Of a stretch of DNA of 64,000 bases, positions 1 through 64,000 are shown in pieces (the stretch's first letter is position 1; the number at the start of each line of letters is the position of its first letter). The notes beneath the pieces are model-generated. The model was not told where the DNA came from. It saw only the letters and a list, made by a program, of their open reading frames with translations, and did not search any database. The DNA comes from Burkholderiales bacterium. GTDB lineage: Bacteria; Pseudomonadota; Gammaproteobacteria; Burkholderiales; SG8-41. The DNA lies in assembly GCA_019749945.1 (NCBI GenBank), contig JAIEPF010000027.1, positions 1 to 64,000 of the forward strand, written 5' to 3'. Both the position numbers and the translations under genes were made by a program.

Positions 1-57
1 CTCAAACTCGGCTGTTGCCTCATCTGCTGGCGATCTCTCAAAACCGTATGATTTCAT
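1..57 (-). CDS. Possible 5' end of a gene running out of the window
   Basis: On the minus strand an ATG at position 57 opens a frame that stays open for all 19 codons to the window edge. The first residues read MKSYGFERSPAD. It would be the next gene after the four-helix-bundle gene in the same direction. I see no ribosome-binding site and do not recognise the protein. The fragment is too short to be sure it is coding. Confidence 0.25.
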   Translation of the reverse strand, partial: MKSYGFERSPADEATAEFE

Positions 58-71
58 TTTGTTAGGCGCTC

Positions 72-105
72 TAAGTGACTAGGTGATTAGGGGATTGGGT
101 CACTT
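72..105. repeat. Octamer repeat array A (GGTGATTA family)
   Basis: A short degenerate array with the units AGTGACTA and GGTGATTA. It starts inside the last codons of the four-helix-bundle gene, where the minus strand reads AGC AAG TGA, and runs to about 15 bases before the next possible start. It is the downstream partner of array B on the other side of that gene. Confidence 0.7.
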
Positions 106-450
106 GCTTAGGCTGCGGTGAAGTCCGGACAGCAGGCTGGATACTCTGTCTGCCTGCTGAAATATCTCATGTTTTCGGTCCAAATATCCCAGGTCAGCTG
201 AAATGAGAAGCTGTGTTTCCAATTCACTCAGTGACCCTTTGGCGATGCTGAGGAATTGCGCAAATTCTTTTTGCCCGGTCCGTGCAGCACCTTCTGCGAG
301 ATTGCTGGGTATGGACACCGCTGCGCGCCGCATCTGAGAGGTCAGGCCATACAACTCTTCCTTGAGGAAACCTTGCGTGATTTTGTAAATGCCGCTGACC
401 AGCTCCATTGCTGATTTCCACGCCTCGAGCTTGTAGTGCGACCGGCTCAT
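100..450 (-). CDS. Four-helix-bundle protein, S23 / 23S-rRNA-intervening-sequence family
   Basis: A 116-residue protein. It matches the S23-type four-helix-bundle family (PF05635/TIGR02436) in length and signature: an early LEAWKSAMELV helix, YGLTSQMRRAAVSIPSNLAEGAAR in the middle, and FLSIAKGSLSELETQL in the third helix. The family is known from intervening sequences in 23S rRNA and as free-standing genes, and resembles Avd, the accessory protein of diversity-generating retroelements. Its biochemical role is unclear. No reverse transcriptase or rRNA gene is present here. The gene lies between rfbB and the window edge and has GGTGATTA arrays at both ends. The stop codon and the last codons are part of array A, and array B begins 10 bases upstream of the start. 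Family assignment is firm; function is not. Confidence 0.85.
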   Translation of the reverse strand: MSRSHYKLEAWKSAMELVSGIYKITQGFLKEELYGLTSQMRRAAVSIPSNLAEGAARTGQKEFAQFLSIAKGSLSELETQLLISADLGYLDRKHEIFQQADRVSSLLSGLHRSLSK

Positions 451-460
451 AAAAACCCTT

Positions 461-552
461 GGTGATTAGGTGATTATAAGAGCGTGATTAAGTGATTGGC
501 GCGCGCCCATAGATTTAATCACCTAGTTACCTAATCACTTAATCACGCTTTT
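461..552. repeat. Octamer repeat array B, inverted arms
   Basis: Left arm GGTGATTAGGTGATTA followed by GCGTGATTAAGTGATT. The right arm holds the reverse complements, ending AATCACTTAATCACGC. The outer arms (about 478-497 and 533-552) pair over roughly 20 bp with one mismatch, around a GCGCGCGC-rich loop. The array fills the whole gap between the four-helix-bundle start (450) and the rfbB stop codon (551-553). Confidence 0.85.
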
Positions 553-1600
553 AGCCGTATTGCGTATCCACCCACTTCCGATACTCCCCACTCACCACGG
601 AATCCACCCATTCATGGTGCGCCAGATACCACTGCACGGTTTCACGCAGGCCAGCGGTGAAGGTCTTTTTGGGTTCCCAGCCGAGTTCGCGGCGGATTTT
701 TTCGGCGTTGATGGCGTAGCGGTGGTCGTGGCCCGGACGGTCTTTGACGAAAGTAATCAGCTTGGCGTGCGGCGAGCCGGCAGGATGTAATTCGTCAAGG
801 ATGGCGCAAACCGCATGCACTACTTCGAGGTTGGTTTTTTCGCTGTTGCCGCCGATGTTGTAGGTTTCGCCGGGCCGGCCGCGGGCCAGTGCGGCGCGAA
901 TGCCCGAGCAGTGATCGCCCACGTAGAGCCAGTCGCGCACGTTTTTGCCGTCGCCGTAGACCGGCAGCGGTTTGCCGTTCAGCGCGTTGAGGATCATCAG
1001 CGGGATCAGTTTTTCCGGGAACTGCAGCGGGCCGTAGTTGTTGGAGCAGTTGGTGGTGATGACCGGCAGGCCGTAGGTGTGGTGATAGGCGCGCACCAGA
1101 TGGTCGGAGGCGGCCTTGGATGCGGCGTACGGGCTGTTCGGCGCGTAGGGCGTGGTTTCACTGAACGCGGGATCGGTGCTGCCCAATGAACCATAAACCT
1201 CGTCGGTGGAGACATGCAAAAAGCGGAAGCGGCTTTTGGCCGGTTCGGCCAGCCTGCCCCAGTACGCGCGGGCTTCTTCGAGCAGGCTGAAGGTGCCGAC
1301 AACATTGGTCTGCACGAATTCGCCCGGGCCGTGGATCGAGCGGTCGACATGGCTTTCCGCGGCGAAATGCACGATGGCCTGTGGCTGATGCTGTTGCAGC
1401 AGGCTGGCGACCCGCGCGCGGTCGCAGATGTCGCCCTGCGCAAAGACATAACGGCTGTCGCCCTTCAGCGAGGCCAGGTTCGCCGGATTACCGGCGTAGG
1501 TCAGCTTGTCGAAACTGACGACCGGCGAGCCTTCGGTGGCTATCCAGTCGAGGACGAAGTTGGCGCCGATGAAGCCCGCGCCGCCGGTGACCAGGATCAA
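551..1600 (-). CDS. rfbB: dTDP-glucose 4,6-dehydratase
   Basis: A 349-residue extended short-chain dehydrogenase that converts dTDP-glucose to dTDP-4-keto-6-deoxyglucose, the second step of dTDP-rhamnose synthesis for O-antigen and other surface sugars. The NAD-binding motif TGGAGFIG is at residues 5-12. STDEVYG and the catalytic YAASK follow near residues 133 and 160, and DWLYVGDHC is the family signature near 225. The start is a TTG with a GGAG about 8 bases upstream; the Rossmann fold begins directly after it, so no earlier start is needed. The other rml genes are not in the window. They could lie on the far side of the four-helix-bundle cassette, but this cannot be seen. Confidence 0.95.
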
Positions 1601-1751
1601 GTGTATGTGCTCCGCTCGGGTCTGGGTCGCTGATGGGCTGGTGTTAAGGGGCCAGCGCTAACGGGTATCATCCTGATATTCCATCGGGCAGTGTTATCCT
1701 GCACCGCACAGCGACCGGATTTTTCAATAATAACATAGAGATACCGCGCAA

Positions 1752-2708
1752 ATGCCGCGCATCCTGCTGATCAAAACCTCTTCGCTGGGCGATGTCGTGC
1801 ACAACCTGCCAGTGGTCGCGGATATTGTCGCGGCGCTGCCCGATGTGACCATTGATTGGGTGGTTGAAGAGGCTTTTGCAGGGATTCCGCGTCTGCATCC
1901 GCGGGTGTCACGGGTGTTGCCGGTGGCCGTGCGGCGCTGGCGGCGCGCGTTATGGCATCCGGCGGTCTGGGGAGAGATACGCGCATTCTTCGGTCATTTG
2001 CGCGATCAGTCATACGATGCGGTGATCGATAGCCAGGGCTTGCTGAAAAGTGCATGGATCGCCGGCGTGGCGCGCGGTGTAAGCCACGGCCTGGATCGAG
2101 CAAGTTCGCGCGAGCCGCTGGGTTTGTTTTATGACCACAGGCATCCTGTGCCCTGGGGACAACATGCCGTCGAACGCAACCGCCAACTCGCTGCGCAGGC
2201 GCTGGGTTACACGGTATCTGCCCCGGTGCAGTACGGCATTTCAGCCGCAGCGCAGACTTTTGCCTGGCTGGATAACCGCCGGCCGCATGCAGTGCTGCTG
2301 CATGCCACCAGCGCCGACCGCAAATTGTGGCCGGAGGAGCGCTGGATCGCATTGGGTCAAGCACTGGCGGCGCAGGGCATCAGCAGCGTGTTGCCCTGGG
2401 GTACGGCGGCGGAACACGAACGCAGCCTGCGCCTGATGCAAAAAATTCCGCAGGCCGTCGTGCCCGAACGTCTGGATATCGCCGCACTGGCGGCCTTGCT
2501 GGCGCAGGCGCGTGTGGTCGTCGGCACCGACACCGGATTGACCCACCTCGCCGGCGCACTCGGGGTGCCGACCGTCGGTATTTACTGCGCGACCGATCCC
2601 GCGGCGACCGGCCTGTATGCCTGCGCGCGCGGCGTGAATTTGGGGGGTGTTGGTAAGGCGCCGGTGGTGGGTGAGGTGGTGGCGGCTGTTAAGAGTGTGA
2701 TTAAGTGA
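1752..2708 (+). CDS. waaC: LPS heptosyltransferase I
   Basis: A 318-residue glycosyltransferase family 9 enzyme that adds the first L-glycero-D-manno-heptose from ADP-heptose to Kdo2-lipid A at the inner face of the membrane. The N-terminus ILLIKTSSLGDVVHNLP is typical of WaaC. The donor-binding signature DTGLTHLAGALGVPTVGIY is near residues 260-278. It is followed by waaA, the other inner-core transferase, but the two are separated by a 190-bp octamer-repeat array. The last codons (SVIK and the stop TGA) are encoded by the first repeat units, so the array has supplied or replaced the native C-terminus. Confidence 0.95.
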   Translation: MPRILLIKTSSLGDVVHNLPVVADIVAALPDVTIDWVVEEAFAGIPRLHPRVSRVLPVAVRRWRRALWHPAVWGEIRAFFGHLRDQSYDAVIDSQGLLKSAWIAGVARGVSHGLDRASSREPLGLFYDHRHPVPWGQHAVERNRQLAAQALGYTVSAPVQYGISAAAQTFAWLDNRRPHAVLLHATSADRKLWPEERWIALGQALAAQGISSVLPWGTAAEHERSLRLMQKIPQAVVPERLDIAALAALLAQARVVVGTDTGLTHLAGALGVPTVGIYCATDPAATGLYACARGVNLGGVGKAPVVGEVVAAVKSVIK

Positions 2709-2883
2709 TTTGGTGACTAGGTGACTAGGTAATTAGGTGATTAGGTGATTAGGTGATTAGGTGATTAGGTGAGTGGATAATTAGGGGATTTGGCCATGAC
2801 AGAATGTCGGAAATTTTTCAATCACTTAATCACCTAATCACCTAGTCACTTAATTACTTAATGTCTTAATCACCTAATCACCA
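2693..2883. repeat. Octamer repeat array C, large inverted array
   Basis: This is the largest array. The forward arm (about 2696-2790) contains consecutive GGTGACTA, GGTGACTA, GGTAATTA and four exact GGTGATTA units. A unique loop (2791-2818) follows, then the reverse arm (2819-2882) with repeated TAATCACC. It starts inside the waaC stop codon and ends 7 bases before the waaA ATG, so it makes up the entire intergenic region. A transcript through it could form a long imperfect hairpin. Confidence 0.9.
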
Positions 2884-2889
2884 GAACCA

Positions 2890-4137
2890 ATGCGCTTCCT
2901 CTACACCTTTCTGTGGTACGTCGCGACGCCGCTGATCCTGCTGCGCCTCATGTGGCGCGCGCGCCGCCAGCGCGAGTATCTGCGGCATGTCGGGGAGCGG
3001 TTTGGTTTTTATGATGGCGCGGTTGTGCCTGGGCCGTTGTTGTGGGTGCATGCGGTGTCGGTTGGTGAAACCCGCGCTGCCGAACCATTGATCAATGTAT
3101 TGCAGCAGCGTTATCCGCAGCACCGCATTTTGCTCACGCACATGACGCCGACCGGACGCGAAACCGGCGTTGCATTGTTCGCTGATCGTGTGACGCGCTG
3201 TTATCTGCCGTACGACTATCCGGGTGCGGTGGCGCGGTTTCTGGGCCGTTTCAAGCCCGCCGCCGGCGTGCTGATGGAAACCGAAGTCTGGCCCAACCTG
3301 ATCCATGCTGCGGCAAACCGTGACATCCCGCTGTACCTGATCAATGCCCGTTTGTCGGAACGGTCCTTGCGCGGTTATCAGCGCAGCGGCGCGCTGGCGC
3401 GCGACGCGATACGCGGGTTTCGCGCGATTGCGGCGCAGTCGGCGGGGGATGCCGCGCGCCTGCAGACGCTGGGCGCGGAGCGGGTCAGTATCACCGGCAA
3501 TCTGAAATTTGATCTTGAAGTGCCGGCAGCCCAGATTGAACAGGGCAAGGCACTGCGCCTAGCGCTAGGCACACGACCGGTGTTGCTGGCGGCCAGTACG
3601 CGCGAGGGCGAAGAGGCTTTGTTGCTCGATGCCGCGCAGCGTGCCGGTTTGCGCGATGCCCTGCTGGTCATCGTGCCGCGGCATCCGCAGCGTTTCGATG
3701 AGGTGGCGGCGCTGATCACGGCGCGCGGACTGCGCCTGCAGCGGCGCAGCGCGGGAGAACCGGTCGCTGCCGATACCGCCGTGCTGCTCGGCGACAGCAT
3801 GGGCGAGATGTTCATCTACTACGCGGCTTGTGATGTGGTGCTGATGGGCGGCAGTTTCCTGTCCTATGGCGCGCACAGCCTGATCGAGCCCTGCGCGCTG
3901 GGCCGGCCGGTGATCATCGGGCCATCAACGTACAACTTTGCCGAAGCGGCGGCGGCGGCGGTTGCTGCCGGTGCTGCCATACGCGTCAATGACCTGGCGG
4001 AAGCGCTGACACGGGCACTGCAGCTTGCGGCAGATCCGCAGCGTGCTCAGCGCATGGGTGATGCGGGATTGGCATTTACAGCGGCACACCGCGGCGCGAC
4101 GCAGCGCGTGCTGGCCTTGCTGGACATCAGCAAGTAA
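2890..4137 (+). CDS. waaA: 3-deoxy-D-manno-octulosonic acid transferase (Kdo transferase)
   Basis: A 415-residue membrane-anchored GT30 enzyme that transfers Kdo from CMP-Kdo to lipid IVA. The N-terminal hydrophobic anchor (FLYTFLWYVATPLILL) and LLWVHAVSVGETRAA, with the catalytic glutamate near residue 60, are characteristic. Later signatures are TNLKFD-like GNLKFDL near 200 and the GGSF...GAHSLIEPCALGRPVI block near 320. No Shine-Dalgarno sequence is visible because octamer array C runs to 7 bases before the ATG. Translation may therefore depend on the array or on coupling from waaC. It converges on tolC. Confidence 0.95.
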   Translation: MRFLYTFLWYVATPLILLRLMWRARRQREYLRHVGERFGFYDGAVVPGPLLWVHAVSVGETRAAEPLINVLQQRYPQHRILLTHMTPTGRETGVALFADRVTRCYLPYDYPGAVARFLGRFKPAAGVLMETEVWPNLIHAAANRDIPLYLINARLSERSLRGYQRSGALARDAIRGFRAIAAQSAGDAARLQTLGAERVSITGNLKFDLEVPAAQIEQGKALRLALGTRPVLLAASTREGEEALLLDAAQRAGLRDALLVIVPRHPQRFDEVAALITARGLRLQRRSAGEPVAADTAVLLGDSMGEMFIYYAACDVVLMGGSFLSYGAHSLIEPCALGRPVIIGPSTYNFAEAAAAAVAAGAAIRVNDLAEALTRALQLAADPQRAQRMGDAGLAFTAAHRGATQRVLALLDISK

Positions 4138-4150
4138 TTGTTTTTATTGA
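4131..4150 (-). repeat. AT-rich junction motif, copy 1
   Basis: The minus strand carries AATAAAAACAATTACTTG, overlapping the waaA stop codon. It is one of eight copies of a motif with consensus AATAAAAACAATNRTTTAC, conspicuous in this GC-rich sequence. Confidence 0.55.
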
Positions 4151-4182
4151 ATATTATTGGCGCTCATCGAGCGCATGGAGCG

Positions 4183-5514
4183 TTATTTTTCGAGCCAGGC
4201 GTTGACGCGCTGCAGATCCGTTTCGCCGAGCTGGCCAGCGGCGGCCGTCAGCCGCAGCAGCGACAGGATGTAGTTGTAACGCGCCTGCGCCAGGTCGCGG
4301 CGCGCGCTGAACAACTGCTGCTGCGCATTGAGCACATCGACCTGGGTGCGCACGCCGACTTCCTGCCCGAGGCGCGTGGAATCGAGTGAACTCTGGCTCG
4401 ACACCAGCGCGGCCTCCAGAGCGCGCACCTGCGCGATGCCGCTGGTGACGCCAAGATAACCCTGGCGCGCCGCGAGTTCCGCGCTGCGCAGGGCGTTTTC
4501 CAGGTCCTGGCGCGCCTTGTCTTCGTTGGCGACGGCTTCGCGTACGCGGGAATTGACGACACCGCCCTGATACAGCGGAATCGCCAGCTGCAGGCCGATG
4601 ACCTTGGAACTGGTTTCGGTGCCGGACCCGCCTTGCACGCCGGATCCGGTTGCCGACTCCGTCACCGAGGCAAAGGCGTCGAGGGTGGGAAAATGGGCTC
4701 CGCGGTTGCGTTTGACGTCCTGCGCGGAAAAATTCAGGTTTTCGCGGGCGATGCGCACCGCCGGGCCGGCCGTGCGCGCCTGTTCCACCCATTGCTCCAT
4801 GGAAGACGGTGTCGGCGGCAGCGGCGCAAAACTTTTGCCCAGCGGCGCCAGTCCCGGGGCGGCGCGGCCGATCAGTTGTTCCAGTGCACGGTTTTTGACT
4901 TCCAGGTCGTTGCGCGCGGCGATTTCCTGTGAAGTGACCAGATCGTAACGGGCCTGCGCTTCATGGGTGTCGGTGATGGTGGCGTTGCCGACTTCGAAAT
5001 TGCGCCTGGCCTGTTCCAGTTGCTGGCCGATGGCGGTTTTCTGCGCCTGCACGAAAGCCACGTTGTCGCTGGCGAGCAGCACGTCGAAATAAGCCTGGGC
5101 GACACGCAGGATCAGGTCCTGGCTGGCGGAGGCCAGTTGCGCGTCGGCCAGCGCGACCTGTGTTTTGCCCTGATCGTAAGCGATAAAATTCTGCTGGCGA
5201 TAGATCGGCTGGGTGACCGAGACCGAGGCCGAATTCGAGTTGAATTGAGTGCGGCTGCCGGTGAGCGCCGGATCGCGGAAGCTCAGGTCGCGGTCGTTGT
5301 GCTGGGTCGATGCCGATAGGTTGGCCTGCGGCAGCAATCCGGCGCGGCCCTGCGGCAGCTTCTCCTGCGCGGCGGCCCAGCTTGCGCGTGCCGCGCTGTA
5401 GACCGGATCGGAGTCCCGCGCCGCGCGATAGATGTTCAGCAGATCCGCCGCGGCCACGGGCGGGCCGGCCAGCAGCGTGCAGGCAACGAAGGCACTGAAA
5501 AAAGCGCGACGCAT
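4183..5514 (-). CDS. tolC: TolC-family outer-membrane efflux protein
   Basis: A 443-residue outer-membrane channel of the TolC/type I secretion family. A signal peptide spans residues 1-23 (ending PPVAAA). Two homologous outer-membrane-efflux repeats follow: the first starts near LLNIYRAARDSDPVYSAAR, the second near VRIARENLNFSAQDVKRNRGAHFPTLD. The VSVTQPIYR and LQLAIPLYQGG segments mark the equivalent beta strands in each half. It forms the exit duct for tripartite pumps and could partner the MacAB-like system 4 kb away, though that is inference. It lies just downstream of pcm in the same direction (14-base gap), a common betaproteobacterial pairing. Confidence 0.92.
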   Translation of the reverse strand: MRRAFFSAFVACTLLAGPPVAAADLLNIYRAARDSDPVYSAARASWAAAQEKLPQGRAGLLPQANLSASTQHNDRDLSFRDPALTGSRTQFNSNSASVSVTQPIYRQQNFIAYDQGKTQVALADAQLASASQDLILRVAQAYFDVLLASDNVAFVQAQKTAIGQQLEQARRNFEVGNATITDTHEAQARYDLVTSQEIAARNDLEVKNRALEQLIGRAAPGLAPLGKSFAPLPPTPSSMEQWVEQARTAGPAVRIARENLNFSAQDVKRNRGAHFPTLDAFASVTESATGSGVQGGSGTETSSKVIGLQLAIPLYQGGVVNSRVREAVANEDKARQDLENALRSAELAARQGYLGVTSGIAQVRALEAALVSSQSSLDSTRLGQEVGVRTQVDVLNAQQQLFSARRDLAQARYNYILSLLRLTAAAGQLGETDLQRVNAWLEK

Positions 5515-5528
5515 GGCGATTCGACGCC

Positions 5529-6212
5529 TTAAAAGACGAAACGTTGCAATTGCAGGGCGTTTTTCAGCGGGGCCACGCAGGTTTCGAACAGGGTGACGGC
5601 GTTGCAGGCGCCGCCTTCGCTGCGGGTGACCAGTCGCGCCTGCATTGCCGGTGCGACACCGACCACGGCAAGCAGCCGGCCACCGGCATTGAGGCTTTGC
5701 TGGAAACTCTCGGGCAGCACCGGCACCGAGCCGGTGAGCAGGATGACGTCGTACGGGCCATGTCTGTCCCAGCCGCGCGCGGCGTCGCCGGTTTCCAGCG
5801 TGATGTTGCTGATGTGGTGCGCGGCGAGGCGTGTTGCGGCGCTGCGGGTGAATTCGGCAACGATATCCACGCTGTAGACATGGCGGCCGAGGCTGGCCAG
5901 CAGCGCCGTCATGTAGCCGCTGCCGGTGCCGATTTCGAGGATGCTATCGCTGCGCTGCACGCCGAGTTCCTGCAGCATGCGCGCTTCCAGTTTGGGCGAG
6001 AGCATGGTTTCGCCATGGCCCAGCGGGATTTCCATGTCGGCAAAGGCCAGCGCGCGATGTTGTTCCGGCACGAAGTCTTCGCGATGCAGGCGCATCAGCA
6101 GATCGAGCACCACCGGATCCAGCACTTCCCAGGGCCGGATCTGCTGCTCGACCATGTTGAAACGGGCGTGTTCGATATCCATGCGGGGCGCTGAATTGGC
6201 GGAAGAGTTCAT
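5529..6212 (-). CDS. pcm: Protein-L-isoaspartate O-methyltransferase family protein
   Basis: A 227-residue SAM-dependent methyltransferase. The PIMT-like N-terminus MVEQQIRPWEV is followed by GHGETMLSPKLEARMLQEL (substrate side) and the SAM motif ILEIGTGSGYMTALLA near residue 85. The family methylates isoaspartyl residues to start repair of aged proteins. This short beta-proteobacterial form may not have been tested. An upstream ATG at 6320 is in frame, but residues before MNSSANSAPRMD look non-coding and that start would reach into the riboswitch region, so 6212 is chosen; 6182 (MDIEHARF) is the alternative. It is divergent from thiC. Confidence 0.85.
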   Translation of the reverse strand: MNSSANSAPRMDIEHARFNMVEQQIRPWEVLDPVVLDLLMRLHREDFVPEQHRALAFADMEIPLGHGETMLSPKLEARMLQELGVQRSDSILEIGTGSGYMTALLASLGRHVYSVDIVAEFTRSAATRLAAHHISNITLETGDAARGWDRHGPYDVILLTGSVPVLPESFQQSLNAGGRLLAVVGVAPAMQARLVTRSEGGACNAVTLFETCVAPLKNALQLQRFVF

Positions 6213-6315
6213 GGCCGATAACTGCTTGTTGAAAAAGGGGAATTCGAGTCTTGAGCGTTGTTTGAAAAACGCCGCTGTTCGCTTGCAATTATCCCATAAT
6301 TCCATTAGCGTAAAC

Positions 6316-8376
<2,061 letters not shown>

Positions 8377-8451
8377 ACGCTGCCGGAGCGACCGCGCCGG
8401 TACACCGGCCGCATCCGCCGGCGTTAAACAGGACAGCACAGTGAGGTGACC

Positions 8452-8826
8452 ATGTTGCAGCGTACGTTGTTGATGGGGATGCTGGGTGCGATGTTGTCGC
8501 TGCCGGCGCAGGCCGCGGATGCGCTGCCGCCGCCGGCGCGCGCCGAGGTCCCGCCCGAACTGCGGCTGCTGTTGGGCGGCGTGGTCAGCGAGAACGATGT
8601 CAGCCAGCTGTTTGCCCACCTGCGCGCCTCGATGCGCGCAGCCGCCGAAGGCCGCCAGCCACCGCCGTTTCCGGAAGCGCTGGCCAAACGGCTGGAAGCG
8701 GCCGGCAGTGAATTGCAGCTGCGCGGCCTGGTCGCCGGCATGGCGCTGACCCAGTTTGTCGAACGCGCGGTCCTCGATGCCGTGCGTGAACTGGCGCCCC
8801 CCCCGGCATCGCGCGAGCGTTATTGA
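8452..8826 (+). CDS. Small exported protein of unknown function
   Basis: A 124-residue protein with a clear signal peptide (residues 1-22, cleaved near PAQAA-D). The mature part is proline- and alanine-rich, then amphipathic: ELRLLLGGVVSENDVSQLFAHLRASMRAAAEG, then LQLRGLVAGMALTQFVERAVLDAVREL. No cysteine and no recognised catalytic motif. A GTG two codons upstream is a weaker alternative; the ATG has GAGGT just before it. It sits between thiC and the macA-like gene in the same direction. It may be periplasmic, perhaps linked to the adaptor/ABC system, but this is only proximity. Confidence 0.6.
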   Translation: MLQRTLLMGMLGAMLSLPAQAADALPPPARAEVPPELRLLLGGVVSENDVSQLFAHLRASMRAAAEGRQPPPFPEALAKRLEAAGSELQLRGLVAGMALTQFVERAVLDAVRELAPPPASRERY

Positions 8827-8843
8827 GTCCCGACGGTCATTCC

Positions 8844-8862
8844 CGGGCTTGTCCCGAGCCCG
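8844..8862. repeat. Short palindrome upstream of macA
   Basis: CGGGCT and AGCCCG form a 6-bp stem around a 7-base loop, preceded by GTCATTC. This resembles the intergenic palindromes (GTCATTCCCGGGC type) scattered in many proteobacterial genomes. It could also terminate the preceding gene, but no T-run follows. Confidence 0.4.
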
Positions 8863-8901
8863 CTTTACTCCGTGGTATTCCCGTTTGGCATTGAGTCCAT
8901 C

Positions 8902-10485
8902 TTGAACAAGAAAATCACGCTGGTCGCCGGAGCGGCTGTGGCGCTGGTCATGGCCGGTGTCGCGTACTGGTATTTCGGCGGCGCGCCGGCGCAGCCGCCA
9001 TTCCGCCTCGCCAATATCGAGCGCGGCAACGTGGTGGCCGCGGTTTCGGCGACGGGCACCTTGAATCCGGTGGTGTCAGTACAGGTAGGCTCGCAGGTGT
9101 CCGGGCAGATCAAGGAAATTTTTGTCGATTACAACTCGGTGGTGAAAAAAGGCGATGTCATCGCCCGTATTGATCCCGAGTCCTTCGCGCTGCGCGTCAA
9201 CCAGGCGATGTCGGATCTGGAAGCCGCCCGCGCCACGGTGCTGACGCAGCGCGCCAATGTCGCGGCGCTGCAGGCTGAAGTGTCCCGCGCCCAGGTGGCA
9301 TTGGCCGAGGCCGAACGTGGCCTGAAGCGCAACCAGATGCTGGTCGAAAAAGGTTTTGTGTCGCAGGCCGCCCTGGAAACCTCGCAATCCGTGGTGGCCA
9401 CAGCCCGCGAACAGGTCAAAACCGCCGAGGCCCAGCGCGCGGTCGGTGATGCGCAGATCCGCAACGGCGAGGCGCTGGTCAGGCAGCGCGAATCGCAACT
9501 GGCGCAGGCCAAAGTCGATCTTGAACGCACGACCATCCGCGCGCCGGTGGACGGCATTGTCATTTCGCGCAGCGTCGATGCCGGCCAGACGGTTGCCGCC
9601 AGCCTGCAGGCGCCGGTGCTGTTCCTGATTGCGCGCAACCTGACCGACATGCAGGTCGAGGCTTCGATTGATGAATCCGAAATCGGCCGCATTGCCATCG
9701 GTCAGGATGCGACCTTCACCGTCGACTCATTCCCCGGCCGCACCTTCCGCGGCAAGATCACCCAGGTGCGCAAGGCCGCGCTGGTGGTGCAGAACGTGGT
9801 GACCTATGTCGCGATCATTTCCGCGCCCAATCCCGATCTGACCTTGTTGCCGGGCATGACCACCAATGTACGCATCACCGTCGCCAACCGCGACCAGGTG
9901 CTGCGCGTGCCCAACGCCGCCCTGCGTTATCGTCCGCCGGGTGCGGCTGTGCCGGCGAAGGGCGAGAAGGGGGCACAAAATGCGGGGGCACAAAAAGCGG
10001 GGGCACAAACGACAGATTCGCCCGCGGCGCCGGGCGGCGGCGGGCAGGCCCAGGCCACGCGTGAGCGCTTGACCAAAGAACTGGGACTCAATGCCGAGCA
10101 GCAGGCCAAGCTCGAGGCGATCCAGAAATCCACCGCGGAAAAAATCGCCGCGCTCAGTGTGGATGATCCTGCGCAGCGCAAAAAAGAAGCCGGCCGTTTG
10201 CGCGCGCAGTCGCGCACAGAGATTGCCGCGATCCTCAACGAAGACCAGCTGAAACGTTACGAAGCGCTGGCGGCCGAGCAGCGCGGCGTGGCAACGACAC
10301 GCGGCACGGTGTGGGTGCCCGACGGTTCGCGCGCGCCAAAATCGGTCAACGTACGCCTCGGCATCAGCGACGGGACGTTCACCGAACTGATCGGTGGCGA
10401 GTTGAAGGAAGGGGACGCGGTGATTGTGGGCGGTGGCGGTGCAAAGGCCGATGCCAAGGCTGCGCCTCCCCGCTTTGGTTTTTAA
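8902..10485 (+). CDS. macA: MacA-like periplasmic adaptor with Spy-like helical insert
   Basis: A membrane-fusion protein of about 527 residues. A single N-terminal anchor (ITLVAGAAVALVMAGVAYWYF) is followed by a lipoyl half-motif (VQVGSQVSGQIKEIFVDYNSVVKKGDVIARID), a long coiled-coil hairpin with 3-4 heptad-rich stretches, the second lipoyl half (TTIRAPVDGIVISRSVDAGQTV) and a beta-barrel domain. After VLRVPNAALRYRPPG the C-terminal domain is interrupted by about 110 residues: a GAQ-repeat linker, then helices LGLNAEQQAKLEAIQ and ILNEDQLKRYEALA that recall the LTxxQ repeats of Spy/CpxP. The barrel resumes at RGTVWVPDG. The start is uncertain: TTG at 8902 gives MNKKI; GTG at 8872 is the longer option. 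It is followed by the ABC ATPase and permease. Confidence 0.85.
   Translation: MNKKITLVAGAAVALVMAGVAYWYFGGAPAQPPFRLANIERGNVVAAVSATGTLNPVVSVQVGSQVSGQIKEIFVDYNSVVKKGDVIARIDPESFALRVNQAMSDLEAARATVLTQRANVAALQAEVSRAQVALAEAERGLKRNQMLVEKGFVSQAALETSQSVVATAREQVKTAEAQRAVGDAQIRNGEALVRQRESQLAQAKVDLERTTIRAPVDGIVISRSVDAGQTVAASLQAPVLFLIARNLTDMQVEASIDESEIGRIAIGQDATFTVDSFPGRTFRGKITQVRKAALVVQNVVTYVAIISAPNPDLTLLPGMTTNVRITVANRDQVLRVPNAALRYRPPGAAVPAKGEKGAQNAGAQKAGAQTTDSPAAPGGGGQAQATRERLTKELGLNAEQQAKLEAIQKSTAEKIAALSVDDPAQRKKEAGRLRAQSRTEIAAILNEDQLKRYEALAAEQRGVATTRGTVWVPDGSRAPKSVNVRLGISDGTFTELIGGELKEGDAVIVGGGGAKADAKAAPPRFGF
9969..10013. repeat. Three 15-bp in-frame repeats in macA
   Basis: Three consecutive units of GGGGGCACAAAANGC type, the third diverged at its end. 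They encode repeated GAQ-x-A in the linker before the Spy-like insert. The length of 15 bp keeps the frame, so copy number can change without breaking the gene. Confidence 0.85.
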
Positions 10486-10492
10486 AATTAAT

Positions 10493-10511
10493 AATAAAAA
10501 CAATGGTTTAC
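10493..10511 (+). repeat. AT-rich junction motif, copy 2
   Basis: AATAAAAACAATGGTTTAC, the best match to the consensus. It begins 8 bases after the macA stop and ends 35 bases before the macB-like ATPase start. Confidence 0.6.
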
Positions 10512-10546
10512 ATTAATACCCTGCACTGTCGGCCGGACGCTGTGCC

Positions 10547-11290
10547 ATGTCGACGCCGCTGATCACCACCCGGGAACTGGCCAAGTCCTATGCCCTGGGC
10601 GGCTTTACCGTGCAGGCGCTGCGCGGGGTGTCGGTCGATATCAGTGCGGGTGAATTTGTTGCAGTGATGGGGCCTTCTGGTTCCGGCAAATCGACCTTCA
10701 TGAATCTGCTCGGTTGCCTCGATACGCCCTCGGGCGGCGAATACCGGCTCGCCGGCGATCTGGTATCGGGTCTCGACAGCGACGCGCTGGCGGCGATCCG
10801 CAACCGGCGCATCGGGTTTGTGTTCCAGAGTTTCAATCTGCTGCCACGCACTTCGGCGCTGGAAAACATTGCGCTGCCGCTGCTCTATTGCGGCGTTGCC
10901 GGCGAAGAGCGCAACCGCCGCGCGGCGGCGCGCCTCGCCGAGGTCGGTCTCGCCGATCGCGGCCATCATCATCCGGCGCAGCTGTCGGGGGGCCAGCAGC
11001 AGCGCGTGGCGATCGCCCGCGCACTGGTCAATGACCCGGTGCTGATCCTGGCCGATGAACCGACCGGCGCGCTGGATACACTGACCAGTTGTGAAGTGAT
11101 GGCGCTGCTGCAGCAACTGAACGCGCGGGGCATGACGGTGGTGCTGGTGACCCATGAACACGACATTGCCGGGTTCGCCAGGCGCGTGATCACCTTCCGC
11201 GACGGCCGCGTGATCGAAGACCACGCGGTTGAACGGCCGAAGGATGCTGCGGCGCTGGCGGCGGAACTGCGTGCGGAGCAGCCTTCATGA
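10547..11290 (+). CDS. MacB/LolD-type ABC transporter ATP-binding protein
   Basis: A 247-residue ATPase. Walker A GPSGSGKST is at residues 42-50, the Q-loop lies in FVFQSFNLLPR, the signature LSGGQQQRVAIARAL is near 145, Walker B is ILADEPTGALD, and the H-loop is VTHEHD. The FVFQSFNLLPRTSALENIALPL segment is typical of the MacB/LolD/FtsE group. In E. coli MacB the ATPase and permease are fused; here they are two genes, and the permease start overlaps this stop (ATGA). Energises the adaptor/permease pair encoded either side. Confidence 0.93.
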   Translation: MSTPLITTRELAKSYALGGFTVQALRGVSVDISAGEFVAVMGPSGSGKSTFMNLLGCLDTPSGGEYRLAGDLVSGLDSDALAAIRNRRIGFVFQSFNLLPRTSALENIALPLLYCGVAGEERNRRAAARLAEVGLADRGHHHPAQLSGGQQQRVAIARALVNDPVLILADEPTGALDTLTSCEVMALLQQLNARGMTVVLVTHEHDIAGFARRVITFRDGRVIEDHAVERPKDAAALAAELRAEQPS

Positions 11291-12519
11291 ACGTGCTCGC
11301 CAGCATCCGCATCGCCTTGCGTGCGCTGCGTATCAACAAATTGCGCAGCGCACTGACCATGCTCGGCATCATCATCGGTGTTGCCGCGGTGATCACCATG
11401 ATTGCCGTCGGTTCCGGGGCGCAGACGCAGATCGAAGACCAGATCAGGGGCCTCGGCACCAACCTGATCATCCTGATGCCCGGCTCCAGCACCAGCGGCG
11501 GCGTGCGCATGGGCGCCGGCTCGCGCAACACGCTGACCGAGGAGGACGGTTATGCCATCCAGCGCGATGTGCCGGCCGTGCAGGCCGCGGCGCCGACGCT
11601 GCGCGGCACCGGCCAGGTGGTGGGCGGATCGGGCAACTGGTCAACCGTGTTCTACGGCGTGACCCCGGAGTATTTCGAGGCGCGCAACTGGGTGGTTGCG
11701 CAGGGCAAGGGTTTTGACGCGGCCGACATCGCCGGTTCGGCCAAGGTTGCGCTGCTCGGCGACACCGTCGCGCGCAACCTGTTCGGCGACACCGATCCGG
11801 TCGGACAGATCATCCGCATCCGCAAGGTGCCGTTCACCGTCATCGGCACGCTGGAGAAAAAGGGCCAGAGCCTGATGGGCCAGGACCAGGATGACGTGAT
11901 CCTGATGCCGATTTCGACCGCGCGCAACCGCGTGCTCGGACAGGGCGCCGGCCGCCTGCGCACCGTGGGTTCGGTATCGATCAAGGTGCGTGATGACGAG
12001 GACATGAAGGAGGCCGAGGCACAGATCCGTGAACTGCTGCGCCAGCGCCACCGCCTCCAGCCCGCTCAGGAAGATGACTTCACGCTGCGCAATCTGTCGG
12101 AAGTGCTGAGCGCGCGCGAGGAATCGAGCAAGATCATGGGTCTGCTGCTCGCGGCGGTTGCATCGGTGTCGCTGCTGGTCGGCGGCATCGGCATCATGAA
12201 CATCATGCTGGTGTCGGTGACCGAACGCACCCGCGAGATCGGCCTGCGCATGGCCGTGGGCGCGCGCGGACGCGACATCCTGACCCAGTTCCTGGTGGAG
12301 GCGATCACGCTGGCGCTGATCGGCGGCCTGCTCGGCATCGTGCTCGGGGTCGGCGGTTCGCTGGCGATCGGACGTTTTGTCGGATGGCCGATCCAGCTCG
12401 GCATCGAACCGGTGGCACTGGCCGTGGGCTTTTCCGCGGCGATCGGCATATTTTTCGGATTTTATCCGGCACGCAAGGCGTCGCGGCTGTTGCCGATCGA
12501 GGCGCTGCGATACGAGTGA
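11287..12519 (+). CDS. MacB-type ABC transporter permease
   Basis: A 410-residue permease with the MacB topology. One N-terminal transmembrane helix (ALTMLGIIIGVAAVITMIAVGSGA) is followed by a large periplasmic MacB_PCD domain (residues about 45-280). Three C-terminal transmembrane helices form the FtsX domain, starting at IMGLLLAAVASVSLLVGGIGIMNIM and containing the conserved VTERTREIGLRMAVGARG loop. It overlaps the ATPase gene by four bases. With the adaptor and an outer-membrane TolC it should form a tripartite exporter; the substrate cannot be told from the sequence. Confidence 0.93.
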   Translation: MNVLASIRIALRALRINKLRSALTMLGIIIGVAAVITMIAVGSGAQTQIEDQIRGLGTNLIILMPGSSTSGGVRMGAGSRNTLTEEDGYAIQRDVPAVQAAAPTLRGTGQVVGGSGNWSTVFYGVTPEYFEARNWVVAQGKGFDAADIAGSAKVALLGDTVARNLFGDTDPVGQIIRIRKVPFTVIGTLEKKGQSLMGQDQDDVILMPISTARNRVLGQGAGRLRTVGSVSIKVRDDEDMKEAEAQIRELLRQRHRLQPAQEDDFTLRNLSEVLSAREESSKIMGLLLAAVASVSLLVGGIGIMNIMLVSVTERTREIGLRMAVGARGRDILTQFLVEAITLALIGGLLGIVLGVGGSLAIGRFVGWPIQLGIEPVALAVGFSAAIGIFFGFYPARKASRLLPIEALRYE

Positions 12520-12529
12520 CTTTAATACT

Positions 12530-12612
12530 GGTGATTAGGTGATTGCGGTGAAGATTCCCGGGTTTAATCACCTAATCACCTAATCACCTAATCACCTAGT
12601 CACTGAATCACT
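12530..12612. repeat. Octamer repeat array D, inverted arms
   Basis: A short forward arm (GGTGATTAGGTGATT, 12530-12545), a loop with CCCGGG, then a longer reverse arm with four TAATCACC/CTAATCACC units and degenerate CTAGTCAC. It sits between the permease stop and the cysNC-like start, ending 16 bases before the ATG. Confidence 0.88.
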
Positions 12613-12628
12613 ACAGTAAACTCCTGCA

Positions 12629-14428
12629 ATGGATCCCCTCGAATCCGAAGCCATCGAAACCCTGCACCTGGTCATCTGCGGCGGTGTGGGCGAGGGCAAG
12701 TCGACGCTGATCGGCCGCCTGCTGCATGAATCGAAGAATATTGTCGATGATGCGTCAACGGCGCCGGCGGCCGATGGTTTGCAGGCTGAACGCGGGCAAG
12801 GCCCCGCCATTGATGGGGCATGCCGCTTTTTCGCCACCGGCCGCCGTCGTTACCTCGTGGTCGATACGCCGGAACACGAGCAGTACACCCGCAACATGGC
12901 CGCCGGCGCGTCAAGCGCGCGACTGGCGATACTGCTGGTCGATGCGGGCAAAGGCGTGCTGACCCAGACCCGCCGCCACAGTCGCATCATGGCGATGATG
13001 GGCATACGTCACGCGGTGCTTGCGGTGAACAAAATGGATCTGGTCGGATTTGACCCCGCGGTGTTCGCAAAAATTGAAACGACCTGCCGCGACTTTGTGC
13101 ATGACCAGGGTTTTTCGACCCTGCAGGCCATACCGCTGTCGGCGCTGGAGGGCGACAACATTCTTGACCCGGGCACGCGCATGCCCTGGTACGCGGGGCC
13201 GACGCTGCTGCAATATCTGGACGGCGTCTCGGTGTCGGCGCCGGCCGCTGCGCGCCGGGGCTTCCGCATGCCGGTGCAGCAGGTGAGCCGGGACGGGGCG
13301 GATGTTCGCGGTTATTGCGGACGCATTGCTGAAGGTGTCGTGCGTCCGGGTGACCGCATCTGCGTGTTGCCCTCGGCGCGAACCAGTGTGGTCAGGGACA
13401 TCATGGCCGGGCGGGGAGAAACCGGTGATGCGGTGACGCTGACGCTGGCGGATGAACTGGACATCAGCCAGGGTGACGTGATCGTGGCGGCGGATCGGCC
13501 GGCGGAAGTCGCCGACCAGTTTGAAGCCCGCTTGTTGTGGATGGCGGAACAACCGCTGCTGCCGGGCCGGCCTTATTTGCTGAAACTCCATGCCAAGGAA
13601 GTCACGGCGACCATCACCGCGATCAAATACCGGGAGGACGTCAATACCGGCGCGCATCTGGCCGCAAAGACGCTGGAGCAGAATGCGATTGCTGTGGTCA
13701 ATCTGTCGACCAGCGAGCCGGTGGTGTTTGAACCCTACGCGCTCAATCGCATCCTCGGCGGTTTCATCCTGAGCGACAGGCGGAATTTCCGGACGGTCGG
13801 CGCCGGAATGATCGAGTTTGCGCTGCGCCGCGCGTCAAACATCCATCCCCAGGCGCTGGAAATCAACAAGGCCGCGCGTGCGGCCCTGCTGCGGCAAATG
13901 CCGCGCTGCATCTGGTTCACCGGCCTGTCGGGGTCGGGGAAATCAACCATCGCCAACCTGCTCGAAAAGCGCTTGCATGCGCAGGGTCTGGCCACATACC
14001 TGCTCGACGGCGACAACCTGCGACATGGACTCAATCGCGATCTGGGCTTTACCGAGGCCGACCGCGTGGAAAACATCCGCCGCGTCGCGGAAGTGGCGAA
14101 ACTGATGGTGGACGCGGGCATGGTGGTGCTGGTGTCGTTCATTTCACCCTTCGCCGCGGAGCGCCGCATGGCGCGCACACTGTTCGAAGAGGGCGAGTTT
14201 ATCGAGGTGTTTGTCGATACGCCGCTGGCGGAATGCGAGCGCCGCGATGCCAAGGGTTTGTATGCCAAGGCGCGTGCCGGCAGGCTGAAAAACTTCACCG
14301 GCATCGACAGTGCTTACGAGGCGCCCGAGTCACCCGATATCCATCTGCATCCTGATGCGTTCAGCGCCGAGGCCTGCGCGGATCTGGTGGCGCGCATGCT
14401 GGTTCGTCCGCCGGCCAGCAACAGTTAG
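12629..14428 (+). CDS. cysNC: CysN-CysC-like fusion: degenerate sulfate adenylyltransferase GTPase plus APS kinase
   Basis: A 599-residue protein. Residues 1-210 align with the CysN GTPase, 210-415 with its beta-barrel domains, and 420-599 with CysC. The C-terminal APS kinase looks intact: P-loop GLSGSGKST near 432, [15 protein letters not shown], and [13 protein letters not shown]. In the GTPase half the P-loop (GGVGEGKST, 18-26) and NKMD are kept. Switch I GITID is GPAID (58-62), so the magnesium-binding threonine is lost. The DTPG of G3 is DTPE (79-82), and about 17 residues are missing after the P-loop. No cysD neighbour is present, though CysN normally works with CysD. APS kinase activity is likely; GTP-driven ATP sulfurylase activity is doubtful. 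No ribosome-binding site is evident downstream of array D. Confidence 0.85.
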
Positions 14429-14450
14429 TCCGCAGTAGAATAGCGGCCAC

Positions 14451-15266
14451 ATGGACGCCGCGCTCGCCCTCAAAGCCCTGATCCTGGGCATCGTCGAAGG
14501 TCTCACCGAATTTCTGCCGGTATCAAGCACCGGCCACCTGATCATCGCCGGCAGTCTGCTCGGCTTCAACGATGAAAAGGGCAAGGTGTTCGAACTGGTG
14601 ATCCAGACCGGCGCGATGCTGGCGGTGTGCTGGGAATTCCGCGCGCGTTTTTTTGGCGTGTTGCGCGGCCTGGCGACGGATGCGACGGCGCAGGGTTTTG
14701 TGCTGAACCTGATCGCCGCCTTCATGCCCGCCGCGGTCATCGGGCTGGCGCTGGGCTCGCTGATCAAGGCCCATCTGTTTCACGCGGTGCCGGTGGCGGT
14801 TGCGCTGATCCTCGGCGGCTTCGTGATCCTGTGGGTGGAGCGGCGCGAACGCCCGGTGCGCATCGCGGACGTCGACCGCATGACCTGGCGCGATGCGCTG
14901 AAAGTCGGCTTTGCCCAGGCCGCGGCGCTGATCCCCGGCGTGTCGCGCTCCGGGGCCACCATCATCGGCGGCATGCTGTTCGGACTGTCACGCCGCGCCG
15001 CGACGGAGTTTTCGTTTTTCCTCGCGGTGCCGACGTTGATGGCCGCCGGCGCCTACGACCTCTACAAAAACCGCGCGATGTTGTCGGCCGACGATATCGG
15101 CTTGTTCGGCATCGGCATTGTGACCGCGTTTTTTTCGGCTTTCATCTGCATCCGCTGGCTGATGCGTTATGTGGCCACGCATGATTTCCGCGTGTTTGCC
15201 TGGTACCGCATCGGTTTCGGTTTGTTCATCCTGGTCAGCGCCTATACCGGCATCATTCGCTGGTGA
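14451..15266 (+). CDS. uppP: Undecaprenyl-diphosphatase
   Basis: A 271-residue integral membrane phosphatase (BacA family) that recycles undecaprenyl pyrophosphate to the monophosphate carrier for peptidoglycan and LPS synthesis. The two signatures are present: [15 protein letters not shown] near residue 14 and [14 protein letters not shown] near 163, both facing the periplasm. Seven to eight hydrophobic segments. It starts 22 bases after cysNC and may be cotranscribed. Its stop codon TGA lies in the first unit of heptamer array E. Confidence 0.96.
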
Positions 15267-15314
15267 CGGGTGACGGGTGACTGGTGACTGGTGATTGGTA
15301 ACTGGTAATTGGTG
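15262..15314. repeat. Heptamer repeat array E (GGTGACT family)
   Basis: Seven adjacent 7-bp units: GGTGACG twice, GGTGACT twice, GGTGATT, GGTAACT and GGTAATT. It begins in the last codon and stop of uppP and ends four bases before the rhodanese stop codon on the other strand. No facing inverted arm, unlike arrays B-D. Confidence 0.88.
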
Positions 15315-15317
15315 GTT

Positions 15318-15770
15318 TCAGCCTTGGGTCCAGGGCAGTTCTGCGGCGCGCCAGCCGCCCACCGTGTTGCGATGGCCTTTTGCATCGCGGTCGCCTTCGA
15401 AACCTTCCAGCACGTTGTAACAATCGGCGTAACCCGCCTGCATGGCCAGCATCGCGGCATTGTGCGAGCGGCCGCCGCTGCGGCAGATGAACAGCACCGG
15501 CGCCTCCGCCGCGACTTTTTGCTGCAGTTCCTGCACAAACGCCGGGTTGGGGCGGTTGCCGGGATAGGACAGCATTTCGATTTCGACCGCACCAGGGATG
15601 CGCCCGACCCAATCCCACTCGGCGCGGGTGCGCACATCCACCAGTTGCGCGCCGGGCAGGGATTTCCACAGTTGCCAGGCTTCCCGCGGCAATAACGCGC
15701 CGCTGTACGGCAGGCCCATTTGCCGGGCGCGGTCGCCCGCGATTTTGAGTATGGAGTCGGTGTCGTTCAT
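15318..15770 (-). CDS. Rhodanese-like sulfurtransferase domain protein
   Basis: A single-domain rhodanese of about 150 residues. LVDVRTRAEWDWVGRIPGAVEIEM is the N-terminal signature. The active-site loop CRSGGRSHNAAM carries the catalytic cysteine, with the six-residue loop typical of sulfur-transferring members. YADCYNVLEGFEGD completes the C-terminal CH2-type motif. The ATG at 15770 (MNDTDSILK) is chosen; 15782 and 15803 are in-frame alternatives with no better ribosome-binding site. It is divergent from glnA and shares with it the region holding two NtrC-like sites. Sulfur donor and acceptor are unknown. Confidence 0.88.
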   Translation of the reverse strand: MNDTDSILKIAGDRARQMGLPYSGALLPREAWQLWKSLPGAQLVDVRTRAEWDWVGRIPGAVEIEMLSYPGNRPNPAFVQELQQKVAAEAPVLFICRSGGRSHNAAMLAMQAGYADCYNVLEGFEGDRDAKGHRNTVGGWRAAELPWTQG

Positions 15771-15830
15771 GGGATTGGCCATCCAGGTTGGGGAGTCGCG
15801 CATTCTAACGGGTGCAATCAGCCACGGTAC

Positions 15831-15845
15831 GCACTATAATGGTGC
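15831..15845. promoter_or_regulatory. NtrC binding site 1
   Basis: GCACTATAATGGTGC matches the NtrC dyad (TGCACC-N5-GGTGCA type). It lies about 126 bases upstream of the predicted glnA transcription start. Confidence 0.82.
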
Positions 15846-15860
15846 CGCATAATTTAGTAT

Positions 15861-15875
15861 GCACCATAATGGCGC
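15861..15875. promoter_or_regulatory. NtrC binding site 2
   Basis: GCACCATAATGGCGC is a second dyad, centred exactly 30 bp from site 1 (about three helical turns). This puts both on one DNA face, as in the classical glnA enhancer. Confidence 0.82.
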
Positions 15876-15936
15876 ACCAAACGCCCCCCCCGGGATAAAA
15901 TTCGATTTATATTCAAAAAGATAAGGATGCACCGCC

Positions 15937-15952
15937 TTGGTACACATCCTGC
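15937..15952 (+). promoter_or_regulatory. Sigma-54 promoter of glnA
   Basis: TTGGTACACATCCTGC has GG and GC exactly 10 bases apart, as required for the -24/-12 elements. Transcription should start near 15964, giving a leader of about 50 bases before the glnA ATG. The two NtrC sites lie roughly 96 and 126 bases upstream. Confidence 0.85.
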
Positions 15953-16014
15953 TGAATAGGGTCGCCGGAACAATTCGACCCCCTTTAATCATTAGCAATC
16001 GTTAGGAGAGTTAG

Positions 16015-17427
16015 ATGGGAAGCGCTACCGATGTCATGAAGATGCTCAAGGACAACGAAGTCAAATTCGTTGATCTGCGGTTTACCGACACCCGCGGCAA
16101 GGAGCAGCATGTCTCCGTGCCGACCAAGGTTTTTGGTGACGACAAGTTTACCGACGGCCACGCCTTCGACGGCTCGTCGATCGCCGGCTGGAAGGGCATT
16201 GAGGCCTCGGACATGCTGCTGATGCCCGATCCGGGCAGTGCACGCATGGATCCGTTCACCGACGAGGCCACGCTGATCCTGACCTGCGACGTGATTGAAC
16301 CGTCGGACGGCAAGGGTTACGACCGCGATCCGCGCTCGATTGCCAAACGCGGCGAGGCTTATCTCAAATCGTCGGGCATCGGTGACACCGCCTACTTTGG
16401 CCCGGAACCCGAATTTTTCATTTTTGATTCGGTGACCTGGAGCGTCGACATGTCCGGTTCGATGGTCAAGGTCAGGACCTCCGAAGCGCCGTGGTCTTCC
16501 GGTGAAGACATGGAAGGCGGCAACATGGGTCATCGTCCGCCGGTCAAGGGTGGTTATTTCCCGGTGCCGCCGGTGGATTCGCTGCAGGACATCCGCTCCG
16601 CGATGTGCCTCGCGCTCGAGGAACAGGGCGTGCCGGTCGAAGTGCATCACCATGAAGTGGCGGCACCCGGCCAATGCGAGATCGGCACCATGTTCGCCAG
16701 CCTGGTCAAACGCGCCGACTGGAACCAGATCCTGAAATACACCGTGCACAACGTGGCGCATTCCTATGGCAAGACGGCGACCTTCATGCCGAAACCGATC
16801 GTCGGTGACAACGGTTCGGGCATGCATGTTCATCAGTCGATCTGGAAAGGCGGCCAGAATCTGTTCAGCGGCAACGGTTATGCCGGTCTGTCCGAACTCG
16901 CGCTGTTCTACATCGGCGGCATCATCAAGCATGCCCGTGCGCTGAACGCGATCACCAATCCGGGCACCAACTCCTACAAGCGGCTGGTTCCGGGTTTTGA
17001 GGCGCCGATCAATCTGGCGTATTCGGCGCGCAACCGTTCAGCGTCAATCCGCATCCCGCACGTGTCGAGCCCGAAGGCGCGCCGCATCGAAGTCCGTTTC
17101 CCGGACCCGACGGCCAACCCGTACCTGGCGTTCACCGCGATGATGATGGCCGGCATTGACGGCATCCAGAACAAGATTCATCCCGGCGACGCCATCGACA
17201 AGAACCTCTATGACCTGCCGCCCGAAGAAGCGAAAAAGGTGCCGGCGGTATGTTCGTCGCTCGATATGGCGCTGGATTATCTGGACAAGGACCGCGAGTT
17301 CCTGACGCGCGGCGGTGTGTTCTCCAACGAGATGATCGACGCCTACATCGCGTTGAAAATGGAGGAGGTCACGGCTTTCCGCATGACCACGCACCCGCTC
17401 GAGTTCCAGCTCTACTACAGCCTCTGA
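16015..17427 (+). CDS. glnA: Glutamine synthetase, type I
   Basis: A 470-residue GlnA that condenses glutamate and ammonia with ATP in the cytoplasm as a dodecamer. Signatures: the [17 protein letters not shown] beta-grasp region, [12 protein letters not shown] (metal and glutamate binding), [16 protein letters not shown] (ATP/glutamate loop), and [10 protein letters not shown]. The adenylylation site is in [15 protein letters not shown] near residue 397, so GlnE control is expected. Strong AGGAGAG ribosome-binding site. It is expressed from a sigma-54 promoter with paired NtrC sites and ends at a strong terminator. The glnL-glnG genes encoding its regulators lie downstream. Confidence 0.99.
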
Positions 17428-17443
17428 TCGCATGTGCTTCGGC

Positions 17444-17474
17444 AAAAGGGCGGGCATGTACCCGCCCTTTTGTT
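17444..17474 (+). terminator. Rho-independent terminator of glnA
   Basis: An 11-bp perfect stem (AAAAGGGCGGG and CCCGCCCTTTT) around CATGTA, ending in a T-run and a further TTTT. It starts 17 bases after the glnA stop and would also work in reverse. Confidence 0.93.
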
Positions 17475-17628
17475 TTCCGAAGCCCCGGAAAACGCCCGGT
17501 GCGATTGCGGATTTTTCTTTACTGACATAGACTTAGCCCTCCATTGCTCATGCTGGAAGTCAACCACAGGGATGTTGTTCCCGTTGGGAGAAATGCCGGC
17601 CTTCGGGCGGGTTCAACCGGGGCTAACC

Positions 17629-18114
17629 ATGCGTTTGTTCACGCTTTTATTCACGACATCACTGCTGCTGGCGGGTTTTCCGGGCCTCGCCCGGGCCGAT
17701 ATCTGGGAGTGTATCGACAGCAGCGGCAACAAGCGCTTTACCAACGTCAAGGCGGAAGCGGCCGGCTGCAAACCGATGAACCTGCCGCCGGTGTCGAGCG
17801 TGCCATCGCCCAAACCTGCGGCCAAGGGCGAAACCAGACCGCAGGCCGCAGCAGGCAATTTTCCCAAGGTCGATGGGCCGACGCAGCAGCAGCGCGACGG
17901 CGAGCGGCGCAAGATCCTCGAGCAGGAGCTTGCCAACGAGCAGAAACTGCTCGATCAGGCGAAGAAGGATCTTGCCGAGCAGGAAGCCACCCGCCTCGGC
18001 AGCGAACGCAATTACCAGCGGGTGCTCGAACGCCTGGAGCCGTTCAAAAAGAAGGTGTCCCTGCACGAGAACAACGTCGCCAATCTGCGCAAGGAAATAT
18101 CCTCGCTGCGTTAG
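17629..18114 (+). CDS. DUF4124 domain exported protein
   Basis: A 161-residue protein with a signal peptide (residues 1-22, cleaved at ARA-D). Right after it comes a DUF4124 motif: IWECIDSSGNKRFTNV...C, with two cysteines that may form a disulfide. The C-terminal half is a charged coiled coil (QQQRDGERRKILEQELANEQKLL onward). Presumably periplasmic. The function of DUF4124 is unknown. It sits between glnA and glnL, an arrangement seen in other betaproteobacteria. The long upstream open frame to 17434 overlaps the terminator and is not used. Confidence 0.8.
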   Translation: MRLFTLLFTTSLLLAGFPGLARADIWECIDSSGNKRFTNVKAEAAGCKPMNLPPVSSVPSPKPAAKGETRPQAAAGNFPKVDGPTQQQRDGERRKILEQELANEQKLLDQAKKDLAEQEATRLGSERNYQRVLERLEPFKKKVSLHENNVANLRKEISSLR

Positions 18115-18200
18115 ATGGCCTGACGGCGCGCGTCAGTCGCGCTGATGCCGTCCCGGTACACCGCTTCCCCGAAATCATCCCGACCCTGCGGCTGCCTGGT

Positions 18201-18229
18201 CGTGCTGGCTTGTTTTTTGCTCCAGCACG
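18201..18229 (+). other. Hairpin in the glnL leader
   Basis: CGTGCTGG and CCAGCACG form a perfect 8-bp stem around a loop containing TTTTTT, ending 16 bases before the glnL start. It could influence glnL translation or mark processing; there is no T-run after the stem. Confidence 0.4.
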
Positions 18230-18244
18230 CCATGAAACGATGCC

Positions 18245-19354
18245 ATGAGCACCGCGGCGCTGAACGGACTGGATCTGCTCGCGACCGCGGTGGTGGTGGT
18301 CGACGACAAACAGGCCGTGCTTTATATGAACCCTGCCGCAGAAAACCTGCTGGAGGCCTCAACAACCAATGTTGCCGGATTGACGCTCGAGCGGCTGTTC
18401 GGCGACAACGCCGTGCTTGCTTCCGCAATCAGTTATGCCCATGCCAACAATTGCAGTTATACCGAGCATGAGCTTGAGTTCTCGATCAACGGCCGGTTGC
18501 GGCTGAATCTGGCCTGCACGGTAAGCCCCACCGACCGCGGCAAGGCGGCCAGCGGTACATTGCTTGAGTTCCGCCAGATCGATCAGCAGCTGCGCGTCGA
18601 GCGCGAGGCGAGGTTGCTCGAGCAAAGCCAGGCGCACCGCGACCTGATCCGCAATCTGGCGCATGAAATCAAGAATCCGCTGGGCGGGATCCGCGGCGCG
18701 GCGCAACTGCTGGATCGCGAACTGGAGCGGCCGGCACTGCATGAATACACACAGGTCATCATCAAGGAATCCGACCGCCTGCAGTCCTTGATGGACCGTC
18801 TGCTGACACCGCACCGGCTGCCGCTGCCGGGGCCGGTGAACATCCATGAAGTGCTGGAGCGCGTGCGCAGCGTGATCCTCGCCGAGTTTCCCGGCATGGT
18901 GGTGCGCCGCGACTACGACACCAGCATGCCGGTGCTCACCGGCGACCGCGAGCAGCTGATACAGGTCGTGCTCAACATCACGCGCAATGCCGCACAGGCG
19001 ATCAAGAGCGTTGAAAAGGATGGCGGCAAAGACGGCAAAAACACCGGCGAAATCCGCCTGAAGACCCGCATTGCACGCCAGGTCACGCTGGCGCGCCGCC
19101 GTTTCCGCCACGCGGTGCAGGTGGAAATCAGCGACAACGGTCCCGGCATTCCCGAGGACATGCGCGCGCGTGTGTTCCAGCCGCTGATTTCCGGTCGTGA
19201 AGGCGGCAGCGGCCTCGGACTCACGATCGCACACAATTTTGTCACGCAGCATCACGGCGCGATCACTTTTGAAAGTGCCCCCGGCAAGACCTGTTTCACC
19301 TTGCTGCTCCCGGTGCAGGATGACCCGCGCAGTCCGCGGTCTGCGGAGCGTTAA
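18245..19354 (+). CDS. glnL: Nitrogen regulation sensor histidine kinase NtrB
   Basis: A 369-residue cytosolic two-component kinase without membrane segments. The PAS domain covers residues 5-115 (DLLATAVVVVDDKQAVLYMNPAAENLLE). The H-box HEIKNPLGGIRGAAQLL holds the phosphorylated histidine near 140, followed by the N-box QVVLNITRNAAQAI, G1 DNGPGIP and G2 GGSGLGL. It phosphorylates NtrC when nitrogen is limiting and acts as a phosphatase when bound to PII. Weak ribosome-binding site. The gap to glnG is unusually long (158 bases) and structured. Confidence 0.97.
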   Translation: MSTAALNGLDLLATAVVVVDDKQAVLYMNPAAENLLEASTTNVAGLTLERLFGDNAVLASAISYAHANNCSYTEHELEFSINGRLRLNLACTVSPTDRGKAASGTLLEFRQIDQQLRVEREARLLEQSQAHRDLIRNLAHEIKNPLGGIRGAAQLLDRELERPALHEYTQVIIKESDRLQSLMDRLLTPHRLPLPGPVNIHEVLERVRSVILAEFPGMVVRRDYDTSMPVLTGDREQLIQVVLNITRNAAQAIKSVEKDGGKDGKNTGEIRLKTRIARQVTLARRRFRHAVQVEISDNGPGIPEDMRARVFQPLISGREGGSGLGLTIAHNFVTQHHGAITFESAPGKTCFTLLLPVQDDPRSPRSAER

Positions 19355-19392
19355 ATGCCTGCATCCAGCCCCCACATTATTGAATGCTTCGC

Positions 19393-19485
19393 TAAATGGT
19401 TGACATTTTTTCCCCTCACCCCCGCCCCCTCTCCCATGGGGAGAGGGGAGGTATCTGCTGTAAATGGTTTGTCAACCATTTACAG
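19393..19485 (+). repeat. Nested and alternative inverted repeats between glnL and glnG
   Basis: Segment A (TAAATGGTTGACA, 19393-19405) is the exact reverse complement of TGTCAACCATTTA (19470-19482). The latter overlaps segment D (AACCATTTACAG, 19474-19485), itself the exact reverse complement of segment C (CTGTAAATGGTT, 19458-19469). So D can pair with A (13 bp, enclosing the REP hairpin) or with C (12 bp, 4-base loop) but not both. The region ends 27 bases before the ntrC start. Confidence 0.85.
19411..19451. repeat. REP-like palindromic element
   Basis: A pyrimidine-rich head (CCCCTCACCCCCGCC) is followed by arms CCCCTCTCCC and GGGAGAGGGG around ATG. The CCCTCACCCC...CCCTCTCCC pattern is a common extragenic palindrome in proteobacteria. 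This is the only copy in the window. Confidence 0.75.
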
Positions 19486-19512
19486 AAATCACAATATTGA
19501 TTGCGAAACCCC

Positions 19513-20916
19513 ATGAAACCTGTCTGGATCATTGACGACGACCGCTCGATACGCTGGGTGTTCGAAAAAGCCCTGACCCGCGAGAACATCGCATTCAAGG
19601 CTTTTGCTTCGGCGCGCGAAGCGCTGGCGGCGCTGGAGGATGAAGTACCGCAGGTCGTGGTCAGCGACATCCGCATGCCCGGAGAATCCGGCCTCGAATT
19701 GCTGCAGCAGGCCAAATTGCGCCATCCCTCGCTGCCGGTGATCATCATGACCGCCTATTCCGACCTGGAAAGCGCGGTGACGGCGTTCCAGGGCGGCGCC
19801 TACGAATACCTGCCCAAACCCTTCGACGTCGATCATGCCGTCGAGCTGATCCGGCGCGCGATGGACGAAAGCGTGCGCCAGGACACTGCCGGCGAAGTCA
19901 GCGAGGCCGTGCCGGAGATCCTCGGCCAGGCGCCGGCGATGCAGGAGGTGTTCCGCGCCATCGGCCGCCTGTCGCAGTCGCATGCCACAGTGCTGATCAC
20001 CGGCGAGTCGGGTACCGGCAAGGAACTGGTGGCCAGTGCATTGCATCGCCACAGTCCGCGCGCGGGCCGGCCTTTCATCGCGATCAATACCGCGGCGATC
20101 CCCAAGGAGCTGCTGGAGTCGGAGTTGTTCGGCCATGAACGCGGCGCGTTTACCGGTGCGCAGAACATGCGCCGCGGCCGTTTCGAGCAGGCCGAGGGCG
20201 GCACGCTGTTCCTCGATGAAATCGGCGACATGCCGCAGGAGCTGCAGACGCGGCTGCTGCGGGTGTTGTCCGACGGCAATTTTTACCGCGTCGGCGGACA
20301 TCAGCCGATCAAGGCCAATGTGCGTGTCATTGCGGCAACCCACCAGGATCTCGAGGCGCGGGTCAAGCAGGGGCTGTTCCGCGAAGACCTGTTCCACCGC
20401 CTGAATGTCATCCGCCTCAGGCTGCCGGCCCTGCGCGAGCGGCGCGAAGACATTCCGCTGCTGGCGAAATATTTCCTGCAGAAAAGCGCGCGTGACCTCG
20501 GCGTCGAATCCAAACGCCTGGCCGAAGCCACATTGAAATACATCGCCGTGCAGGATCTGCCGGGCAATGTGCGGCAGCTGGAAAATCTCTGCCACTGGCT
20601 GACGGTGATGGCGCCCGCGGCGACCATTGAAGTCAAGGATCTGCCGCCGGAGATGCGCGCGCAGTCCACGGTTTCCGGCGCGGAAGACTGGGTGACCGCG
20701 CTGGGCCGGGAGGCCGAACTGCGGCTGCATCGCGGCGAGACCGGCATCATGGAAGAGCTCACGCACCAGTTCGAAAAAGCACTGATCCTGAAGGCGCTGG
20801 CGCAGACCGGCGGCCGGCGCATTGAAGCCGCGCAACTGCTGGGTCTGGGTCGCAATACACTGACGCGCAAGATCCAGGAATTGAAGATCGAAGCCGGGCG
20901 CGGCGAAGAAGCATAA
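19513..20916 (+). CDS. glnG: Nitrogen regulator NtrC (sigma-54 dependent)
   Basis: A 467-residue response regulator. The receiver domain covers residues 1-120 (WIIDDDRSIRWVF; phosphoacceptor in VVVSDIRMPGESG near 54). The AAA+ domain contains Walker A GESGTGKE, the sigma-54 contact loop GAFTGAQ and Walker B LFLDEIGDMP. The C-terminal Fis-type helix-turn-helix is RRIEAAQLLGLGRNTLTRKIQEL. The ATG at 19513 (MKPVWIID) is chosen over an in-frame TTG at 19501 because NtrC proteins begin there. The likely target is the paired sites upstream of glnA. Confidence 0.97.
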   Translation: MKPVWIIDDDRSIRWVFEKALTRENIAFKAFASAREALAALEDEVPQVVVSDIRMPGESGLELLQQAKLRHPSLPVIIMTAYSDLESAVTAFQGGAYEYLPKPFDVDHAVELIRRAMDESVRQDTAGEVSEAVPEILGQAPAMQEVFRAIGRLSQSHATVLITGESGTGKELVASALHRHSPRAGRPFIAINTAAIPKELLESELFGHERGAFTGAQNMRRGRFEQAEGGTLFLDEIGDMPQELQTRLLRVLSDGNFYRVGGHQPIKANVRVIAATHQDLEARVKQGLFREDLFHRLNVIRLRLPALRERREDIPLLAKYFLQKSARDLGVESKRLAEATLKYIAVQDLPGNVRQLENLCHWLTVMAPAATIEVKDLPPEMRAQSTVSGAEDWVTALGREAELRLHRGETGIMEELTHQFEKALILKALAQTGGRRIEAAQLLGLGRNTLTRKIQELKIEAGRGEEA

Positions 20917-20955
20917 TGGGAACGGCGGCGGAGTATGGGAACTTCGGCGGTGAAG

Positions 20956-21052
20956 CTATGCCGCGGCTGAACTCCTCAGCTGCTTGGGTTGTGAGCCGCG
21001 CATAGTCTCTCCACGGCTTAGAATGTGAGCTGCGGCAAAGCCCCTCTGCCGC
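20956..21052. repeat. Imperfect inverted repeats in the glnG-gor gap
   Basis: CTATGCCGCGGCTGA (20956-20970) faces TGAGCCGCGCATAG (20992-21005) with a one-base offset. A second small hairpin follows (GCGGCA and TGCCGC, 21032-21052). The gap of 195 bases has no gene. It ends with two copies of CCCGGGAGA close to the gor start. The hairpins could end glnG transcription, but none has a T-run. Confidence 0.5.
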
Positions 21053-21111
21053 TAAGTCATCATCATTCAGAGTAGTATTCCCGGGAGAGTTTTTCCCGGG
21101 AGACTGATGCC

Positions 21112-22467
21112 ATGGCGCGATACGACTACGACCTGATCACCATCGGCGGCGGCTCCGGCGGTGTGCGCGCCAGCCGCATCTCCGCATCGTATGGCGCACG
21201 GGTTGCCCTGATTGAATCCGGCGCGCTGGGCGGCACCTGCGTCAATGTCGGCTGTGTCCCGAAAAAACTCTTTTCCTTTGCCGCGCATGCCGCGTCCGAC
21301 TTTGCCGATGCCCGCGGTTTCGGCTGGTCGGTGGCCGGCGCGCAATTCGACTGGAAAACACTGCTCGTCAACAAGGACCGCGAAATTGCCCGCTTGAACG
21401 GCATCTATGCAAAGGTGTTGCAGGATGCCGGGGTCCGGATCATCACCGGTCGCGCCCGTGTCATTGATGCGCATACCGTGGCTGTCGGCGATCAAACGCT
21501 GACGGCCGCGCACCTCTTGATCGCCACCGGCGGCCATGCCGTCAAGCCCGACATACCCGGCGCGGAACTGGGCATCACTTCCGACCAGGCTTTTCATCTG
21601 GATGTGCTGCCGCGCCGTGCAGTGCTGATTGGCGGCGGTTACATCGCCGTCGAGTTTGCGTCGATATTCAATGGTCTGGGCGTGGCCACGACGCTGGTGC
21701 ATCGCCGTTCGCAGTTGCTGCGCGGTTTTGACGAAGACCTGGGCAAGGTGCTGGCCGAGGAGCTGGTGCAGCATGGCATCACGCTGGAACTTAATGAGAC
21801 GCCGACCGGAGTGCTGCGTAATGGTGATGGCCTGCGGGTGCTGCTCGGCTCCGGGCGCAGCATGGACACCGATCTGGTGATGTTCGCCACCGGCCGCCTG
21901 CCGAATGTCGCCGGATTGGGCCTGGAAGACGTTGGCGTCAAGCTGGCACAGAACGGCGCGGTGGAGGTCGATGATTTTTACCGCAGTTCGCTGCCCTCGA
22001 TACACGCCATTGGTGACGTGATTGACCGGGTGCAACTGACACCGGTGGCGATCGCCGAGGGCATGGCGCTGGCGCGCACCTTGTTCAAGAACGATCCAGC
22101 AAAGCTGGATTACGCCAACATTCCCACTGCGGTATTCAGCCATCCGCATATCGGCACGGTTGGACTGACGGAAGCCGAAGCGCGCAAACGCCATGGCGCG
22201 GTGGATGTTTACCGCACCCGCTTCCGGCCGTTGAAGGCGACACTGTCCGGATCGACGGAACGGGTGTTCATGAAACTGGTGGTGGCCCGCAATTCAGGTC
22301 GCGTGCTCGGGGCGCACATGGTCGGCGCCGAGGCCGGCGAGATCATTCAGGGGCTCGCCGTGGCGCTCAACTGCGGAGCAACCAAGGCGCAGTTCGATGC
22401 GACGCTGGGCATACACCCGACCACGGCCGAGGAATTCGTCACCTTGCGCGAACGCGACGCAGTGTAA
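21112..22467 (+). CDS. gor: Glutathione-disulfide reductase
   Basis: A 451-residue FAD-dependent disulfide reductase that uses NADPH to regenerate glutathione. The FAD motif TIGGGSGGVRASR is at residues 9-21. The redox-active pair is in GGTCVNVGCVPKK (near 45 and 50). The NAD(P) motif IGGGYIAVEFAS, the second FAD contact IHAIGDV and the C-terminal base HPTTAEEF complete the glutathione-reductase layout. The window also encodes a glutathione S-transferase, consistent with glutathione use. Convergent with xthA, 10 bases apart. Confidence 0.95.
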   Translation: MARYDYDLITIGGGSGGVRASRISASYGARVALIESGALGGTCVNVGCVPKKLFSFAAHAASDFADARGFGWSVAGAQFDWKTLLVNKDREIARLNGIYAKVLQDAGVRIITGRARVIDAHTVAVGDQTLTAAHLLIATGGHAVKPDIPGAELGITSDQAFHLDVLPRRAVLIGGGYIAVEFASIFNGLGVATTLVHRRSQLLRGFDEDLGKVLAEELVQHGITLELNETPTGVLRNGDGLRVLLGSGRSMDTDLVMFATGRLPNVAGLGLEDVGVKLAQNGAVEVDDFYRSSLPSIHAIGDVIDRVQLTPVAIAEGMALARTLFKNDPAKLDYANIPTAVFSHPHIGTVGLTEAEARKRHGAVDVYRTRFRPLKATLSGSTERVFMKLVVARNSGRVLGAHMVGAEAGEIIQGLAVALNCGATKAQFDATLGIHPTTAEEFVTLRERDAV

Positions 22468-22477
22468 TTGTACTGGC

Positions 22478-23242
22478 CTAGGCGAATTCGGCGATCACCG
22501 GCGCGTGATCCGAGGGGCGTTCGTGGCGCCGAGGTTCAGTGTCGATGCTGCAGGATGTGCAGCGGCCCGCCAGCGCAGCGGAGGCGAGGATGTGGTCGAT
22601 GCGCAGGCCCATTTTGCGGCGGAAGGCCTGCATCCGGTAATCCCACCAGGTGAATGATTTTTCCGGCTGCTCGAACAGCCGGAAGCTGTCCTGCAGGCCG
22701 AGGCCGGTCAGCCGGACAAAGGCGGCGCGCTCCGCGTCGCTGCACAGCACCTTGCCCGCCCAGGCCTGCGGGTCATGCACGTCGCGGTCTTCAGGCGCGA
22801 TGTTGAAATCGCCGAGCAGCGCCAGTGACGGATGTTGCGCCATTTCGGCACGCAACCAGGCCGTCAGCGCGTCCAGCCATTCCAGTTTGTAGCGGTACTT
22901 GTCCGATTCGACCGATTCGCCGTTCGGTACATAGGCGCAGACGATGCGCACGCCGTTCACTGTCGCGGCAGTGACGCGTTTCTGCGGGTCATCGAATCCG
23001 GGTATGCCGTGGGCGGCGGCAGTGACCGGCTGCCGCGTCAGTATCGCCACGCCGTTGTAGGTTTTCTGGCCGCTGAATGAGGCGTGGTAACCGGCCGCCT
23101 CGATTTCGGCCAGCGGGAATTTGCTGTCTTCGGTCTTGGTTTCCTGCAGGCACAACGCGTCCGGTGTGTGCGCGGCCAGCCAGGCCAGCACCTGCGGCAG
23201 GCGGACTTTCAGTGAATTGACGTTCCAGGTGGCGAGTTTCAT
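22478..23242 (-). CDS. xthA: Exodeoxyribonuclease III (AP endonuclease)
   Basis: A 254-residue member of the exonuclease III family acting in base excision repair. Catalytic blocks are [13 protein letters not shown] at the N-terminus, CLQETKTED (metal-binding glutamate), [17 protein letters not shown] (aspartate/asparagine pair), and the C-terminal RIDHILAS and PSDHAPV. Its ATG overlaps the stop of the preceding glutaredoxin-like gene (ATGA), so the two are translationally coupled. Confidence 0.96.
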
Positions 23243-23829
23243 TGCGCCGGTGGCGGCGCCTGCTCCAGACCTTCGGGCAAGGGCGGAGGCGGCGGAGGTG
23301 ACGCCGGTTTGGGCGCTGGTGTGGCCGCCGGTTTTGGCGCGCTGTAACCCGGCGCCGGCTGGCGCGGATAACCGGCGGTGTCGAGCGCCGTATCCCAGGC
23401 GCCTGTTTCATATCCCCGCAGACGCTCATTGCCGACAAACAGCAGCGGCACTTCCATGCCGCCATTGGTCAGTTTTTTGTAGCCGTCCACATCGTCCTGC
23501 GGGTTTTTCTGGGTGAAGGGAATGCCGCGCCGCACCAGGTGCGCGCGGGCCTTGTCGCAGCCCTCACCGCAGTTGCTGACGTAGAGGGTCACCGGGAAAT
23601 TGCGCACCGCCTGCTGCAAGCTGTACGGCATGGTGGAGGTTTCGATGGTGCTGCCGCCGACAATGCGCTGCTCCACTTTTTTGGCTTTGACGTTGGCGGG
23701 GGGCGGCGTGTCGCGCCATTCGACACGGCCCTTGTCATCGACCCAGCGGTAGAGTTGCGCCGCCTGCGCCGGTATTGCGCTCATCAGCGCACTCATCAAT
23801 ACAGCCAGCTGAACAACGATTTTCTTCAT
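23239..23829 (-). CDS. DUF4124 plus glutaredoxin-like exported protein
   Basis: A 196-residue protein with a signal peptide (cleaved near IPAQAA). A DUF4124 motif ([19 protein letters not shown]) is followed by a glutaredoxin-like domain: [26 protein letters not shown], later [15 protein letters not shown]. The usual CxxC is replaced by C-x3-C (CGEGC), so redox chemistry may differ or the site may bind metal. The C-terminus is a proline/alanine-rich tail ([10 protein letters not shown]). Presumably periplasmic. The start at 23829 ([10 protein letters not shown]) fits the signal peptide better than the one three codons earlier. Cotranscribed with xthA. Confidence 0.82.
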
Positions 23830-23916
23830 GGCGGTCACCTCGCTAGCTTGCAGAAAATGTGCGCGCAGTGCAGCCGCGCAGCGGAATCATACCGCGATCG
23901 CCGCCGTTGTCGCGCC

Positions 23917-25953
23917 TCAGGCGGCCTGGGCCATGCCGTTGTGGCGCAGCAGCGCATCGATGTTCGGCTCCCGGCCGCGGAATGCAACAAACGATTCCAG
24001 CGCCGGGCGGCTGCCGCCGACGGCGAGCACCTCGTTCCAGAAACGCATGCCCGTCTGCGGGTCGAGCACGCCGTTTTCCTCGAACAGGCTGTAGGCGTCG
24101 GCCGACAGCACTTCCGCCCATTTGTAGCTGTAATAACCTGCGGCATAACCGCCGGCGAAAATGTGCGAAAAATTGTTGGGGAAGCGGTTGTAATCGGGCG
24201 GAAACACCACCGCCACCTCGCGGCGCACTTCATCCAGCAACTGCAGCGCAGTCTGCGCTCCCGCCGGATCAAAGTCGTAATGCAGCCGCAGGTCGAACAG
24301 CGAGAACTCGATCTGGCGCACGGTGTGCATGCCGCTCTGGAAGTTTTTGGCGGCGAGCATTTTGTTGAACAGCGCCTTCGGCAGTGTTGCGCCGCTGTCG
24401 GCATGGCGGGTCATCGGTTCGACAACACCCCATTCCCAGCAGAAGTTTTCCATGAACTGGCTCGGCAATTCGACCGCATCCCATTCCACGCCGTTGATGC
24501 CGGAGACGCCGAGGTAATCGACGCGGGTCAGCAGATGGTGCAGGCCGTGGCCGAATTCATGGAACAGCGTGATCACTTCGTCGTGCGTGAACAAGGCCGG
24601 CTTTTTGCCGACCGGCGGCGTGAAATTGCAGTTGAGGTAGGCCACCGGCGCTTGCGTGCCCTGTGCCGTGCTGCGCCGGGTGATGGCATCGTCCATCCAT
24701 GCCCCGCCGCGTTTGCTCGGCCGCGCATAGAGGTCGAGATAAAACTGGCCGACCAGTGCGCCGCTGCGGTCGCGGATGGAAAAAAAGCGCACGTCTTCAT
24801 GCCATTGCGGCGCCTCTGCCGGCGTGATGCTCAGCCCGTACAGGGTTTCGACCACCTTGAACATGCCGGGCAGCACCGTGGTTTCCGGGAAGTACTGTTT
24901 GACTTCATTTTCGGAGAACGCGTACTGCGCAACCCGCAGTTTCTCCGACACATAGGCGTAGTCCCAGGCGGCGAGTTCCTTCATGCCCAGTTGCGTGCGG
25001 GCGAAGTCCTGCAGCTCTTTCAGGTCGCGCTGGGCATAGGGTTTGGCGCGCACGGCCAGTTCACGCAGGAATTCCAGCACTTGGGCCGGCGTTTCCGCCA
25101 TTTTGGCCTCCAGCGAATACTCGGCGAAATTCTTGAAACCGAGCAGTTGCGCCATTTCGCGGCGCAGGCTGACGATTTCCGTGATCAGCGGTGTGTTGTC
25201 GAGTTTGGCATCGCCGAATTCGGAGGCGCGGGTGACATAAGCACGGTACAGGCGTTCGCGCAGCGCGCGGTTGTCGGCGTACTGCAGCACCGGCATGTAC
25301 GAAGGCGCGTGCAGCGTGAATTTCCAGCCGGTCTGTTTGTCGGATTCCGCTGCCGCACGCGCGGCCTCCCGGGCGTCATCGGGCAGGCCGGCGAGTTCGG
25401 CGGCATCGGTGACCAGGTGCGACCAGGCATTGGTGGCATCGAGCAGGTTGTCGCTGAAGCGCGAGGTCAGCATCGACAGCCGGTCGCTGATTTCGGTATA
25501 GCGCTGTTTGCCGGCGGCGGGCAGATCGGCGCCGCCCAGGCGGAAATCGCGCACTTCGTTGGCGACGATTTTTTGCTGTGCGGGGCTTAGCGCGGCAAAG
25601 GCACTGCCGGCGCGCAAGGCCTTGAACTTGCGGTACAGCCCTTCATGCTGGCCAAGCTCGGTGTAGTACTGGGTGATTTTCGGCAGGGCTGCGTTGTACG
25701 CTTCGCGCAGTTCCGGGCTGTTCATCACGGCATTCAAGTGTCCGACCTGGCCCCAGGCACGATGCAGCCGTTCATTCGCATCTTCCAGCGGTCCGACGAA
25801 ATTGTTCCAGTCCGGTGTTGCGGCATCCGCGGCAATGCGCGCGATCAAGGCGCGGTTTTCTTCCAGCAACTGGTCGATCGCCGGCGCAACATGCGCGGGC
25901 GTGAAATCGGCAAAGCGGGGCAGGCCCGAAAAATCGAGTAAGGGGTTCATCAT
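23917..25953 (-). CDS. prlC: Oligopeptidase A (M3 metallopeptidase)
   Basis: A 678-residue cytoplasmic zinc peptidase of the thimet family that degrades short peptides, including cleaved signal peptides. The zinc motif HEFGHGLHHLLT is near residue 468 with the third ligand in the downstream helix ENFCWEW. The surrounding blocks NCNFTPPVGKKPALFTHDEVITLFHEFGH and FAGGYAAGYYSYKWAEVLSADAY are near-invariant. Full length. The two initial methionines (25953 and 25950) cannot be told apart. An open frame of similar length on the opposite strand is a compositional shadow. Confidence 0.97.
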   Translation of the reverse strand: MMNPLLDFSGLPRFADFTPAHVAPAIDQLLEENRALIARIAADAATPDWNNFVGPLEDANERLHRAWGQVGHLNAVMNSPELREAYNAALPKITQYYTELGQHEGLYRKFKALRAGSAFAALSPAQQKIVANEVRDFRLGGADLPAAGKQRYTEISDRLSMLTSRFSDNLLDATNAWSHLVTDAAELAGLPDDAREAARAAAESDKQTGWKFTLHAPSYMPVLQYADNRALRERLYRAYVTRASEFGDAKLDNTPLITEIVSLRREMAQLLGFKNFAEYSLEAKMAETPAQVLEFLRELAVRAKPYAQRDLKELQDFARTQLGMKELAAWDYAYVSEKLRVAQYAFSENEVKQYFPETTVLPGMFKVVETLYGLSITPAEAPQWHEDVRFFSIRDRSGALVGQFYLDLYARPSKRGGAWMDDAITRRSTAQGTQAPVAYLNCNFTPPVGKKPALFTHDEVITLFHEFGHGLHHLLTRVDYLGVSGINGVEWDAVELPSQFMENFCWEWGVVEPMTRHADSGATLPKALFNKMLAAKNFQSGMHTVRQIEFSLFDLRLHYDFDPAGAQTALQLLDEVRREVAVVFPPDYNRFPNNFSHIFAGGYAAGYYSYKWAEVLSADAYSLFEENGVLDPQTGMRFWNEVLAVGGSRPALESFVAFRGREPNIDALLRHNGMAQAA

Positions 25954-26043
25954 TCGCTGTGGTTATGGAAGTGCTGCCGGTGAGACCACCGAAACTGCAC
26001 CTAGTTTAACAGACATTCCGCGGGCGCAACCCGCAGATTAATC

Positions 26044-26066
26044 TTAACTATTTGTTTTTATTGATT
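26044..26066 (-). repeat. AT-rich junction motif, copy 3
   Basis: The minus strand reads AATCAATAAAAACAAATAG at and just after the pyrC' stop codon. Same family as the copy at 10493. Confidence 0.55.
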
Positions 26067-27342
26067 ATTTTTTCTCGTAGACCAGCGTGCCGCCGACCAG
26101 CGTGTGGGTCACGCGGCCGCGTACTTCGATGCCGGAAAACGGCGTGTTTTTGCCCTGGCTTTTGAGTGCGGCAGCTTCGACGCGCCAGTGCTTGTCCGGA
26201 TCGAAAATGCAGACGTCGGCGGTGGCGCCGACGCCCAGGTGCCCGGCATCAATGCCGAGGATGGCTGCGGGTTTTGCCGTGATGCGTTCGAGCGCGGCAG
26301 TCAGGCCGAGTCCGCATTCTTCCGCCCACTTCAGCGCCAGCGGCAGCAGCAATTCGACGCCGGTGGCGCCGGGTTCGGCTTCGGAAAACGGCACCTGTTT
26401 GACGTCCTCGTCGACCGGCGTGTGATCCGAGCACAGGGCATCGATGGTGCCGTCGGCAAGTCCCGCGCGCAGTGCATCGCGATCGCGCTGGCTCCGGAGC
26501 GGCGGCGTCAGATGGCAGTTCGGATCGAAGTAGCCAATATCCATTTCCGACAGGTGGGCATGATGGATGCCGATGTCGCAGGTCACGGGCAGGCCGCGCG
26601 ATTTTGCTTCCCGTACCATGGCAACACCTTCCGCCGACGACAGGCGCGCGATATGGATGCGTGCGCCGGTGACGCCGGCAACGATCAGGATCGTCGACAA
26701 CGCGATGGTTTCAGCGGTGACCGGAATCGCCGGCAGGCCGAGGCGGGTGGCGACTTCACCTTCGTGCGCGACGCCGTGGCGCGCCAGCGCCGGATCCTGC
26801 GCGCGCAGCCACACCGGGAAGTCGAAGGTCGCGGCGTATTCCAGCGCGTGCAGCAGCACCTGGTTGTCGGCGAAGGGTGCTTCCGCTTGTGAAAACGCAA
26901 CACAACCGGCATCGCGCAGTTCGGCCATTTCGGTGAGCCGCGTGCCTTTCAGCCCGACCGTCAGTGCACCCACCGGATAGACATGCGCCTGGTTCAGGTT
27001 TTTGGCGCGGAACTTGAGCATTTCAACGAGGCCCGGTTCATCCAGCGCCGGGTCGGTGTCGGGCGGACAGGCGAGGCTGGTCACGCCGCCGGCAATCGCC
27101 GCATCCATTTCAGATTCCAGCGTGGCCATGTATTCAAAGCCTGGTTCGCGCAGACGCACCGCAAGATCAACCAGTCCCGGACAGACCACGCGGCCACTGG
27201 CATCGATGACGCGGTTGGCGCCAAAGTTGGCCGGGGCTGCGCCCGTCGCGACCACTTTGCCGGCGGCGATGAATACGTCGCGTTGGGCATCGATCCCGTT
27301 CCTGGGGTCGATCAGGCGGCCGGATTTTATATGTATCTTCAT
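26065..27342 (-). CDS. pyrX: Dihydroorotase-like protein, catalytically inactive (PyrC'/PyrX)
   Basis: A 425-residue amidohydrolase-fold protein of the class I dihydroorotase type. The metal-binding DxHxH motif is DLAVR in GLVDLAVRLREPG, so both histidines are gone. Other parts of the family fold remain (GVTSLACPPDTDP, ALCSDHTPVDED). In Pseudomonas and relatives such a pseudo-dihydroorotase is required as a structural partner of aspartate transcarbamoylase, and the adjacent pyrB fits that. An active dihydroorotase must be encoded elsewhere. The start is at 27342 (MKIHIKSGRLIDP). The longer frame upstream is repeat array F. Confidence 0.9.
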   Translation of the reverse strand: MKIHIKSGRLIDPRNGIDAQRDVFIAAGKVVATGAAPANFGANRVIDASGRVVCPGLVDLAVRLREPGFEYMATLESEMDAAIAGGVTSLACPPDTDPALDEPGLVEMLKFRAKNLNQAHVYPVGALTVGLKGTRLTEMAELRDAGCVAFSQAEAPFADNQVLLHALEYAATFDFPVWLRAQDPALARHGVAHEGEVATRLGLPAIPVTAETIALSTILIVAGVTGARIHIARLSSAEGVAMVREAKSRGLPVTCDIGIHHAHLSEMDIGYFDPNCHLTPPLRSQRDRDALRAGLADGTIDALCSDHTPVDEDVKQVPFSEAEPGATGVELLLPLALKWAEECGLGLTAALERITAKPAAILGIDAGHLGVGATADVCIFDPDKHWRVEAAALKSQGKNTPFSGIEVRGRVTHTLVGGTLVYEKK

Positions 27343-27356
27343 GGTCGATACACGCT

Positions 27357-27521
27357 GAGAAGTGATGAGTGAGGAGTGATGACAAGGGCACACTTGAAGC
27401 GAAGCAGTGATGAGCGGGCGATGGAAAAGATCAGCGGGCCGTGCAACACGGTTTTTCCGCTCATCATTCCGCACTCATCGCTCATCACTGTCGGTTCTCC
27501 GCGTTCATCATTCATCACTAG
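27357..27521. repeat. Heptamer repeat array F (GATGAGT family), inverted arms
   Basis: The forward side holds AAGTGATGAGTGAGGAGTGA and CAGTGATGAGCGG. The reverse side (27458-27521) holds CGCTCATCATTC, CGCTCATCACTG and TTCATCATTCATCACTAG. It fills the gap between pyrB and pyrC' and includes the pyrB stop codon. Related in style to array G at 48071. Confidence 0.8.
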
Positions 27522-28477
27522 TTTCCAGCAAGTATGCTCATCACCGCCATACGAATGGCGATGCCGAAGGTCACCTGCGGCAGGATCACCGATTGTTTGC
27601 CGTCGGCGACGCTGGAGTCGATTTCGACACCGCGGTTCATCGGGCCCGGATGCAGCACGATGGCGTCGGGTTTGGCCAGCGCGAGTTTGTCCTCGGTCAG
27701 GCCGTAGTATTTGTAGAATTCCTGCGCTGACGGCAGCAGCGCGCCGTTCATGCGTTCGTTCTGCAGGCGCAGCATCATCACCACATCAACGTCTTTCAGT
27801 CCGCTCTGCATGTCGGGGTAAACCTGGACGCCAAGCCGGTTGACCTGCGCCGGCAGCAGCGTTTTCGGGCCGATGACGCGGATTTCCGGGCAACCCAGCG
27901 TGGTCAGCGCATGGATCTGCGAACGCGCGACACGCGAGTGCAGGATGTCGCCGACGATCGCCACGCGCAGCCGGGTGAAGTCCCCCTTGAAGTGGCGGAT
28001 GGTGTACATGTCGAGCAGGCCCTGCGTCGGATGGGCATGGCGGCCGTCGCCGGCGTTGATGACATGGATGTCCGGCGCGACGTGGCGCGCGATCAGGTAC
28101 GGCGCACCGCTGGCGGCGTGGCGCACGATGAACATGTCGGCCTGCATCGCCGCGAGGTTGGCCACGGTGTCGAGCACCGACTCGCCCTTGGTTTGCGAGG
28201 AGACATTGATCGCGAGGTTGATCACGTCCGCCGACAGGCGCTTGGCGGCGATTTCGAAGGTGGTGCGGGTGCGCGTTGAAGGTTCGAAAAACAGGTTGAA
28301 CACCGCCTTGCCGCGCAGCAAGGGCACTTTTTTCACTTCGCGCTGGGTGACGCCGACAAAGGATTCCGCAGTGTCGAGGATCTGCCGCAATATGTCGGCG
28401 GGCAGGCCTTCCAGCGACAGCAGGTGGTGCAGCTCGCCGTTTTTGTTGAGTTGCGGGTTACCGGGATCGAGCCACAT
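27518..28477 (-). CDS. pyrB: Aspartate carbamoyltransferase, catalytic chain
   Basis: A 319-residue enzyme forming carbamoyl-aspartate, the committed step of pyrimidine synthesis. The carbamoyl-phosphate motif [12 protein letters not shown] is near residue 65, followed by [33 protein letters not shown] (catalytic HPxQ) and LHPGPMNRG. No pyrI regulatory gene is present. The neighbouring inactive PyrC' is the expected partner in a class A type complex. Six bases after pyrR. The stop codon lies in array F. Confidence 0.97.
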
Positions 28478-28482
28478 CGCGG

Positions 28483-28986
28483 TCAGTCCCGGGTCAGCTG
28501 CAGGGCCAGCCGGCCCTGCGCGTCGCGTGTGAGTTCGATGTTTTCACCTTGGGGCACGCTGATCGCGGTACCGGTGAATTCCGCGGCGATCGGCAGTTCA
28601 CGGCCGCCGCGGTCGACCAGGGCCGCGAGGCGGATGCTGGCGGGGCGGCCGTAATCGAACAGTTCGTTGATCGCGGCGCGGATGGTGCGCCCGGTGTACA
28701 GCACATCATCGACGATGACCACGGCGCAGCCGTCGACGTCGAAGGGAATGTCGGAGCTCTTGACGTTGCGCCGCAGGCCCTTTTTGTTGAAGTCGTCGCG
28801 GTAGAAGGAAACGTCGAGGGTGCCGAGGGGAAGCTGGATGTTCAGCGCCTGGTGCAGGCGTTCGGCGAGCCACACGCCGCCGGTATGAATACCCACCAGC
28901 CCGGTGTTCGGCCCGATGGCGGGCCGCATCCGGTCGATCAGCGATGCGAGCAGTTGCTCGGCATCAGGAAGCGGGGTAGCCGGCAT
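28483..28986 (-). CDS. pyrR: Bifunctional pyr operon regulator / uracil phosphoribosyltransferase
   Basis: A 167-residue type I phosphoribosyltransferase. The PRPP loop is [17 protein letters not shown] near residue 90, and [15 protein letters not shown] near 35 is the uracil/PPi side. In Gram-positives PyrR binds pyr mRNA; in proteobacteria it is usually regarded as an enzyme or regulator of less certain RNA role. No pyr attenuator hairpin is obvious in the six-base gap to pyrB. Confidence 0.94.
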
Positions 28987-29050
28987 GGCGGGCCGTAGAC
29001 TAACACAATAGGCGCTTCGCTAAAATGCCGTGGCATCAAATTTCAGGCGC

Positions 29051-29494
29051 TCAGGCGGGATTTTCCGGCGGCGCAGCGAACCAGCTGCGCAGGATTTCCG
29101 CGGCCGCCGCCGCGTCGAGCAGCGCGGCGCGTTTATCGGCCCGCACGCCGGCGTCCCTCAGCGCCGCTTCCGCCGCGATCGAGGTCAGCCGCTCGTCGAT
29201 AAAATCCACGTCGAGGCCGAAGCGGCCATGCAGGCGCTGGCCGAAGCGCCGCGCCAGCCGCCCGGTTTCGTGGACCGCCCCGTCGGCATGGCTGGCGATG
29301 CCAACCACCAGCCGCACCGGCCGCCATTCAGTGATCAGCGCGGCAATCGCGGCAAAACGGCTGTCATTGTCTTCGGTCGCGATCACGGTCAGTGCATGGG
29401 GGATGGCGAGTTCGAGTTCGCCGACGGCGACGCCGATGCGTTTTTCGCCGAAATCAAACGCGAGCACCGCGCCGCGTGCCGGCCGCGGACTCAC
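29051..29494 (-). CDS. ruvX: Putative Holliday junction resolvase / pre-16S rRNA nuclease YqgF
   Basis: A 147-residue RNase H-fold nuclease. [16 protein letters not shown] carries the first catalytic aspartate, followed by [10 protein letters not shown] and [13 protein letters not shown] with the second acidic site, and a C-terminal DAAAAAEIL. It starts with GTG overlapping the yqgE stop (GTGA). Part of the conserved yqgE-ruvX-pyrR-pyrB run. Confidence 0.94.
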
Positions 29495-30051
29495 GCGTGT
29501 CCGGCCACGTCCGAGAGGTTGGCGTAGTCGACGCCGAGGGCCTGCATCGCGGCGGCAAACCGTTCTTCGGCCGGCATGCCGAACAGGATGTCGCTGCGCG
29601 CCGGGACGGTCAGCCAGGCATTCTGCGCCAGTTCATATTCGAGTTGTCCCGGTGCCCAGCCGGCGTAACCCAGGGTAACCAGCATGTCGGGCGGACCCTC
29701 ACCACGGGCCACGGCTTCGAGTATGTCCTTGGAGGTCGTCAGGCCGATGTCGGAACCCACCGCCAGCGTCGATTGCCAGGCGCCCAGCGGCTGGTGCAGC
29801 ACGAAGCCGCGGTCGACCTGCACCGGGCCGCCGAAATGCACCGGCACCGAATGGAAGGTATCGGTCTGCGGCGTGATTTTGAGCTGTTCCAGCAGGCCGT
29901 GCAGGTTCAGATCGGTCGGCCGGTTGATGATGATGCCCAGCGCGCCGTTTTCATTGTGTTCGCAGACCAGCGTCAGCGTCTTGGCAAAGTGCGGATCGGC
30001 CATGGCGGGCATGGCGATCAGGAAATGCTGGGTGAGGTCGACGCTGTTCAT
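29491..30051 (-). CDS. yqgE: YqgE/AlgH family protein (UPF0301)
   Basis: A 186-residue DUF179 protein: [40 protein letters not shown] at the start, and [21 protein letters not shown] later, are family hallmarks. Biochemical function unresolved; in Pseudomonas the homologue AlgH affects alginate and other regulation. The start at 30051 ([10 protein letters not shown]) is set by family alignment. A longer frame runs upstream across the divergent promoter into the photolyase. First gene of the yqgE-ruvX-pyrRB-pyrC' operon. Confidence 0.93.
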
Positions 30052-30119
30052 GGGCTGCGCGGCTATTGTAAAGCCGGGGGGCGGCAGCCACAATTCGCGC
30101 TCCCCGGAGAATTTTCCCG

Positions 30120-31554
30120 ATGAGCCGAACCGATGCCGCGCTGATGTGGTTTCGCCGCGACCTGCGCGTCGCCGACAACGCAGCCCTCTACGCCGCGCTG
30201 AAGGCGGCGCGCCGCGTTTATTGCGTTTTTGTCTACGACACTGAAATCCTTGATGTTTTGCCATCGCGCAGCGACCGTCGCGTCGAATTCATCCTGCAGT
30301 CGGTGGACGAACTCGGGCGCGACCTGGCGGCGCGCGGCGGGCAGCTGATCGTCCTGCACGGCAGTGCCCGCGTGGAAATTCCCCGGCTGGCGACTGCGCT
30401 GGGCGTGCAGGCGGTGTACGCCAATCATGATTACGAGCCGGTGGCGCTCGCGCGCGATGCAGCGGTCGCACAGGCGCTGCAGCCTTGTGCATTCCTCACG
30501 CGCAAGGACCAGGTCATTTTCGAGAAAAATGAAATTCTGACCCAGGGCGGCACACCGTTTTCGGTGTTCACGCCGTACAAAAATGCCTGGCTGAAAAAAA
30601 CTCGAACCGTTTTTCCTGAAACCGTACCCGGTCGAGCAGTACGCGGGGAACCTGGCGCAGGCGCCGGGACGGTTCAAGGCGTTTTCACTGGCCGACATCG
30701 GTTTCGGCGCCACCAACCTGCAGGCGCTGGGCATCGCCGGTGGCGCCGTCGCGGCGCAAAAACTGCTGGCCGATTTTGCGCCGCGCATGGCGCGTTACCG
30801 CGATGCGCGCGATTTTCCGGCGAAAAAGGGGCCGTCCTATCTGTCGGTGCATCTGCGTTTCGGCACGATTTCCATCCGCGAACTGGCGCGCACGGCCTGG
30901 CAGTCGATGCAGGAAGGTGGCGGCGAGGGTGCTGCGACCTGGCTGTCGGAGCTGGTGTGGCGGGATTTTTATTTCATGATCCTGCATCACCATCCGCGCG
31001 TGGTGACCAGCGCTTTCAAGCCGGCGTACGATGCCATCCGCTGGCCCAATGACAAAGCGCTGTTCGAGGCCTGGTGCGCGGGCCGCACCGGTTATCCGAT
31101 TGTCGATGCCGCGATGCGCCAGATCAACCAGACCGGCTACATGCACAACCGGCTGCGCATGATTGCCGCCTCCTTCCTGGTCAAGGATCTGCTGGTCGAC
31201 TGGCGCTGGGGCGAGAAATATTTCGCCGATCACCTCAATGATTTTGATCTGGCCGCCAACAACGGCGGCTGGCAGTGGGCGGCTTCCACCGGTTGTGATG
31301 CGCAGCCCTATTTCCGCATTTTCAATCCGGTGACCCAGTCGGAGAAATTCGATGCGGATGGTGCGTTCATCCGGCGTTACCTGCCGGAGCTGGCGCGCTG
31401 CGACGCGCGGGCCATCCATGCGCCGTGGACCCTGTCGCCGGATGCGCAGCGCGCGGCGGGTGTGGTCATCGGCCGTGATTATCCGGCGCCGGTGGTCGAC
31501 CATGCCGTGATGCGATTGCGCGCGCTGGAGCTGTTCAAGGCGGTGAAAGCCTGA
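30120..31554 (+). pseudogene. phrB: Deoxyribodipyrimidine photolyase, split by a frameshift
   Basis: The first 160 codons encode the DNA photolyase domain ([34 protein letters not shown]). The frame is then lost at seven consecutive A (30594-30600) and continues one base later from LEPFFLKPYPVEQY to the end, including the FAD-binding blocks ELVWRDFYFMIL, ARQINQTGYMHNRLRMI-like, and NNGGWQWAASTGCDAQPYFRIFNP. With six A the gene would encode a normal 477-residue CPD photolyase, a blue-light enzyme repairing thymine dimers. No other damage is visible, so this is either an assembly error, a recent mutation or a slippage-prone tract. Divergent from yqgE. Confidence 0.92.
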
Positions 31555-31571
31555 AATTTATTTGCGCCAGC

Positions 31572-33029
31572 TCATTTACGCCAGAATACCGGCGTGAAAA
31601 TGATCAGCATGGTGAACAGTTCAAGCCGCCCGATCAGCATGGCGAAGGTGCAGACCCAAGTCTGGAAGTCACTCAATACCGCATATGTTGTTGCCGGCCC
31701 GACTTTGTTCAGTCCCGGCCCCATGTTGTTGATGCTGGCGACCACGGCGGTGAATGAAGTCAGTTCGTCCAGCCCGCTGGCCATCATCAGCAGGGTCATC
31801 ACGACAATGCTGGCAACGTAGATGAAAAGGAAGGCCAGCACCGAAAACAGGATTTTGTTTTCGATGACCTGTCCGCCGATCCGGGTGGTGATGGCGGAGC
31901 TGGGATGCAGCAGTTTGATGAACTCGCGATAGACCTGCAGATAAAGCAGTTGCGCGCGGATCATCTTGATGCCGCCGCCGGTGGATCCGGAGCAGGAGGC
32001 GAAGCTGCTCAGGAACAGCATCCACATCGGCGCAAAAACCGGCCACAGGTTGAAATCCGTGTTGGCGTAACCGGTGGTGGTGGCGATGGAAATGACGTTG
32101 AAACTGGCGTAGCGCAAGGCGCTTTTAAAGTCCGGGTAAGTACCCTGCAGCAGCAGATACAGCGCGATGACCACGCAGCTGCCGAGCATGATGCCGATGC
32201 ACCAGCCGAGTTCGGGATCAGCGCGGTACGGTGCCGCGCTGCGTGTGCGCAGGGCGAGAAAATGGGTGCCGAAATTCACGCTGGCAATCAGCATGAACAC
32301 GATGGCCACGGCTTCAATGGCCGGCGAATCCCAGTAGCCGAAACTCGCGTCGTGGCTGGAAAACCCGCCCAGTCCCATGGTCGAGAACATGTGCAGCACC
32401 GCATCGAACCAGGTCATGCCGGCCAGCCGGTACGCCACCACGCATGCAACCGAGATCAGCGCGTACACCACCCACAGCCCTTTGGCGGTTTCGGTGATGC
32501 GCGGCGTCAGTTTGGCGTCCTTCATCGGCCCCGGGGTTTCCGCCCGGAAAATCTGCCGGCCGCCGATGCCGAGCAGCGGCAGGATCGCCACCGCCAGCAC
32601 GATCAGCCCCATGCCGCCGAGCCAGACCAGCAGGCAGCGCCAGAAATTGATGGAGGGTTCCATCGCATCCAGGTTGGACAACACGGTGGCGCCGGTGGTG
32701 GTCAACCCGGAAACGGTTTCGAAATAGGCGTCGGTGAAGCTCAGTCCGGGGATGACCAGCAGCAGCGGCAGCGTGGCAAACGCAGCACCTCCGCACCAGG
32801 CCAGCACCACCAGCAGGATGCCGTCACGCGCGGTCAGTTCACGCCGGCGCCGCCGGGTAGTGAGCCACATGGCGCAGCCGGCGGCGAAGTTGACGGCCAT
32901 GGACACGGCAAAGGCCGCGGCGGCGCCATCGCCATGAGCCAGCGATACCCCCAGCGGCAGCAGGTGCGAGAGACTCATCACCATGGCGATGAGCCCGAGA
33001 ATCGGGAAAACCGTGAGCACTGTGCTCAC
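31572..33029 (-). CDS. trkH: Potassium uptake protein TrkH
   Basis: A 485-residue membrane protein with about ten transmembrane segments and the four K+ selectivity loops of the Trk/Ktr superfamily. Examples are SGLTTTGATVLSNLD, STMGLGGFSSHDASFG and CSGSTGGGIKMIR. It forms the translocating subunit; TrkA gates it. GTG start overlapping the trkA stop by GTGA, so translation is coupled. Convergent with the photolyase gene, 17 bases apart. Confidence 0.96.
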   Translation of the reverse strand: MSTVLTVFPILGLIAMVMSLSHLLPLGVSLAHGDGAAAAFAVSMAVNFAAGCAMWLTTRRRRRELTARDGILLVVLAWCGGAAFATLPLLLVIPGLSFTDAYFETVSGLTTTGATVLSNLDAMEPSINFWRCLLVWLGGMGLIVLAVAILPLLGIGGRQIFRAETPGPMKDAKLTPRITETAKGLWVVYALISVACVVAYRLAGMTWFDAVLHMFSTMGLGGFSSHDASFGYWDSPAIEAVAIVFMLIASVNFGTHFLALRTRSAAPYRADPELGWCIGIMLGSCVVIALYLLLQGTYPDFKSALRYASFNVISIATTTGYANTDFNLWPVFAPMWMLFLSSFASCSGSTGGGIKMIRAQLLYLQVYREFIKLLHPSSAITTRIGGQVIENKILFSVLAFLFIYVASIVVMTLLMMASGLDELTSFTAVVASINNMGPGLNKVGPATTYAVLSDFQTWVCTFAMLIGRLELFTMLIIFTPVFWRK

Positions 33030-34438
33030 AAAAATCCCACGTTCACCTGGAACAGCTGCTCCACTTTGGACACCATGCGCTTGTTGACCACGAACACAAT
33101 CACATGGTCATCCGGTTCGATCAGGGTGTCGTGATGCGCGATCAGTACCTGGCGTTTCAATGAGGATTTGGCGGAGCCTTCCGGTTGTTCGATGGTGCGC
33201 ACGATGGCGCCGATGGTGGCGCCCGGGGGCAGGCTGATCTGCTCGATGCGGCGACCGACGACTTTCGACGATTTGAAGTCGCCGTGGGCCACCAGTTCCA
33301 GTGCTTCGGCGGCCCCGCGGCGCAGGCTGTGCACCGCGACGCAGTCGCCGTGACGCACATGCGCGAGCAGCGTGCCGATCGTCGCCTGCGCCGGGGAGAT
33401 CGCGATGTCGATCTGTCCCGCCTGCACCAGATTGACATAGGAGCCGCGGTTGATCAGCGCCACCACCCTGCGCACGCCCATGCGTTTGGCCAGCAGCGAG
33501 GACATGATGTTGTTCTCGTCGTCGTTGGTCAGCGCGCAGTACACATCCATGTCGCCGATGTTCTCGGCCTGCAGCAGGTCTTCATCGGTGACGTCGCCGA
33601 CCAGCACCAGCGTGGTTTTCAGTTCGGCGGCGAGTTTTTCCGCGCCGTTTTTGCTGTATTCGATGATTTTGACGTCGTAACGGTCTTCGATGGCTTTGGC
33701 CAGGCGCCGGCCGATGTTGCCGCCGCCGCCGATCATGACGCGCTTCACCGGTTTGTCCATGCGCCGCAACTCGCGCATGACACCGCGGATGTGTTCGGTC
33801 GCGGCGATGAAAAACACTTCGTCGCCGGCCTCGATCACCGTGGTCGCATCGGGGATGATCGGGCTGTCCTGGCGGAAAATGGCCGCCACCCGGGTGTCGA
33901 GATTGGGCAGATGTTTGCGGATGGTCTGCAGTTCCTTGCCGACCAGGGGGCCGCCGTGGAAAGCACGCACCGCGACCAGGCTGACGCTGCCGCCGGCGAA
34001 TTCCAGCACCTGCAGGGACTCCGGAAACTCGATCAGCTTGGCGATGTAATCGGTGAGCACCTGCTCGGGGCAGATCACGGTATCGACGGCAAAGTTTTCC
34101 GGCGAGAACATTTCCGGATGCGACAGGTAATCGGCGGCGCGGATGCGCGCGATCTTGGTCGGGATGTTGAACATGGTCGCGGCGAGTTTGCAGGCGACCA
34201 GGTTGGTTTCGTCGCTTTGCGTGACGGCGAGGATCATGTCGGCATCGCGGGCGCCGGCGCGTTCGAGGACTTCGGGGTGGCCGGCATTGCCGACCACGGT
34301 GCGCAGGTCGAGCCGATCCTGCAGCTTGCGCAGGCGTCCGGCGTCGGTGTCGACCACGGTGATGTCGTTTGCTTCAGAAACCAGGTTTTCAGCGACGGAA
34401 CTGCCGACCTGGCCGGCGCCGAGAATGACGATACGCAA
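33026..34438 (-). CDS. trkA: Trk system potassium uptake regulator TrkA
   Basis: A 470-residue peripheral membrane protein with two RCK_N/RCK_C pairs. The first Rossmann motif is GAGQVGSSVAENL, and the second is IGGGGNIGRRLAKA near residue 235. It binds NAD(H)/ATP and controls TrkH. The true start is a TTG (M-RIVILGAG), five bases after a GGGAGA. The open frame seven codons upstream (GTG) would place that ribosome-binding site inside the coding region. Confidence 0.96.
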   Translation of the reverse strand: MRIVILGAGQVGSSVAENLVSEANDITVVDTDAGRLRKLQDRLDLRTVVGNAGHPEVLERAGARDADMILAVTQSDETNLVACKLAATMFNIPTKIARIRAADYLSHPEMFSPENFAVDTVICPEQVLTDYIAKLIEFPESLQVLEFAGGSVSLVAVRAFHGGPLVGKELQTIRKHLPNLDTRVAAIFRQDSPIIPDATTVIEAGDEVFFIAATEHIRGVMRELRRMDKPVKRVMIGGGGNIGRRLAKAIEDRYDVKIIEYSKNGAEKLAAELKTTLVLVGDVTDEDLLQAENIGDMDVYCALTNDDENNIMSSLLAKRMGVRRVVALINRGSYVNLVQAGQIDIAISPAQATIGTLLAHVRHGDCVAVHSLRRGAAEALELVAHGDFKSSKVVGRRIEQISLPPGATIGAIVRTIEQPEGSAKSSLKRQVLIAHHDTLIEPDDHVIVFVVNKRMVSKVEQLFQVNVGFL

Positions 34439-34584
34439 ACGGAATCTCCCTGCCGGCACAGCGGACGATGTACCGGAAAAAGCGCAATTGTATACCCCGG
34501 GTGCAATGCGGCCCCGTTGCGGGCCGCGGGCCCGCTGCAGCGTGGTATGGCATAATTTGAAACTCGAAAATCGGGGCTAAGTCA

Positions 34585-35313
34585 TTGACTAGAATATATT
34601 TTCCGGGCGCCATTCCGGAGCATGGCGAATGCCGGCTGCCGGACCTCAAGGCGCATCATGTACTGCATGTGCTGCGCCTCGCACCCGGTGACCCGGTGCA
34701 GCTCTTCGACGGCCGCGGCATCGTGCATGACGCGGTGATCGCGAGTTGCGCGCGCGGTGCGGTCAGCGTGCGGGTCAGCGCCAGCCGCGGCGAAGACCGC
34801 GAATCGCCGCTGCAGGTGACGCTGGCCCAGGCGGTGTCCAGCGGCGAACGCATGGATTACACGATACAAAAGGCGGTGGAACTCGGTGTGAACGCGGTGC
34901 AGCCGCTGCTGAGCGAGCGTTGTGTCGTGCGTTTGTCCGGTGAACGCGCCGCAAAACGCGTGCTGCACTGGCAGGGCGTGGTGGCGGCAGCCTGCGAACA
35001 ATGCGGGCGCAACCGCATGCCCGAAGTGCGGCCCCTGCTGTCGCTGCGCGACTGGCTGGAACAGCCGGCGGCGACCGATGGCCTGCGCCTGCTGCTGGCG
35101 CCGGGCGCCGCGACGGGTTTGCGCGAATTGCCGCGGCCTTCCGGCGTGGTGACGGTGCTGGCCGGGCCCGAGGGCGGACTGACCGCGGTGGAGGCGGAGG
35201 ACGCCGGGCGCGCCGGATTCCTGCCGCTGCGACTGGGGCCGCGCGTGTTGCGCACCGAAACCGCGGCGGTGGCCCTGCTCGCGGCGATGCAGACCCTGTG
35301 GGGGGATTTCTAG
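34585..35313 (+). CDS. rsmE: 16S rRNA m3U1498 methyltransferase
   Basis: A 242-residue SPOUT methyltransferase that methylates U1498 of 16S rRNA. PUA-like N-terminal domain, then the knotted SAM site: LAGPEGGLTAVEAEDAG and LPLRLGPRVLRTETAAVALLAAMQ near the C-terminus are diagnostic. Start codon TTG (M-TRIYFPG). It is divergent from trkA with a 146-base gap. Confidence 0.95.
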   Translation: MTRIYFPGAIPEHGECRLPDLKAHHVLHVLRLAPGDPVQLFDGRGIVHDAVIASCARGAVSVRVSASRGEDRESPLQVTLAQAVSSGERMDYTIQKAVELGVNAVQPLLSERCVVRLSGERAAKRVLHWQGVVAAACEQCGRNRMPEVRPLLSLRDWLEQPAATDGLRLLLAPGAATGLRELPRPSGVVTVLAGPEGGLTAVEAEDAGRAGFLPLRLGPRVLRTETAAVALLAAMQTLWGDF

Positions 35314-35416
35314 CCTCGACTGCCGCCTTCCCGGCGCCGCGGCTTTCCCCGTGCCGGGTTCTCGCATACCATCGATTGCCCGATCAAATAGAGCCGAACC
35401 ACCGAGCAGAAAAAAC

Positions 35417-36808
35417 ATGGCCATTCCCGCCCAAAAAGACAAAAAAACCGCCGTCCAGAATGTCGCGAAAACGCCGGGCGGTGCACGGCCGCGCCTGTCG
35501 GCGCAGGATCGCTTCATCGACTGGTTCCAGTCGGTTGCACCGTATATCCACGCCTTCCGCGGCAAGGTGTTTGTCATCGCTTTCGGCGGCGAAGTGGTGG
35601 CCGACGGCCGGTTTTTTCACCTGACCCATGACCTGAACCTGCTCGCCGCGCTGGGCGTCAAGCTGGTGCTGGTGCACGGCTCGCGGCGGCAGATCGAGGC
35701 CAAACTCAAAACGCAGAAAATCCGCAGCCGTTTTGCCGAAAAACTGCGCATCACCGATGCCGCCGCACTGCAGGCGGCGATGGAAGTCGCCGGCACGCTG
35801 CGGGTGCAGATCGAAGCCCTGCTGTCGATGGGACTGCCCAATTCACCGATGGCCGGCGCCGACATCCGCGTCGCCAGCGGCAATTTCGTCACTGCGCGAC
35901 CGATCGGTGTCGTCGACGGCGTCGACCTGATCCATACCGGCGAAGTGCGCAAAATCGATGTTGTGGCGATCCAACGGCGGCTGAAAGACGACGAACTGGT
36001 GGTGATTTCACCGCTCGGGTATTCGCCGACAGGCGAAGTGTTCAACCTGGCGCTGGGCGACGTCGCGGCGGCGACCGCGGTGGCGCTGAAGGCGGACAAG
36101 CTGATTTTCCTGATGGAATCTGCCGGTGTCACCGGACGCCGCGGCGAACTGCTGCGCGAACTGACGGTGCGCGAAGCGCGCAACCTGCTGACGCGGGGCC
36201 GGGTCGCGCCGGAAGAGATGCAGACCTATCTGCCGGCGGCGGTGCGCGCCTGCGAGCAGGGCGTCGGACGCTCGCACCTGATCTCCGGACATCTTGATGA
36301 CAGCCTGCTGCTGGAGCTCTTTACGCACAAGGGTGTGGGCACACTGGTGACGCCGGATCCGCTGGAAACCCTGCGCCACGCGAAAATCGAGGACATCGGC
36401 GGCATCCTCGGGCTGATCGAACCGCTCGAAAACGAAGGCATCCTGGTCAAACGCAACCGCGATCTGCTGGAAATGGAGATCGACCGCTTCTGGGTGCTGG
36501 AACACGACCGGCTGATCATCGGCTGCGCGGCGCTCTACCCGTTTTCGGATGAACGTTCCGGCGAACTGGCCGGCCTTGCGGTGCATCCGGAATTCCGCGG
36601 CCGCGGCGCCGGCGAGCGTCTGCTGGCGGCGATCGAAAAACGCGCGCGCGGTTTGCGGCTGAAGCAGCTGTTCGTGCTGACCACTCGCGCCGAACACTGG
36701 TTCGTCGAGCGCGGCTTCATTGAAACCGAAGTCAGTGCGCTGCCGCAGAAAAAGAAAGAGCTCTACAACTACAGCCGCCGTTCGGTGGTGCTGATCAAAA
36801 AACTCTGA
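35417..36808 (+). CDS. argA: Amino-acid N-acetyltransferase (N-acetylglutamate synthase)
   Basis: A 463-residue enzyme for the first step of arginine synthesis, acetylating glutamate with acetyl-CoA. The N-terminal amino-acid-kinase-like domain ([26 protein letters not shown]) binds arginine for feedback control. The C-terminal GNAT domain has [27 protein letters not shown] (acetyl-CoA loop). A GFIETEV...[12 protein letters not shown] tail is typical. The ATG at 35417 is chosen because residues upstream of it look unlike the family. An N-terminal extension of about 40 residues rich in Lys/Ala remains. Confidence 0.95.
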
Positions 36809-36875
36809 GTGCGCCGCCGTACACGGGCGGTTGTCACAATTCGTTAACATTAGTGTCTTATTGTGGAGAAATGAC

Positions 36876-37148
36876 ATGGCACGCCAGGTGCAGTGCGTAA
36901 AACTCAAACGCGAAGCCGAAGGACTGGATTTTCCGCCGTATCCCGGCGAACTGGGCAAACGCATATTCGACAGTGTGTCGAAGGAAGCCTGGAAGCAGTG
37001 GCTGGAGCAGCAAAAAATGCTGGTCAACGAGAACCGCCTCAATCTGGCGGACAAGAAAGCCCGTGATTATCTTGCGCAACAAATGGAACGGCATTTTTTC
37101 GGCGGTGGCGCGGATGCAGCCGCCGGTTATGTGCCGCCGCCCCGGTAA
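36876..37148 (+). CDS. yggX: Probable Fe(2+)-trafficking protein
   Basis: A 90-residue YggX protein: the conserved N-terminus [25 protein letters not shown] carries the single conserved cysteine, and W-x2[16 protein letters not shown] is the C-terminal signature. Thought to protect iron-sulfur clusters against oxidative damage. Clear GGAGA ribosome-binding site before the ATG at 36876. Located between argA and ppk1. Confidence 0.95.
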
Positions 37149-37187
37149 CGCACTGCTGCACCGCGGCCCGCCGGGGCCCCGTACCCG

Positions 37188-39299
37188 ATGAACGCCGCTG
37201 CCCGCAGGCCCCGGCGTACGCCCGGTAAAACCGGCTTTGCGCCGGAGTTCTACCTCAACCGCGAACTGGGGCTGTTGTCGTTCAACCGCCGGGTGCTGGC
37301 GCAGGCCGAAAACAGCGCGCATCCGCTGCTCGAACGCCTGCGTTTCCTGTGTATCGTCAGCAGCAATCTCGACGAGTTTTTCGAGGTTCGCGTCGCCGGC
37401 CTGCAGGCCGAAATTGAAGCCGGTTCGGCGCCGGTTTATCCCGAGCACCTGCGCGCCGACCAGGTCTACCGGCAGGTGGCCGTCGAAGCCCATGAACTGG
37501 TTGCGCGCCAATACCAGCTGCTGAACCAGGAAATACTGCCCGGACTGGAGCAGCAGGGCATCCGCTTCCTGCGGCGCAGCGCTTTCACGCCGCAGCAGGC
37601 GGACTGGATCAGGGGTTATTTCCGCCGCGAAGTGATGCCGGTGCTGACGCCGATCGGGCTGGACCCGGCGCATCCCTTCCCGCGCGTGCTCAACAAAAGC
37701 CTGAATTTCGCCGTCGAGCTCGAGGGCAAGGATGCCTTCGGCCGCAATTCCGGCATCGCCATCGTGCAGGCGCCGCGGGTGCTGCCGCGGGTGATCCGGC
37801 TGCCGCAGGATATCGCGGGCACGGAATACGATTTCGTGTTTTTGTCGTCGATCCTGCATGAACATGTCGGTGAACTGTTCACCGGCATGAAGGTGCTGGG
37901 CTGTTACCAGTTCCGCCTGACACGCAACAGCGAGCTGTTCGTCGACGAGGAAGAAGTCAAGGATCTGCGCACCGCCCTGCGCGGTGAATTGCCGCACCGC
38001 CATTTTGGCGACGAAGTGCGGCTGGAAGTCACCGACAATTGTTCACAGCATATTTCCGGATTCCTGCTGCGGCAGTTCAAGCTCGACGACGAGGACCTGT
38101 ATCGCGTCGACGGTCCGGTGAACCTGGCGCGGGTGATCAGCGTGCCGGACTGGGTCGATCGTCCCGATCTCAAATTTCCGCAGTTCCGGCCGGGCCTGCC
38201 GCAGCGGCTCGACCAGCCGGGCGACATGTTCACCGCGATTCGCGCCCGCGACGTGCTGCTGCATCACCCGTTCCAGTCGTTCCAGCCGGTGATCGTGTTC
38301 CTGCGGCAGGCGGCGCGCGATCCGGCGGTGGCGGCGATCAAGATGACGGTGTACCGCACCGGCGCCGAATCGGAGCTGATGGAAGTGCTGATCAGCGCCG
38401 CGCGCAGCGGCAAGGAAGTGACCGTGGTGCTGGAACTGATGGCGCGTTTCGACGAGGAGGCGAACATCAACTGGGCGCAGCGGCTGGAGGAGGTCGGCGC
38501 GCATGTGGTCTACGGCGTGGTCGGCCACAAGACCCATGCCAAGATGCTGATGGTGGTGCGGCGCGAGGGCGACGGACTGCGCCGTTATGTGCACCTGTCG
38601 ACCGGCAACTATCATCCGCGCACCGCGCGTCTGTACACCGATTTCGGCCTGTTCACCTGCAACGAGGAGATCGGCAACGACGTGGCCGACATTTTCATGC
38701 AGCTGACCGGTCTCGGCCGCGCCACCAGGCTGCGCCATCTGCGCCAGTCGCCGTTCAGCCTGCACAAGGAAATGATCCGGTCGATTGAAAACGAAATGAC
38801 CATCGCCAAGGCCGGGCGCAAGGGGCAGATCATCGCCAAGATGAACGCGCTGCTCGAGCCGGAGGTGGTCAGCGCGCTGTACGAGGCCTCCAAGGCGGGG
38901 GTGCAGATCGATCTGATCGTGCGCGGTGTCTGTGCGTTGCGTCCGGGCGTGCCCGGCCTGTCTGAAAACATCCGCGTGCGCTCGATCATCGGCCGTTTTC
39001 TCGAACACACCCGCGTGTTCCATTTCCATAACGACGGGGCCGATGATGTCTACCTGTCCAGTGCCGACTGGATGGACCGCAATTTCTTCGGCCGTGTCGA
39101 GGTCTGTTTTCCGATCCTTGATCCGGATCTCAAACAGAGGGTCATCGCCGAGGGCCTGCTGCCGTATCTCGAAGACAACACGCAGGCGTGGCTGATGGGC
39201 GAGGACGGGCAGTACGTCTGCCGCGTTGCGGGGCGCGCGAAACCGGTCGCGGCCCAGGGGCAATTGCTCGAACTGCTTGCCCGCAAGCCCGGCGCATGA
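37188..39299 (+). CDS. ppk1: Polyphosphate kinase 1
   Basis: A 703-residue PPK1 that polymerises the gamma phosphate of ATP into polyphosphate, with an autophosphorylated histidine intermediate. N domain FYLNRELGLLSFNRRVLAQAEN; the catalytic histidines lie in YGVVGHKTHAKMLMVVRR and FHFHNDG. SSADWMDRNFFGRVEVCFPI is the C2 domain signature. It opens a cluster with a CYTH-CHAD protein (ATGA overlap) and SixA, facing ppx and phoU. Confidence 0.97.
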   Translation: MNAAARRPRRTPGKTGFAPEFYLNRELGLLSFNRRVLAQAENSAHPLLERLRFLCIVSSNLDEFFEVRVAGLQAEIEAGSAPVYPEHLRADQVYRQVAVEAHELVARQYQLLNQEILPGLEQQGIRFLRRSAFTPQQADWIRGYFRREVMPVLTPIGLDPAHPFPRVLNKSLNFAVELEGKDAFGRNSGIAIVQAPRVLPRVIRLPQDIAGTEYDFVFLSSILHEHVGELFTGMKVLGCYQFRLTRNSELFVDEEEVKDLRTALRGELPHRHFGDEVRLEVTDNCSQHISGFLLRQFKLDDEDLYRVDGPVNLARVISVPDWVDRPDLKFPQFRPGLPQRLDQPGDMFTAIRARDVLLHHPFQSFQPVIVFLRQAARDPAVAAIKMTVYRTGAESELMEVLISAARSGKEVTVVLELMARFDEEANINWAQRLEEVGAHVVYGVVGHKTHAKMLMVVRREGDGLRRYVHLSTGNYHPRTARLYTDFGLFTCNEEIGNDVADIFMQLTGLGRATRLRHLRQSPFSLHKEMIRSIENEMTIAKAGRKGQIIAKMNALLEPEVVSALYEASKAGVQIDLIVRGVCALRPGVPGLSENIRVRSIIGRFLEHTRVFHFHNDGADDVYLSSADWMDRNFFGRVEVCFPILDPDLKQRVIAEGLLPYLEDNTQAWLMGEDGQYVCRVAGRAKPVAAQGQLLELLARKPGA

Positions 39300-40852
39300 A
39301 CTCCGGCGCCCGCCGCCGGCACCTGGCCGGCGAGACCACGATCGCCGCTGAAATCGAGCTCAAGCTGCGTTTTCCGCCGGCGCGGTTGCGCGAAGTGCTG
39401 AAGTCGCCGCTGCTGCAGGCGGCGCAGGGTTCAAGCACGCACAAACTGGCCGCCAGCTATTTTGATACGCCGGCACTGGAACTGCAGCGGCGGAACATCG
39501 CGCTGCGGGTGCGCCGCGAGGGCCGGCGCTGGATACAGGCGGTGAAAAGCGGCGGAGCGGCGGCGTCCGGCGTGCACCGGCGCCTCGAGATCGAGAGCGT
39601 GCTGCGCGACCGTCATCCTGACATGTCGGTGCTGCCGCGGCATCCGGTGACCAAAATCCTGCGTTCGCGCAAAGTGGCGGAGTCGCTGGTGCCGGTGCTG
39701 CGCACCGAAATCACCCGCACCCTGCGTCTCATCGAACCCGTACCCGGCGTACTGATCGAGGTGGCGATCGATCGCGGATTCATACGCAGCGGACGCCGTC
39801 GCGACCGGGTCTGCGAGATCGAACTGGAACTGAAACGCGGGACGGTCGGCGCATTGTTCGAACTGGCGCAGCAACTCGCGCAGGCATTGCCGCTGGCGCC
39901 GGAGCACCGCTCCAAGGCCGAGCGCGGCTACGACCTGTTTCGCGGAGCGGCGGCGGCACCGGTGAAAGCGGCAGCGGTGGTGCTGACGCGGGAGATGACG
40001 GCCGGTCGCTGTTTTCTCGAAATCGCCGCCGTGGCGCTGGCCCAGGTGCATGCCAACGAACGGGGTGTCGCTGACTCGCAGGACCCTGAATATCTGCACC
40101 AGATGCGCGTCGGCATCCGCCGGCTGCGCTCGGCCTTCAGCCTGTTTCGGGCTGTGCTGGGTGATGCGGCCGTGCCGCAGGCGGCCGCGTTGCGGGCGAT
40201 GGCCGCGGCTCTGGGGCCGGCGCGCGACTGGGATGTTTTTGTCACGGAGACCCTGCCCATGGTGCGACCGGCACTGGCTGCGCATGTGGCGGCGGAAGCC
40301 TTCGAAGCGGTTTGCCGCAAGTGCCGGCAGTCCGCTCGCACAAAGGCAAAAAAATCAATAAAAACAATGGATTATAACAAGTCCATGATTGCGCTGGGCG
40401 GCTGGCTGGCCAGCCTCGGCAGCGACGGCGACAGCGCGGCGTGGCGGCAGCCGGCCCGTGCCTGCGCGGTACAGATCCTCACGGCGCGCCATGCGCGGGT
40501 GCTCAAGCGCGGGCGCCGTCTCGAACGGCGCACAGCAGCCGAATTGCACCGCCTGCGTATTGCGGTCAAACAGCTGCGTTATGCCGCGGAATTTTTTTCG
40601 TCGCTGTTTCCCGGGCGCGGCATGGCCGCGCTGCGCGACCGGCTTGCGCAACTGCAGGATATACTGGGCCGCATCAATGATGCGGCGGCCGTGCAGCCCC
40701 TGCTCAGTGCGGCAGCGGCGGATGATCGCGAATTTATTGCCGCGGCCGGCATTGTCACCGGCTGGTGCGAGGCGCGCGGGGCGGCTGAACGCAGGGCCCT
40801 GCAAAACGCATGGCGCCGGTTCCGTGCCCTGCGCCGCCCCTGGCAGGCATGA
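39296..40852 (+). CDS. CYTH-CHAD domain protein (triphosphatase/polyphosphate-associated)
   Basis: A 518-residue fusion. The CYTH domain (about residues 17-215) begins with the E-x-E-x-K motif in AAEIELKLRF, and has alternating charged strands typical of triphosphate tunnel enzymes. The CHAD domain (about 235-515) shows conserved-histidine helices LHQMRVGIRRLRSAFSLF and LHRLRIAVKQLRYAAEFF. CYTH members hydrolyse inorganic triphosphate; CHAD domains bind polyphosphate. The ATGA overlap with ppk1 supports a polyphosphate role. A lower-GC patch encodes KKSIKTMDYNKSM near residue 355 and contains the AT-rich motif copy 4. It extends four bases into the upstream gene and no further start is needed. 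Confidence 0.92.
   Translation: MNSGARRRHLAGETTIAAEIELKLRFPPARLREVLKSPLLQAAQGSSTHKLAASYFDTPALELQRRNIALRVRREGRRWIQAVKSGGAAASGVHRRLEIESVLRDRHPDMSVLPRHPVTKILRSRKVAESLVPVLRTEITRTLRLIEPVPGVLIEVAIDRGFIRSGRRRDRVCEIELELKRGTVGALFELAQQLAQALPLAPEHRSKAERGYDLFRGAAAAPVKAAAVVLTREMTAGRCFLEIAAVALAQVHANERGVADSQDPEYLHQMRVGIRRLRSAFSLFRAVLGDAAVPQAAALRAMAAALGPARDWDVFVTETLPMVRPALAAHVAAEAFEAVCRKCRQSARTKAKKSIKTMDYNKSMIALGGWLASLGSDGDSAAWRQPARACAVQILTARHARVLKRGRRLERRTAAELHRLRIAVKQLRYAAEFFSSLFPGRGMAALRDRLAQLQDILGRINDAAAVQPLLSAAAADDREFIAAAGIVTGWCEARGAAERRALQNAWRRFRALRRPWQA
40357..40375 (+). repeat. AT-rich junction motif, copy 4, inside a gene
   Basis: AATAAAAACAATGGATTAT within the CHAD-coding region, translated in frame. 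It is the only copy well inside a coding sequence. Confidence 0.5.
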
Positions 40853-40908
40853 GTCGACGGCGCAATGAGGCGGGCATTGGCGCGAACAGCGAGTCTGGTG
40901 GAATGGGC

Positions 40909-41349
40909 ATGGAACTGATTTTATGGCGGCACGCGGACGCGGAGGACGGCGTGCCGGACGAGGCGCGGCGGCTGACCGCCAAAGGCCGCAAGCAGGCGCA
41001 GAAAATGGCGGCATGGCTGGCGGCGCGCCTGCCCGCGGATTGCCGGGTCATGGTCAGCCCGGCGGCGCGCGCCCGCGAGACCGCGGCGGCGTTCACGGCG
41101 CAGGTCATCATCGATAAGGCGCTGTCCACCGCGGGCACGCCGCAAGGGGTGCTGAAGGCGGCGGGCTGGCCCGATGGCAGCGGCACGGTGATGGTTGTCG
41201 GCCACCAGCCGACGCTGGGTGCAGTCGCCGCACTGGCACTGACCGGAGAGGCTGCCGCCTGGAGCCTGAAAAAGGGCGCGATCTGGTGGCTGGCGCAAGA
41301 CGCCGCCGGCGTGCGGGTGAAGGCGGTGCTTACCCCCGGGATTCTGTAA
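40909..41349 (+). CDS. sixA: Phosphohistidine phosphatase SixA
   Basis: A 146-residue histidine-phosphatase-superfamily protein. The catalytic RHADAEDG (RHG-like) is at residues 6-13, SPAARARETAAAF holds the second arginine, and VGHQPTLG holds the C-terminal histidine. SixA dephosphorylates histidine-phosphoproteins such as ArcB or the PTS-Ntr. Of the two close ATGs, 40909 has GGTGGA at proper spacing. Immediately follows the CYTH-CHAD gene, so it may be part of the ppk1 operon. Confidence 0.9.
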   Translation: MELILWRHADAEDGVPDEARRLTAKGRKQAQKMAAWLAARLPADCRVMVSPAARARETAAAFTAQVIIDKALSTAGTPQGVLKAAGWPDGSGTVMVVGHQPTLGAVAALALTGEAAAWSLKKGAIWWLAQDAAGVRVKAVLTPGIL

Positions 41350-41365
41350 GCCGGGGCGACAAAAC

Positions 41366-42883
41366 CTAATCGACGAACGCGGGCTCCTGCGCCAGCACGA
41401 TGTCATCGAGTCCGGGGATTTTCAGTTCCTCGCCGATGCGCGCCCATTCCTCGACTTCCTCGCGCAGTGCCGTGGCCGTCAGCGGATTGGCTTCCAGCCA
41501 GGCGGCATCAAAAGCGAGCCGCACGCGTTCCCCCTGCAGCTTGATGTCGAGCGGCGGAAACCGGGTATCGCGCCGCGCCCGGCACAACACCACCGCCAGC
41601 CGCAACGCGAGCACGGCCGCGCGGTCGATTTCTTCAGGCGCGTCTTCCAGTGATTTTTTCAGCGAGCGGCGGTGGCGCAGCACCAGGGCCGACAGTTGTC
41701 CCTGTTCCTCGCGCGAGAAGCCCGGCATGTCGGCGTTGCTGATGATGTAGGCCGAATGTTTGTGGTAACCGCTGTAGGCCACGGGGATGCCGATTTCGTG
41801 CAGCCTGGCGGCCCAGCCCAGCAGCCGCAGCGCATCGTCGTCCACGACATTGCCGGCGAGTTTTTCGTAGAGTGTCAACGCATGCGCCCCCACCCGCCGT
41901 GCCTGCTGCGCATCGACATGGTAGCGGCGCATGAACTGGGCGACGGTGACATCGCGCATGTCGTGGTGGTGAAAACGGCCGAGCATGTCGTAGAGGATGC
42001 CCTGGCGCATCGCACCGGTGGCCGGCGTCATGGCTCCGATGCGCAGTTCGTCGAACACGGCATGCAGGATGGCCATGCCGCCGGCGAGCACCGGCCGGCG
42101 GTCGGGGCGCAGGCCGGGCAGCTCGATGCGGGTGATGTCGCCGGCCTTGATCAGCTGGCTGCGCAAGCGGTCGAGCCCGTCCGGCGTAATCGGCCCGTCG
42201 GTGTAACCGCAGAGCTGGAGGATTTCGGCGATGGCACGGATGGTGCCCGATGAACCCACGGCATGTTTCCAGTTGCCGCGTGTATAACCGCCGACGATGG
42301 GCTGCAGCTCTGCGCGAGCCGCGAGTTCGGCGGCCTTGAAGGCGGACTTGGTGATGCGGCCGTCGCGGAAATAACGCAGGCTGTACGACACACAGCCCAT
42401 GAACAGGCTTTCCAGGCGCAGCGGCTTGTAACCGGTGCCGATGATGCATTCGGTGGATCCGCCGCCGATGTCGACCACCAGGCGTTTTTCGCGCGAGGCC
42501 GGCAGGCTGTGCGATACGCCGAGGTAGATCAGCCGTGCCTCTTCGCGCCCGGCAACCACCTCGATCGGAAAACCCAGCGCCGCGCGCGCTTTTCTGAGGA
42601 AGGGTTTTGCGTTTTTGGCGACGCGCAGCGTGTTGGTGCCGATGGCGCGCACCGCATGCCGGTCGAGGCCGCGCAGGCGTTCGCCGAAACGCGCGAGGCA
42701 GGCCAGCGCGCGCTCCTGCGATTCTTCGTCGAGTTTTTTGTCCTTGCCGAGGCCGGCACCGAGGCGCACCGGTTCGCGCAGCGAATCCAGCGGAAAAAAC
42801 TGCTCGCCGGCGACACGGGCGATCTGGCAGTGGAAGGAGTTGGAGCCGAGGTCAACGGCGACGATGGTGGACTGGTCAGCCAC
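41366..42883 (-). CDS. ppx: Exopolyphosphatase
   Basis: A 505-residue Ppx/GppA-family protein. The actin-like ATPase fold has AVDLGSNSFHCQIARV at the N-terminus, VVDIGGGSTECIIG near 145, and VGSSGTIRAIAEI near 220. A C-terminal HD-like helical domain follows (LLGWAARLHEIGIPVAYSGYHKHSAYI). It degrades polyphosphate from the chain end, or converts pppGpp. Converges on sixA and opposes Ppk1 activity. Lies downstream of phoU, 110 bases away. Confidence 0.95.
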   Translation of the reverse strand: MADQSTIVAVDLGSNSFHCQIARVAGEQFFPLDSLREPVRLGAGLGKDKKLDEESQERALACLARFGERLRGLDRHAVRAIGTNTLRVAKNAKPFLRKARAALGFPIEVVAGREEARLIYLGVSHSLPASREKRLVVDIGGGSTECIIGTGYKPLRLESLFMGCVSYSLRYFRDGRITKSAFKAAELAARAELQPIVGGYTRGNWKHAVGSSGTIRAIAEILQLCGYTDGPITPDGLDRLRSQLIKAGDITRIELPGLRPDRRPVLAGGMAILHAVFDELRIGAMTPATGAMRQGILYDMLGRFHHHDMRDVTVAQFMRRYHVDAQQARRVGAHALTLYEKLAGNVVDDDALRLLGWAARLHEIGIPVAYSGYHKHSAYIISNADMPGFSREEQGQLSALVLRHRRSLKKSLEDAPEEIDRAAVLALRLAVVLCRARRDTRFPPLDIKLQGERVRLAFDAAWLEANPLTATALREEVEEWARIGEELKIPGLDDIVLAQEPAFVD

Positions 42884-42993
42884 CCCGGGGTGCTCCTGAA
42901 TCCATCATCGCCTGTATTGCCCGCATGATTGTGTGCCCGCTCCGCAACTCGTGAACGAGTGTACCACGCAGCCGTGCGGCTGCAGCAGGCGGA

Positions 42994-43695
42994 TCAGCTC
43001 AGGGCTTCGCGCTCGAAGTTCTCGACGCTGGTGTGGCGCACGTCCTTGCCCTTGACCAGGTAGACCACGTATTCGGACATGTTCTTGGCATGGTCGCCGA
43101 TGCGTTCAATGGCCTTGGCGATGAACAGGATTTCGATGGCGTGGGAGATCGTCCGCGGATCTTCCATCATGAAGGTGATCAACTGGCGCAGGATGCTGAC
43201 AAAGGCCTTGTCGACCTGTTCGTCCTGGCGCACCACTTTGGCGGCCACCGTCAAATCAAGCCGGGCGAAGGCATCGAGGGCGTTGCGCAGCATGCCCAGC
43301 GCGATGTCGGCGACATGCTGGATTTCCGAGACGCGCGGCACGGTCGGGCGGTCGCTTTCGTAAATGGCCTGGGTCATGCGCGCGATTTTTGCCGCTTCAT
43401 CGCCGATGCGTTCGAGGTCGGTGATGGTCTTGACCACGGCCATCACCATGCGCAGGTCCTTGGCCGCCGGCTGGCGCAGGGCGATGACGGTGCTGCATTC
43501 CTCGTCAATCGCCACTTCCAGCGCATTGACGCGGTGATCATTTTCCATGACCTCGGCTGCCAGCGTCAGGTTGCCGGTGGTCAGCGCCTCCAGTGCGCGG
43601 ATGATCTGCTCCTCGACGAGGCCGCCCATCTGCAGCACTTTCGAGCGGATTTCTTCCAGCTCGGTATCAAACTGTTTCAGCGTATGGTCCGGCAT
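42994..43695 (-). CDS. phoU: Phosphate-signalling complex protein PhoU
   Basis: A 233-residue all-helical protein with two PhoU repeats. MGGLVEEQIIRALEALTTGNL and ERIGDEAAKIARMTQAIYES mark repeat one, and ERIGDHAKNMSEYVVYLVKG marks repeat two. PhoU restrains PhoR-PhoB signalling and the Pst transporter when phosphate is sufficient. No pst genes are present here, but the polyphosphate genes nearby point to phosphate storage control. Start at 43695 (MPDHTLKQFDTEL). Confidence 0.96.
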   Translation of the reverse strand: MPDHTLKQFDTELEEIRSKVLQMGGLVEEQIIRALEALTTGNLTLAAEVMENDHRVNALEVAIDEECSTVIALRQPAAKDLRMVMAVVKTITDLERIGDEAAKIARMTQAIYESDRPTVPRVSEIQHVADIALGMLRNALDAFARLDLTVAAKVVRQDEQVDKAFVSILRQLITFMMEDPRTISHAIEILFIAKAIERIGDHAKNMSEYVVYLVKGKDVRHTSVENFEREALS

Positions 43696-43742
43696 GGCGG
43701 GCTTTCTCTATCTCGGCAGAAAGGGCGAGTTATAGCGGGAAA

Positions 43743-44426
43743 TTATGACAGTTTCGTGGCGGCGCCCGGGGGGCGCAGGGTTTCCACCCCGTCCTTGCCG
43801 GCGAGCAGCAGCACATCGGCCGGCCGCCGCGCGAACAGGCCGTTGGTGACGACCCCGGTGATCTGGTTCAGGCGTGTTTCCAGCGCCGGCGGATCGAGGA
43901 TGGTCATGTTGTGCACGTCGAGGATCAGGTTGCCGTTGTCGGTGACGAAGCCGCTGCGCCATTCGGGCTGGCCGCCGAGTTTGACGATTTCACGCGCCAC
44001 ATACGATCGCGCCATCGGGATGACTTCGACCGGCAGCGGGAAGCGGCCCAGCACATCGACCAGCTTTGAAGCGTCGGCGATGCAGATCAGCTTCTGCGCC
44101 ACTGCGGCGACGATTTTTTCGCGGGTCAGCGCGCCGCCGCCGCCCTTGATCATCATCAGGTGCCGCGTGACCTCATCGGCGCCGTCGACGTACACCGGCA
44201 GGTCGCGCACATTGTTCAGGTCCATGACCTCGATGCCGGCGGCCTTCAGCCGCTTGGCGCTGGCCTCCGAACTGGAGACGGCACCCTCGATGCGGTTTTT
44301 GATGCGCGCCAGTTCATCGATGAAAAAATTGACCGTGGATCCGGTGCCGACGCCGACGATGCTGCCGGCGGGAACCAGTGCGACGGCCGCCCGGGCTGCA
44401 GCCTGTTTCAGTGCGTCCTGGCTCAA
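43743..44426 (-). CDS. rpiA: Ribose-5-phosphate isomerase A
   Basis: A 227-residue RpiA interconverting ribose-5-P and ribulose-5-[17 protein letters not shown] (substrate phosphate loop), [27 protein letters not shown] (catalytic aspartate and glutamate) and the C-terminal [18 protein letters not shown] are family signatures. The start is TTG (M-SQDALKQ) seven bases after GAGGA; an ATG 17 codons upstream adds residues unlike any RpiA. Divergent from ilvA. Confidence 0.95.
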
Positions 44427-44575
44427 GTGCTGTTCCTCATCCGCTGCTCCAAGTTGCGTGTGCAATCCAATATACACGATAGCCCTTGCCGCGCGGCGGC
44501 GGCCTGTGCCGGGCGGCCCTATTCCTGATAACCTTTGGGAATCAGCAATTTGCCGGACAAGTGCAGAACGAACCC

Positions 44576-46090
44576 ATGAAAAAAAACGATTACCTGGAAC
44601 GCATCCTCAATGCACGCGTCTACGACGTCGCGATCGAGACGCCGCTGGAGCCGGCGCCCGCCCTGTCGCGGCGCATGCACAACCGCATCCTGCTCAAGCG
44701 CGAGGACATGCAGCCGGTATTCTCCTTCAAGCTGCGCGGCGCCTACAACAAGATGGTGCACCTGAAGCCGGAAGCCCTGCGCCGCGGCGTGATCGCGGCC
44801 TCCGCCGGCAATCATGCCCAGGGTGTGGCGCTCGCGGCGCAGCGCTTGGGCTGCACGGCGACCATCGTGATGCCGGTGACGACACCCGACATCAAGGTCA
44901 ACGCGGTGCGCGGACGGGGCGCCAGAGTCGTGCTGCACGGGGACTCCTACGACGAGGCGGCGGCGCATGCGCGTAAGCTGGAAAAACGCGGCGGCCTGAC
45001 CTATGTCCATCCCTACGATGATCCCGATGTGATCGCCGGCCAGGGCACCATCGCGATGGAAATCCTGCGCCAGCATCCGCAGCCGATCGATGCGATTTTT
45101 GTCGCCATCGGCGGCGGCGGGCTGATCTCCGGCATCGCCGCCTATGTGAAACGCCTGCGTCCCGAGATCAGGATCATCGGCGTCGAGCCCATGGATTCGG
45201 ACGCCATGTACCAGTCGCTGAAGGCCGGGCGCCGCGTCAAGCTGGCGCAGGTCGGCCTGTTCGCCGACGGCGTTGCCGTCAAACAGGTTGGCCGCGAGAC
45301 CTTCCGCCTGTGCCGCAGTCTGGTCGATGAAGTGATCCGGGTCGACACCGATGCCATGTGCGCGGCGATCAAGGATGTGTTTGAGGACACCCGCGCCATC
45401 CTCGAACCCGCGGGCGCGCTGGCGATCGCCGGCGCCAAGGCCTGGGCGGCCCGCAAAAAATCGCGCGGCGCGACCTTTGTTGCCGTGGCCTGCGGCGCCA
45501 ATATGAACTTTGACCGGCTGCGCTTTGTCGCAGAAGAAGCGGAGCTCGGCGAAAACCGCGAGGCGATCCTTGCCGTGACCATCCCGGAAAAGCCGGGCAG
45601 CTTCAAGGCCTTTTGCGAGCAGCTCGGGCCGCGCAACTTGACGGAGTTCAATTATCGTTATGACGATGCCAAAGAGGCGCGGGTGTTTGTCGGTGTACAG
45701 GTGCGCGACCGCCGCGAGACGGCGCAGCTGGTGCGCACCCTGCGCCGGCGCGGCCTGCAGACGCTGGATCTCAGCGGCAATGAACTGGCGAAGCTGCATG
45801 TGCGGCACATGGTCGGCGGACACGCGCCGGGCGCCAAGAATGAAATCCTCTACCGCTTCGAGTTTCCCGAGCGGCCGGGTGCGCTGATGCGTTTCCTCAC
45901 CAGCATGAGCCGCGGCTGGAACATCAGCCTGTTCCATTACCGCAACCACGGCGCGGATTACGGCCGCGTGCTGGTGGGCATGGAAGTGCCGCCGGCGGAC
46001 AAGGCCCGCTTCCAGGCTTTCCTCGCGCAGGTCGGCTACCCGTACTGCGATGAAACGCGGAACCCGGCATACCGCCTGTTCCTGGCCTGA
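44576..46090 (+). CDS. ilvA: Threonine ammonia-lyase, biosynthetic
   Basis: A 504-residue PLP enzyme converting threonine to 2-oxobutyrate for isoleucine. The PLP lysine lies in [14 protein letters not shown] near residue 50. Further motifs are [12 protein letters not shown] and the glycine loop IGGGGLISG. The C-terminal part (from about 330) has two ACT-like regulatory domains ([19 protein letters not shown] and [19 protein letters not shown]), the long form that is feedback-inhibited by isoleucine. ATG at 44576 matches the family start. Confidence 0.96.
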
Positions 46091-46108
46091 GGTCAGGCAT
46101 TAAATATG

Positions 46109-46127
46109 TTTAAAATCAAATACTTAT
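46109..46127 (+). repeat. AT-rich junction motif, copy 5
   Basis: TTTAAAATCAAATACTTAT, a diverged copy in the 35-base gap between ilvA and slt. Its end overlaps the slt start codon. This leaves slt without a recognisable ribosome-binding site. Confidence 0.45.
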
Positions 46128-48060
46128 GACTTATCTCCGGTTACAACAGGCGGCAGTCGCCGGTTTGTTGATTTGCGCCGGTGTTGCTGGCGCCGCCAAT
46201 CTGGATGACGCCTTCCTGAAGGCGCGTGATGCGGCCCGCAGCGGCGACAGCAAACAACTGGAACAGCTGGCGCCGAAATTCCAGGGCCATGTGCTGGAAC
46301 CTTATGTTCAGTACTGGCGGCTGCGGGCGCGACTGGAATTGCGCGAGCCCGCGGAGGTCCGTGTCTGGCTCGCCGCCAACCGCGATACGCCGCTGTCGGA
46401 TTACCTGCGTCGCGACTGGCTGAAACTGCTGGCCAAAAACGCGCAGTGGGATGTGTTCGATGCCGAGCTGCCGGCGCTGGTCAACGATGACCTCGAAATC
46501 ACCTGTTATGCGCTGCAGGCGCGTGCGCGCATCGATACGCTGGCGCTGCGCGAGGCGCGACCGCTGTGGTTTGTGGCGCGCGAGGTGCCCGCCAACTGCG
46601 ATCCGCTGTTCCAGTCCCTGGTCGATGCCCAGCAGTTGTCGACGGAAGACATCTGGACCCGGATCCGGCTGGCGCTGGAAGCCGGGCAGGTCAGCCTGGC
46701 GAACCGGATCGCGGCTTTTCTGCCCAGGGGGCAGGCGCCGGATCCGCGTGCGCTGTCGGCCATTTCCAGCAATCCGGCGCTGCAGCTGGGTGATGCGCGC
46801 ATCGATTTCAAATCGCGCGCAGGGCGTGAAACGACGATGTTCGCGGTGTATCGACTGGCGCGTACTTCGCCGCAGCAGGCGGCGGCGCACTGGGTCAAAA
46901 TCGCGCCGCGATTCACCGAGGAAGAACGTGCTTACGTCTGGGGCATGCTCGGTTACTTTGGCGCGATGCGCCATGACCCGGCGGCGCTCGACTGGTTTGC
47001 GCAGTCTTCGGGCATGAGTGATCTGCAGCTTGGCTGGAAGGTGCGCGCCGCGCTGCGCGCCAAACGCTGGCCCGAGGTGCTGGCGGCGATTGAGGCGATG
47101 ACGCCGAAAGAAGCCGAGGATCCGGCCTGGCGTTACTGGAAGGCGCGCGCGCTGAAAACCCAGGGCCGCGCTGCGGAAGCCGCGGCCCTGCTGAAGCCAT
47201 TGTCGGCGGAATACCATTTCTACGGCCAGCTCGCGCTGGAGGAACTCGGCGGCGCGGTGCAGGCGCCGGCGCCGGCGTACAAACCGACGGATGAAGATAT
47301 CCGCAGCATCGCGGCACGACCGGGTATCAAACGTGCACTGGAGTTGTTCCGGCTGGATCTGCGGCTGGAGGCGGTGCGCGAATGGCTGTGGGCGATCCGC
47401 GAATTGAGCGACCGGCAGTTGCTGGCGGCCGCCGAGGTCGCCCGTCGCCATGCGATTTATGACCGCGCGATCAACACCGCTGACCGCACCGTGTTCGAGC
47501 ATGATTTCGGTTTGCGCTATCTGGCGCCGTACCGCGATCAGCTGAAGGCCGCAGCGCGCCAGCTCGATCTCGACGAGGCCTGGGTCAACGGGCTGATCCG
47601 CCAGGAAAGCCGCTTCATTGCACAGGCCAAGTCCCGCGTCGGCGCCAGTGGTTTGATGCAGCTGATGCCGGCCACCGCAAAATGGGTCGCCGGCAAGATC
47701 GGATTGAAGGATTGGCAGTGGTCGCAGGTCACCGATGTCGATACCAACCTGAGCCTCGGCACCTATTACCTGCGCCATGTGCTCGACACGCTGGACGGCA
47801 GCCCGGTGCTGGCTTCCGCCGCGTACAACGCCGGGCCGGGGCGCGCCCGCGCCTGGCGCGACAGCCAGAGCATGGAGGCGGCGATTTACGCCGAAAGCAT
47901 TCCGTTCAACGAGACCCGCGATTACGTGAAAAAGGTGATGGCCAACTCCAGTTATTACGCGCACAACTTCAGCCAGCAGATGCAATCGCTGAAGGCGCGT
48001 ATCGGCGTCATCGAGCCGCGCGCCCGCGACCGCGAGAAACCGCTGGGCGACACTCCATAA
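46126..48060 (+). CDS. slt: Soluble lytic murein transglycosylase
   Basis: A 644-residue periplasmic Slt70-type enzyme that cleaves peptidoglycan glycan strands to 1,6-anhydromuropeptides. Signal peptide 1-23 (ending AGA-AN). A long superhelical U/L domain of alpha-helical repeats follows. The C-terminal GEWL domain carries the catalytic glutamate in GLIRQESRFIAQAKSRVGASGLMQLMPATA, and GTYYLRHVLD and AAYNAGPGRARAWR. Upstream motif copy 5 leaves no clear ribosome-binding site. Confidence 0.95.
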   Translation: MTYLRLQQAAVAGLLICAGVAGAANLDDAFLKARDAARSGDSKQLEQLAPKFQGHVLEPYVQYWRLRARLELREPAEVRVWLAANRDTPLSDYLRRDWLKLLAKNAQWDVFDAELPALVNDDLEITCYALQARARIDTLALREARPLWFVAREVPANCDPLFQSLVDAQQLSTEDIWTRIRLALEAGQVSLANRIAAFLPRGQAPDPRALSAISSNPALQLGDARIDFKSRAGRETTMFAVYRLARTSPQQAAAHWVKIAPRFTEEERAYVWGMLGYFGAMRHDPAALDWFAQSSGMSDLQLGWKVRAALRAKRWPEVLAAIEAMTPKEAEDPAWRYWKARALKTQGRAAEAAALLKPLSAEYHFYGQLALEELGGAVQAPAPAYKPTDEDIRSIAARPGIKRALELFRLDLRLEAVREWLWAIRELSDRQLLAAAEVARRHAIYDRAINTADRTVFEHDFGLRYLAPYRDQLKAAARQLDLDEAWVNGLIRQESRFIAQAKSRVGASGLMQLMPATAKWVAGKIGLKDWQWSQVTDVDTNLSLGTYYLRHVLDTLDGSPVLASAAYNAGPGRARAWRDSQSMEAAIYAESIPFNETRDYVKKVMANSSYYAHNFSQQMQSLKARIGVIEPRARDREKPLGDTP

Positions 48061-48070
48061 TGCAACGCGG

Positions 48071-48161
48071 AGCGATGAATGATGAATGATGAGTGATGAG
48101 CGGAAAACGCTGCACTCATCCGGGCCCTTGCTTTTCACTCATCACTCCTCGCTCATCACTG
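48071..48161. repeat. Heptamer repeat array G (GATGAGT family), inverted arms
   Basis: Forward arm: GATGAAT, GATGAAT, GATGAGT, GATGAGC from 48074. Reverse arm: CACTCATC, then TTCACTCATCACTCCTCGC and TCATCACTG. AGTGATGAGCG-type sequence (48091-48101) is repeated in inverse at 48150-48160. It fills the gap between slt and the epimerase, ending 12 bases before the next start. Confidence 0.85.
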
Positions 48162-48173
48162 TAAAATGCGCTG

Positions 48174-49112
48174 ATGCAAATCACCAACATCTGTGTCATC
48201 GGCGGCGCCGGTTTTGTCGGACGTCATTTGTGTCAGCAACTCGCCGCGCAGGGTTATCGCGTGCGTGTGCCGACGCGCGACCGCGAGCGCGCCAAGGCGC
48301 TGATCCTGCTGCCCACGGTCGACGTGGTGGTGGCGGATGTGCAGGATCCCGCGGCGCTGGCGGCACTGGTCCGGGGCTCGGATGCGGTGATCAATCTCGT
48401 TGGCGTATTGCACGACGCGCGCGGCAAGCGCGGTTTTGCCGCGGCCCATGTCGATCTGGCGCGCAAGGTGGTTGATGCCTGCCGTGCCAACAACGTGCGG
48501 CGGCTTCTGCACATGAGCGCACTGGCGGCCGCACCGGATGCGCCCAGCGCCTACCTGCGCAGCAAGGGCGAAGCTGAAATGATCGTGCGCGAATCCGGCC
48601 TTGATTTCACGATCTTCCGTCCCTCGGTGATTTTCGGCCCCGACGACAGTTTCCTCAACCTGTTTGCCTGTCTGGCGCGGGTATTGCCGGTGATCGCGCT
48701 GGCAAGCCCCAACGCCCGGTTCCAGCCGGTGTATGTCGCAGATGTCGCCGCCGCATTCGTGCGTGCCTTGCCCGACATGAAGACCTTTGGCCGCAGTTAT
48801 GCCTTGTGTGGCCCGCAGCGCTACACGCTGCGCGAACTGGTGGCTTATGTCTGCCGGATCACCGGCCATCAACGCCCGATCATCGGCCTCAACCGCGCCT
48901 TGTCCTATTGCCAGGCCTATGCCATGGAATGGCTGCCGGTGAAACTGATGACGCGCGACAACCTGCGCTCGATGGAAATCGACAGCGTCAGCGACAGCGT
49001 GTTTCCCTTCGGCATCAGGCCGCAGGCACTGGAAGCGGTGGCGCCGATGTGGCTGGCGAAGCGCACGCCGCGTGCGCGTTACCAGCGTTTCCGCAATGTG
49101 GCGGGGCGCTGA
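48174..49112 (+). CDS. NAD(P)-dependent epimerase/dehydratase family, complex I NDUFA9-like
   Basis: A 312-residue extended short-chain dehydrogenase. The nucleotide-binding motif [17 protein letters not shown] is at residues 7-23. The NDUFA9-like hallmark [27 protein letters not shown] and [10 protein letters not shown] lack a canonical catalytic YxxxK (the equivalent is YLRSKGEAE, which does retain Y and K). [15 protein letters not shown] follows. Substrate unknown; bacterial homologues are sometimes annotated as quinone- or sugar-nucleotide-acting. The array G leaves no strong ribosome-binding site. The next gene is cca, 37 bases downstream. Confidence 0.88.
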
Positions 49113-49149
49113 GTTCGCGAACCGCGGGCGCATCGTCACCAACAACACC

Positions 49150-50247
49150 ATGAAAATCTACACCGTCGGCGGCGCCGTCCGCGACGAAATGCTCGGCCTG
49201 CCGGTACAGGATCGGGACTACGTCGTTGTCGGCGCGACGCCGGATGAGATGGTGAACAACGGCTACAAACCCGTCGGCCGCGACTTCCCGGTGTTCCTGC
49301 ATCCAGAGACCCATGAGGAATATGCGCTGGCGCGCACCGAGCGCAAGACCGCGCCCGGTTATCACGGCTTCACCTTCCATGCCGCGCCCGAAGTCACGCT
49401 GGAAGAAGACCTGCAGCGCCGCGACCTGACCATCAACGCGATGGCGCGCGATGAGGCGGGGCGATTGATCGACCCCTACCACGGCGCCGAAGACCTCGGC
49501 CGCGGCGTGCTGCGCCATGTCAGTCCGGCATTTGCCGAAGATCCGGTGCGCATCCTGCGCGTCGCGCGTTTCGCGGCGCGGTTTGGTTTCAGCGTCGCGC
49601 CCGAGACGCAGGCACTGATGCTGCAGATGGTGCAGGCCGGGGAGGCCGATGCGCTGGTCGCCGAACGCGTGTGGCAGGAACTGGCCAAGGGGTTGCTCGA
49701 AAAAACACCGTCGACGATGTTCGCGGTCTTGCGCGAATGCGGCGCGCTGGCGCGCGTGCTGCCGCAACTCGACGCGCTGTATGACGAGGGCCGTGCCGAA
49801 GAAGCCTTGCAGGCGCTGGATGCCGCGGCAGAGCAGGACGCGTCACTCGATGTGCGTTTTGCCGCGCTGGCGCGCGCGCTGGAGCCCGAAGCGGTGGACG
49901 CTTTTTGTGCAACAATAAAAGCCCCCGCCGGCTGTCGCGACCTCGCGGTGCTGGCGGCGCGGCATGGCCATGCACTCGCCGATGCGGCGAGCCTCGACGC
50001 GGAAGAGTTGCTGGCCGTGCTCGAAGCGGCCGATGCCTGGCGCCGGCCGGAACGGTTTACCGCGCTGGTGCAGGCGGCGCTGGCGGGTGAGGCGGATGTC
50101 GAGGCGGCGCGCCGGCGCTTGCGCCGCGCGCATGAGGCGACGCTGGCGGTGGATGCCGGCGCCGTGGCGCGCCATCACGCGGCACCCGCCGAGATCAAGG
50201 CGGCGGTGGCACAGGCCCGTTTCGCGGCACTAAAAAATATTCTTTAA
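49150..50247 (+). CDS. cca: CCA-adding tRNA nucleotidyltransferase, HD domain degenerate
   Basis: A 365-residue class II CCA enzyme. The polymerase head is intact: [21 protein letters not shown] (catalytic D-x-D), [26 protein letters not shown] (DxxR-type), and [18 protein letters not shown]. coli Cca (about 410 residues) carries a C-terminal HD phosphohydrolase domain. Here the segment after LPQLDAL is shortened, and the expected HDLGK region reads ALARALEPE, so the metal-binding His-Asp residues are missing. tRNA 3'-CCA addition should be retained; 2'-phosphatase and phosphodiesterase activities are not expected. The ATG at 49150 (MKIYTVGG) is chosen over an upstream in-frame start. Confidence 0.93.
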
Positions 50248-50261
50248 AAACAAATATTTAC
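50243..50261 (+). repeat. AT-rich junction motif, copy 6
   Basis: TTTAAAAACAAATATTTAC spans the cca stop codon and runs up to the GGAGA of the following GST gene. Confidence 0.5.
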
Positions 50262-50273
50262 GGAGACCCGCTG

Positions 50274-50897
50274 ATGATCGATTTTTATACCTGGAGCACC
50301 CCCAACGGCCGCAAGATTTCCATCATGCTGGAGGAGTGCGGCCTGCCGTACCAGACCCACGCCATCAACATCGGCCAGGGTGACCAGTTCAAACCCGAGT
50401 TTGTCGCGATCAATCCCAACAGCAAGATTCCGGCGATCGTCGACAGCGACGGCCCCGACGGCAAACCGATCGCGCTGATGGAATCCGGCGCCATCCTGAT
50501 TTATCTCGCCGGCAAGACCGGAAAGTTTTTGCCGCAGGCGGTGCGCGGGCGTTACGACGCGCTGCAGTGGCTGATGTTCCAGATGGGCGGCGTCGGCCCG
50601 ATGTTCGGCCAGGCCCACCATTTCCTGCGCGCGGCGAAGGAGCCGGTGCCGTACGGCATCGAGCGTTATGTCAACGAGACACGGCGCCTGTACGGCGTGC
50701 TCGACAAACAACTCGCGGCACAGGAGTGGCTGGCCGCCGGCGAATACACCATCGCCGACATGGCGACCTATCCCTGGATCGCGCGCCACGAGTGGCACAA
50801 GGTCGATCTCAAGGATTTCCCCGGCGTCAAACGCTGGTACGACAAACTCTCCGCGCGTCCCGCGGTGCAGCGCGGCATGGCGGTGCCGAAACCCTGA
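50274..50897 (+). CDS. Glutathione S-transferase (Nu/Ure2-like class)
   Basis: A 207-residue GST. The thioredoxin-fold domain (residues 1-85) starts YTWSTPNGRKISIMLEECGLPYQTH, with the SNP-type 'TPNGRK' site of YfcG/YghU-like Nu-class enzymes and NPNSKIPAIVD as the cis-proline motif. The helical domain ends with YTIADMATYPWIARHEW. Likely a glutathione disulfide reductase or peroxidase rather than a classical transferase. Good CGGAGA ribosome-binding site supplied just after AT-rich motif copy 6. Confidence 0.92.
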   Translation: MIDFYTWSTPNGRKISIMLEECGLPYQTHAINIGQGDQFKPEFVAINPNSKIPAIVDSDGPDGKPIALMESGAILIYLAGKTGKFLPQAVRGRYDALQWLMFQMGGVGPMFGQAHHFLRAAKEPVPYGIERYVNETRRLYGVLDKQLAAQEWLAAGEYTIADMATYPWIARHEWHKVDLKDFPGVKRWYDKLSARPAVQRGMAVPKP

Positions 50898-50936
50898 GCC
50901 GTCGTGGTGCGGCGATGTTGCCGCGCCGTCGAAAAT

Positions 50937-51635
50937 TTACCTGCCGCTGTCGGCGCGCCCCCCAAGGGGACTTCCTTCGGGGCGCGCATGCCGCTGCAGA
51001 AAGCGCAGGATCTCCGCGGTGTCGAGCACCGGCTTGGTGCGCAGTTCGGGCGCGCCGACCACGGTATTGGCCCAGGCCATGTGGCCCTGCATGCGTCGCA
51101 CTACACCCGGCCATTCGCGGGCGGTGTGGCGCTGCGGATCCGGCAGCGCATGGCATTGTGAACAGGCGATGCTGTAAATCTGCCCGGCAGTGCTGCGCAG
51201 CGCCGGGTGTTCAGGGTTCATTTCCCGCTGTCCGTGCCGGGCCAGATAGGCGGCGAGGGTGGCGGTCTCGCTGTCCGTTGGCGCCTCGACCCCTGCCATC
51301 ATGTCTTTCATCAGCGGCCCCATGTTGCCCTGGCCCTGCATGCGCCACAGCATGCGTTCGATGATCGGTTGCCAGCGCGCGGCGGTATGCATCTGCGGGT
51401 TCGGCAGGTAATGGCATTGCACGCAGTAACGTGCGGCCAGTCGCGCGCCCGCACTGCGCGGTTCGGGCAACTGCGCCGGTTCGATCGAGGGCGGCAGGAT
51501 GCGTTCGAGCATGCGGCCGTGCGGGCTTTGCGACCACAGATACTGGGCGCGCGCCACTTCGGGCGCTCCGGCAGCGGCGGCGGGCAGCGCAAGGCAGAGG
51601 ACGGTTGCAGCAACGTGGTGCAACAAGCGGTTCAT
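50937..51635 (-). CDS. Dihaem c-type cytochrome
   Basis: A 232-residue exported protein. Signal peptide 1-22 (LLHHVAATVLCLALPAAAAG). Two haem c motifs: CVQCH near residue 75 and CSQCH near 165. Each is followed by a distal methionine candidate in similar WQPIIERMLWRMQ / WPGVVRRMQGHM helices, so the protein looks like an internal duplication. Probably periplasmic electron transfer. The start at 51635 has AAGGAGGA seven bases upstream; a longer frame is not needed. Confidence 0.88.
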   Translation of the reverse strand: MNRLLHHVAATVLCLALPAAAAGAPEVARAQYLWSQSPHGRMLERILPPSIEPAQLPEPRSAGARLAARYCVQCHYLPNPQMHTAARWQPIIERMLWRMQGQGNMGPLMKDMMAGVEAPTDSETATLAAYLARHGQREMNPEHPALRSTAGQIYSIACSQCHALPDPQRHTAREWPGVVRRMQGHMAWANTVVGAPELRTKPVLDTAEILRFLQRHARPEGSPLGGRADSGR

Positions 51636-51681
51636 TGCAGGCGTTCCTCCTTGCAGCAACTGAGGTGCATCCCCGTCTATC

Positions 51682-52458
51682 TTAACCCGGCAGCCAGCCG
51701 CGTAAACCCTGCCATGCCAGCAGCAGGGCGATGGCGAACAGAACGTAACGCAGCATTTTTGCGTAAGCCTCTGCACTGATGCGCGTCTGCAGTTTCATGC
51801 CGGCGTACATCCCGGCGAGGGCAACCAGGGTCAGCGGAATGTTGGCGAGGGCCGCGCCGACGCGGATCTCGCCCGCCGCCGCGAGCGTTGCCGCCTGCAC
51901 CACTTTGCCGCCCAGAAAACACAGGTTGAGGATCTGGGTCATCACCGTGGTTTCAACGCCGAGCAGCATGAAATAGATCAGCAGTGGCGGCAGCGAGTTG
52001 TTGACGCTGCCCGAAAAAAATCCGCCGGTCATGCCGAAGGTACAGGCTGAAAGCCGCGGATAACGCGTGAGCCAGCTCCAGTCGAGTTTTGCCAGCTGCT
52101 GCTGGTAAAGATAGGCGATGATCATCAATGCCAGCATCAGGCGTATCGGCTCCTGCGGCGATACGATCAGGAAACCGGCGCCGAGAAACGAGCCGACCAG
52201 CACCCAGACCGCGACCGGCCAGTAGGTGCCGAGGCTGGCGCTCCAGTTGCCGCCACGCACCACGCTGATCAGGTTGACGATGAAGTTGGGCAGCAGGTTG
52301 AGGATGATCGCGGTCTTGACGTCGACCATCAGCACCAGCAGCGGCGTGGAAATGGCGGGGAAACCGAAGCCGAGCGCGCCCTGCGTCATGCCGGCGAGAA
52401 ACAGCACGCCGGCGGCGGCGAGCCACAGCGGCGAAGACAGGATCAGCCCGGAGTCCAT
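51682..52458 (-). CDS. TauE/SafE family sulfite/organosulfonate permease
   Basis: A 258-residue membrane protein with about eight hydrophobic helices. The N-terminal motif GMTQGALGFGFPAISTPLLVL is the TauE/SafE signature, repeated in pseudo-symmetric form by FGMTGGFFSGSVNNSLPPLLIYFMLL. Family members move anions such as sulfite, sulfoacetate or acetate out of or into the cell; the substrate here is unknown. Start at 52458 (MDSGLILSS), 16 bases after the midA stop. It and midA are likely cotranscribed. Confidence 0.9.
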   Translation of the reverse strand: MDSGLILSSPLWLAAAGVLFLAGMTQGALGFGFPAISTPLLVLMVDVKTAIILNLLPNFIVNLISVVRGGNWSASLGTYWPVAVWVLVGSFLGAGFLIVSPQEPIRLMLALMIIAYLYQQQLAKLDWSWLTRYPRLSACTFGMTGGFFSGSVNNSLPPLLIYFMLLGVETTVMTQILNLCFLGGKVVQAATLAAAGEIRVGAALANIPLTLVALAGMYAGMKLQTRISAEAYAKMLRYVLFAIALLLAWQGLRGWLPG

Positions 52459-52474
52459 GGAGGTGTTGCCGGCG

Positions 52475-53635
52475 CTACAACGTGTGCGCGCGATCGCCGC
52501 GGCGGAATCCGAGCAGCGGCCCGGTGATGCCGCGGCCCAGCGCGATGACCTTGAACAGCTCGCCCATTTCCGCCGGCGACAGCAGTTGCTGCGCCTGCGC
52601 CGCCAGCGGAGCATAACGCGCGCTGTCCGCAGCCGGCACCGCGGCCAGCAGATCGGTGATGCCGCAGTTGATCAGGAACTGCGCCTGCCCAGTGTAACCC
52701 AGCAGATCAAGCCCGGCGCCGGCGTGCGCGACGGCGCTGAAGTCGACATGCGCGGTGATGTCCTGCAGGCCCGGCCACAGGAAGGGATCGGCATGTGACT
52801 GATGGCGGTAATGGCACATCAGCGTGCCGCGGTTGCGCTGCGCATGGAAAAATTCATGCGCCGGAAAACCGTAATCGATGAACAGCAGCGCGCCGCGATT
52901 GAGGCGCTGCGCCAGGCTGCTGATCAATGCCGGGACCGCGAGACTGATTTCGGTTTCGTAATCGTCGGGCAGCGCATGCGCGGCGACCGCTTGCTGCAAG
53001 GCCGCAGTTGCGGGGCGGCAGGCCCAGGCAAGGTCGTCGTTGTTCGCGATGACGCCGATTTCTTCAACCCCGCCTTGATCCACGCGTATGCGATGCACCG
53101 GCAGCGCATCCAGCACTTCATTGCCGATGACGATGGCCTGCAGCTGATCCGGCAGGCGATCCAGCCATGACACGCGATCGACAAGCTGTGGCACCGTGGC
53201 CGCGAGATGTGATTGTTGGCGCTCACGGAGGTCGGCGCTGACTTCGAGGATCAAATAACGCTGCGGCAGGCACTTGAGCGCGGCGAGTTCCGCCAGCAGC
53301 ACCGCCGCCAGCGCGCCGCTGCCGGCGCCGAGTTCGACGATGTCGGGGATGTCCTGCGCGACCAGTTCCGCCAGTTGCCGCGCCAGCGTGCGGCCGAACA
53401 GCGGCGAGAGCTCGGGTGCGGTGACGAAATCGCCGGCCGCGCCGAATTTGTGGCTGCCGGCGCTGTAATAACCGAGGCCCGGCGCATACAGCGCCAGTTC
53501 CATGTAACGCGCACAACTGATCCAGCCGCCGCCGGCCTGGATTTCGCCGCGGATCAGCGCTTGCAGCCGGCTGCTCAGTTCCAGCGCAGCGGGCGGCGGC
53601 AGCGGCAGTGTCGGGTTCTTCGGCAATGGGGTCAC
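52475..53635 (-). CDS. Class I SAM-dependent methyltransferase, MidA/NDUFAF7 (DUF185) family
   Basis: A 386-residue protein with GTG start. Signatures: the N-terminal GWISCARYMELALYAPGLGYYSAG, the SAM motif IVELGAGSGALAAVLLAEL near residue 115, EVLDALPVHRI and FIDYGFPAHEF. Mitochondrial NDUFAF7 dimethylates an arginine of a complex I subunit; the bacterial function is less clear. Divergent from folM. Confidence 0.9.
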   Translation of the reverse strand: MTPLPKNPTLPLPPPAALELSSRLQALIRGEIQAGGGWISCARYMELALYAPGLGYYSAGSHKFGAAGDFVTAPELSPLFGRTLARQLAELVAQDIPDIVELGAGSGALAAVLLAELAALKCLPQRYLILEVSADLRERQQSHLAATVPQLVDRVSWLDRLPDQLQAIVIGNEVLDALPVHRIRVDQGGVEEIGVIANNDDLAWACRPATAALQQAVAAHALPDDYETEISLAVPALISSLAQRLNRGALLFIDYGFPAHEFFHAQRNRGTLMCHYRHQSHADPFLWPGLQDITAHVDFSAVAHAGAGLDLLGYTGQAQFLINCGITDLLAAVPAADSARYAPLAAQAQQLLSPAEMGELFKVIALGRGITGPLLGFRRGDRAHTL

Positions 53636-53652
53636 CGCGGGATATTACGATA

Positions 53653-53670
53653 AAATAAACAATGATTTAC
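53653..53670 (+). repeat. AT-rich junction motif, copy 7
   Basis: AAATAAACAATGATTTAC, between the divergent midA and folM-like genes. A shorter A-run than the other copies but the same core and right side. Confidence 0.5.
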
Positions 53671-53714
53671 GATAGCCATCAGGAAGCGGGCGACAATTCA
53701 ACGGGCGAAAGCTC

Positions 53715-54464
53715 ATGAGCAACGGCCTGGCGGGCAAGGCAGTGCTGGTGACCGGTGGCGCGCGGCGCGTCGGCGCGGCGATCTGTCGCCGGCTGCATGC
53801 GGCCGGCGCGAATGTGCTGATCAACCATCACCATTCGGTGCAGGATGCGCAGGCCCTGTTCCAGGAGCTCAATGCCCTGCGCGCGGATTCGGCGGCGCTG
53901 GCGCGCGCCGACCTGCTGACGGCAGGTGCCTTGCCGCAACTGATCAAGGATGTGCTGGAGGCCTTCGGGCGGCTGGATGTGCTGGTCAACAATGCCTCGA
54001 GTTTTTATGCGACACCGGTGGGCGACATCAACGAACAGGCCTGGGACGACCTGATCGGCACCAATCTGAAAGCGCCGCTGTTCCTGTCGCAGGCGGCGGC
54101 GCCGGAGCTGCGCAAAACACAGGGCTGCATTGTCAACATCATCGATATCCACGCCGAACTGCCGATGAAAAGCCATCTGGTCTACAACGCGGCCAAGGGC
54201 GGACTGCTGGCGCTGACGCGGTCGCTGGTGCGCGAACTGGGGCCGCAGGTGCGGGTCAACGGCGTGTCGCCGGGGACCATCGTCTGGCCCGAGGATCCGG
54301 CCTGGCAGAACGACATCGAGCGCCAGCGCATCGTCAACCAGACGGTGCTCAAGCGCAGCGGTGAGCCCGCCGACATCGCGCAGGCCGTGGAATTTTTGGC
54401 CCTCGCGCCCTATGTGACCGGGCAGGTGATTGCGGTGGATGGCGGCCGCAGCATTGTTGCTTGA
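53715..54464 (+). CDS. Short-chain dehydrogenase, FolM/pteridine-reductase-like
   Basis: A 249-residue SDR. The cofactor motif TGGARRVGAAICRRL (TGxxxRxG, the pteridine-reductase form), NNASSFYATPVGDI, and the active site with YNAAK near residue 155 are as in FolM/PTR1. These reduce dihydrobiopterin or dihydrofolate with NADPH. The catalytic serine position is aspartate (IIDIHAELPMKSHLVY), also as in pteridine reductases. Adjacent to ttcA. Confidence 0.88.
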   Translation: MSNGLAGKAVLVTGGARRVGAAICRRLHAAGANVLINHHHSVQDAQALFQELNALRADSAALARADLLTAGALPQLIKDVLEAFGRLDVLVNNASSFYATPVGDINEQAWDDLIGTNLKAPLFLSQAAAPELRKTQGCIVNIIDIHAELPMKSHLVYNAAKGGLLALTRSLVRELGPQVRVNGVSPGTIVWPEDPAWQNDIERQRIVNQTVLKRSGEPADIAQAVEFLALAPYVTGQVIAVDGGRSIVA

Positions 54465-54521
54465 GGCGGTGAAGGGGTGAAGAGATTATCAGCACGGCCG
54501 TCATACTGAATCGGATTTCTC

Positions 54522-55394
54522 ATGGACACACAAGTCATACACATCACGCCGCGCAGCAACAGGGAGCGCAAGGAACATTACGAGTCGAACAAACTCGTCA
54601 AGCGGCTGCGCCGCCAGGTCGGGCAGGCGATCGCCGACTTCGCCATGATCCGCGACGGCGACAAGGTCATGGCCTGCCTCTCCGGCGGCAAGGACAGTTA
54701 CGCATTGCTCGACATCCTGCTGCACCTGCGGAGCCGTGCGCCGATCCATTTCGACATCGTCGCCGTCAACCTCGACCAGAAACAGCCGGGATTTCCGGAA
54801 CATGTGCTGCCCGAATACCTGACAAAACTCGGCGTGCCTTTCCACATCGAGAATCAGGACACCTACAGCATCGTCAAGCGGGTGATTCCCGAAGGCAAGA
54901 CCATGTGTTCGCTGTGTTCACGGCTGCGCCGCGGCGTGCTGTATCGCGTGGCGCAGGAACTGGGCGCGACCAAGATCGCACTGGGTCACCATCGCGACGA
55001 TATCCTCGAAACCTTTTTTCTCAACATGTTCTACGGCGGCAAACTGAAGACCATGCCGCCGAAGCTGGTGTCGGACGACGGGCGCAACGTGGTGATCCGG
55101 CCGCTGGCCTACTGCGAGGAGCGCGACCTGGAAGCGTACGCGGAACTGCGCCGGTTCCCGATCATTCCCTGCACCCTGTGCGGCTCGCAGGCGACGTTAA
55201 AACGCAAGGAAGTGAAGGCCTTGCTCGCCGATTGGGAAAAGCTTTACCCGGGGCGCGTCGCCACGCTGCTGACCAGCCTGCAGAACGTCAGGCCTTCGCA
55301 TCTGCTGGACCGGACCCTGTTTGATTTTGCTGCGGTGCGTGCGACCGGCGAACCTTCCGCTGACGGGGATACGGCATTCGACGCCGAGTACTGA
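54522..55394 (+). CDS. ttcA: tRNA 2-thiocytidine biosynthesis protein TtcA
   Basis: A 290-residue enzyme thiolating C32 of tRNA with ATP and an iron-sulfur cluster. The PP-loop is [15 protein letters not shown] near residue 48; [10 protein letters not shown] and CTLCGSQ provide cluster cysteines. Length and order are typical. Confidence 0.96.
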
Positions 55395-55466
55395 CAAGGC
55401 GGCGCTTGTAAAAAAACAAAATTCATATCTGCACATGCCACGCAACCATGCGGAGCGGGAGGGGAT

Positions 55467-58400
55467 TTGGATTTTCCGGGTGAAGATCGGGCGCTGAACC
55501 GCGGTCAGCGCTGGCCGGTCTGGGCCGTGCTCGCTGCCGGGCTGGTGCTGACAGCCATCGCCTGGAATGCGACGCGCCTGCAGGCCAGGAACGAGACCGC
55601 GACACGGTTTGCCGCAGTCACCAGTGACGCCCGGGACGCGATTGAATCGCGGGTGCGTGCCTACTCCGAGATACTGATGGGTGTTCGCGCGCTGTACCTG
55701 GCCCATGAAGGCGATTTTTCGGGGCGGGAGTTCAGCGGTTATGTGGCCGGGCTGGATCTGCCGCGACGTTATCCCGGGATCCAGGTCATTCACTATGCCC
55801 AGCGGGTGACCAGCCGCGAACGCGCGGCCTTTGAGGCCGCGGCGCGCCGGGCAGAACCCGGTTTTTCGATCAAACCCGAGGGACAGCGCGACGAGTATGT
55901 GGTGGTGCGGCATGTCGCGCCGCGGGCGGGCAACGAAGTCGCATTGGGTCTGGATCTGGCCGGAGATCCGGTTCGCCTGCAATCGCTGAACCGCGCCCGG
56001 GCATCCGGTGAATTGACCGCCTCCGGCCCCATTGCGCTGGCGCTGGATCCGGCCCGTTATCCGGGGTTCGCGATGCGCCTGCCGGTTTACCAGCGCGGCG
56101 CGCCCACGGCCACGGTTGCGCAGCGCCGCGCCGGATTCACCGGGATGATCAGTGCCTCCTTCGTCGTCATCGACCTCATGCGCGGCTTGTTCAGTGAATC
56201 CCTGCTGGCACAGATTCATGTGCGCATCCACGATGCCGGTCCGGTCAACGCCGAAGGCGTTGCGGATCCCCCTTCCGCGAAAAACCTGATGTTCGACAGC
56301 GACCGGCTGCTCGCCGAACCCAGGATGTCCGGCGCCATCGACGCGGCGGCGCGGACGGCGCTGACGGAACAAGCCGGCCTGGAGGTGGGCGGGCGACGCT
56401 GGAATATTTACTTTACCGCGCGCCCCGGTTTTGGGTCGGCCGTCGAACGCTGGCTGCCGTGGGTGGTGCTGGTCAGCGGCGTCATCATCAGCCTGCTGCT
56501 GGCGGGACTGGTGCGCTCACTGCAGACCTCGCGGGCACGGGCCATTGCATGGGCGGACCGCGTGACCGCCGATCTGCGGGCAAGCGAAACAAGGCTGACC
56601 GAGGAACAGAACCGCATGCGGGGGTTGCTGGAAGCCATTCCCAATGCGATTTTTTTCAAAGACACCGACGGCCGTTATCTGGGCGTCAACAAGGCCTGGG
56701 AAACGTTGTTCGGGCAATCGCGGGTTTTTTTCATCGGCAAAACAGTGCGCGACCTTTTTTCCCACAGGCCGGAAATCGCCGCACGGCTGGAAGCTTCGGA
56801 TCAGGAGTTGTGGCGCAATCCCGGCTCCCAGGTGTATGAAACGACGATTACCACCGGCACCGGCCAGATCCGGGACGTTATTTATTACAAGGCCACCTAC
56901 ACGCATCCCGGGGGGCGGGGTCGCCGGCCTGGTCGGCATGATCGTCGACGTCACCGAACGCAAGGCGACAGAGCAACGGTATCGCGCGCTGTTTGATAAC
57001 TCAGCGGTGGGCATTACCACGGTGGATCTGCAGGGGATCTTCACCGAGGTGAACCAGCGCTTCCTCGACATGCTCGGTTATGCCGCGCAAGAGCTCATCG
57101 GACGCAACGTGGCCGAGATCACGTTTCCGCAAGACCGTCCGCACGGCCTGCGCTCCGCCGATGAGGCGAAGCTGAACAAGGCGGCGGTGGCCGTCGAGCA
57201 GCGTTTCCTCTGCCGCGACGGGCGGGTGCTGTGGGTGCGGCGCACGGTTTCGGCGATTCTCGGCAAGGATGCCAAACCGGACTATCTGGTCAATGTGGTC
57301 GAGGACATCGCCGACCGCAAGCGGGAGGAATTGCGACGCACGATGGAGCATGCCGTGACCCGGGCACTGGCCGGGGAAGAGAGTCTGGTCGAACTGTTTC
57401 CGCTGGTGATCCGCGACATCTGCCAGAACATGGGCTGGGAATTCGGGGTCGCCTGGGTTTGGGATCGTGAAGCACAGGGCCTGAAGGTCTGCGCATCCTG
57501 GGGTGCGGATTCGCCGGAACTCCGGGAGTTTGTTGCGGACAGCATGCAGCGCACGATCCAGCCGCAGCCCGGCGATCAGCAGGGACTGATCCGCCGCACC
57601 TATCTGGCAGGCGAGGCGGTATGGATCAGCAATATCAGCCCGGCTCAGGGTTTCCGGCGCGCGACCATGATCTGGAAAGCCGGTTTACGCGGAGCGTTTG
57701 CTTTTCCGCTGTTGCGTGGAACCGAAGTGGTCGGGGTGATGGAGTTTTATCACCGCGGCACCCACGAGCCGGAAAAGGCCTTGATCAGCACGGCACAGGC
57801 GATCGGTCGCCAGATCGGCCAGTACATGGGCCGGCGGGAGGCGGAGGAGGCGCTGAAGTTCGTGGCGGGCCATGACGGCCTGACCAAACTGCCGAACCGC
57901 ATGATGTTCAACCAGCGGCTTGAACACGCGCTGGCGATGGCGCAGCGCGGCGGCAACCAGCTGGCGGTACTGTTCATTGACCTCGACCGCTTCAAGGTGA
58001 TCAACGATACGCTGGGCCATGAGGCCGGTGATGCCCTGCTGTGCGAAGTGGCCGAACGCCTGAAGGGCCAGTTACGCACCACGGATACGGTAGCCCGGCT
58101 GGGTGGCGACGAGTTCGTGGTGCTGATCGAAAACGTGACGGATCCGGTGTACGTCGGCAGCTTGGCCCAAAAGCTGATCACGGCCTTGAGCGCCAGTTTT
58201 GTGCTGGCGGGCGGTGAATACACAGTGACCGCCAGCATCGGTGTCAGCACCTATCCCGATGATGGCGACGATGTGCAGACGCTGTTGAAGCACGCTGATA
58301 TCGCGATGTACCGTTCCAAGGAGCAGGGCCGCAATACCTTCCAGTTTTACTCGGCGCAGATGAACGTGCATTCGGTGGAACGGCTGACGCTCGAGTCGGG

Positions 58401-59151
58401 GCTGCGGCGGGCGCTGGAGCGCGGCGAACTGCTGCTGCATTACCAGCCGATCATGGAAATGCGCAGCGGCCGCATTGCCGGCATGGAGGCGCTGGTGCGC
58501 TGGCAGCATCCGGAACTGGGCCTGGTGCCCCCGGGTCAATTCATCGCGATTGCCGAAGAAACCGGGCTGATCGTGCCGATCGGGGAGTGGGTGCTGAATA
58601 CGGCTTGCGCTACGCAGCGCAGCTGGCAGGAGCGCGGATTGCCGCAGATCATGATGTCCGTCAACCTGTCGTCCCGCCAGTTCCTCTACGGCGACCTGGT
58701 GAGTGACATGGTCCGGCTGCTGGCCAGGCCGGGTCACGCCGCTGCCGGCCTGAAACTGGAAATTACCGAAGGCATGGTCATGCACAATCCAAAGCGTGCG
58801 GTGCTGCTGATCCGCACGCTGAAGGAAATGGGCTTGCACATCGCGATTGATGATTTCGGCACCGGCTACTCTTCGCTGGCCTATTTGCGGCGTTTCCCGA
58901 TCGACACGCTGAAGATCGACCGCTCATTCATCCTGGATACGCCGGGGGATGCCGGCGCCGCGGCCATTACCCAGGCCATCATCGCGATGGCGCACAACCT
59001 CGGGCTGGATGTGACCGCGGAAGGCGTGGAGACCGCGGCCCAGTTCGAATTCCTGCTGCAGCACGGCTGCGACCAGATGCAGGGGTTTTATTTCAGCAGG
59101 CCGCTGAGCGCGGCGGATGCCGCCGCGCTGCTGCAAAAAAACAAAACCTGA
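55467..59151 (+). pseudogene. CHASE-PAS-PAS-GAF-GGDEF-EAL signalling protein, split by a frameshift
   Basis: Membrane-bound cyclic-di-GMP protein, 1,227 residues when one base is removed. Order: transmembrane helix (VWAVLAAGLVLTAIAW), periplasmic CHASE domain (about 55-300, with YSEILMGVRALYLAHEGDFSGREF), second helix (VVLVSGVIISLLLAGLV), two PAS domains, GAF, GGDEF and EAL. The GGDEF motif is exact at 58102. EAL motifs [34 protein letters not shown] and EGVET look catalytic. The frame breaks in a run of six G (56910-56915) within the first PAS domain; five G would restore [12 protein letters not shown]. Otherwise undamaged. The TTG start has GGGAGGGG before it. It likely both makes and degrades the messenger, sensing an extracellular ligand by CHASE. 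Confidence 0.9.
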
Positions 59152-60129
59152 TCAGTCCTCGGCCTTGATGCCGTACTCCTTGACCGCCTTGCTCCAGCGG
59201 GCGATTTCCGCGCGCATGAATTTGCCGAATTCCTCCGGGGTGGTCGGCGTCGGTTCATAACCGCGGTCGCGCAGGGCTTTGCCGGCCTCCCCCTTCAGCA
59301 CGCCGGTGACCGCGGTGTTGAGTTTGGTGATCACCGGTTTCGGGGTGCCGGCTGGGGCCATCAGGCCGTACCAGCCGCTGATGGCGAATCCCTTGTAACC
59401 CTGTTCGGCCAGCGTCGGGATGTCGGGCAGTTGTGTCGCGCGTTTGGCGGTGGTCACCGCCAGGCCGCGCAGTTTGCCGGCCTTGATTTGCGGGATCGCC
59501 GCGCCGGGGCCGGAAAAGAGGGTCTGCACCTCGCCGCCGACTGCCGCGGCCACCGAGGGGCCCGACCCGCGGTAAGGAACGTGGGTCAGCTTGATCTTGG
59601 CGGTCTGGAAAAACGCCTCCTGCGCGATATGCGCGGTGACGTTGCCAGAACCGAAATTCATCGAATTCGGTTTGCTCTGCGCGAGTTTGACGAATTCCTG
59701 CAGGTTTTTCGCCGGCACGCTGGGGTGCACCGTCATGATGTACGGCTGCTCGATCAGTTGTGTAATGGCTTCGAAATCCCTGGAGACATCAAAAGTCAGG
59801 TGCGGTTGCGTGGCCGGTGCGACGGCGGTGGCGCCGATTTCCGAAATGACCAGCGTGTAGCCGTCGGGGTTGGCCTTGGCGGCGATGCCGGTGCCCAGCG
59901 TGCCCTGTGCGCCGCCGCGGTTGTCGATCAGGATCGGCTGCCCGAGCGCCGCATTCAGCGTCGGCTGGATGATGCGCGACACCAGATCGGTGCCGCCGCC
60001 CGGAGGGAAAGGCACGACCAGGCGGATCGGTTTGTTCGGATAGGCGTCCGCCTGGGCGGCGACGCCAAACGGCGCAAGCAGCAGTAATCCGGCAATGATG
60101 CTGTGGGACAAATGGTCAGAATGGCGCAT
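59152..60129 (-). CDS. Bug-family tripartite tricarboxylate transporter substrate-binding protein
   Basis: A 325-residue periplasmic binding protein. Signal peptide 1-25 (ending VAAQADA); YPNKPIRLVVPFPPGGGTDLVSRI is the universal Bug N-terminus. QPYIMTVHPSVPAKNLQEFV and GSGPSVAAAVGGEVQTLF line the carboxylate pocket. Neither tctA nor tctB is nearby, so it is an orphan receptor, as is common in betaproteobacteria. The ATG at 60129 has GGAGGAG at suitable spacing; the TTG two codons earlier is too close. Divergent from the HTH-aminotransferase gene. Confidence 0.94.
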   Translation of the reverse strand: MRHSDHLSHSIIAGLLLLAPFGVAAQADAYPNKPIRLVVPFPPGGGTDLVSRIIQPTLNAALGQPILIDNRGGAQGTLGTGIAAKANPDGYTLVISEIGATAVAPATQPHLTFDVSRDFEAITQLIEQPYIMTVHPSVPAKNLQEFVKLAQSKPNSMNFGSGNVTAHIAQEAFFQTAKIKLTHVPYRGSGPSVAAAVGGEVQTLFSGPGAAIPQIKAGKLRGLAVTTAKRATQLPDIPTLAEQGYKGFAISGWYGLMAPAGTPKPVITKLNTAVTGVLKGEAGKALRDRGYEPTPTTPEEFGKFMRAEIARWSKAVKEYGIKAED

Positions 60130-60223
60130 GGGCAACTCCTCCGTAATTTTTGATTTTGACGTGCAGACGAAACATTACCATGACTAGAAGACCTTCTTCA
60201 GGGACGAGGATATTCATAAAATG

Positions 60224-60243
60224 ATTTAAAAACAATTAGTTAC
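60224..60243 (+). repeat. AT-rich junction motif, copy 8
   Basis: TTTAAAAACAATTAGTTAC in the 215-base divergent region upstream of the HTH-aminotransferase fusion. The rest of this region is AT-rich and probably holds both promoters, but no firm -35/-10 pair can be picked. Confidence 0.5.
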
Positions 60244-60344
60244 AATATTATTGCCAGCTGAGATCGCCTTGTCAAATTTAGTTTGCCATGATAAATTTCG
60301 ACCTGCCTTAAAAACTGTTTACCCAGTCACCGGATCTTTCCCGC

Positions 60345-61868
60345 ATGAATTGCGCAGAACGCCTTGTCGATCTATTTGGCAGCCAGGCCGAAGTGGCCCG
60401 CCGTTTCCGCCTCGATCGCGCGGTGGTCAATCACTGGGTCAAATCCGGCTATGTGCCCGCGCGCTGGGCAATGGAAGTCGAGCAGGTCACCGGCGGGCAG
60501 GTTGCCGCCGTCGACGTGCTCAATGAAGCCACCACGCGCAAACCGCTGCGGTTGAAATCGCGGCCGGACGGAGAGAATTTTTTCGCCAACGCCTTAGCAG
60601 GGAGTGAGTTAACCATGGACAAGTTCGCGCCACCCAAACGCATCAATTCGTTTCATCCGCCGCAACGCACGCTGATGGGCCCCGGCCCGACGGAAATCCA
60701 TCCGCGCGTGCTGACTACGATGAGCCAGCCCGCCATCGGTTATCTCGACCCGGTGTTCGTCGAGATGATGGAAGAGCTGAAGTCGCTGCTGCGCTACACC
60801 TACCAGACCAAAAATCCGCTGACCTTCCCGATTTCGGGGCCGGGCTCGGTGGGCATGGAGTTCTGCTTCGTCAACATGGTGAAGCCGGGCGACAAGGTCA
60901 TTGTCTGCCGCAACGGCGTGTTCGGCGGCCGCATGATCGAAAACGTCGAGCGCTGCGGCGGCACCGCGGTCGTGGTCGAGGACAAATGGGGCGAGCCGGT
61001 TGACCCGCAAAAACTCGAGGATGCACTGAAGAAAAATCCCGATGTGCGCGTCGTAGCCTTCGTCCATGCCGAAACCTCCACCGGTGTGTTGTCCGATGCC
61101 AAGACTCTGGTGCAGATCGCGCACAAATACAACGCGCTGACCATTGTCGATGCCGTTACTTCACTCGGCGGCTCACCGGTGCTGGTCGATGAATGGGGCA
61201 TCGACGCTGCCTATTCCGCCAGCCAGAAATGCCTGTCGTGCACGCCGGGCCTGTCGCCGGTGACGTTTTCGGAGGCGGTGGTCGATTTCGTCAAGGCGCG
61301 CAAGGACAAGATCCATTCCTGGTTCATGGACATGAACCTGCTGCTCGGTTACTGGGGCGAGACCACCCGCACCTATCACCACACCGCGCCGACCAATTCG
61401 CTGTTCGCGCTGCACGAAGCCCTGCTGCTGATCCGCGAAGAAGGCCTGGAAAATGCCTGGGCGCGTGTTGATCGTCATCACACCGCGCTGAAGGCCGGCC
61501 TCGAGGCGATGGGGCTGAAATTCCTGGTGAAGGAACAGTATCAGGCGCCGCAGATGAACGCGGTGCTGTGCCCGGAAGGTGTCAACGAAGCCGAAGTACG
61601 CAAAACCCTGTTGAGCGAATTCGGCCTCGAAATCGGCGCCGGCCTGGGCCCCCTCGCCGGCAAGATCTGGCGTTTCGGCCTGATGGGTTATTCCTGCCGT
61701 CCGGACAACGTGATGCTGTGCCTGTCGGCGCTGGGTTCGGTGCTGGAGGACATGGGCCATGACGTGCATGTGGGAGACGCGGAAGCGGCGGCGCATGCGG
61801 CCTATGCCTCGATGCACGCGACCGCGGCGCAGGCCAAAAAACGCAAGGCCCCGGCGAAGGCGGCATAA
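60345..61868 (+). CDS. Helix-turn-helix / class V aminotransferase fusion
   Basis: One open frame of 507 residues. Residues 1-60 form a Cro/YdaS-like helix-turn-helix (LFGSQAEVARRFRLDRAVVNHWVKSGYVPARWAMEVEQVTGG). From residue 91 (MDKFAPPKRINSFHPPQRTLMGPGPTEIHPRVL) it is a full alanine/serine-glyoxylate aminotransferase with PLP lysine K295 in SASQKCLS. An ATG at 60615 with GTGAG upstream could start the aminotransferase alone. It is therefore either a true fusion (a PLP-sensing regulator analogous to, but different from, MocR) or two products from one frame. The tail is lysine/alanine-rich. No stop codon interrupts the 90 linker codons. Confidence 0.82.
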   Translation: MNCAERLVDLFGSQAEVARRFRLDRAVVNHWVKSGYVPARWAMEVEQVTGGQVAAVDVLNEATTRKPLRLKSRPDGENFFANALAGSELTMDKFAPPKRINSFHPPQRTLMGPGPTEIHPRVLTTMSQPAIGYLDPVFVEMMEELKSLLRYTYQTKNPLTFPISGPGSVGMEFCFVNMVKPGDKVIVCRNGVFGGRMIENVERCGGTAVVVEDKWGEPVDPQKLEDALKKNPDVRVVAFVHAETSTGVLSDAKTLVQIAHKYNALTIVDAVTSLGGSPVLVDEWGIDAAYSASQKCLSCTPGLSPVTFSEAVVDFVKARKDKIHSWFMDMNLLLGYWGETTRTYHHTAPTNSLFALHEALLLIREEGLENAWARVDRHHTALKAGLEAMGLKFLVKEQYQAPQMNAVLCPEGVNEAEVRKTLLSEFGLEIGAGLGPLAGKIWRFGLMGYSCRPDNVMLCLSALGSVLEDMGHDVHVGDAEAAAHAAYASMHATAAQAKKRKAPAKAA

Positions 61869-61901
61869 GCAGGGGCCGTACATATAAAACGAGGCAACAA
61901 T

Positions 61902-61929
61902 AAAAAACCGCCTGCGGGCGGTTTTTTAT
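61902..61929. terminator. Bidirectional terminator
   Basis: AAAAAACCGCC and GGCGGTTTTTT form a perfect stem around a TGC-rich loop, with A- and T-runs on both sides. It ends the aminotransferase transcript on the plus strand and mgtE on the minus strand. Confidence 0.93.
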
Positions 61930-61948
61930 TGGGTCTGCTGGCGCTGGC

Positions 61949-63181
61949 TCAGATCAGCAGTGTGGCCAGACCCAGCAGCAGGCCCATGCTGACCACGTCG
62001 GTGGCCGTGGTCAGGAAAATGCTGGAGGCTGTCGCCGGATCAAAACCGAAACGTTTCAGTGTCAGCGGGACCATGGCGCCGCTGATGCCGCTGGCGACGC
62101 AACTGCCGACCAGCGCGATCCACACCACGAGGCTGAGCAGCAGCGCGTTGGGATTGTGCTGATAACTCGCCACGATGAACATGCCGAGTGCTGCCACCAG
62201 GCCGGTGAAGGCGCCGTTCAGCGCGCCCAGGGAGGCCTCCTTGATGACCAATGCGCGTTCCTGGCCGGCCTTCAGCTCGCCCAGCGTCATCCCGCGCAGC
62301 GTCACTGCCAGCGCCTGGCAGCCGGTGTTGCCCGACTGTCCGGCGAGTACCGGCAGGAACAGCGCGAGAATGACCAGGCGATCGACGGTGTCCTGGAATA
62401 TCGCCACCACGGCGCCGGCAACAAAGGCGGTGGCGAGGTTGATCTGCAGCCAGGGATGGCGGAACTTGAAGCTGTTCGGAAGCGAGGTCGCCAGCCGTTC
62501 CTCCTTCTCGACGCCGACCATGCTGCCGACCTGCGCAGTAATCTCGAAAGCCTGTTCTTCGAACATGGTCTGGCCGCGCACCAGCCCGAGCAGCTTGCCC
62601 GTTTCATCGCAGACCGGGTACACCGGATAGTGGCGGTCGAGCACCAGTTTCATCGCATCGGCCAGCGCCAGGTCGGGTTTCAGGGAAAACGCATTGCGCA
62701 ACATGATGGATTCAAGCGTCACCTGCTCATCGGCGAACAGCAGGTCGCGCATGGTGATGATGCCGAGCATCTTGCCGGTGTCATCCGTGACGTAGCCATA
62801 GGTGATGAAGGCGTTGCGCACCAGCGGGCGCAACTGCTCGATGGTGTCGCGCACGGTCATCTGCGGGTGGAATACCGCGCGCGCCGGCGCCATCATGCGG
62901 CCGATGGTGCCGTCGGCGAATTGCTGGTTGGTGCGCCACTGCGCGACCGTTTCCGGCGGCGCAACCTGGACAATGGCATCGACCAGCCCGCCCGGCAGTT
63001 CGGCCAGCACGTCCTGGGTCAGCGCGGGCGGCAGATCCAGCAGCACGGCGGCAATGGTCGCCGCCGGATATTCGGCCAGCAGTGCCGCGGCTTCTTTGGG
63101 GGATCGTGCCTTGGCGGCGTGTGCCAGCTCACTGTGGTCCGGATGCGCTGCTGCCGTGGCCTGGGTCTGTGTTTCCTGCAC
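61949..63181 (-). CDS. mgtE: Magnesium transporter MgtE
   Basis: A 410-residue channel/transporter. A shortened N-terminal helical domain (residues about 20-95: SPKEAAALLAEYPAATIAAVLLDLPP) is followed by two CBS domains (MMAPARAVFHPQMTVRD; IMLRNAFSLKPDLAL) and five transmembrane helices with the pore motif LPVLAGQSGNTGCQALAVTLRG. The GTG start has GGGGAGA six bases upstream. The N domain is shorter than the textbook Thermus MgtE, so gating may differ. Confidence 0.95.
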   Translation of the reverse strand: MQETQTQATAAAHPDHSELAHAAKARSPKEAAALLAEYPAATIAAVLLDLPPALTQDVLAELPGGLVDAIVQVAPPETVAQWRTNQQFADGTIGRMMAPARAVFHPQMTVRDTIEQLRPLVRNAFITYGYVTDDTGKMLGIITMRDLLFADEQVTLESIMLRNAFSLKPDLALADAMKLVLDRHYPVYPVCDETGKLLGLVRGQTMFEEQAFEITAQVGSMVGVEKEERLATSLPNSFKFRHPWLQINLATAFVAGAVVAIFQDTVDRLVILALFLPVLAGQSGNTGCQALAVTLRGMTLGELKAGQERALVIKEASLGALNGAFTGLVAALGMFIVASYQHNPNALLLSLVVWIALVGSCVASGISGAMVPLTLKRFGFDPATASSIFLTTATDVVSMGLLLGLATLLI

Positions 63182-63335
63182 GATGTTCTCCCCTCAGCGA
63201 TGGGCGCGCCGCTGCGCCACGCAGAGTATAGCCACGGAAAGCGCCGTGTGGCGCGACTTTATGGCGTGCTAAAGGCCGCGCCGCGCAGGATGGGACGAAG
63301 CCATAAACCAGGTTGCTGCAGAATTGGAACGGCGG

Positions 63336-64000
63336 CTACAACCCGAGCCGCTGCCAGATCGTGGTGGTGAGCCCCGCCTGGTTCATGGTGTAGAAATGCA
63401 GCCCCGGTGCGCCCGCCGCCAGCAGGTCGTCGCAGAGTCGGGTCACCACATCCAGGCCGAAGGCACGGATCGAAGCGGTGTCGTCGCTGTAGCCTTCCAG
63501 CTTTTTGCGGATCCAGCGCGGGATTTCTGCGCCGCAGGCATCTGAAAATCTTGCCAGTTGCGAAAAGCGGGCGATGGGCATGATCCCCGGCACGATGGGC
63601 AGCTTGAGTCCCATGGCTTCGCACTCATCGACGAAATGGAAATAACAATCGGTGTTGTAGAAATACTGGGTGATCGCCGAGTCCGCGCCGGCCTCAACCT
63701 TGCGCTTGAAGTTCAGCAGGTCGTCCTGCGCGCTCCTCGCCTGCGGGTGATATTCGGGGTAGGCGGCGACCTCGATATGGAACTGGCCGGCGAATTCATT
63801 GCGGATGAAAGCGACCAGTTCGTTGGCATGGTGGAACTCGCCGGAGGTGGCGGTGCCTGAGGGCAGGTCGCCGCGCAGCGCCACGACATGGCGGATGCCG
63901 TGGCTCTGGTACTCCTGCAGGATTTCGCGGATGTCGTTGCGGCTCGAGCCGACGCAGGAAATATGCGGGGCCGCGGCATGGCCGGCGGCACGCAGGTCGA
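63336..64000 (-). CDS. metF: 5,10-methylenetetrahydrofolate reductase (3' part)
   Basis: The last 221 or so codons of MetF, open through the window edge; the start lies beyond 64000. Sequence seen: APHISCVGSSRNDIREIL, GIRHVVALRGDLPSG, VAAYPEYHPQA, LKRKVEAGADSAITQYFYNTD-like, LPIVPGIMPI and LHFYTMNQAGLTTTIWQRLGL. These are the FAD and folate-binding blocks of the family. It reduces methylene-THF to methyl-THF for methionine synthesis. Separated from mgtE by 154 bases without a gene. Confidence 0.95.
   Translation of the reverse strand, partial: DLRAAGHAAAPHISCVGSSRNDIREILQEYQSHGIRHVVALRGDLPSGTATSGEFHHANELVAFIRNEFAGQFHIEVAAYPEYHPQARSAQDDLLNFKRKVEAGADSAITQYFYNTDCYFHFVDECEAMGLKLPIVPGIMPIARFSQLARFSDACGAEIPRWIRKKLEGYSDDTASIRAFGLDVVTRLCDDLLAAGAPGLHFYTMNQAGLTTTIWQRLGL

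Follow-up and report, generated by a model that had tools for sequence, protein, structure and literature searches.

An S23 four-helix-bundle gene between inverted arms of short tandem repeats: a probable small mobile element built like the intervening sequences of 23S rRNA

Introduction

REPIN/RAYT and MITE elements are small, palindromic, non-autonomous elements dispersed in the genome, and the STRR heptamers of cyanobacteria are dispersed repeats comparable to the arrays described here. In Xanthomonas, one report describes GGGAATC heptamers that are dispersed and mostly intergenic, have relatives in Nostoc, form 70 inverted pairs in Xcc and 75 in Xac, and generally have no association with mobile elements (PMC4692102); the terms 'S23', 'four helix' and 'XCC0516' do not occur in its text. 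The TAACTGA repeats of Beggiatoaceae are described as dispersed intergenic heptamers, nearly all direct and one inverted, for which a repeat-binding protein was suggested as the mobile part (PMC4679880); that text contains neither 'four helix' nor '23S rRNA'.

The intervening sequences (IVSs) of 23S rRNA carry an S23-family open reading frame (ORF) in the loop of a 28-bp stem of terminal inverted repeats, which is cut by RNase III, and tandem heptamers in strain-dependent number lie just upstream of this ORF. S23 ORF and heptamers are in this way linked inside one rRNA element, which the same source terms selfish, citing older proposals that IVSs are mobile or are remnants of transposition (PMC4990558). 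The S23 family, PF05635, is also described as resembling Avd of diversity-generating retroelements (PMC10053308). Among the matches listed for the open PMC literature, judged by titles and abstract openings, no paper ties S23 genes to dispersed heptamers.

Here an S23 gene is described that lies between octamer arrays in a 64,000-nucleotide stretch of DNA (the window) from a Burkholderiales bacterium, whose genome assembly (G000) comprises 3.59 Mb in 40 contigs and is 95.8% complete. S23 elements of this kind share with the IVS the S23 ORF, the terminal inverted repeats and the heptamers near the ORF, as described in PMC4990558, and differ from it in lying at mRNA gene junctions, in having two-sided arms built of tandem arrays and in having dispersed gene-free copies. 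The GGGAATC repeats are alike in that their unit also occurs in an S23 arm from Xanthomonas. The TAACTGA repeats are equally dispersed intergenic heptamers, but nearly all of those are direct, whereas the arms here are inverted. Unlike REPIN/RAYT and MITE elements, the arms are tandem heptamers or octamers, and their presumed partner is S23 rather than a Y1 transposase. The block at 72–547 is probably a small mobile element made of S23 and inverted arms, with gene-free derivatives and an IVS-like build. The preliminary description of the locus, which took gene and arrays for a candidate mobile cassette, is partly supported overall.

The S23 block and its protein

The features of the window discussed below are:

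1–71, no strand: tail of another multi-copy repeat (terminus CATTTTGTTAGGCGCT), at the contig start and abutting array A
74–97, plus strand: array A, three octamer units; the downstream (minus) arm in gene orientation
100–450, minus strand: S23 (PF05635) four-helix-bundle gene, 116 aa
461–498, plus strand: array B, two blocks of octamer units a few bases apart
499–515, no strand: spacer from array B to array C
516–547, minus strand: array C, minus-strand units; the upstream (plus) arm in gene orientation
2693–2883, no strand: gene-free inverted octamer arrays, flanked by ORFs read as waaC and waaA
12530–12612, no strand: gene-free inverted octamer arrays
15260–15314, plus strand: one-sided heptamer array (GGTGACTGGTGATTGG type) of the same repeat class

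The exact octamer GGTGATTA occurs 17 times in the window (at 82–89, 461–523, 2736–2882 and 12530–12596) against 0.47 expected, a number reached in none of 100 shuffles, and its arrays stand on both sides of the S23 gene, as the preliminary description had it. Array B does begin 10 bases from the start codon; array A, by contrast, had been credited with supplying the stop codon, and the stop TGA (100–102) falls two bases outside the called units (74–97). Read in gene orientation the order is plus arm, spacer, minus arm, gene, minus arm, and arrays B (plus units) and C (minus units) form a separate inverted pair like those at 2693–2883 and 12530–12612. Array C ends three bases from the stop codon (551–553) of the next ORF, read as rmlB. 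Since window position 1 is the contig start, the left side of the block is cut, and this copy was left out of the arm scoring below as lying too near the contig end.

An S23 ORF between terminal inverted repeats is the arrangement of the 23S rRNA IVS, and the window copy has it outside a 23S rRNA gene: it adjoins the rmlB-like ORF, and Rfam gave no rRNA in window 1–13500. PF05635 is the one recognisable gene in the block, which contains no transposase gene of its own. The CATTTTGTTAGGCGCT terminus to its left has 30 matches in the genome against 2 for a reversed control, and adjoins an array at another locus (L038) too. This repeat is multi-copy and lies near the ends of several contigs; its inverted pairs, at a separation of 141 bp (C14, C15 and C26), resemble small palindromic elements, and an ORF with the opening MKSYGFERSPADEATAEFE begins inside it.

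In profile searches the window protein scores 124.6 bits against PF05635 (cut-off 33.8) and 120.8 bits against TIGR02436 (cut-off 24). Its AlphaFold model is a confident helical bundle (pLDDT 96), for which the top Foldseek matches are 2GSC (TM 0.95) and 2RLD. The S23 gene is under purifying selection, with dN/dS of 0.00–0.21 in all 17 pairs computed; one member of this set (L098) carries an internal stop, and for two pairs the synonymous distance is above 1.

Inverted arms at S23 genes across bacteria

The genome has four PF05635 genes, each between inverted short-period arms of differing unit. Besides the window copy these are a gene on C27 with arms of unit GGTGAACG (25 nt, 96% complementary), one on C33 with AGTGATG (30 nt, 83% complementary) and one on C21 with GGTGAGC/GGTAAGC (14 nt, 86%), where the arms are weak (arm score 10). 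No octamer array was found near these three, and an octamer-specific cassette was rejected because they have other units. PF05635 genes without flanking arrays had been named as the observation that would tell against the cassette; this applies to the octamer, which all three lack, but not to arrays generally, since inverted arms of other units are present, weakly so on C21.

Across G000 and 40 relatives there are 38 PF05635 matches in 16 of the 41 genomes, and 34 of 200 genomes of the phylum have PF05635 above the cut-off; flanks were read for 27 loci of the relatives and 29 of the phylum. From a scan of genome contigs the best 80 of 586 confirmed loci were kept (14 phylum labels in the tree), and flanks were read for 30 of these 80, chosen from high and low scores. 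The arms were scored by local alignment of the upstream flank with the reverse-complemented downstream flank, which gave scores for 135 of 140 loci. The median was 16 for own pairs (n = 135) and 8 for mismatched pairs (n = 405), whose 95th and 99th percentiles were 12 and 14; own pairs exceeded the former in 90 and the latter in 77 of the 135 cases, leaving 45 S23 loci that fail the 95th-percentile threshold. Scores above 12 were reached by 86 of 128 S23 genes against 3 of 81 neighbouring genes (p about 1e-22), loci that are not independent because orthologues are included in the scored set; one locus entered the survey twice (L101 and L166).

In the 84 loci with a score of at least 14 the arm period is 7 in 49, 8 in 6 and uncalled in 29, so that every called locus (55 of 84) has a period of 7 or 8; 77 of the 84 show G skew in the upstream arm, and in 74 this arm is rich in purines. 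A gene was found on both sides of S23 at 110 loci. The two neighbours are co-directional at 79 of these, and S23 is in sense with them in 76 of the 79 (binomial p 3e-19). At some loci the repeats beside S23 score higher as direct than as inverted repeats (L172, direct 57 and inverted 7; L188, direct 38 and inverted 8).

At one site, represented by the orthologous loci L004, L114 and L116, the unit differs from locus to locus and yet both arms agree. Similar arms at different sites are rare in the genus (5 of 28 pairs at 65–80% protein identity, 23 of 703 at 55–65%), and most S23 genes within the genus look vertically inherited at fixed sites. A tree of 79 S23 rows has 27 changes of phylum label against a minimum of 13, with 42 of its 76 inner branches open, a resolution too weak to prove transfer between phyla.

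Gene-free arrays, empty sites and filled sites

Two octamers in tandem (GGTGATTAGGTGATTA, at most 2 mismatches) have 99 matches genome-wide and none with a reversed control; by the author's count, the 99 fall in about 30 places. A script called 25 clusters outside the S23 block, each with at least three units; two of these clusters are overlapping contig ends that look like one place. Both orientations occur in 17 of the 25, laid out as plus array, short spacer and minus array. The heptamer form has 44 matches beside the 99 of the octamer form, and the class consists of dispersed intergenic tandem repeats in the manner of the STRR heptamers. The preliminary claims that the octamer occurs without the gene at 2693–2883 and 12530–12612 (both hold exact GGTGATTA), that the arrays behave as a dispersed element and that gene-bearing and gene-free forms coexist were all borne out.

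The array at 2693–2883 provides the last codons and the stop of the upstream ORF, which ends at 2708. Window 2690–2890 is predicted to fold into a long stem (−96.7 kcal/mol, z = −11.5); the predicted fold is weak for the whole window S23 element (z = −2.0) and has z = −3.4 for the C27 element. Enrichment between co-directional genes is not significant for the gene-free arrays (17 of 22 against 198 of 330, p = 0.12). A TPP riboswitch aptamer (RF00059, 59.2 bits) was found at 6315–6429 on the plus strand of the window.

With gene names that are the author's reading of translations, 16 rmlB-type loci of the genus were read. S23 is directly next in L149 (the window's own), L150, L153 and L156; rmlA is next, and S23 absent, in L155, L159, L160, L161, L163 and L164, with a stop/start overlap in four of the six, L163 and L164 being second rmlB copies (65–66% identity). 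In L152, a deleted derivative, inverted heptamer arrays enclose a truncated S23 remnant, and in L151, L154, L157, L158 and L165 the rmlB-type gene is followed by other genes. The waaC/waaA junction abuts or overlaps, without an array, in six of seven readable relatives (L150, L155, L156, L159, L160 and L162); the seventh, G006, has the array in a different length. Empty sites in relatives, for which the preliminary description proposed to look, are present both at rmlB-type loci and at the junction of the 2693–2883 array. They point to gain, with precise loss as an alternative. Wherever both flanks of a G006 array site could be placed in G000, G000 also has an array, which dates these insertions to before the split of the two genomes. 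In the G006 orthologue of 12530–12612 (L252) the spacer is, on the author's reading, inverted relative to its flanks.

Movement on cyanobacterial plasmids

A search of 72,556 plasmid records gave PF05635-type genes in 28, of which at least 21 are cyanobacterial. All ten plasmid loci read have inverted heptamer arms, with scores of 15–31 against a mismatched control that is inflated (95th percentile 23) because units are common to these loci. Plasmids pC052_D of Nostoc sp. C052 (L359) and pNsp_c of ATCC 53789 (L360) have a common backbone (91–99% identity). An S23 element with GTCAGGA arms occupies in L359 a junction that measures three bases in L360, and in the adjacent junction L360 has an S23 element with GGGGAAA-type arms where L359 has a stop/start overlap. 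The L359 element, of 416 bp, is matched end to end in six records (its own and two of Trichormus included; 77.6–100% identity), and a Scytonema match spans 96% of its length. In Aulosira and Trichormus the flanks (1.2 kb per side) have no DNA similarity to the Nostoc flanks past the arms, short matches apart. Internally deleted copies of the same element lie on pC052_A and pC052_E (L367 and L368).

Gene-free forms are found at new places too. On pNPM1 (L365:1431–1612) a 182-bp gene-free element interrupts the S23 ORF of a copy that is 97.7% identical apart from this insertion, and carries the same heptamer unit as that copy. The 182-bp element occurs at 98 places in 43 plasmid records (Nostocales), with a match over at least 80% of its length at 28 of the places, and has a strong predicted fold (z = −8.5) with a structured core inside heptamer arms. 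The features of an insertion sequence or DNA transposon, an own transposase and a target site duplication, were not found: at most 0–1 nt is duplicated at the 182-bp insertion, and no duplication is convincing at the Nostoc junctions.

Movement of the S23 element as a unit on cyanobacterial plasmids is well supported. The marks of a mobile element, empty and filled sites and one element in differing surroundings, were seen in relatives rather than for the window copy, so the mobile cassette of the preliminary description is shown on the plasmids rather than for the window copy itself, which fits a mobile S23 element of the plasmid type. S23 genes also lie inside plasmid CRISPR operons (L353, L356 and L372), at the cas6/cas4 junction in Pseudanabaena and Anabaena with differing arm units, and at the cas10/cmr2–cmr3 junction in Picosynechococcus; in L352, on a Nostoc plasmid, an antisense S23 gene lies between two ribonucleotide reductase subunit genes.

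Which genes accompany the arrays

Array counts in the genus cover the two commonest units. Summed, these reach 1, 4, 11, 30, 87, 130, 143, 144, 181 and 537 in ten PF05635-bearing genomes, and 0, 0, 0, 0, 0, 1, 1, 7, 12, 80 and 105 in eleven genomes without PF05635, a difference with p = 0.0025 over 21 genus genomes (G000 included) when kinship is ignored. In genomes at least 90% complete the association is weaker (p = 0.015 for the sum, 0.069 for the octamer alone). The co-occurrence of arrays and PF05635, for which the preliminary description proposed a test, does not extend to every genome: there are 80 array matches in G007 (100% complete, 8% contaminated) and 105 in G004 (79% complete), and neither has a PF05635 match. 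The PF05635-bearing genomes G010 and G013 have 1 and 4 array matches. De novo searches gave 22 arrays in 400 kb of G000, which hold one inverted pair under a strict rule, and 3 arrays in 331 kb of G016, a genome with no PF05635 match; in the S23-bearing genomes G111 and G243 (200 kb each) they gave 0 and 7, none of the S23 arm unit. Two GGGAATC units in tandem (at most 1 mismatch) have 393 matches in the Xanthomonas genome that carries L204, a locus with GGGAATC in its short S23 arm (score 14); in 15 other S23-bearing genomes the matches number 0–6.

Y1 transposase genes are present in 10 of the 21 genus genomes, with 3 matches in G000, and do not track array counts as a REPIN/RAYT system would have it (p = 0.23): G020, G007 and G004 are array-rich without a Y1 match, and G016, G015 and G005 have Y1 and no array match. 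On this result a Y1 transposase was set aside as the main driver. Reverse transcriptase does not track the arrays either (p = 0.78). Phage carriage as the usual route was set aside as weak: tblastn found no S23 match in 50,697 phage records; viral contigs gave 22 S23 matches, 15 of them with an arm score above 12, some being near-copies on contigs that may hold host DNA. PADLOC gave no match.

Interpretation

The preferred reading pictures the element as an S23 gene whose inverted arms repeat a short unit in tandem (usually 7 nt, here 8). It would insert at gene junctions, mostly in sense to the operon, and would be transcribed with the host operon. In the RNA the arms could then pair and enclose the S23 message in a stem like that of the 23S rRNA IVSs, and RNase III may cut this mRNA stem. 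Gene-free inverted arrays would be copies that keep these arms but are non-autonomous, through internal deletion or otherwise. The S23 protein may recognise the arms and help to move them, with a host enzyme presumably doing the chemistry. This driving role for S23 is inferred: two array-rich genomes of the genus show no S23 match, and 45 of the 135 loci do not exceed the threshold.

It is conceivable, though unlikely, that the arms themselves are the mobile part, as hairpins that a different machinery (a Y1/HUH transposase, or replication) moves, with S23 as an often trapped passenger. The gene-free forms outnumber the gene-bearing ones, the core of the 182-bp Nostoc element is itself structured and this element inserted with 0–1 nt duplicated, as HUH elements do, Y1 genes are present in almost half of the genus genomes and in G000 itself, and G007 and G004 have arrays and no PF05635 match. 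Against it stand the recurrence of S23 with inverted arms in many phyla and with unrelated units, the purifying selection on S23 and its mostly sense orientation, and array counts that do not follow Y1.

More doubtful still is the proposal that S23 is a resident operon gene whose arms expanded locally through slippage while template switching maintained their complementarity, with no mobility of an element. It would suit the sites common to members of the genus, the dominance of vertical inheritance and the change of unit with agreeing arms at L004, L114 and L116. The reciprocal empty and filled sites on the Nostoc plasmids, the 416-bp element in unrelated surroundings and the 182-bp insertion speak against it for the plasmid copies, as does, in the genus, a gene-free array at a position where six of seven relatives have the two genes closely joined.

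It is highly improbable that S23 works with a reverse transcriptase in the manner of Avd, in a diversity-generating or other retroelement. In favour, the shared four-helix-bundle fold gives weak, non-significant Foldseek matches to Avd chains (8ube_D, TM 0.61, E 0.13; 4dwl_B, TM 0.63, E 0.51); against, RVT_1 has no match in G000, on which ground this partner was rejected, nor in the array-rich G004, G006, G014, G018, G019 and G020, and one match in the array-rich G007.

Returning to the mobile S23 element, a wider version of it seems possible rather than probable. S23 genes with inverted heptamer arms may form a bacteria-wide class of mobile elements with a mobility protein that is not a transposase, of which the IVSs would be landings in rRNA and the dispersed heptamers of cyanobacteria, xanthomonads and others the gene-free debris. 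Scattered heptamer repeats and S23 proteins both lack an accepted explanation in the literature cited here, and the tie between them offers a candidate origin for short repeats scattered through many genomes and gives a protein family whose structures are solved (2GSC and 2RLD) a role that can be tested. The 23S rRNA IVSs could then be seen as one of the places where a more widespread mobile element lands. Arms that switch unit between relatives and yet stay complementary represent an unusual kind of evolution, which could be traced in strain collections.
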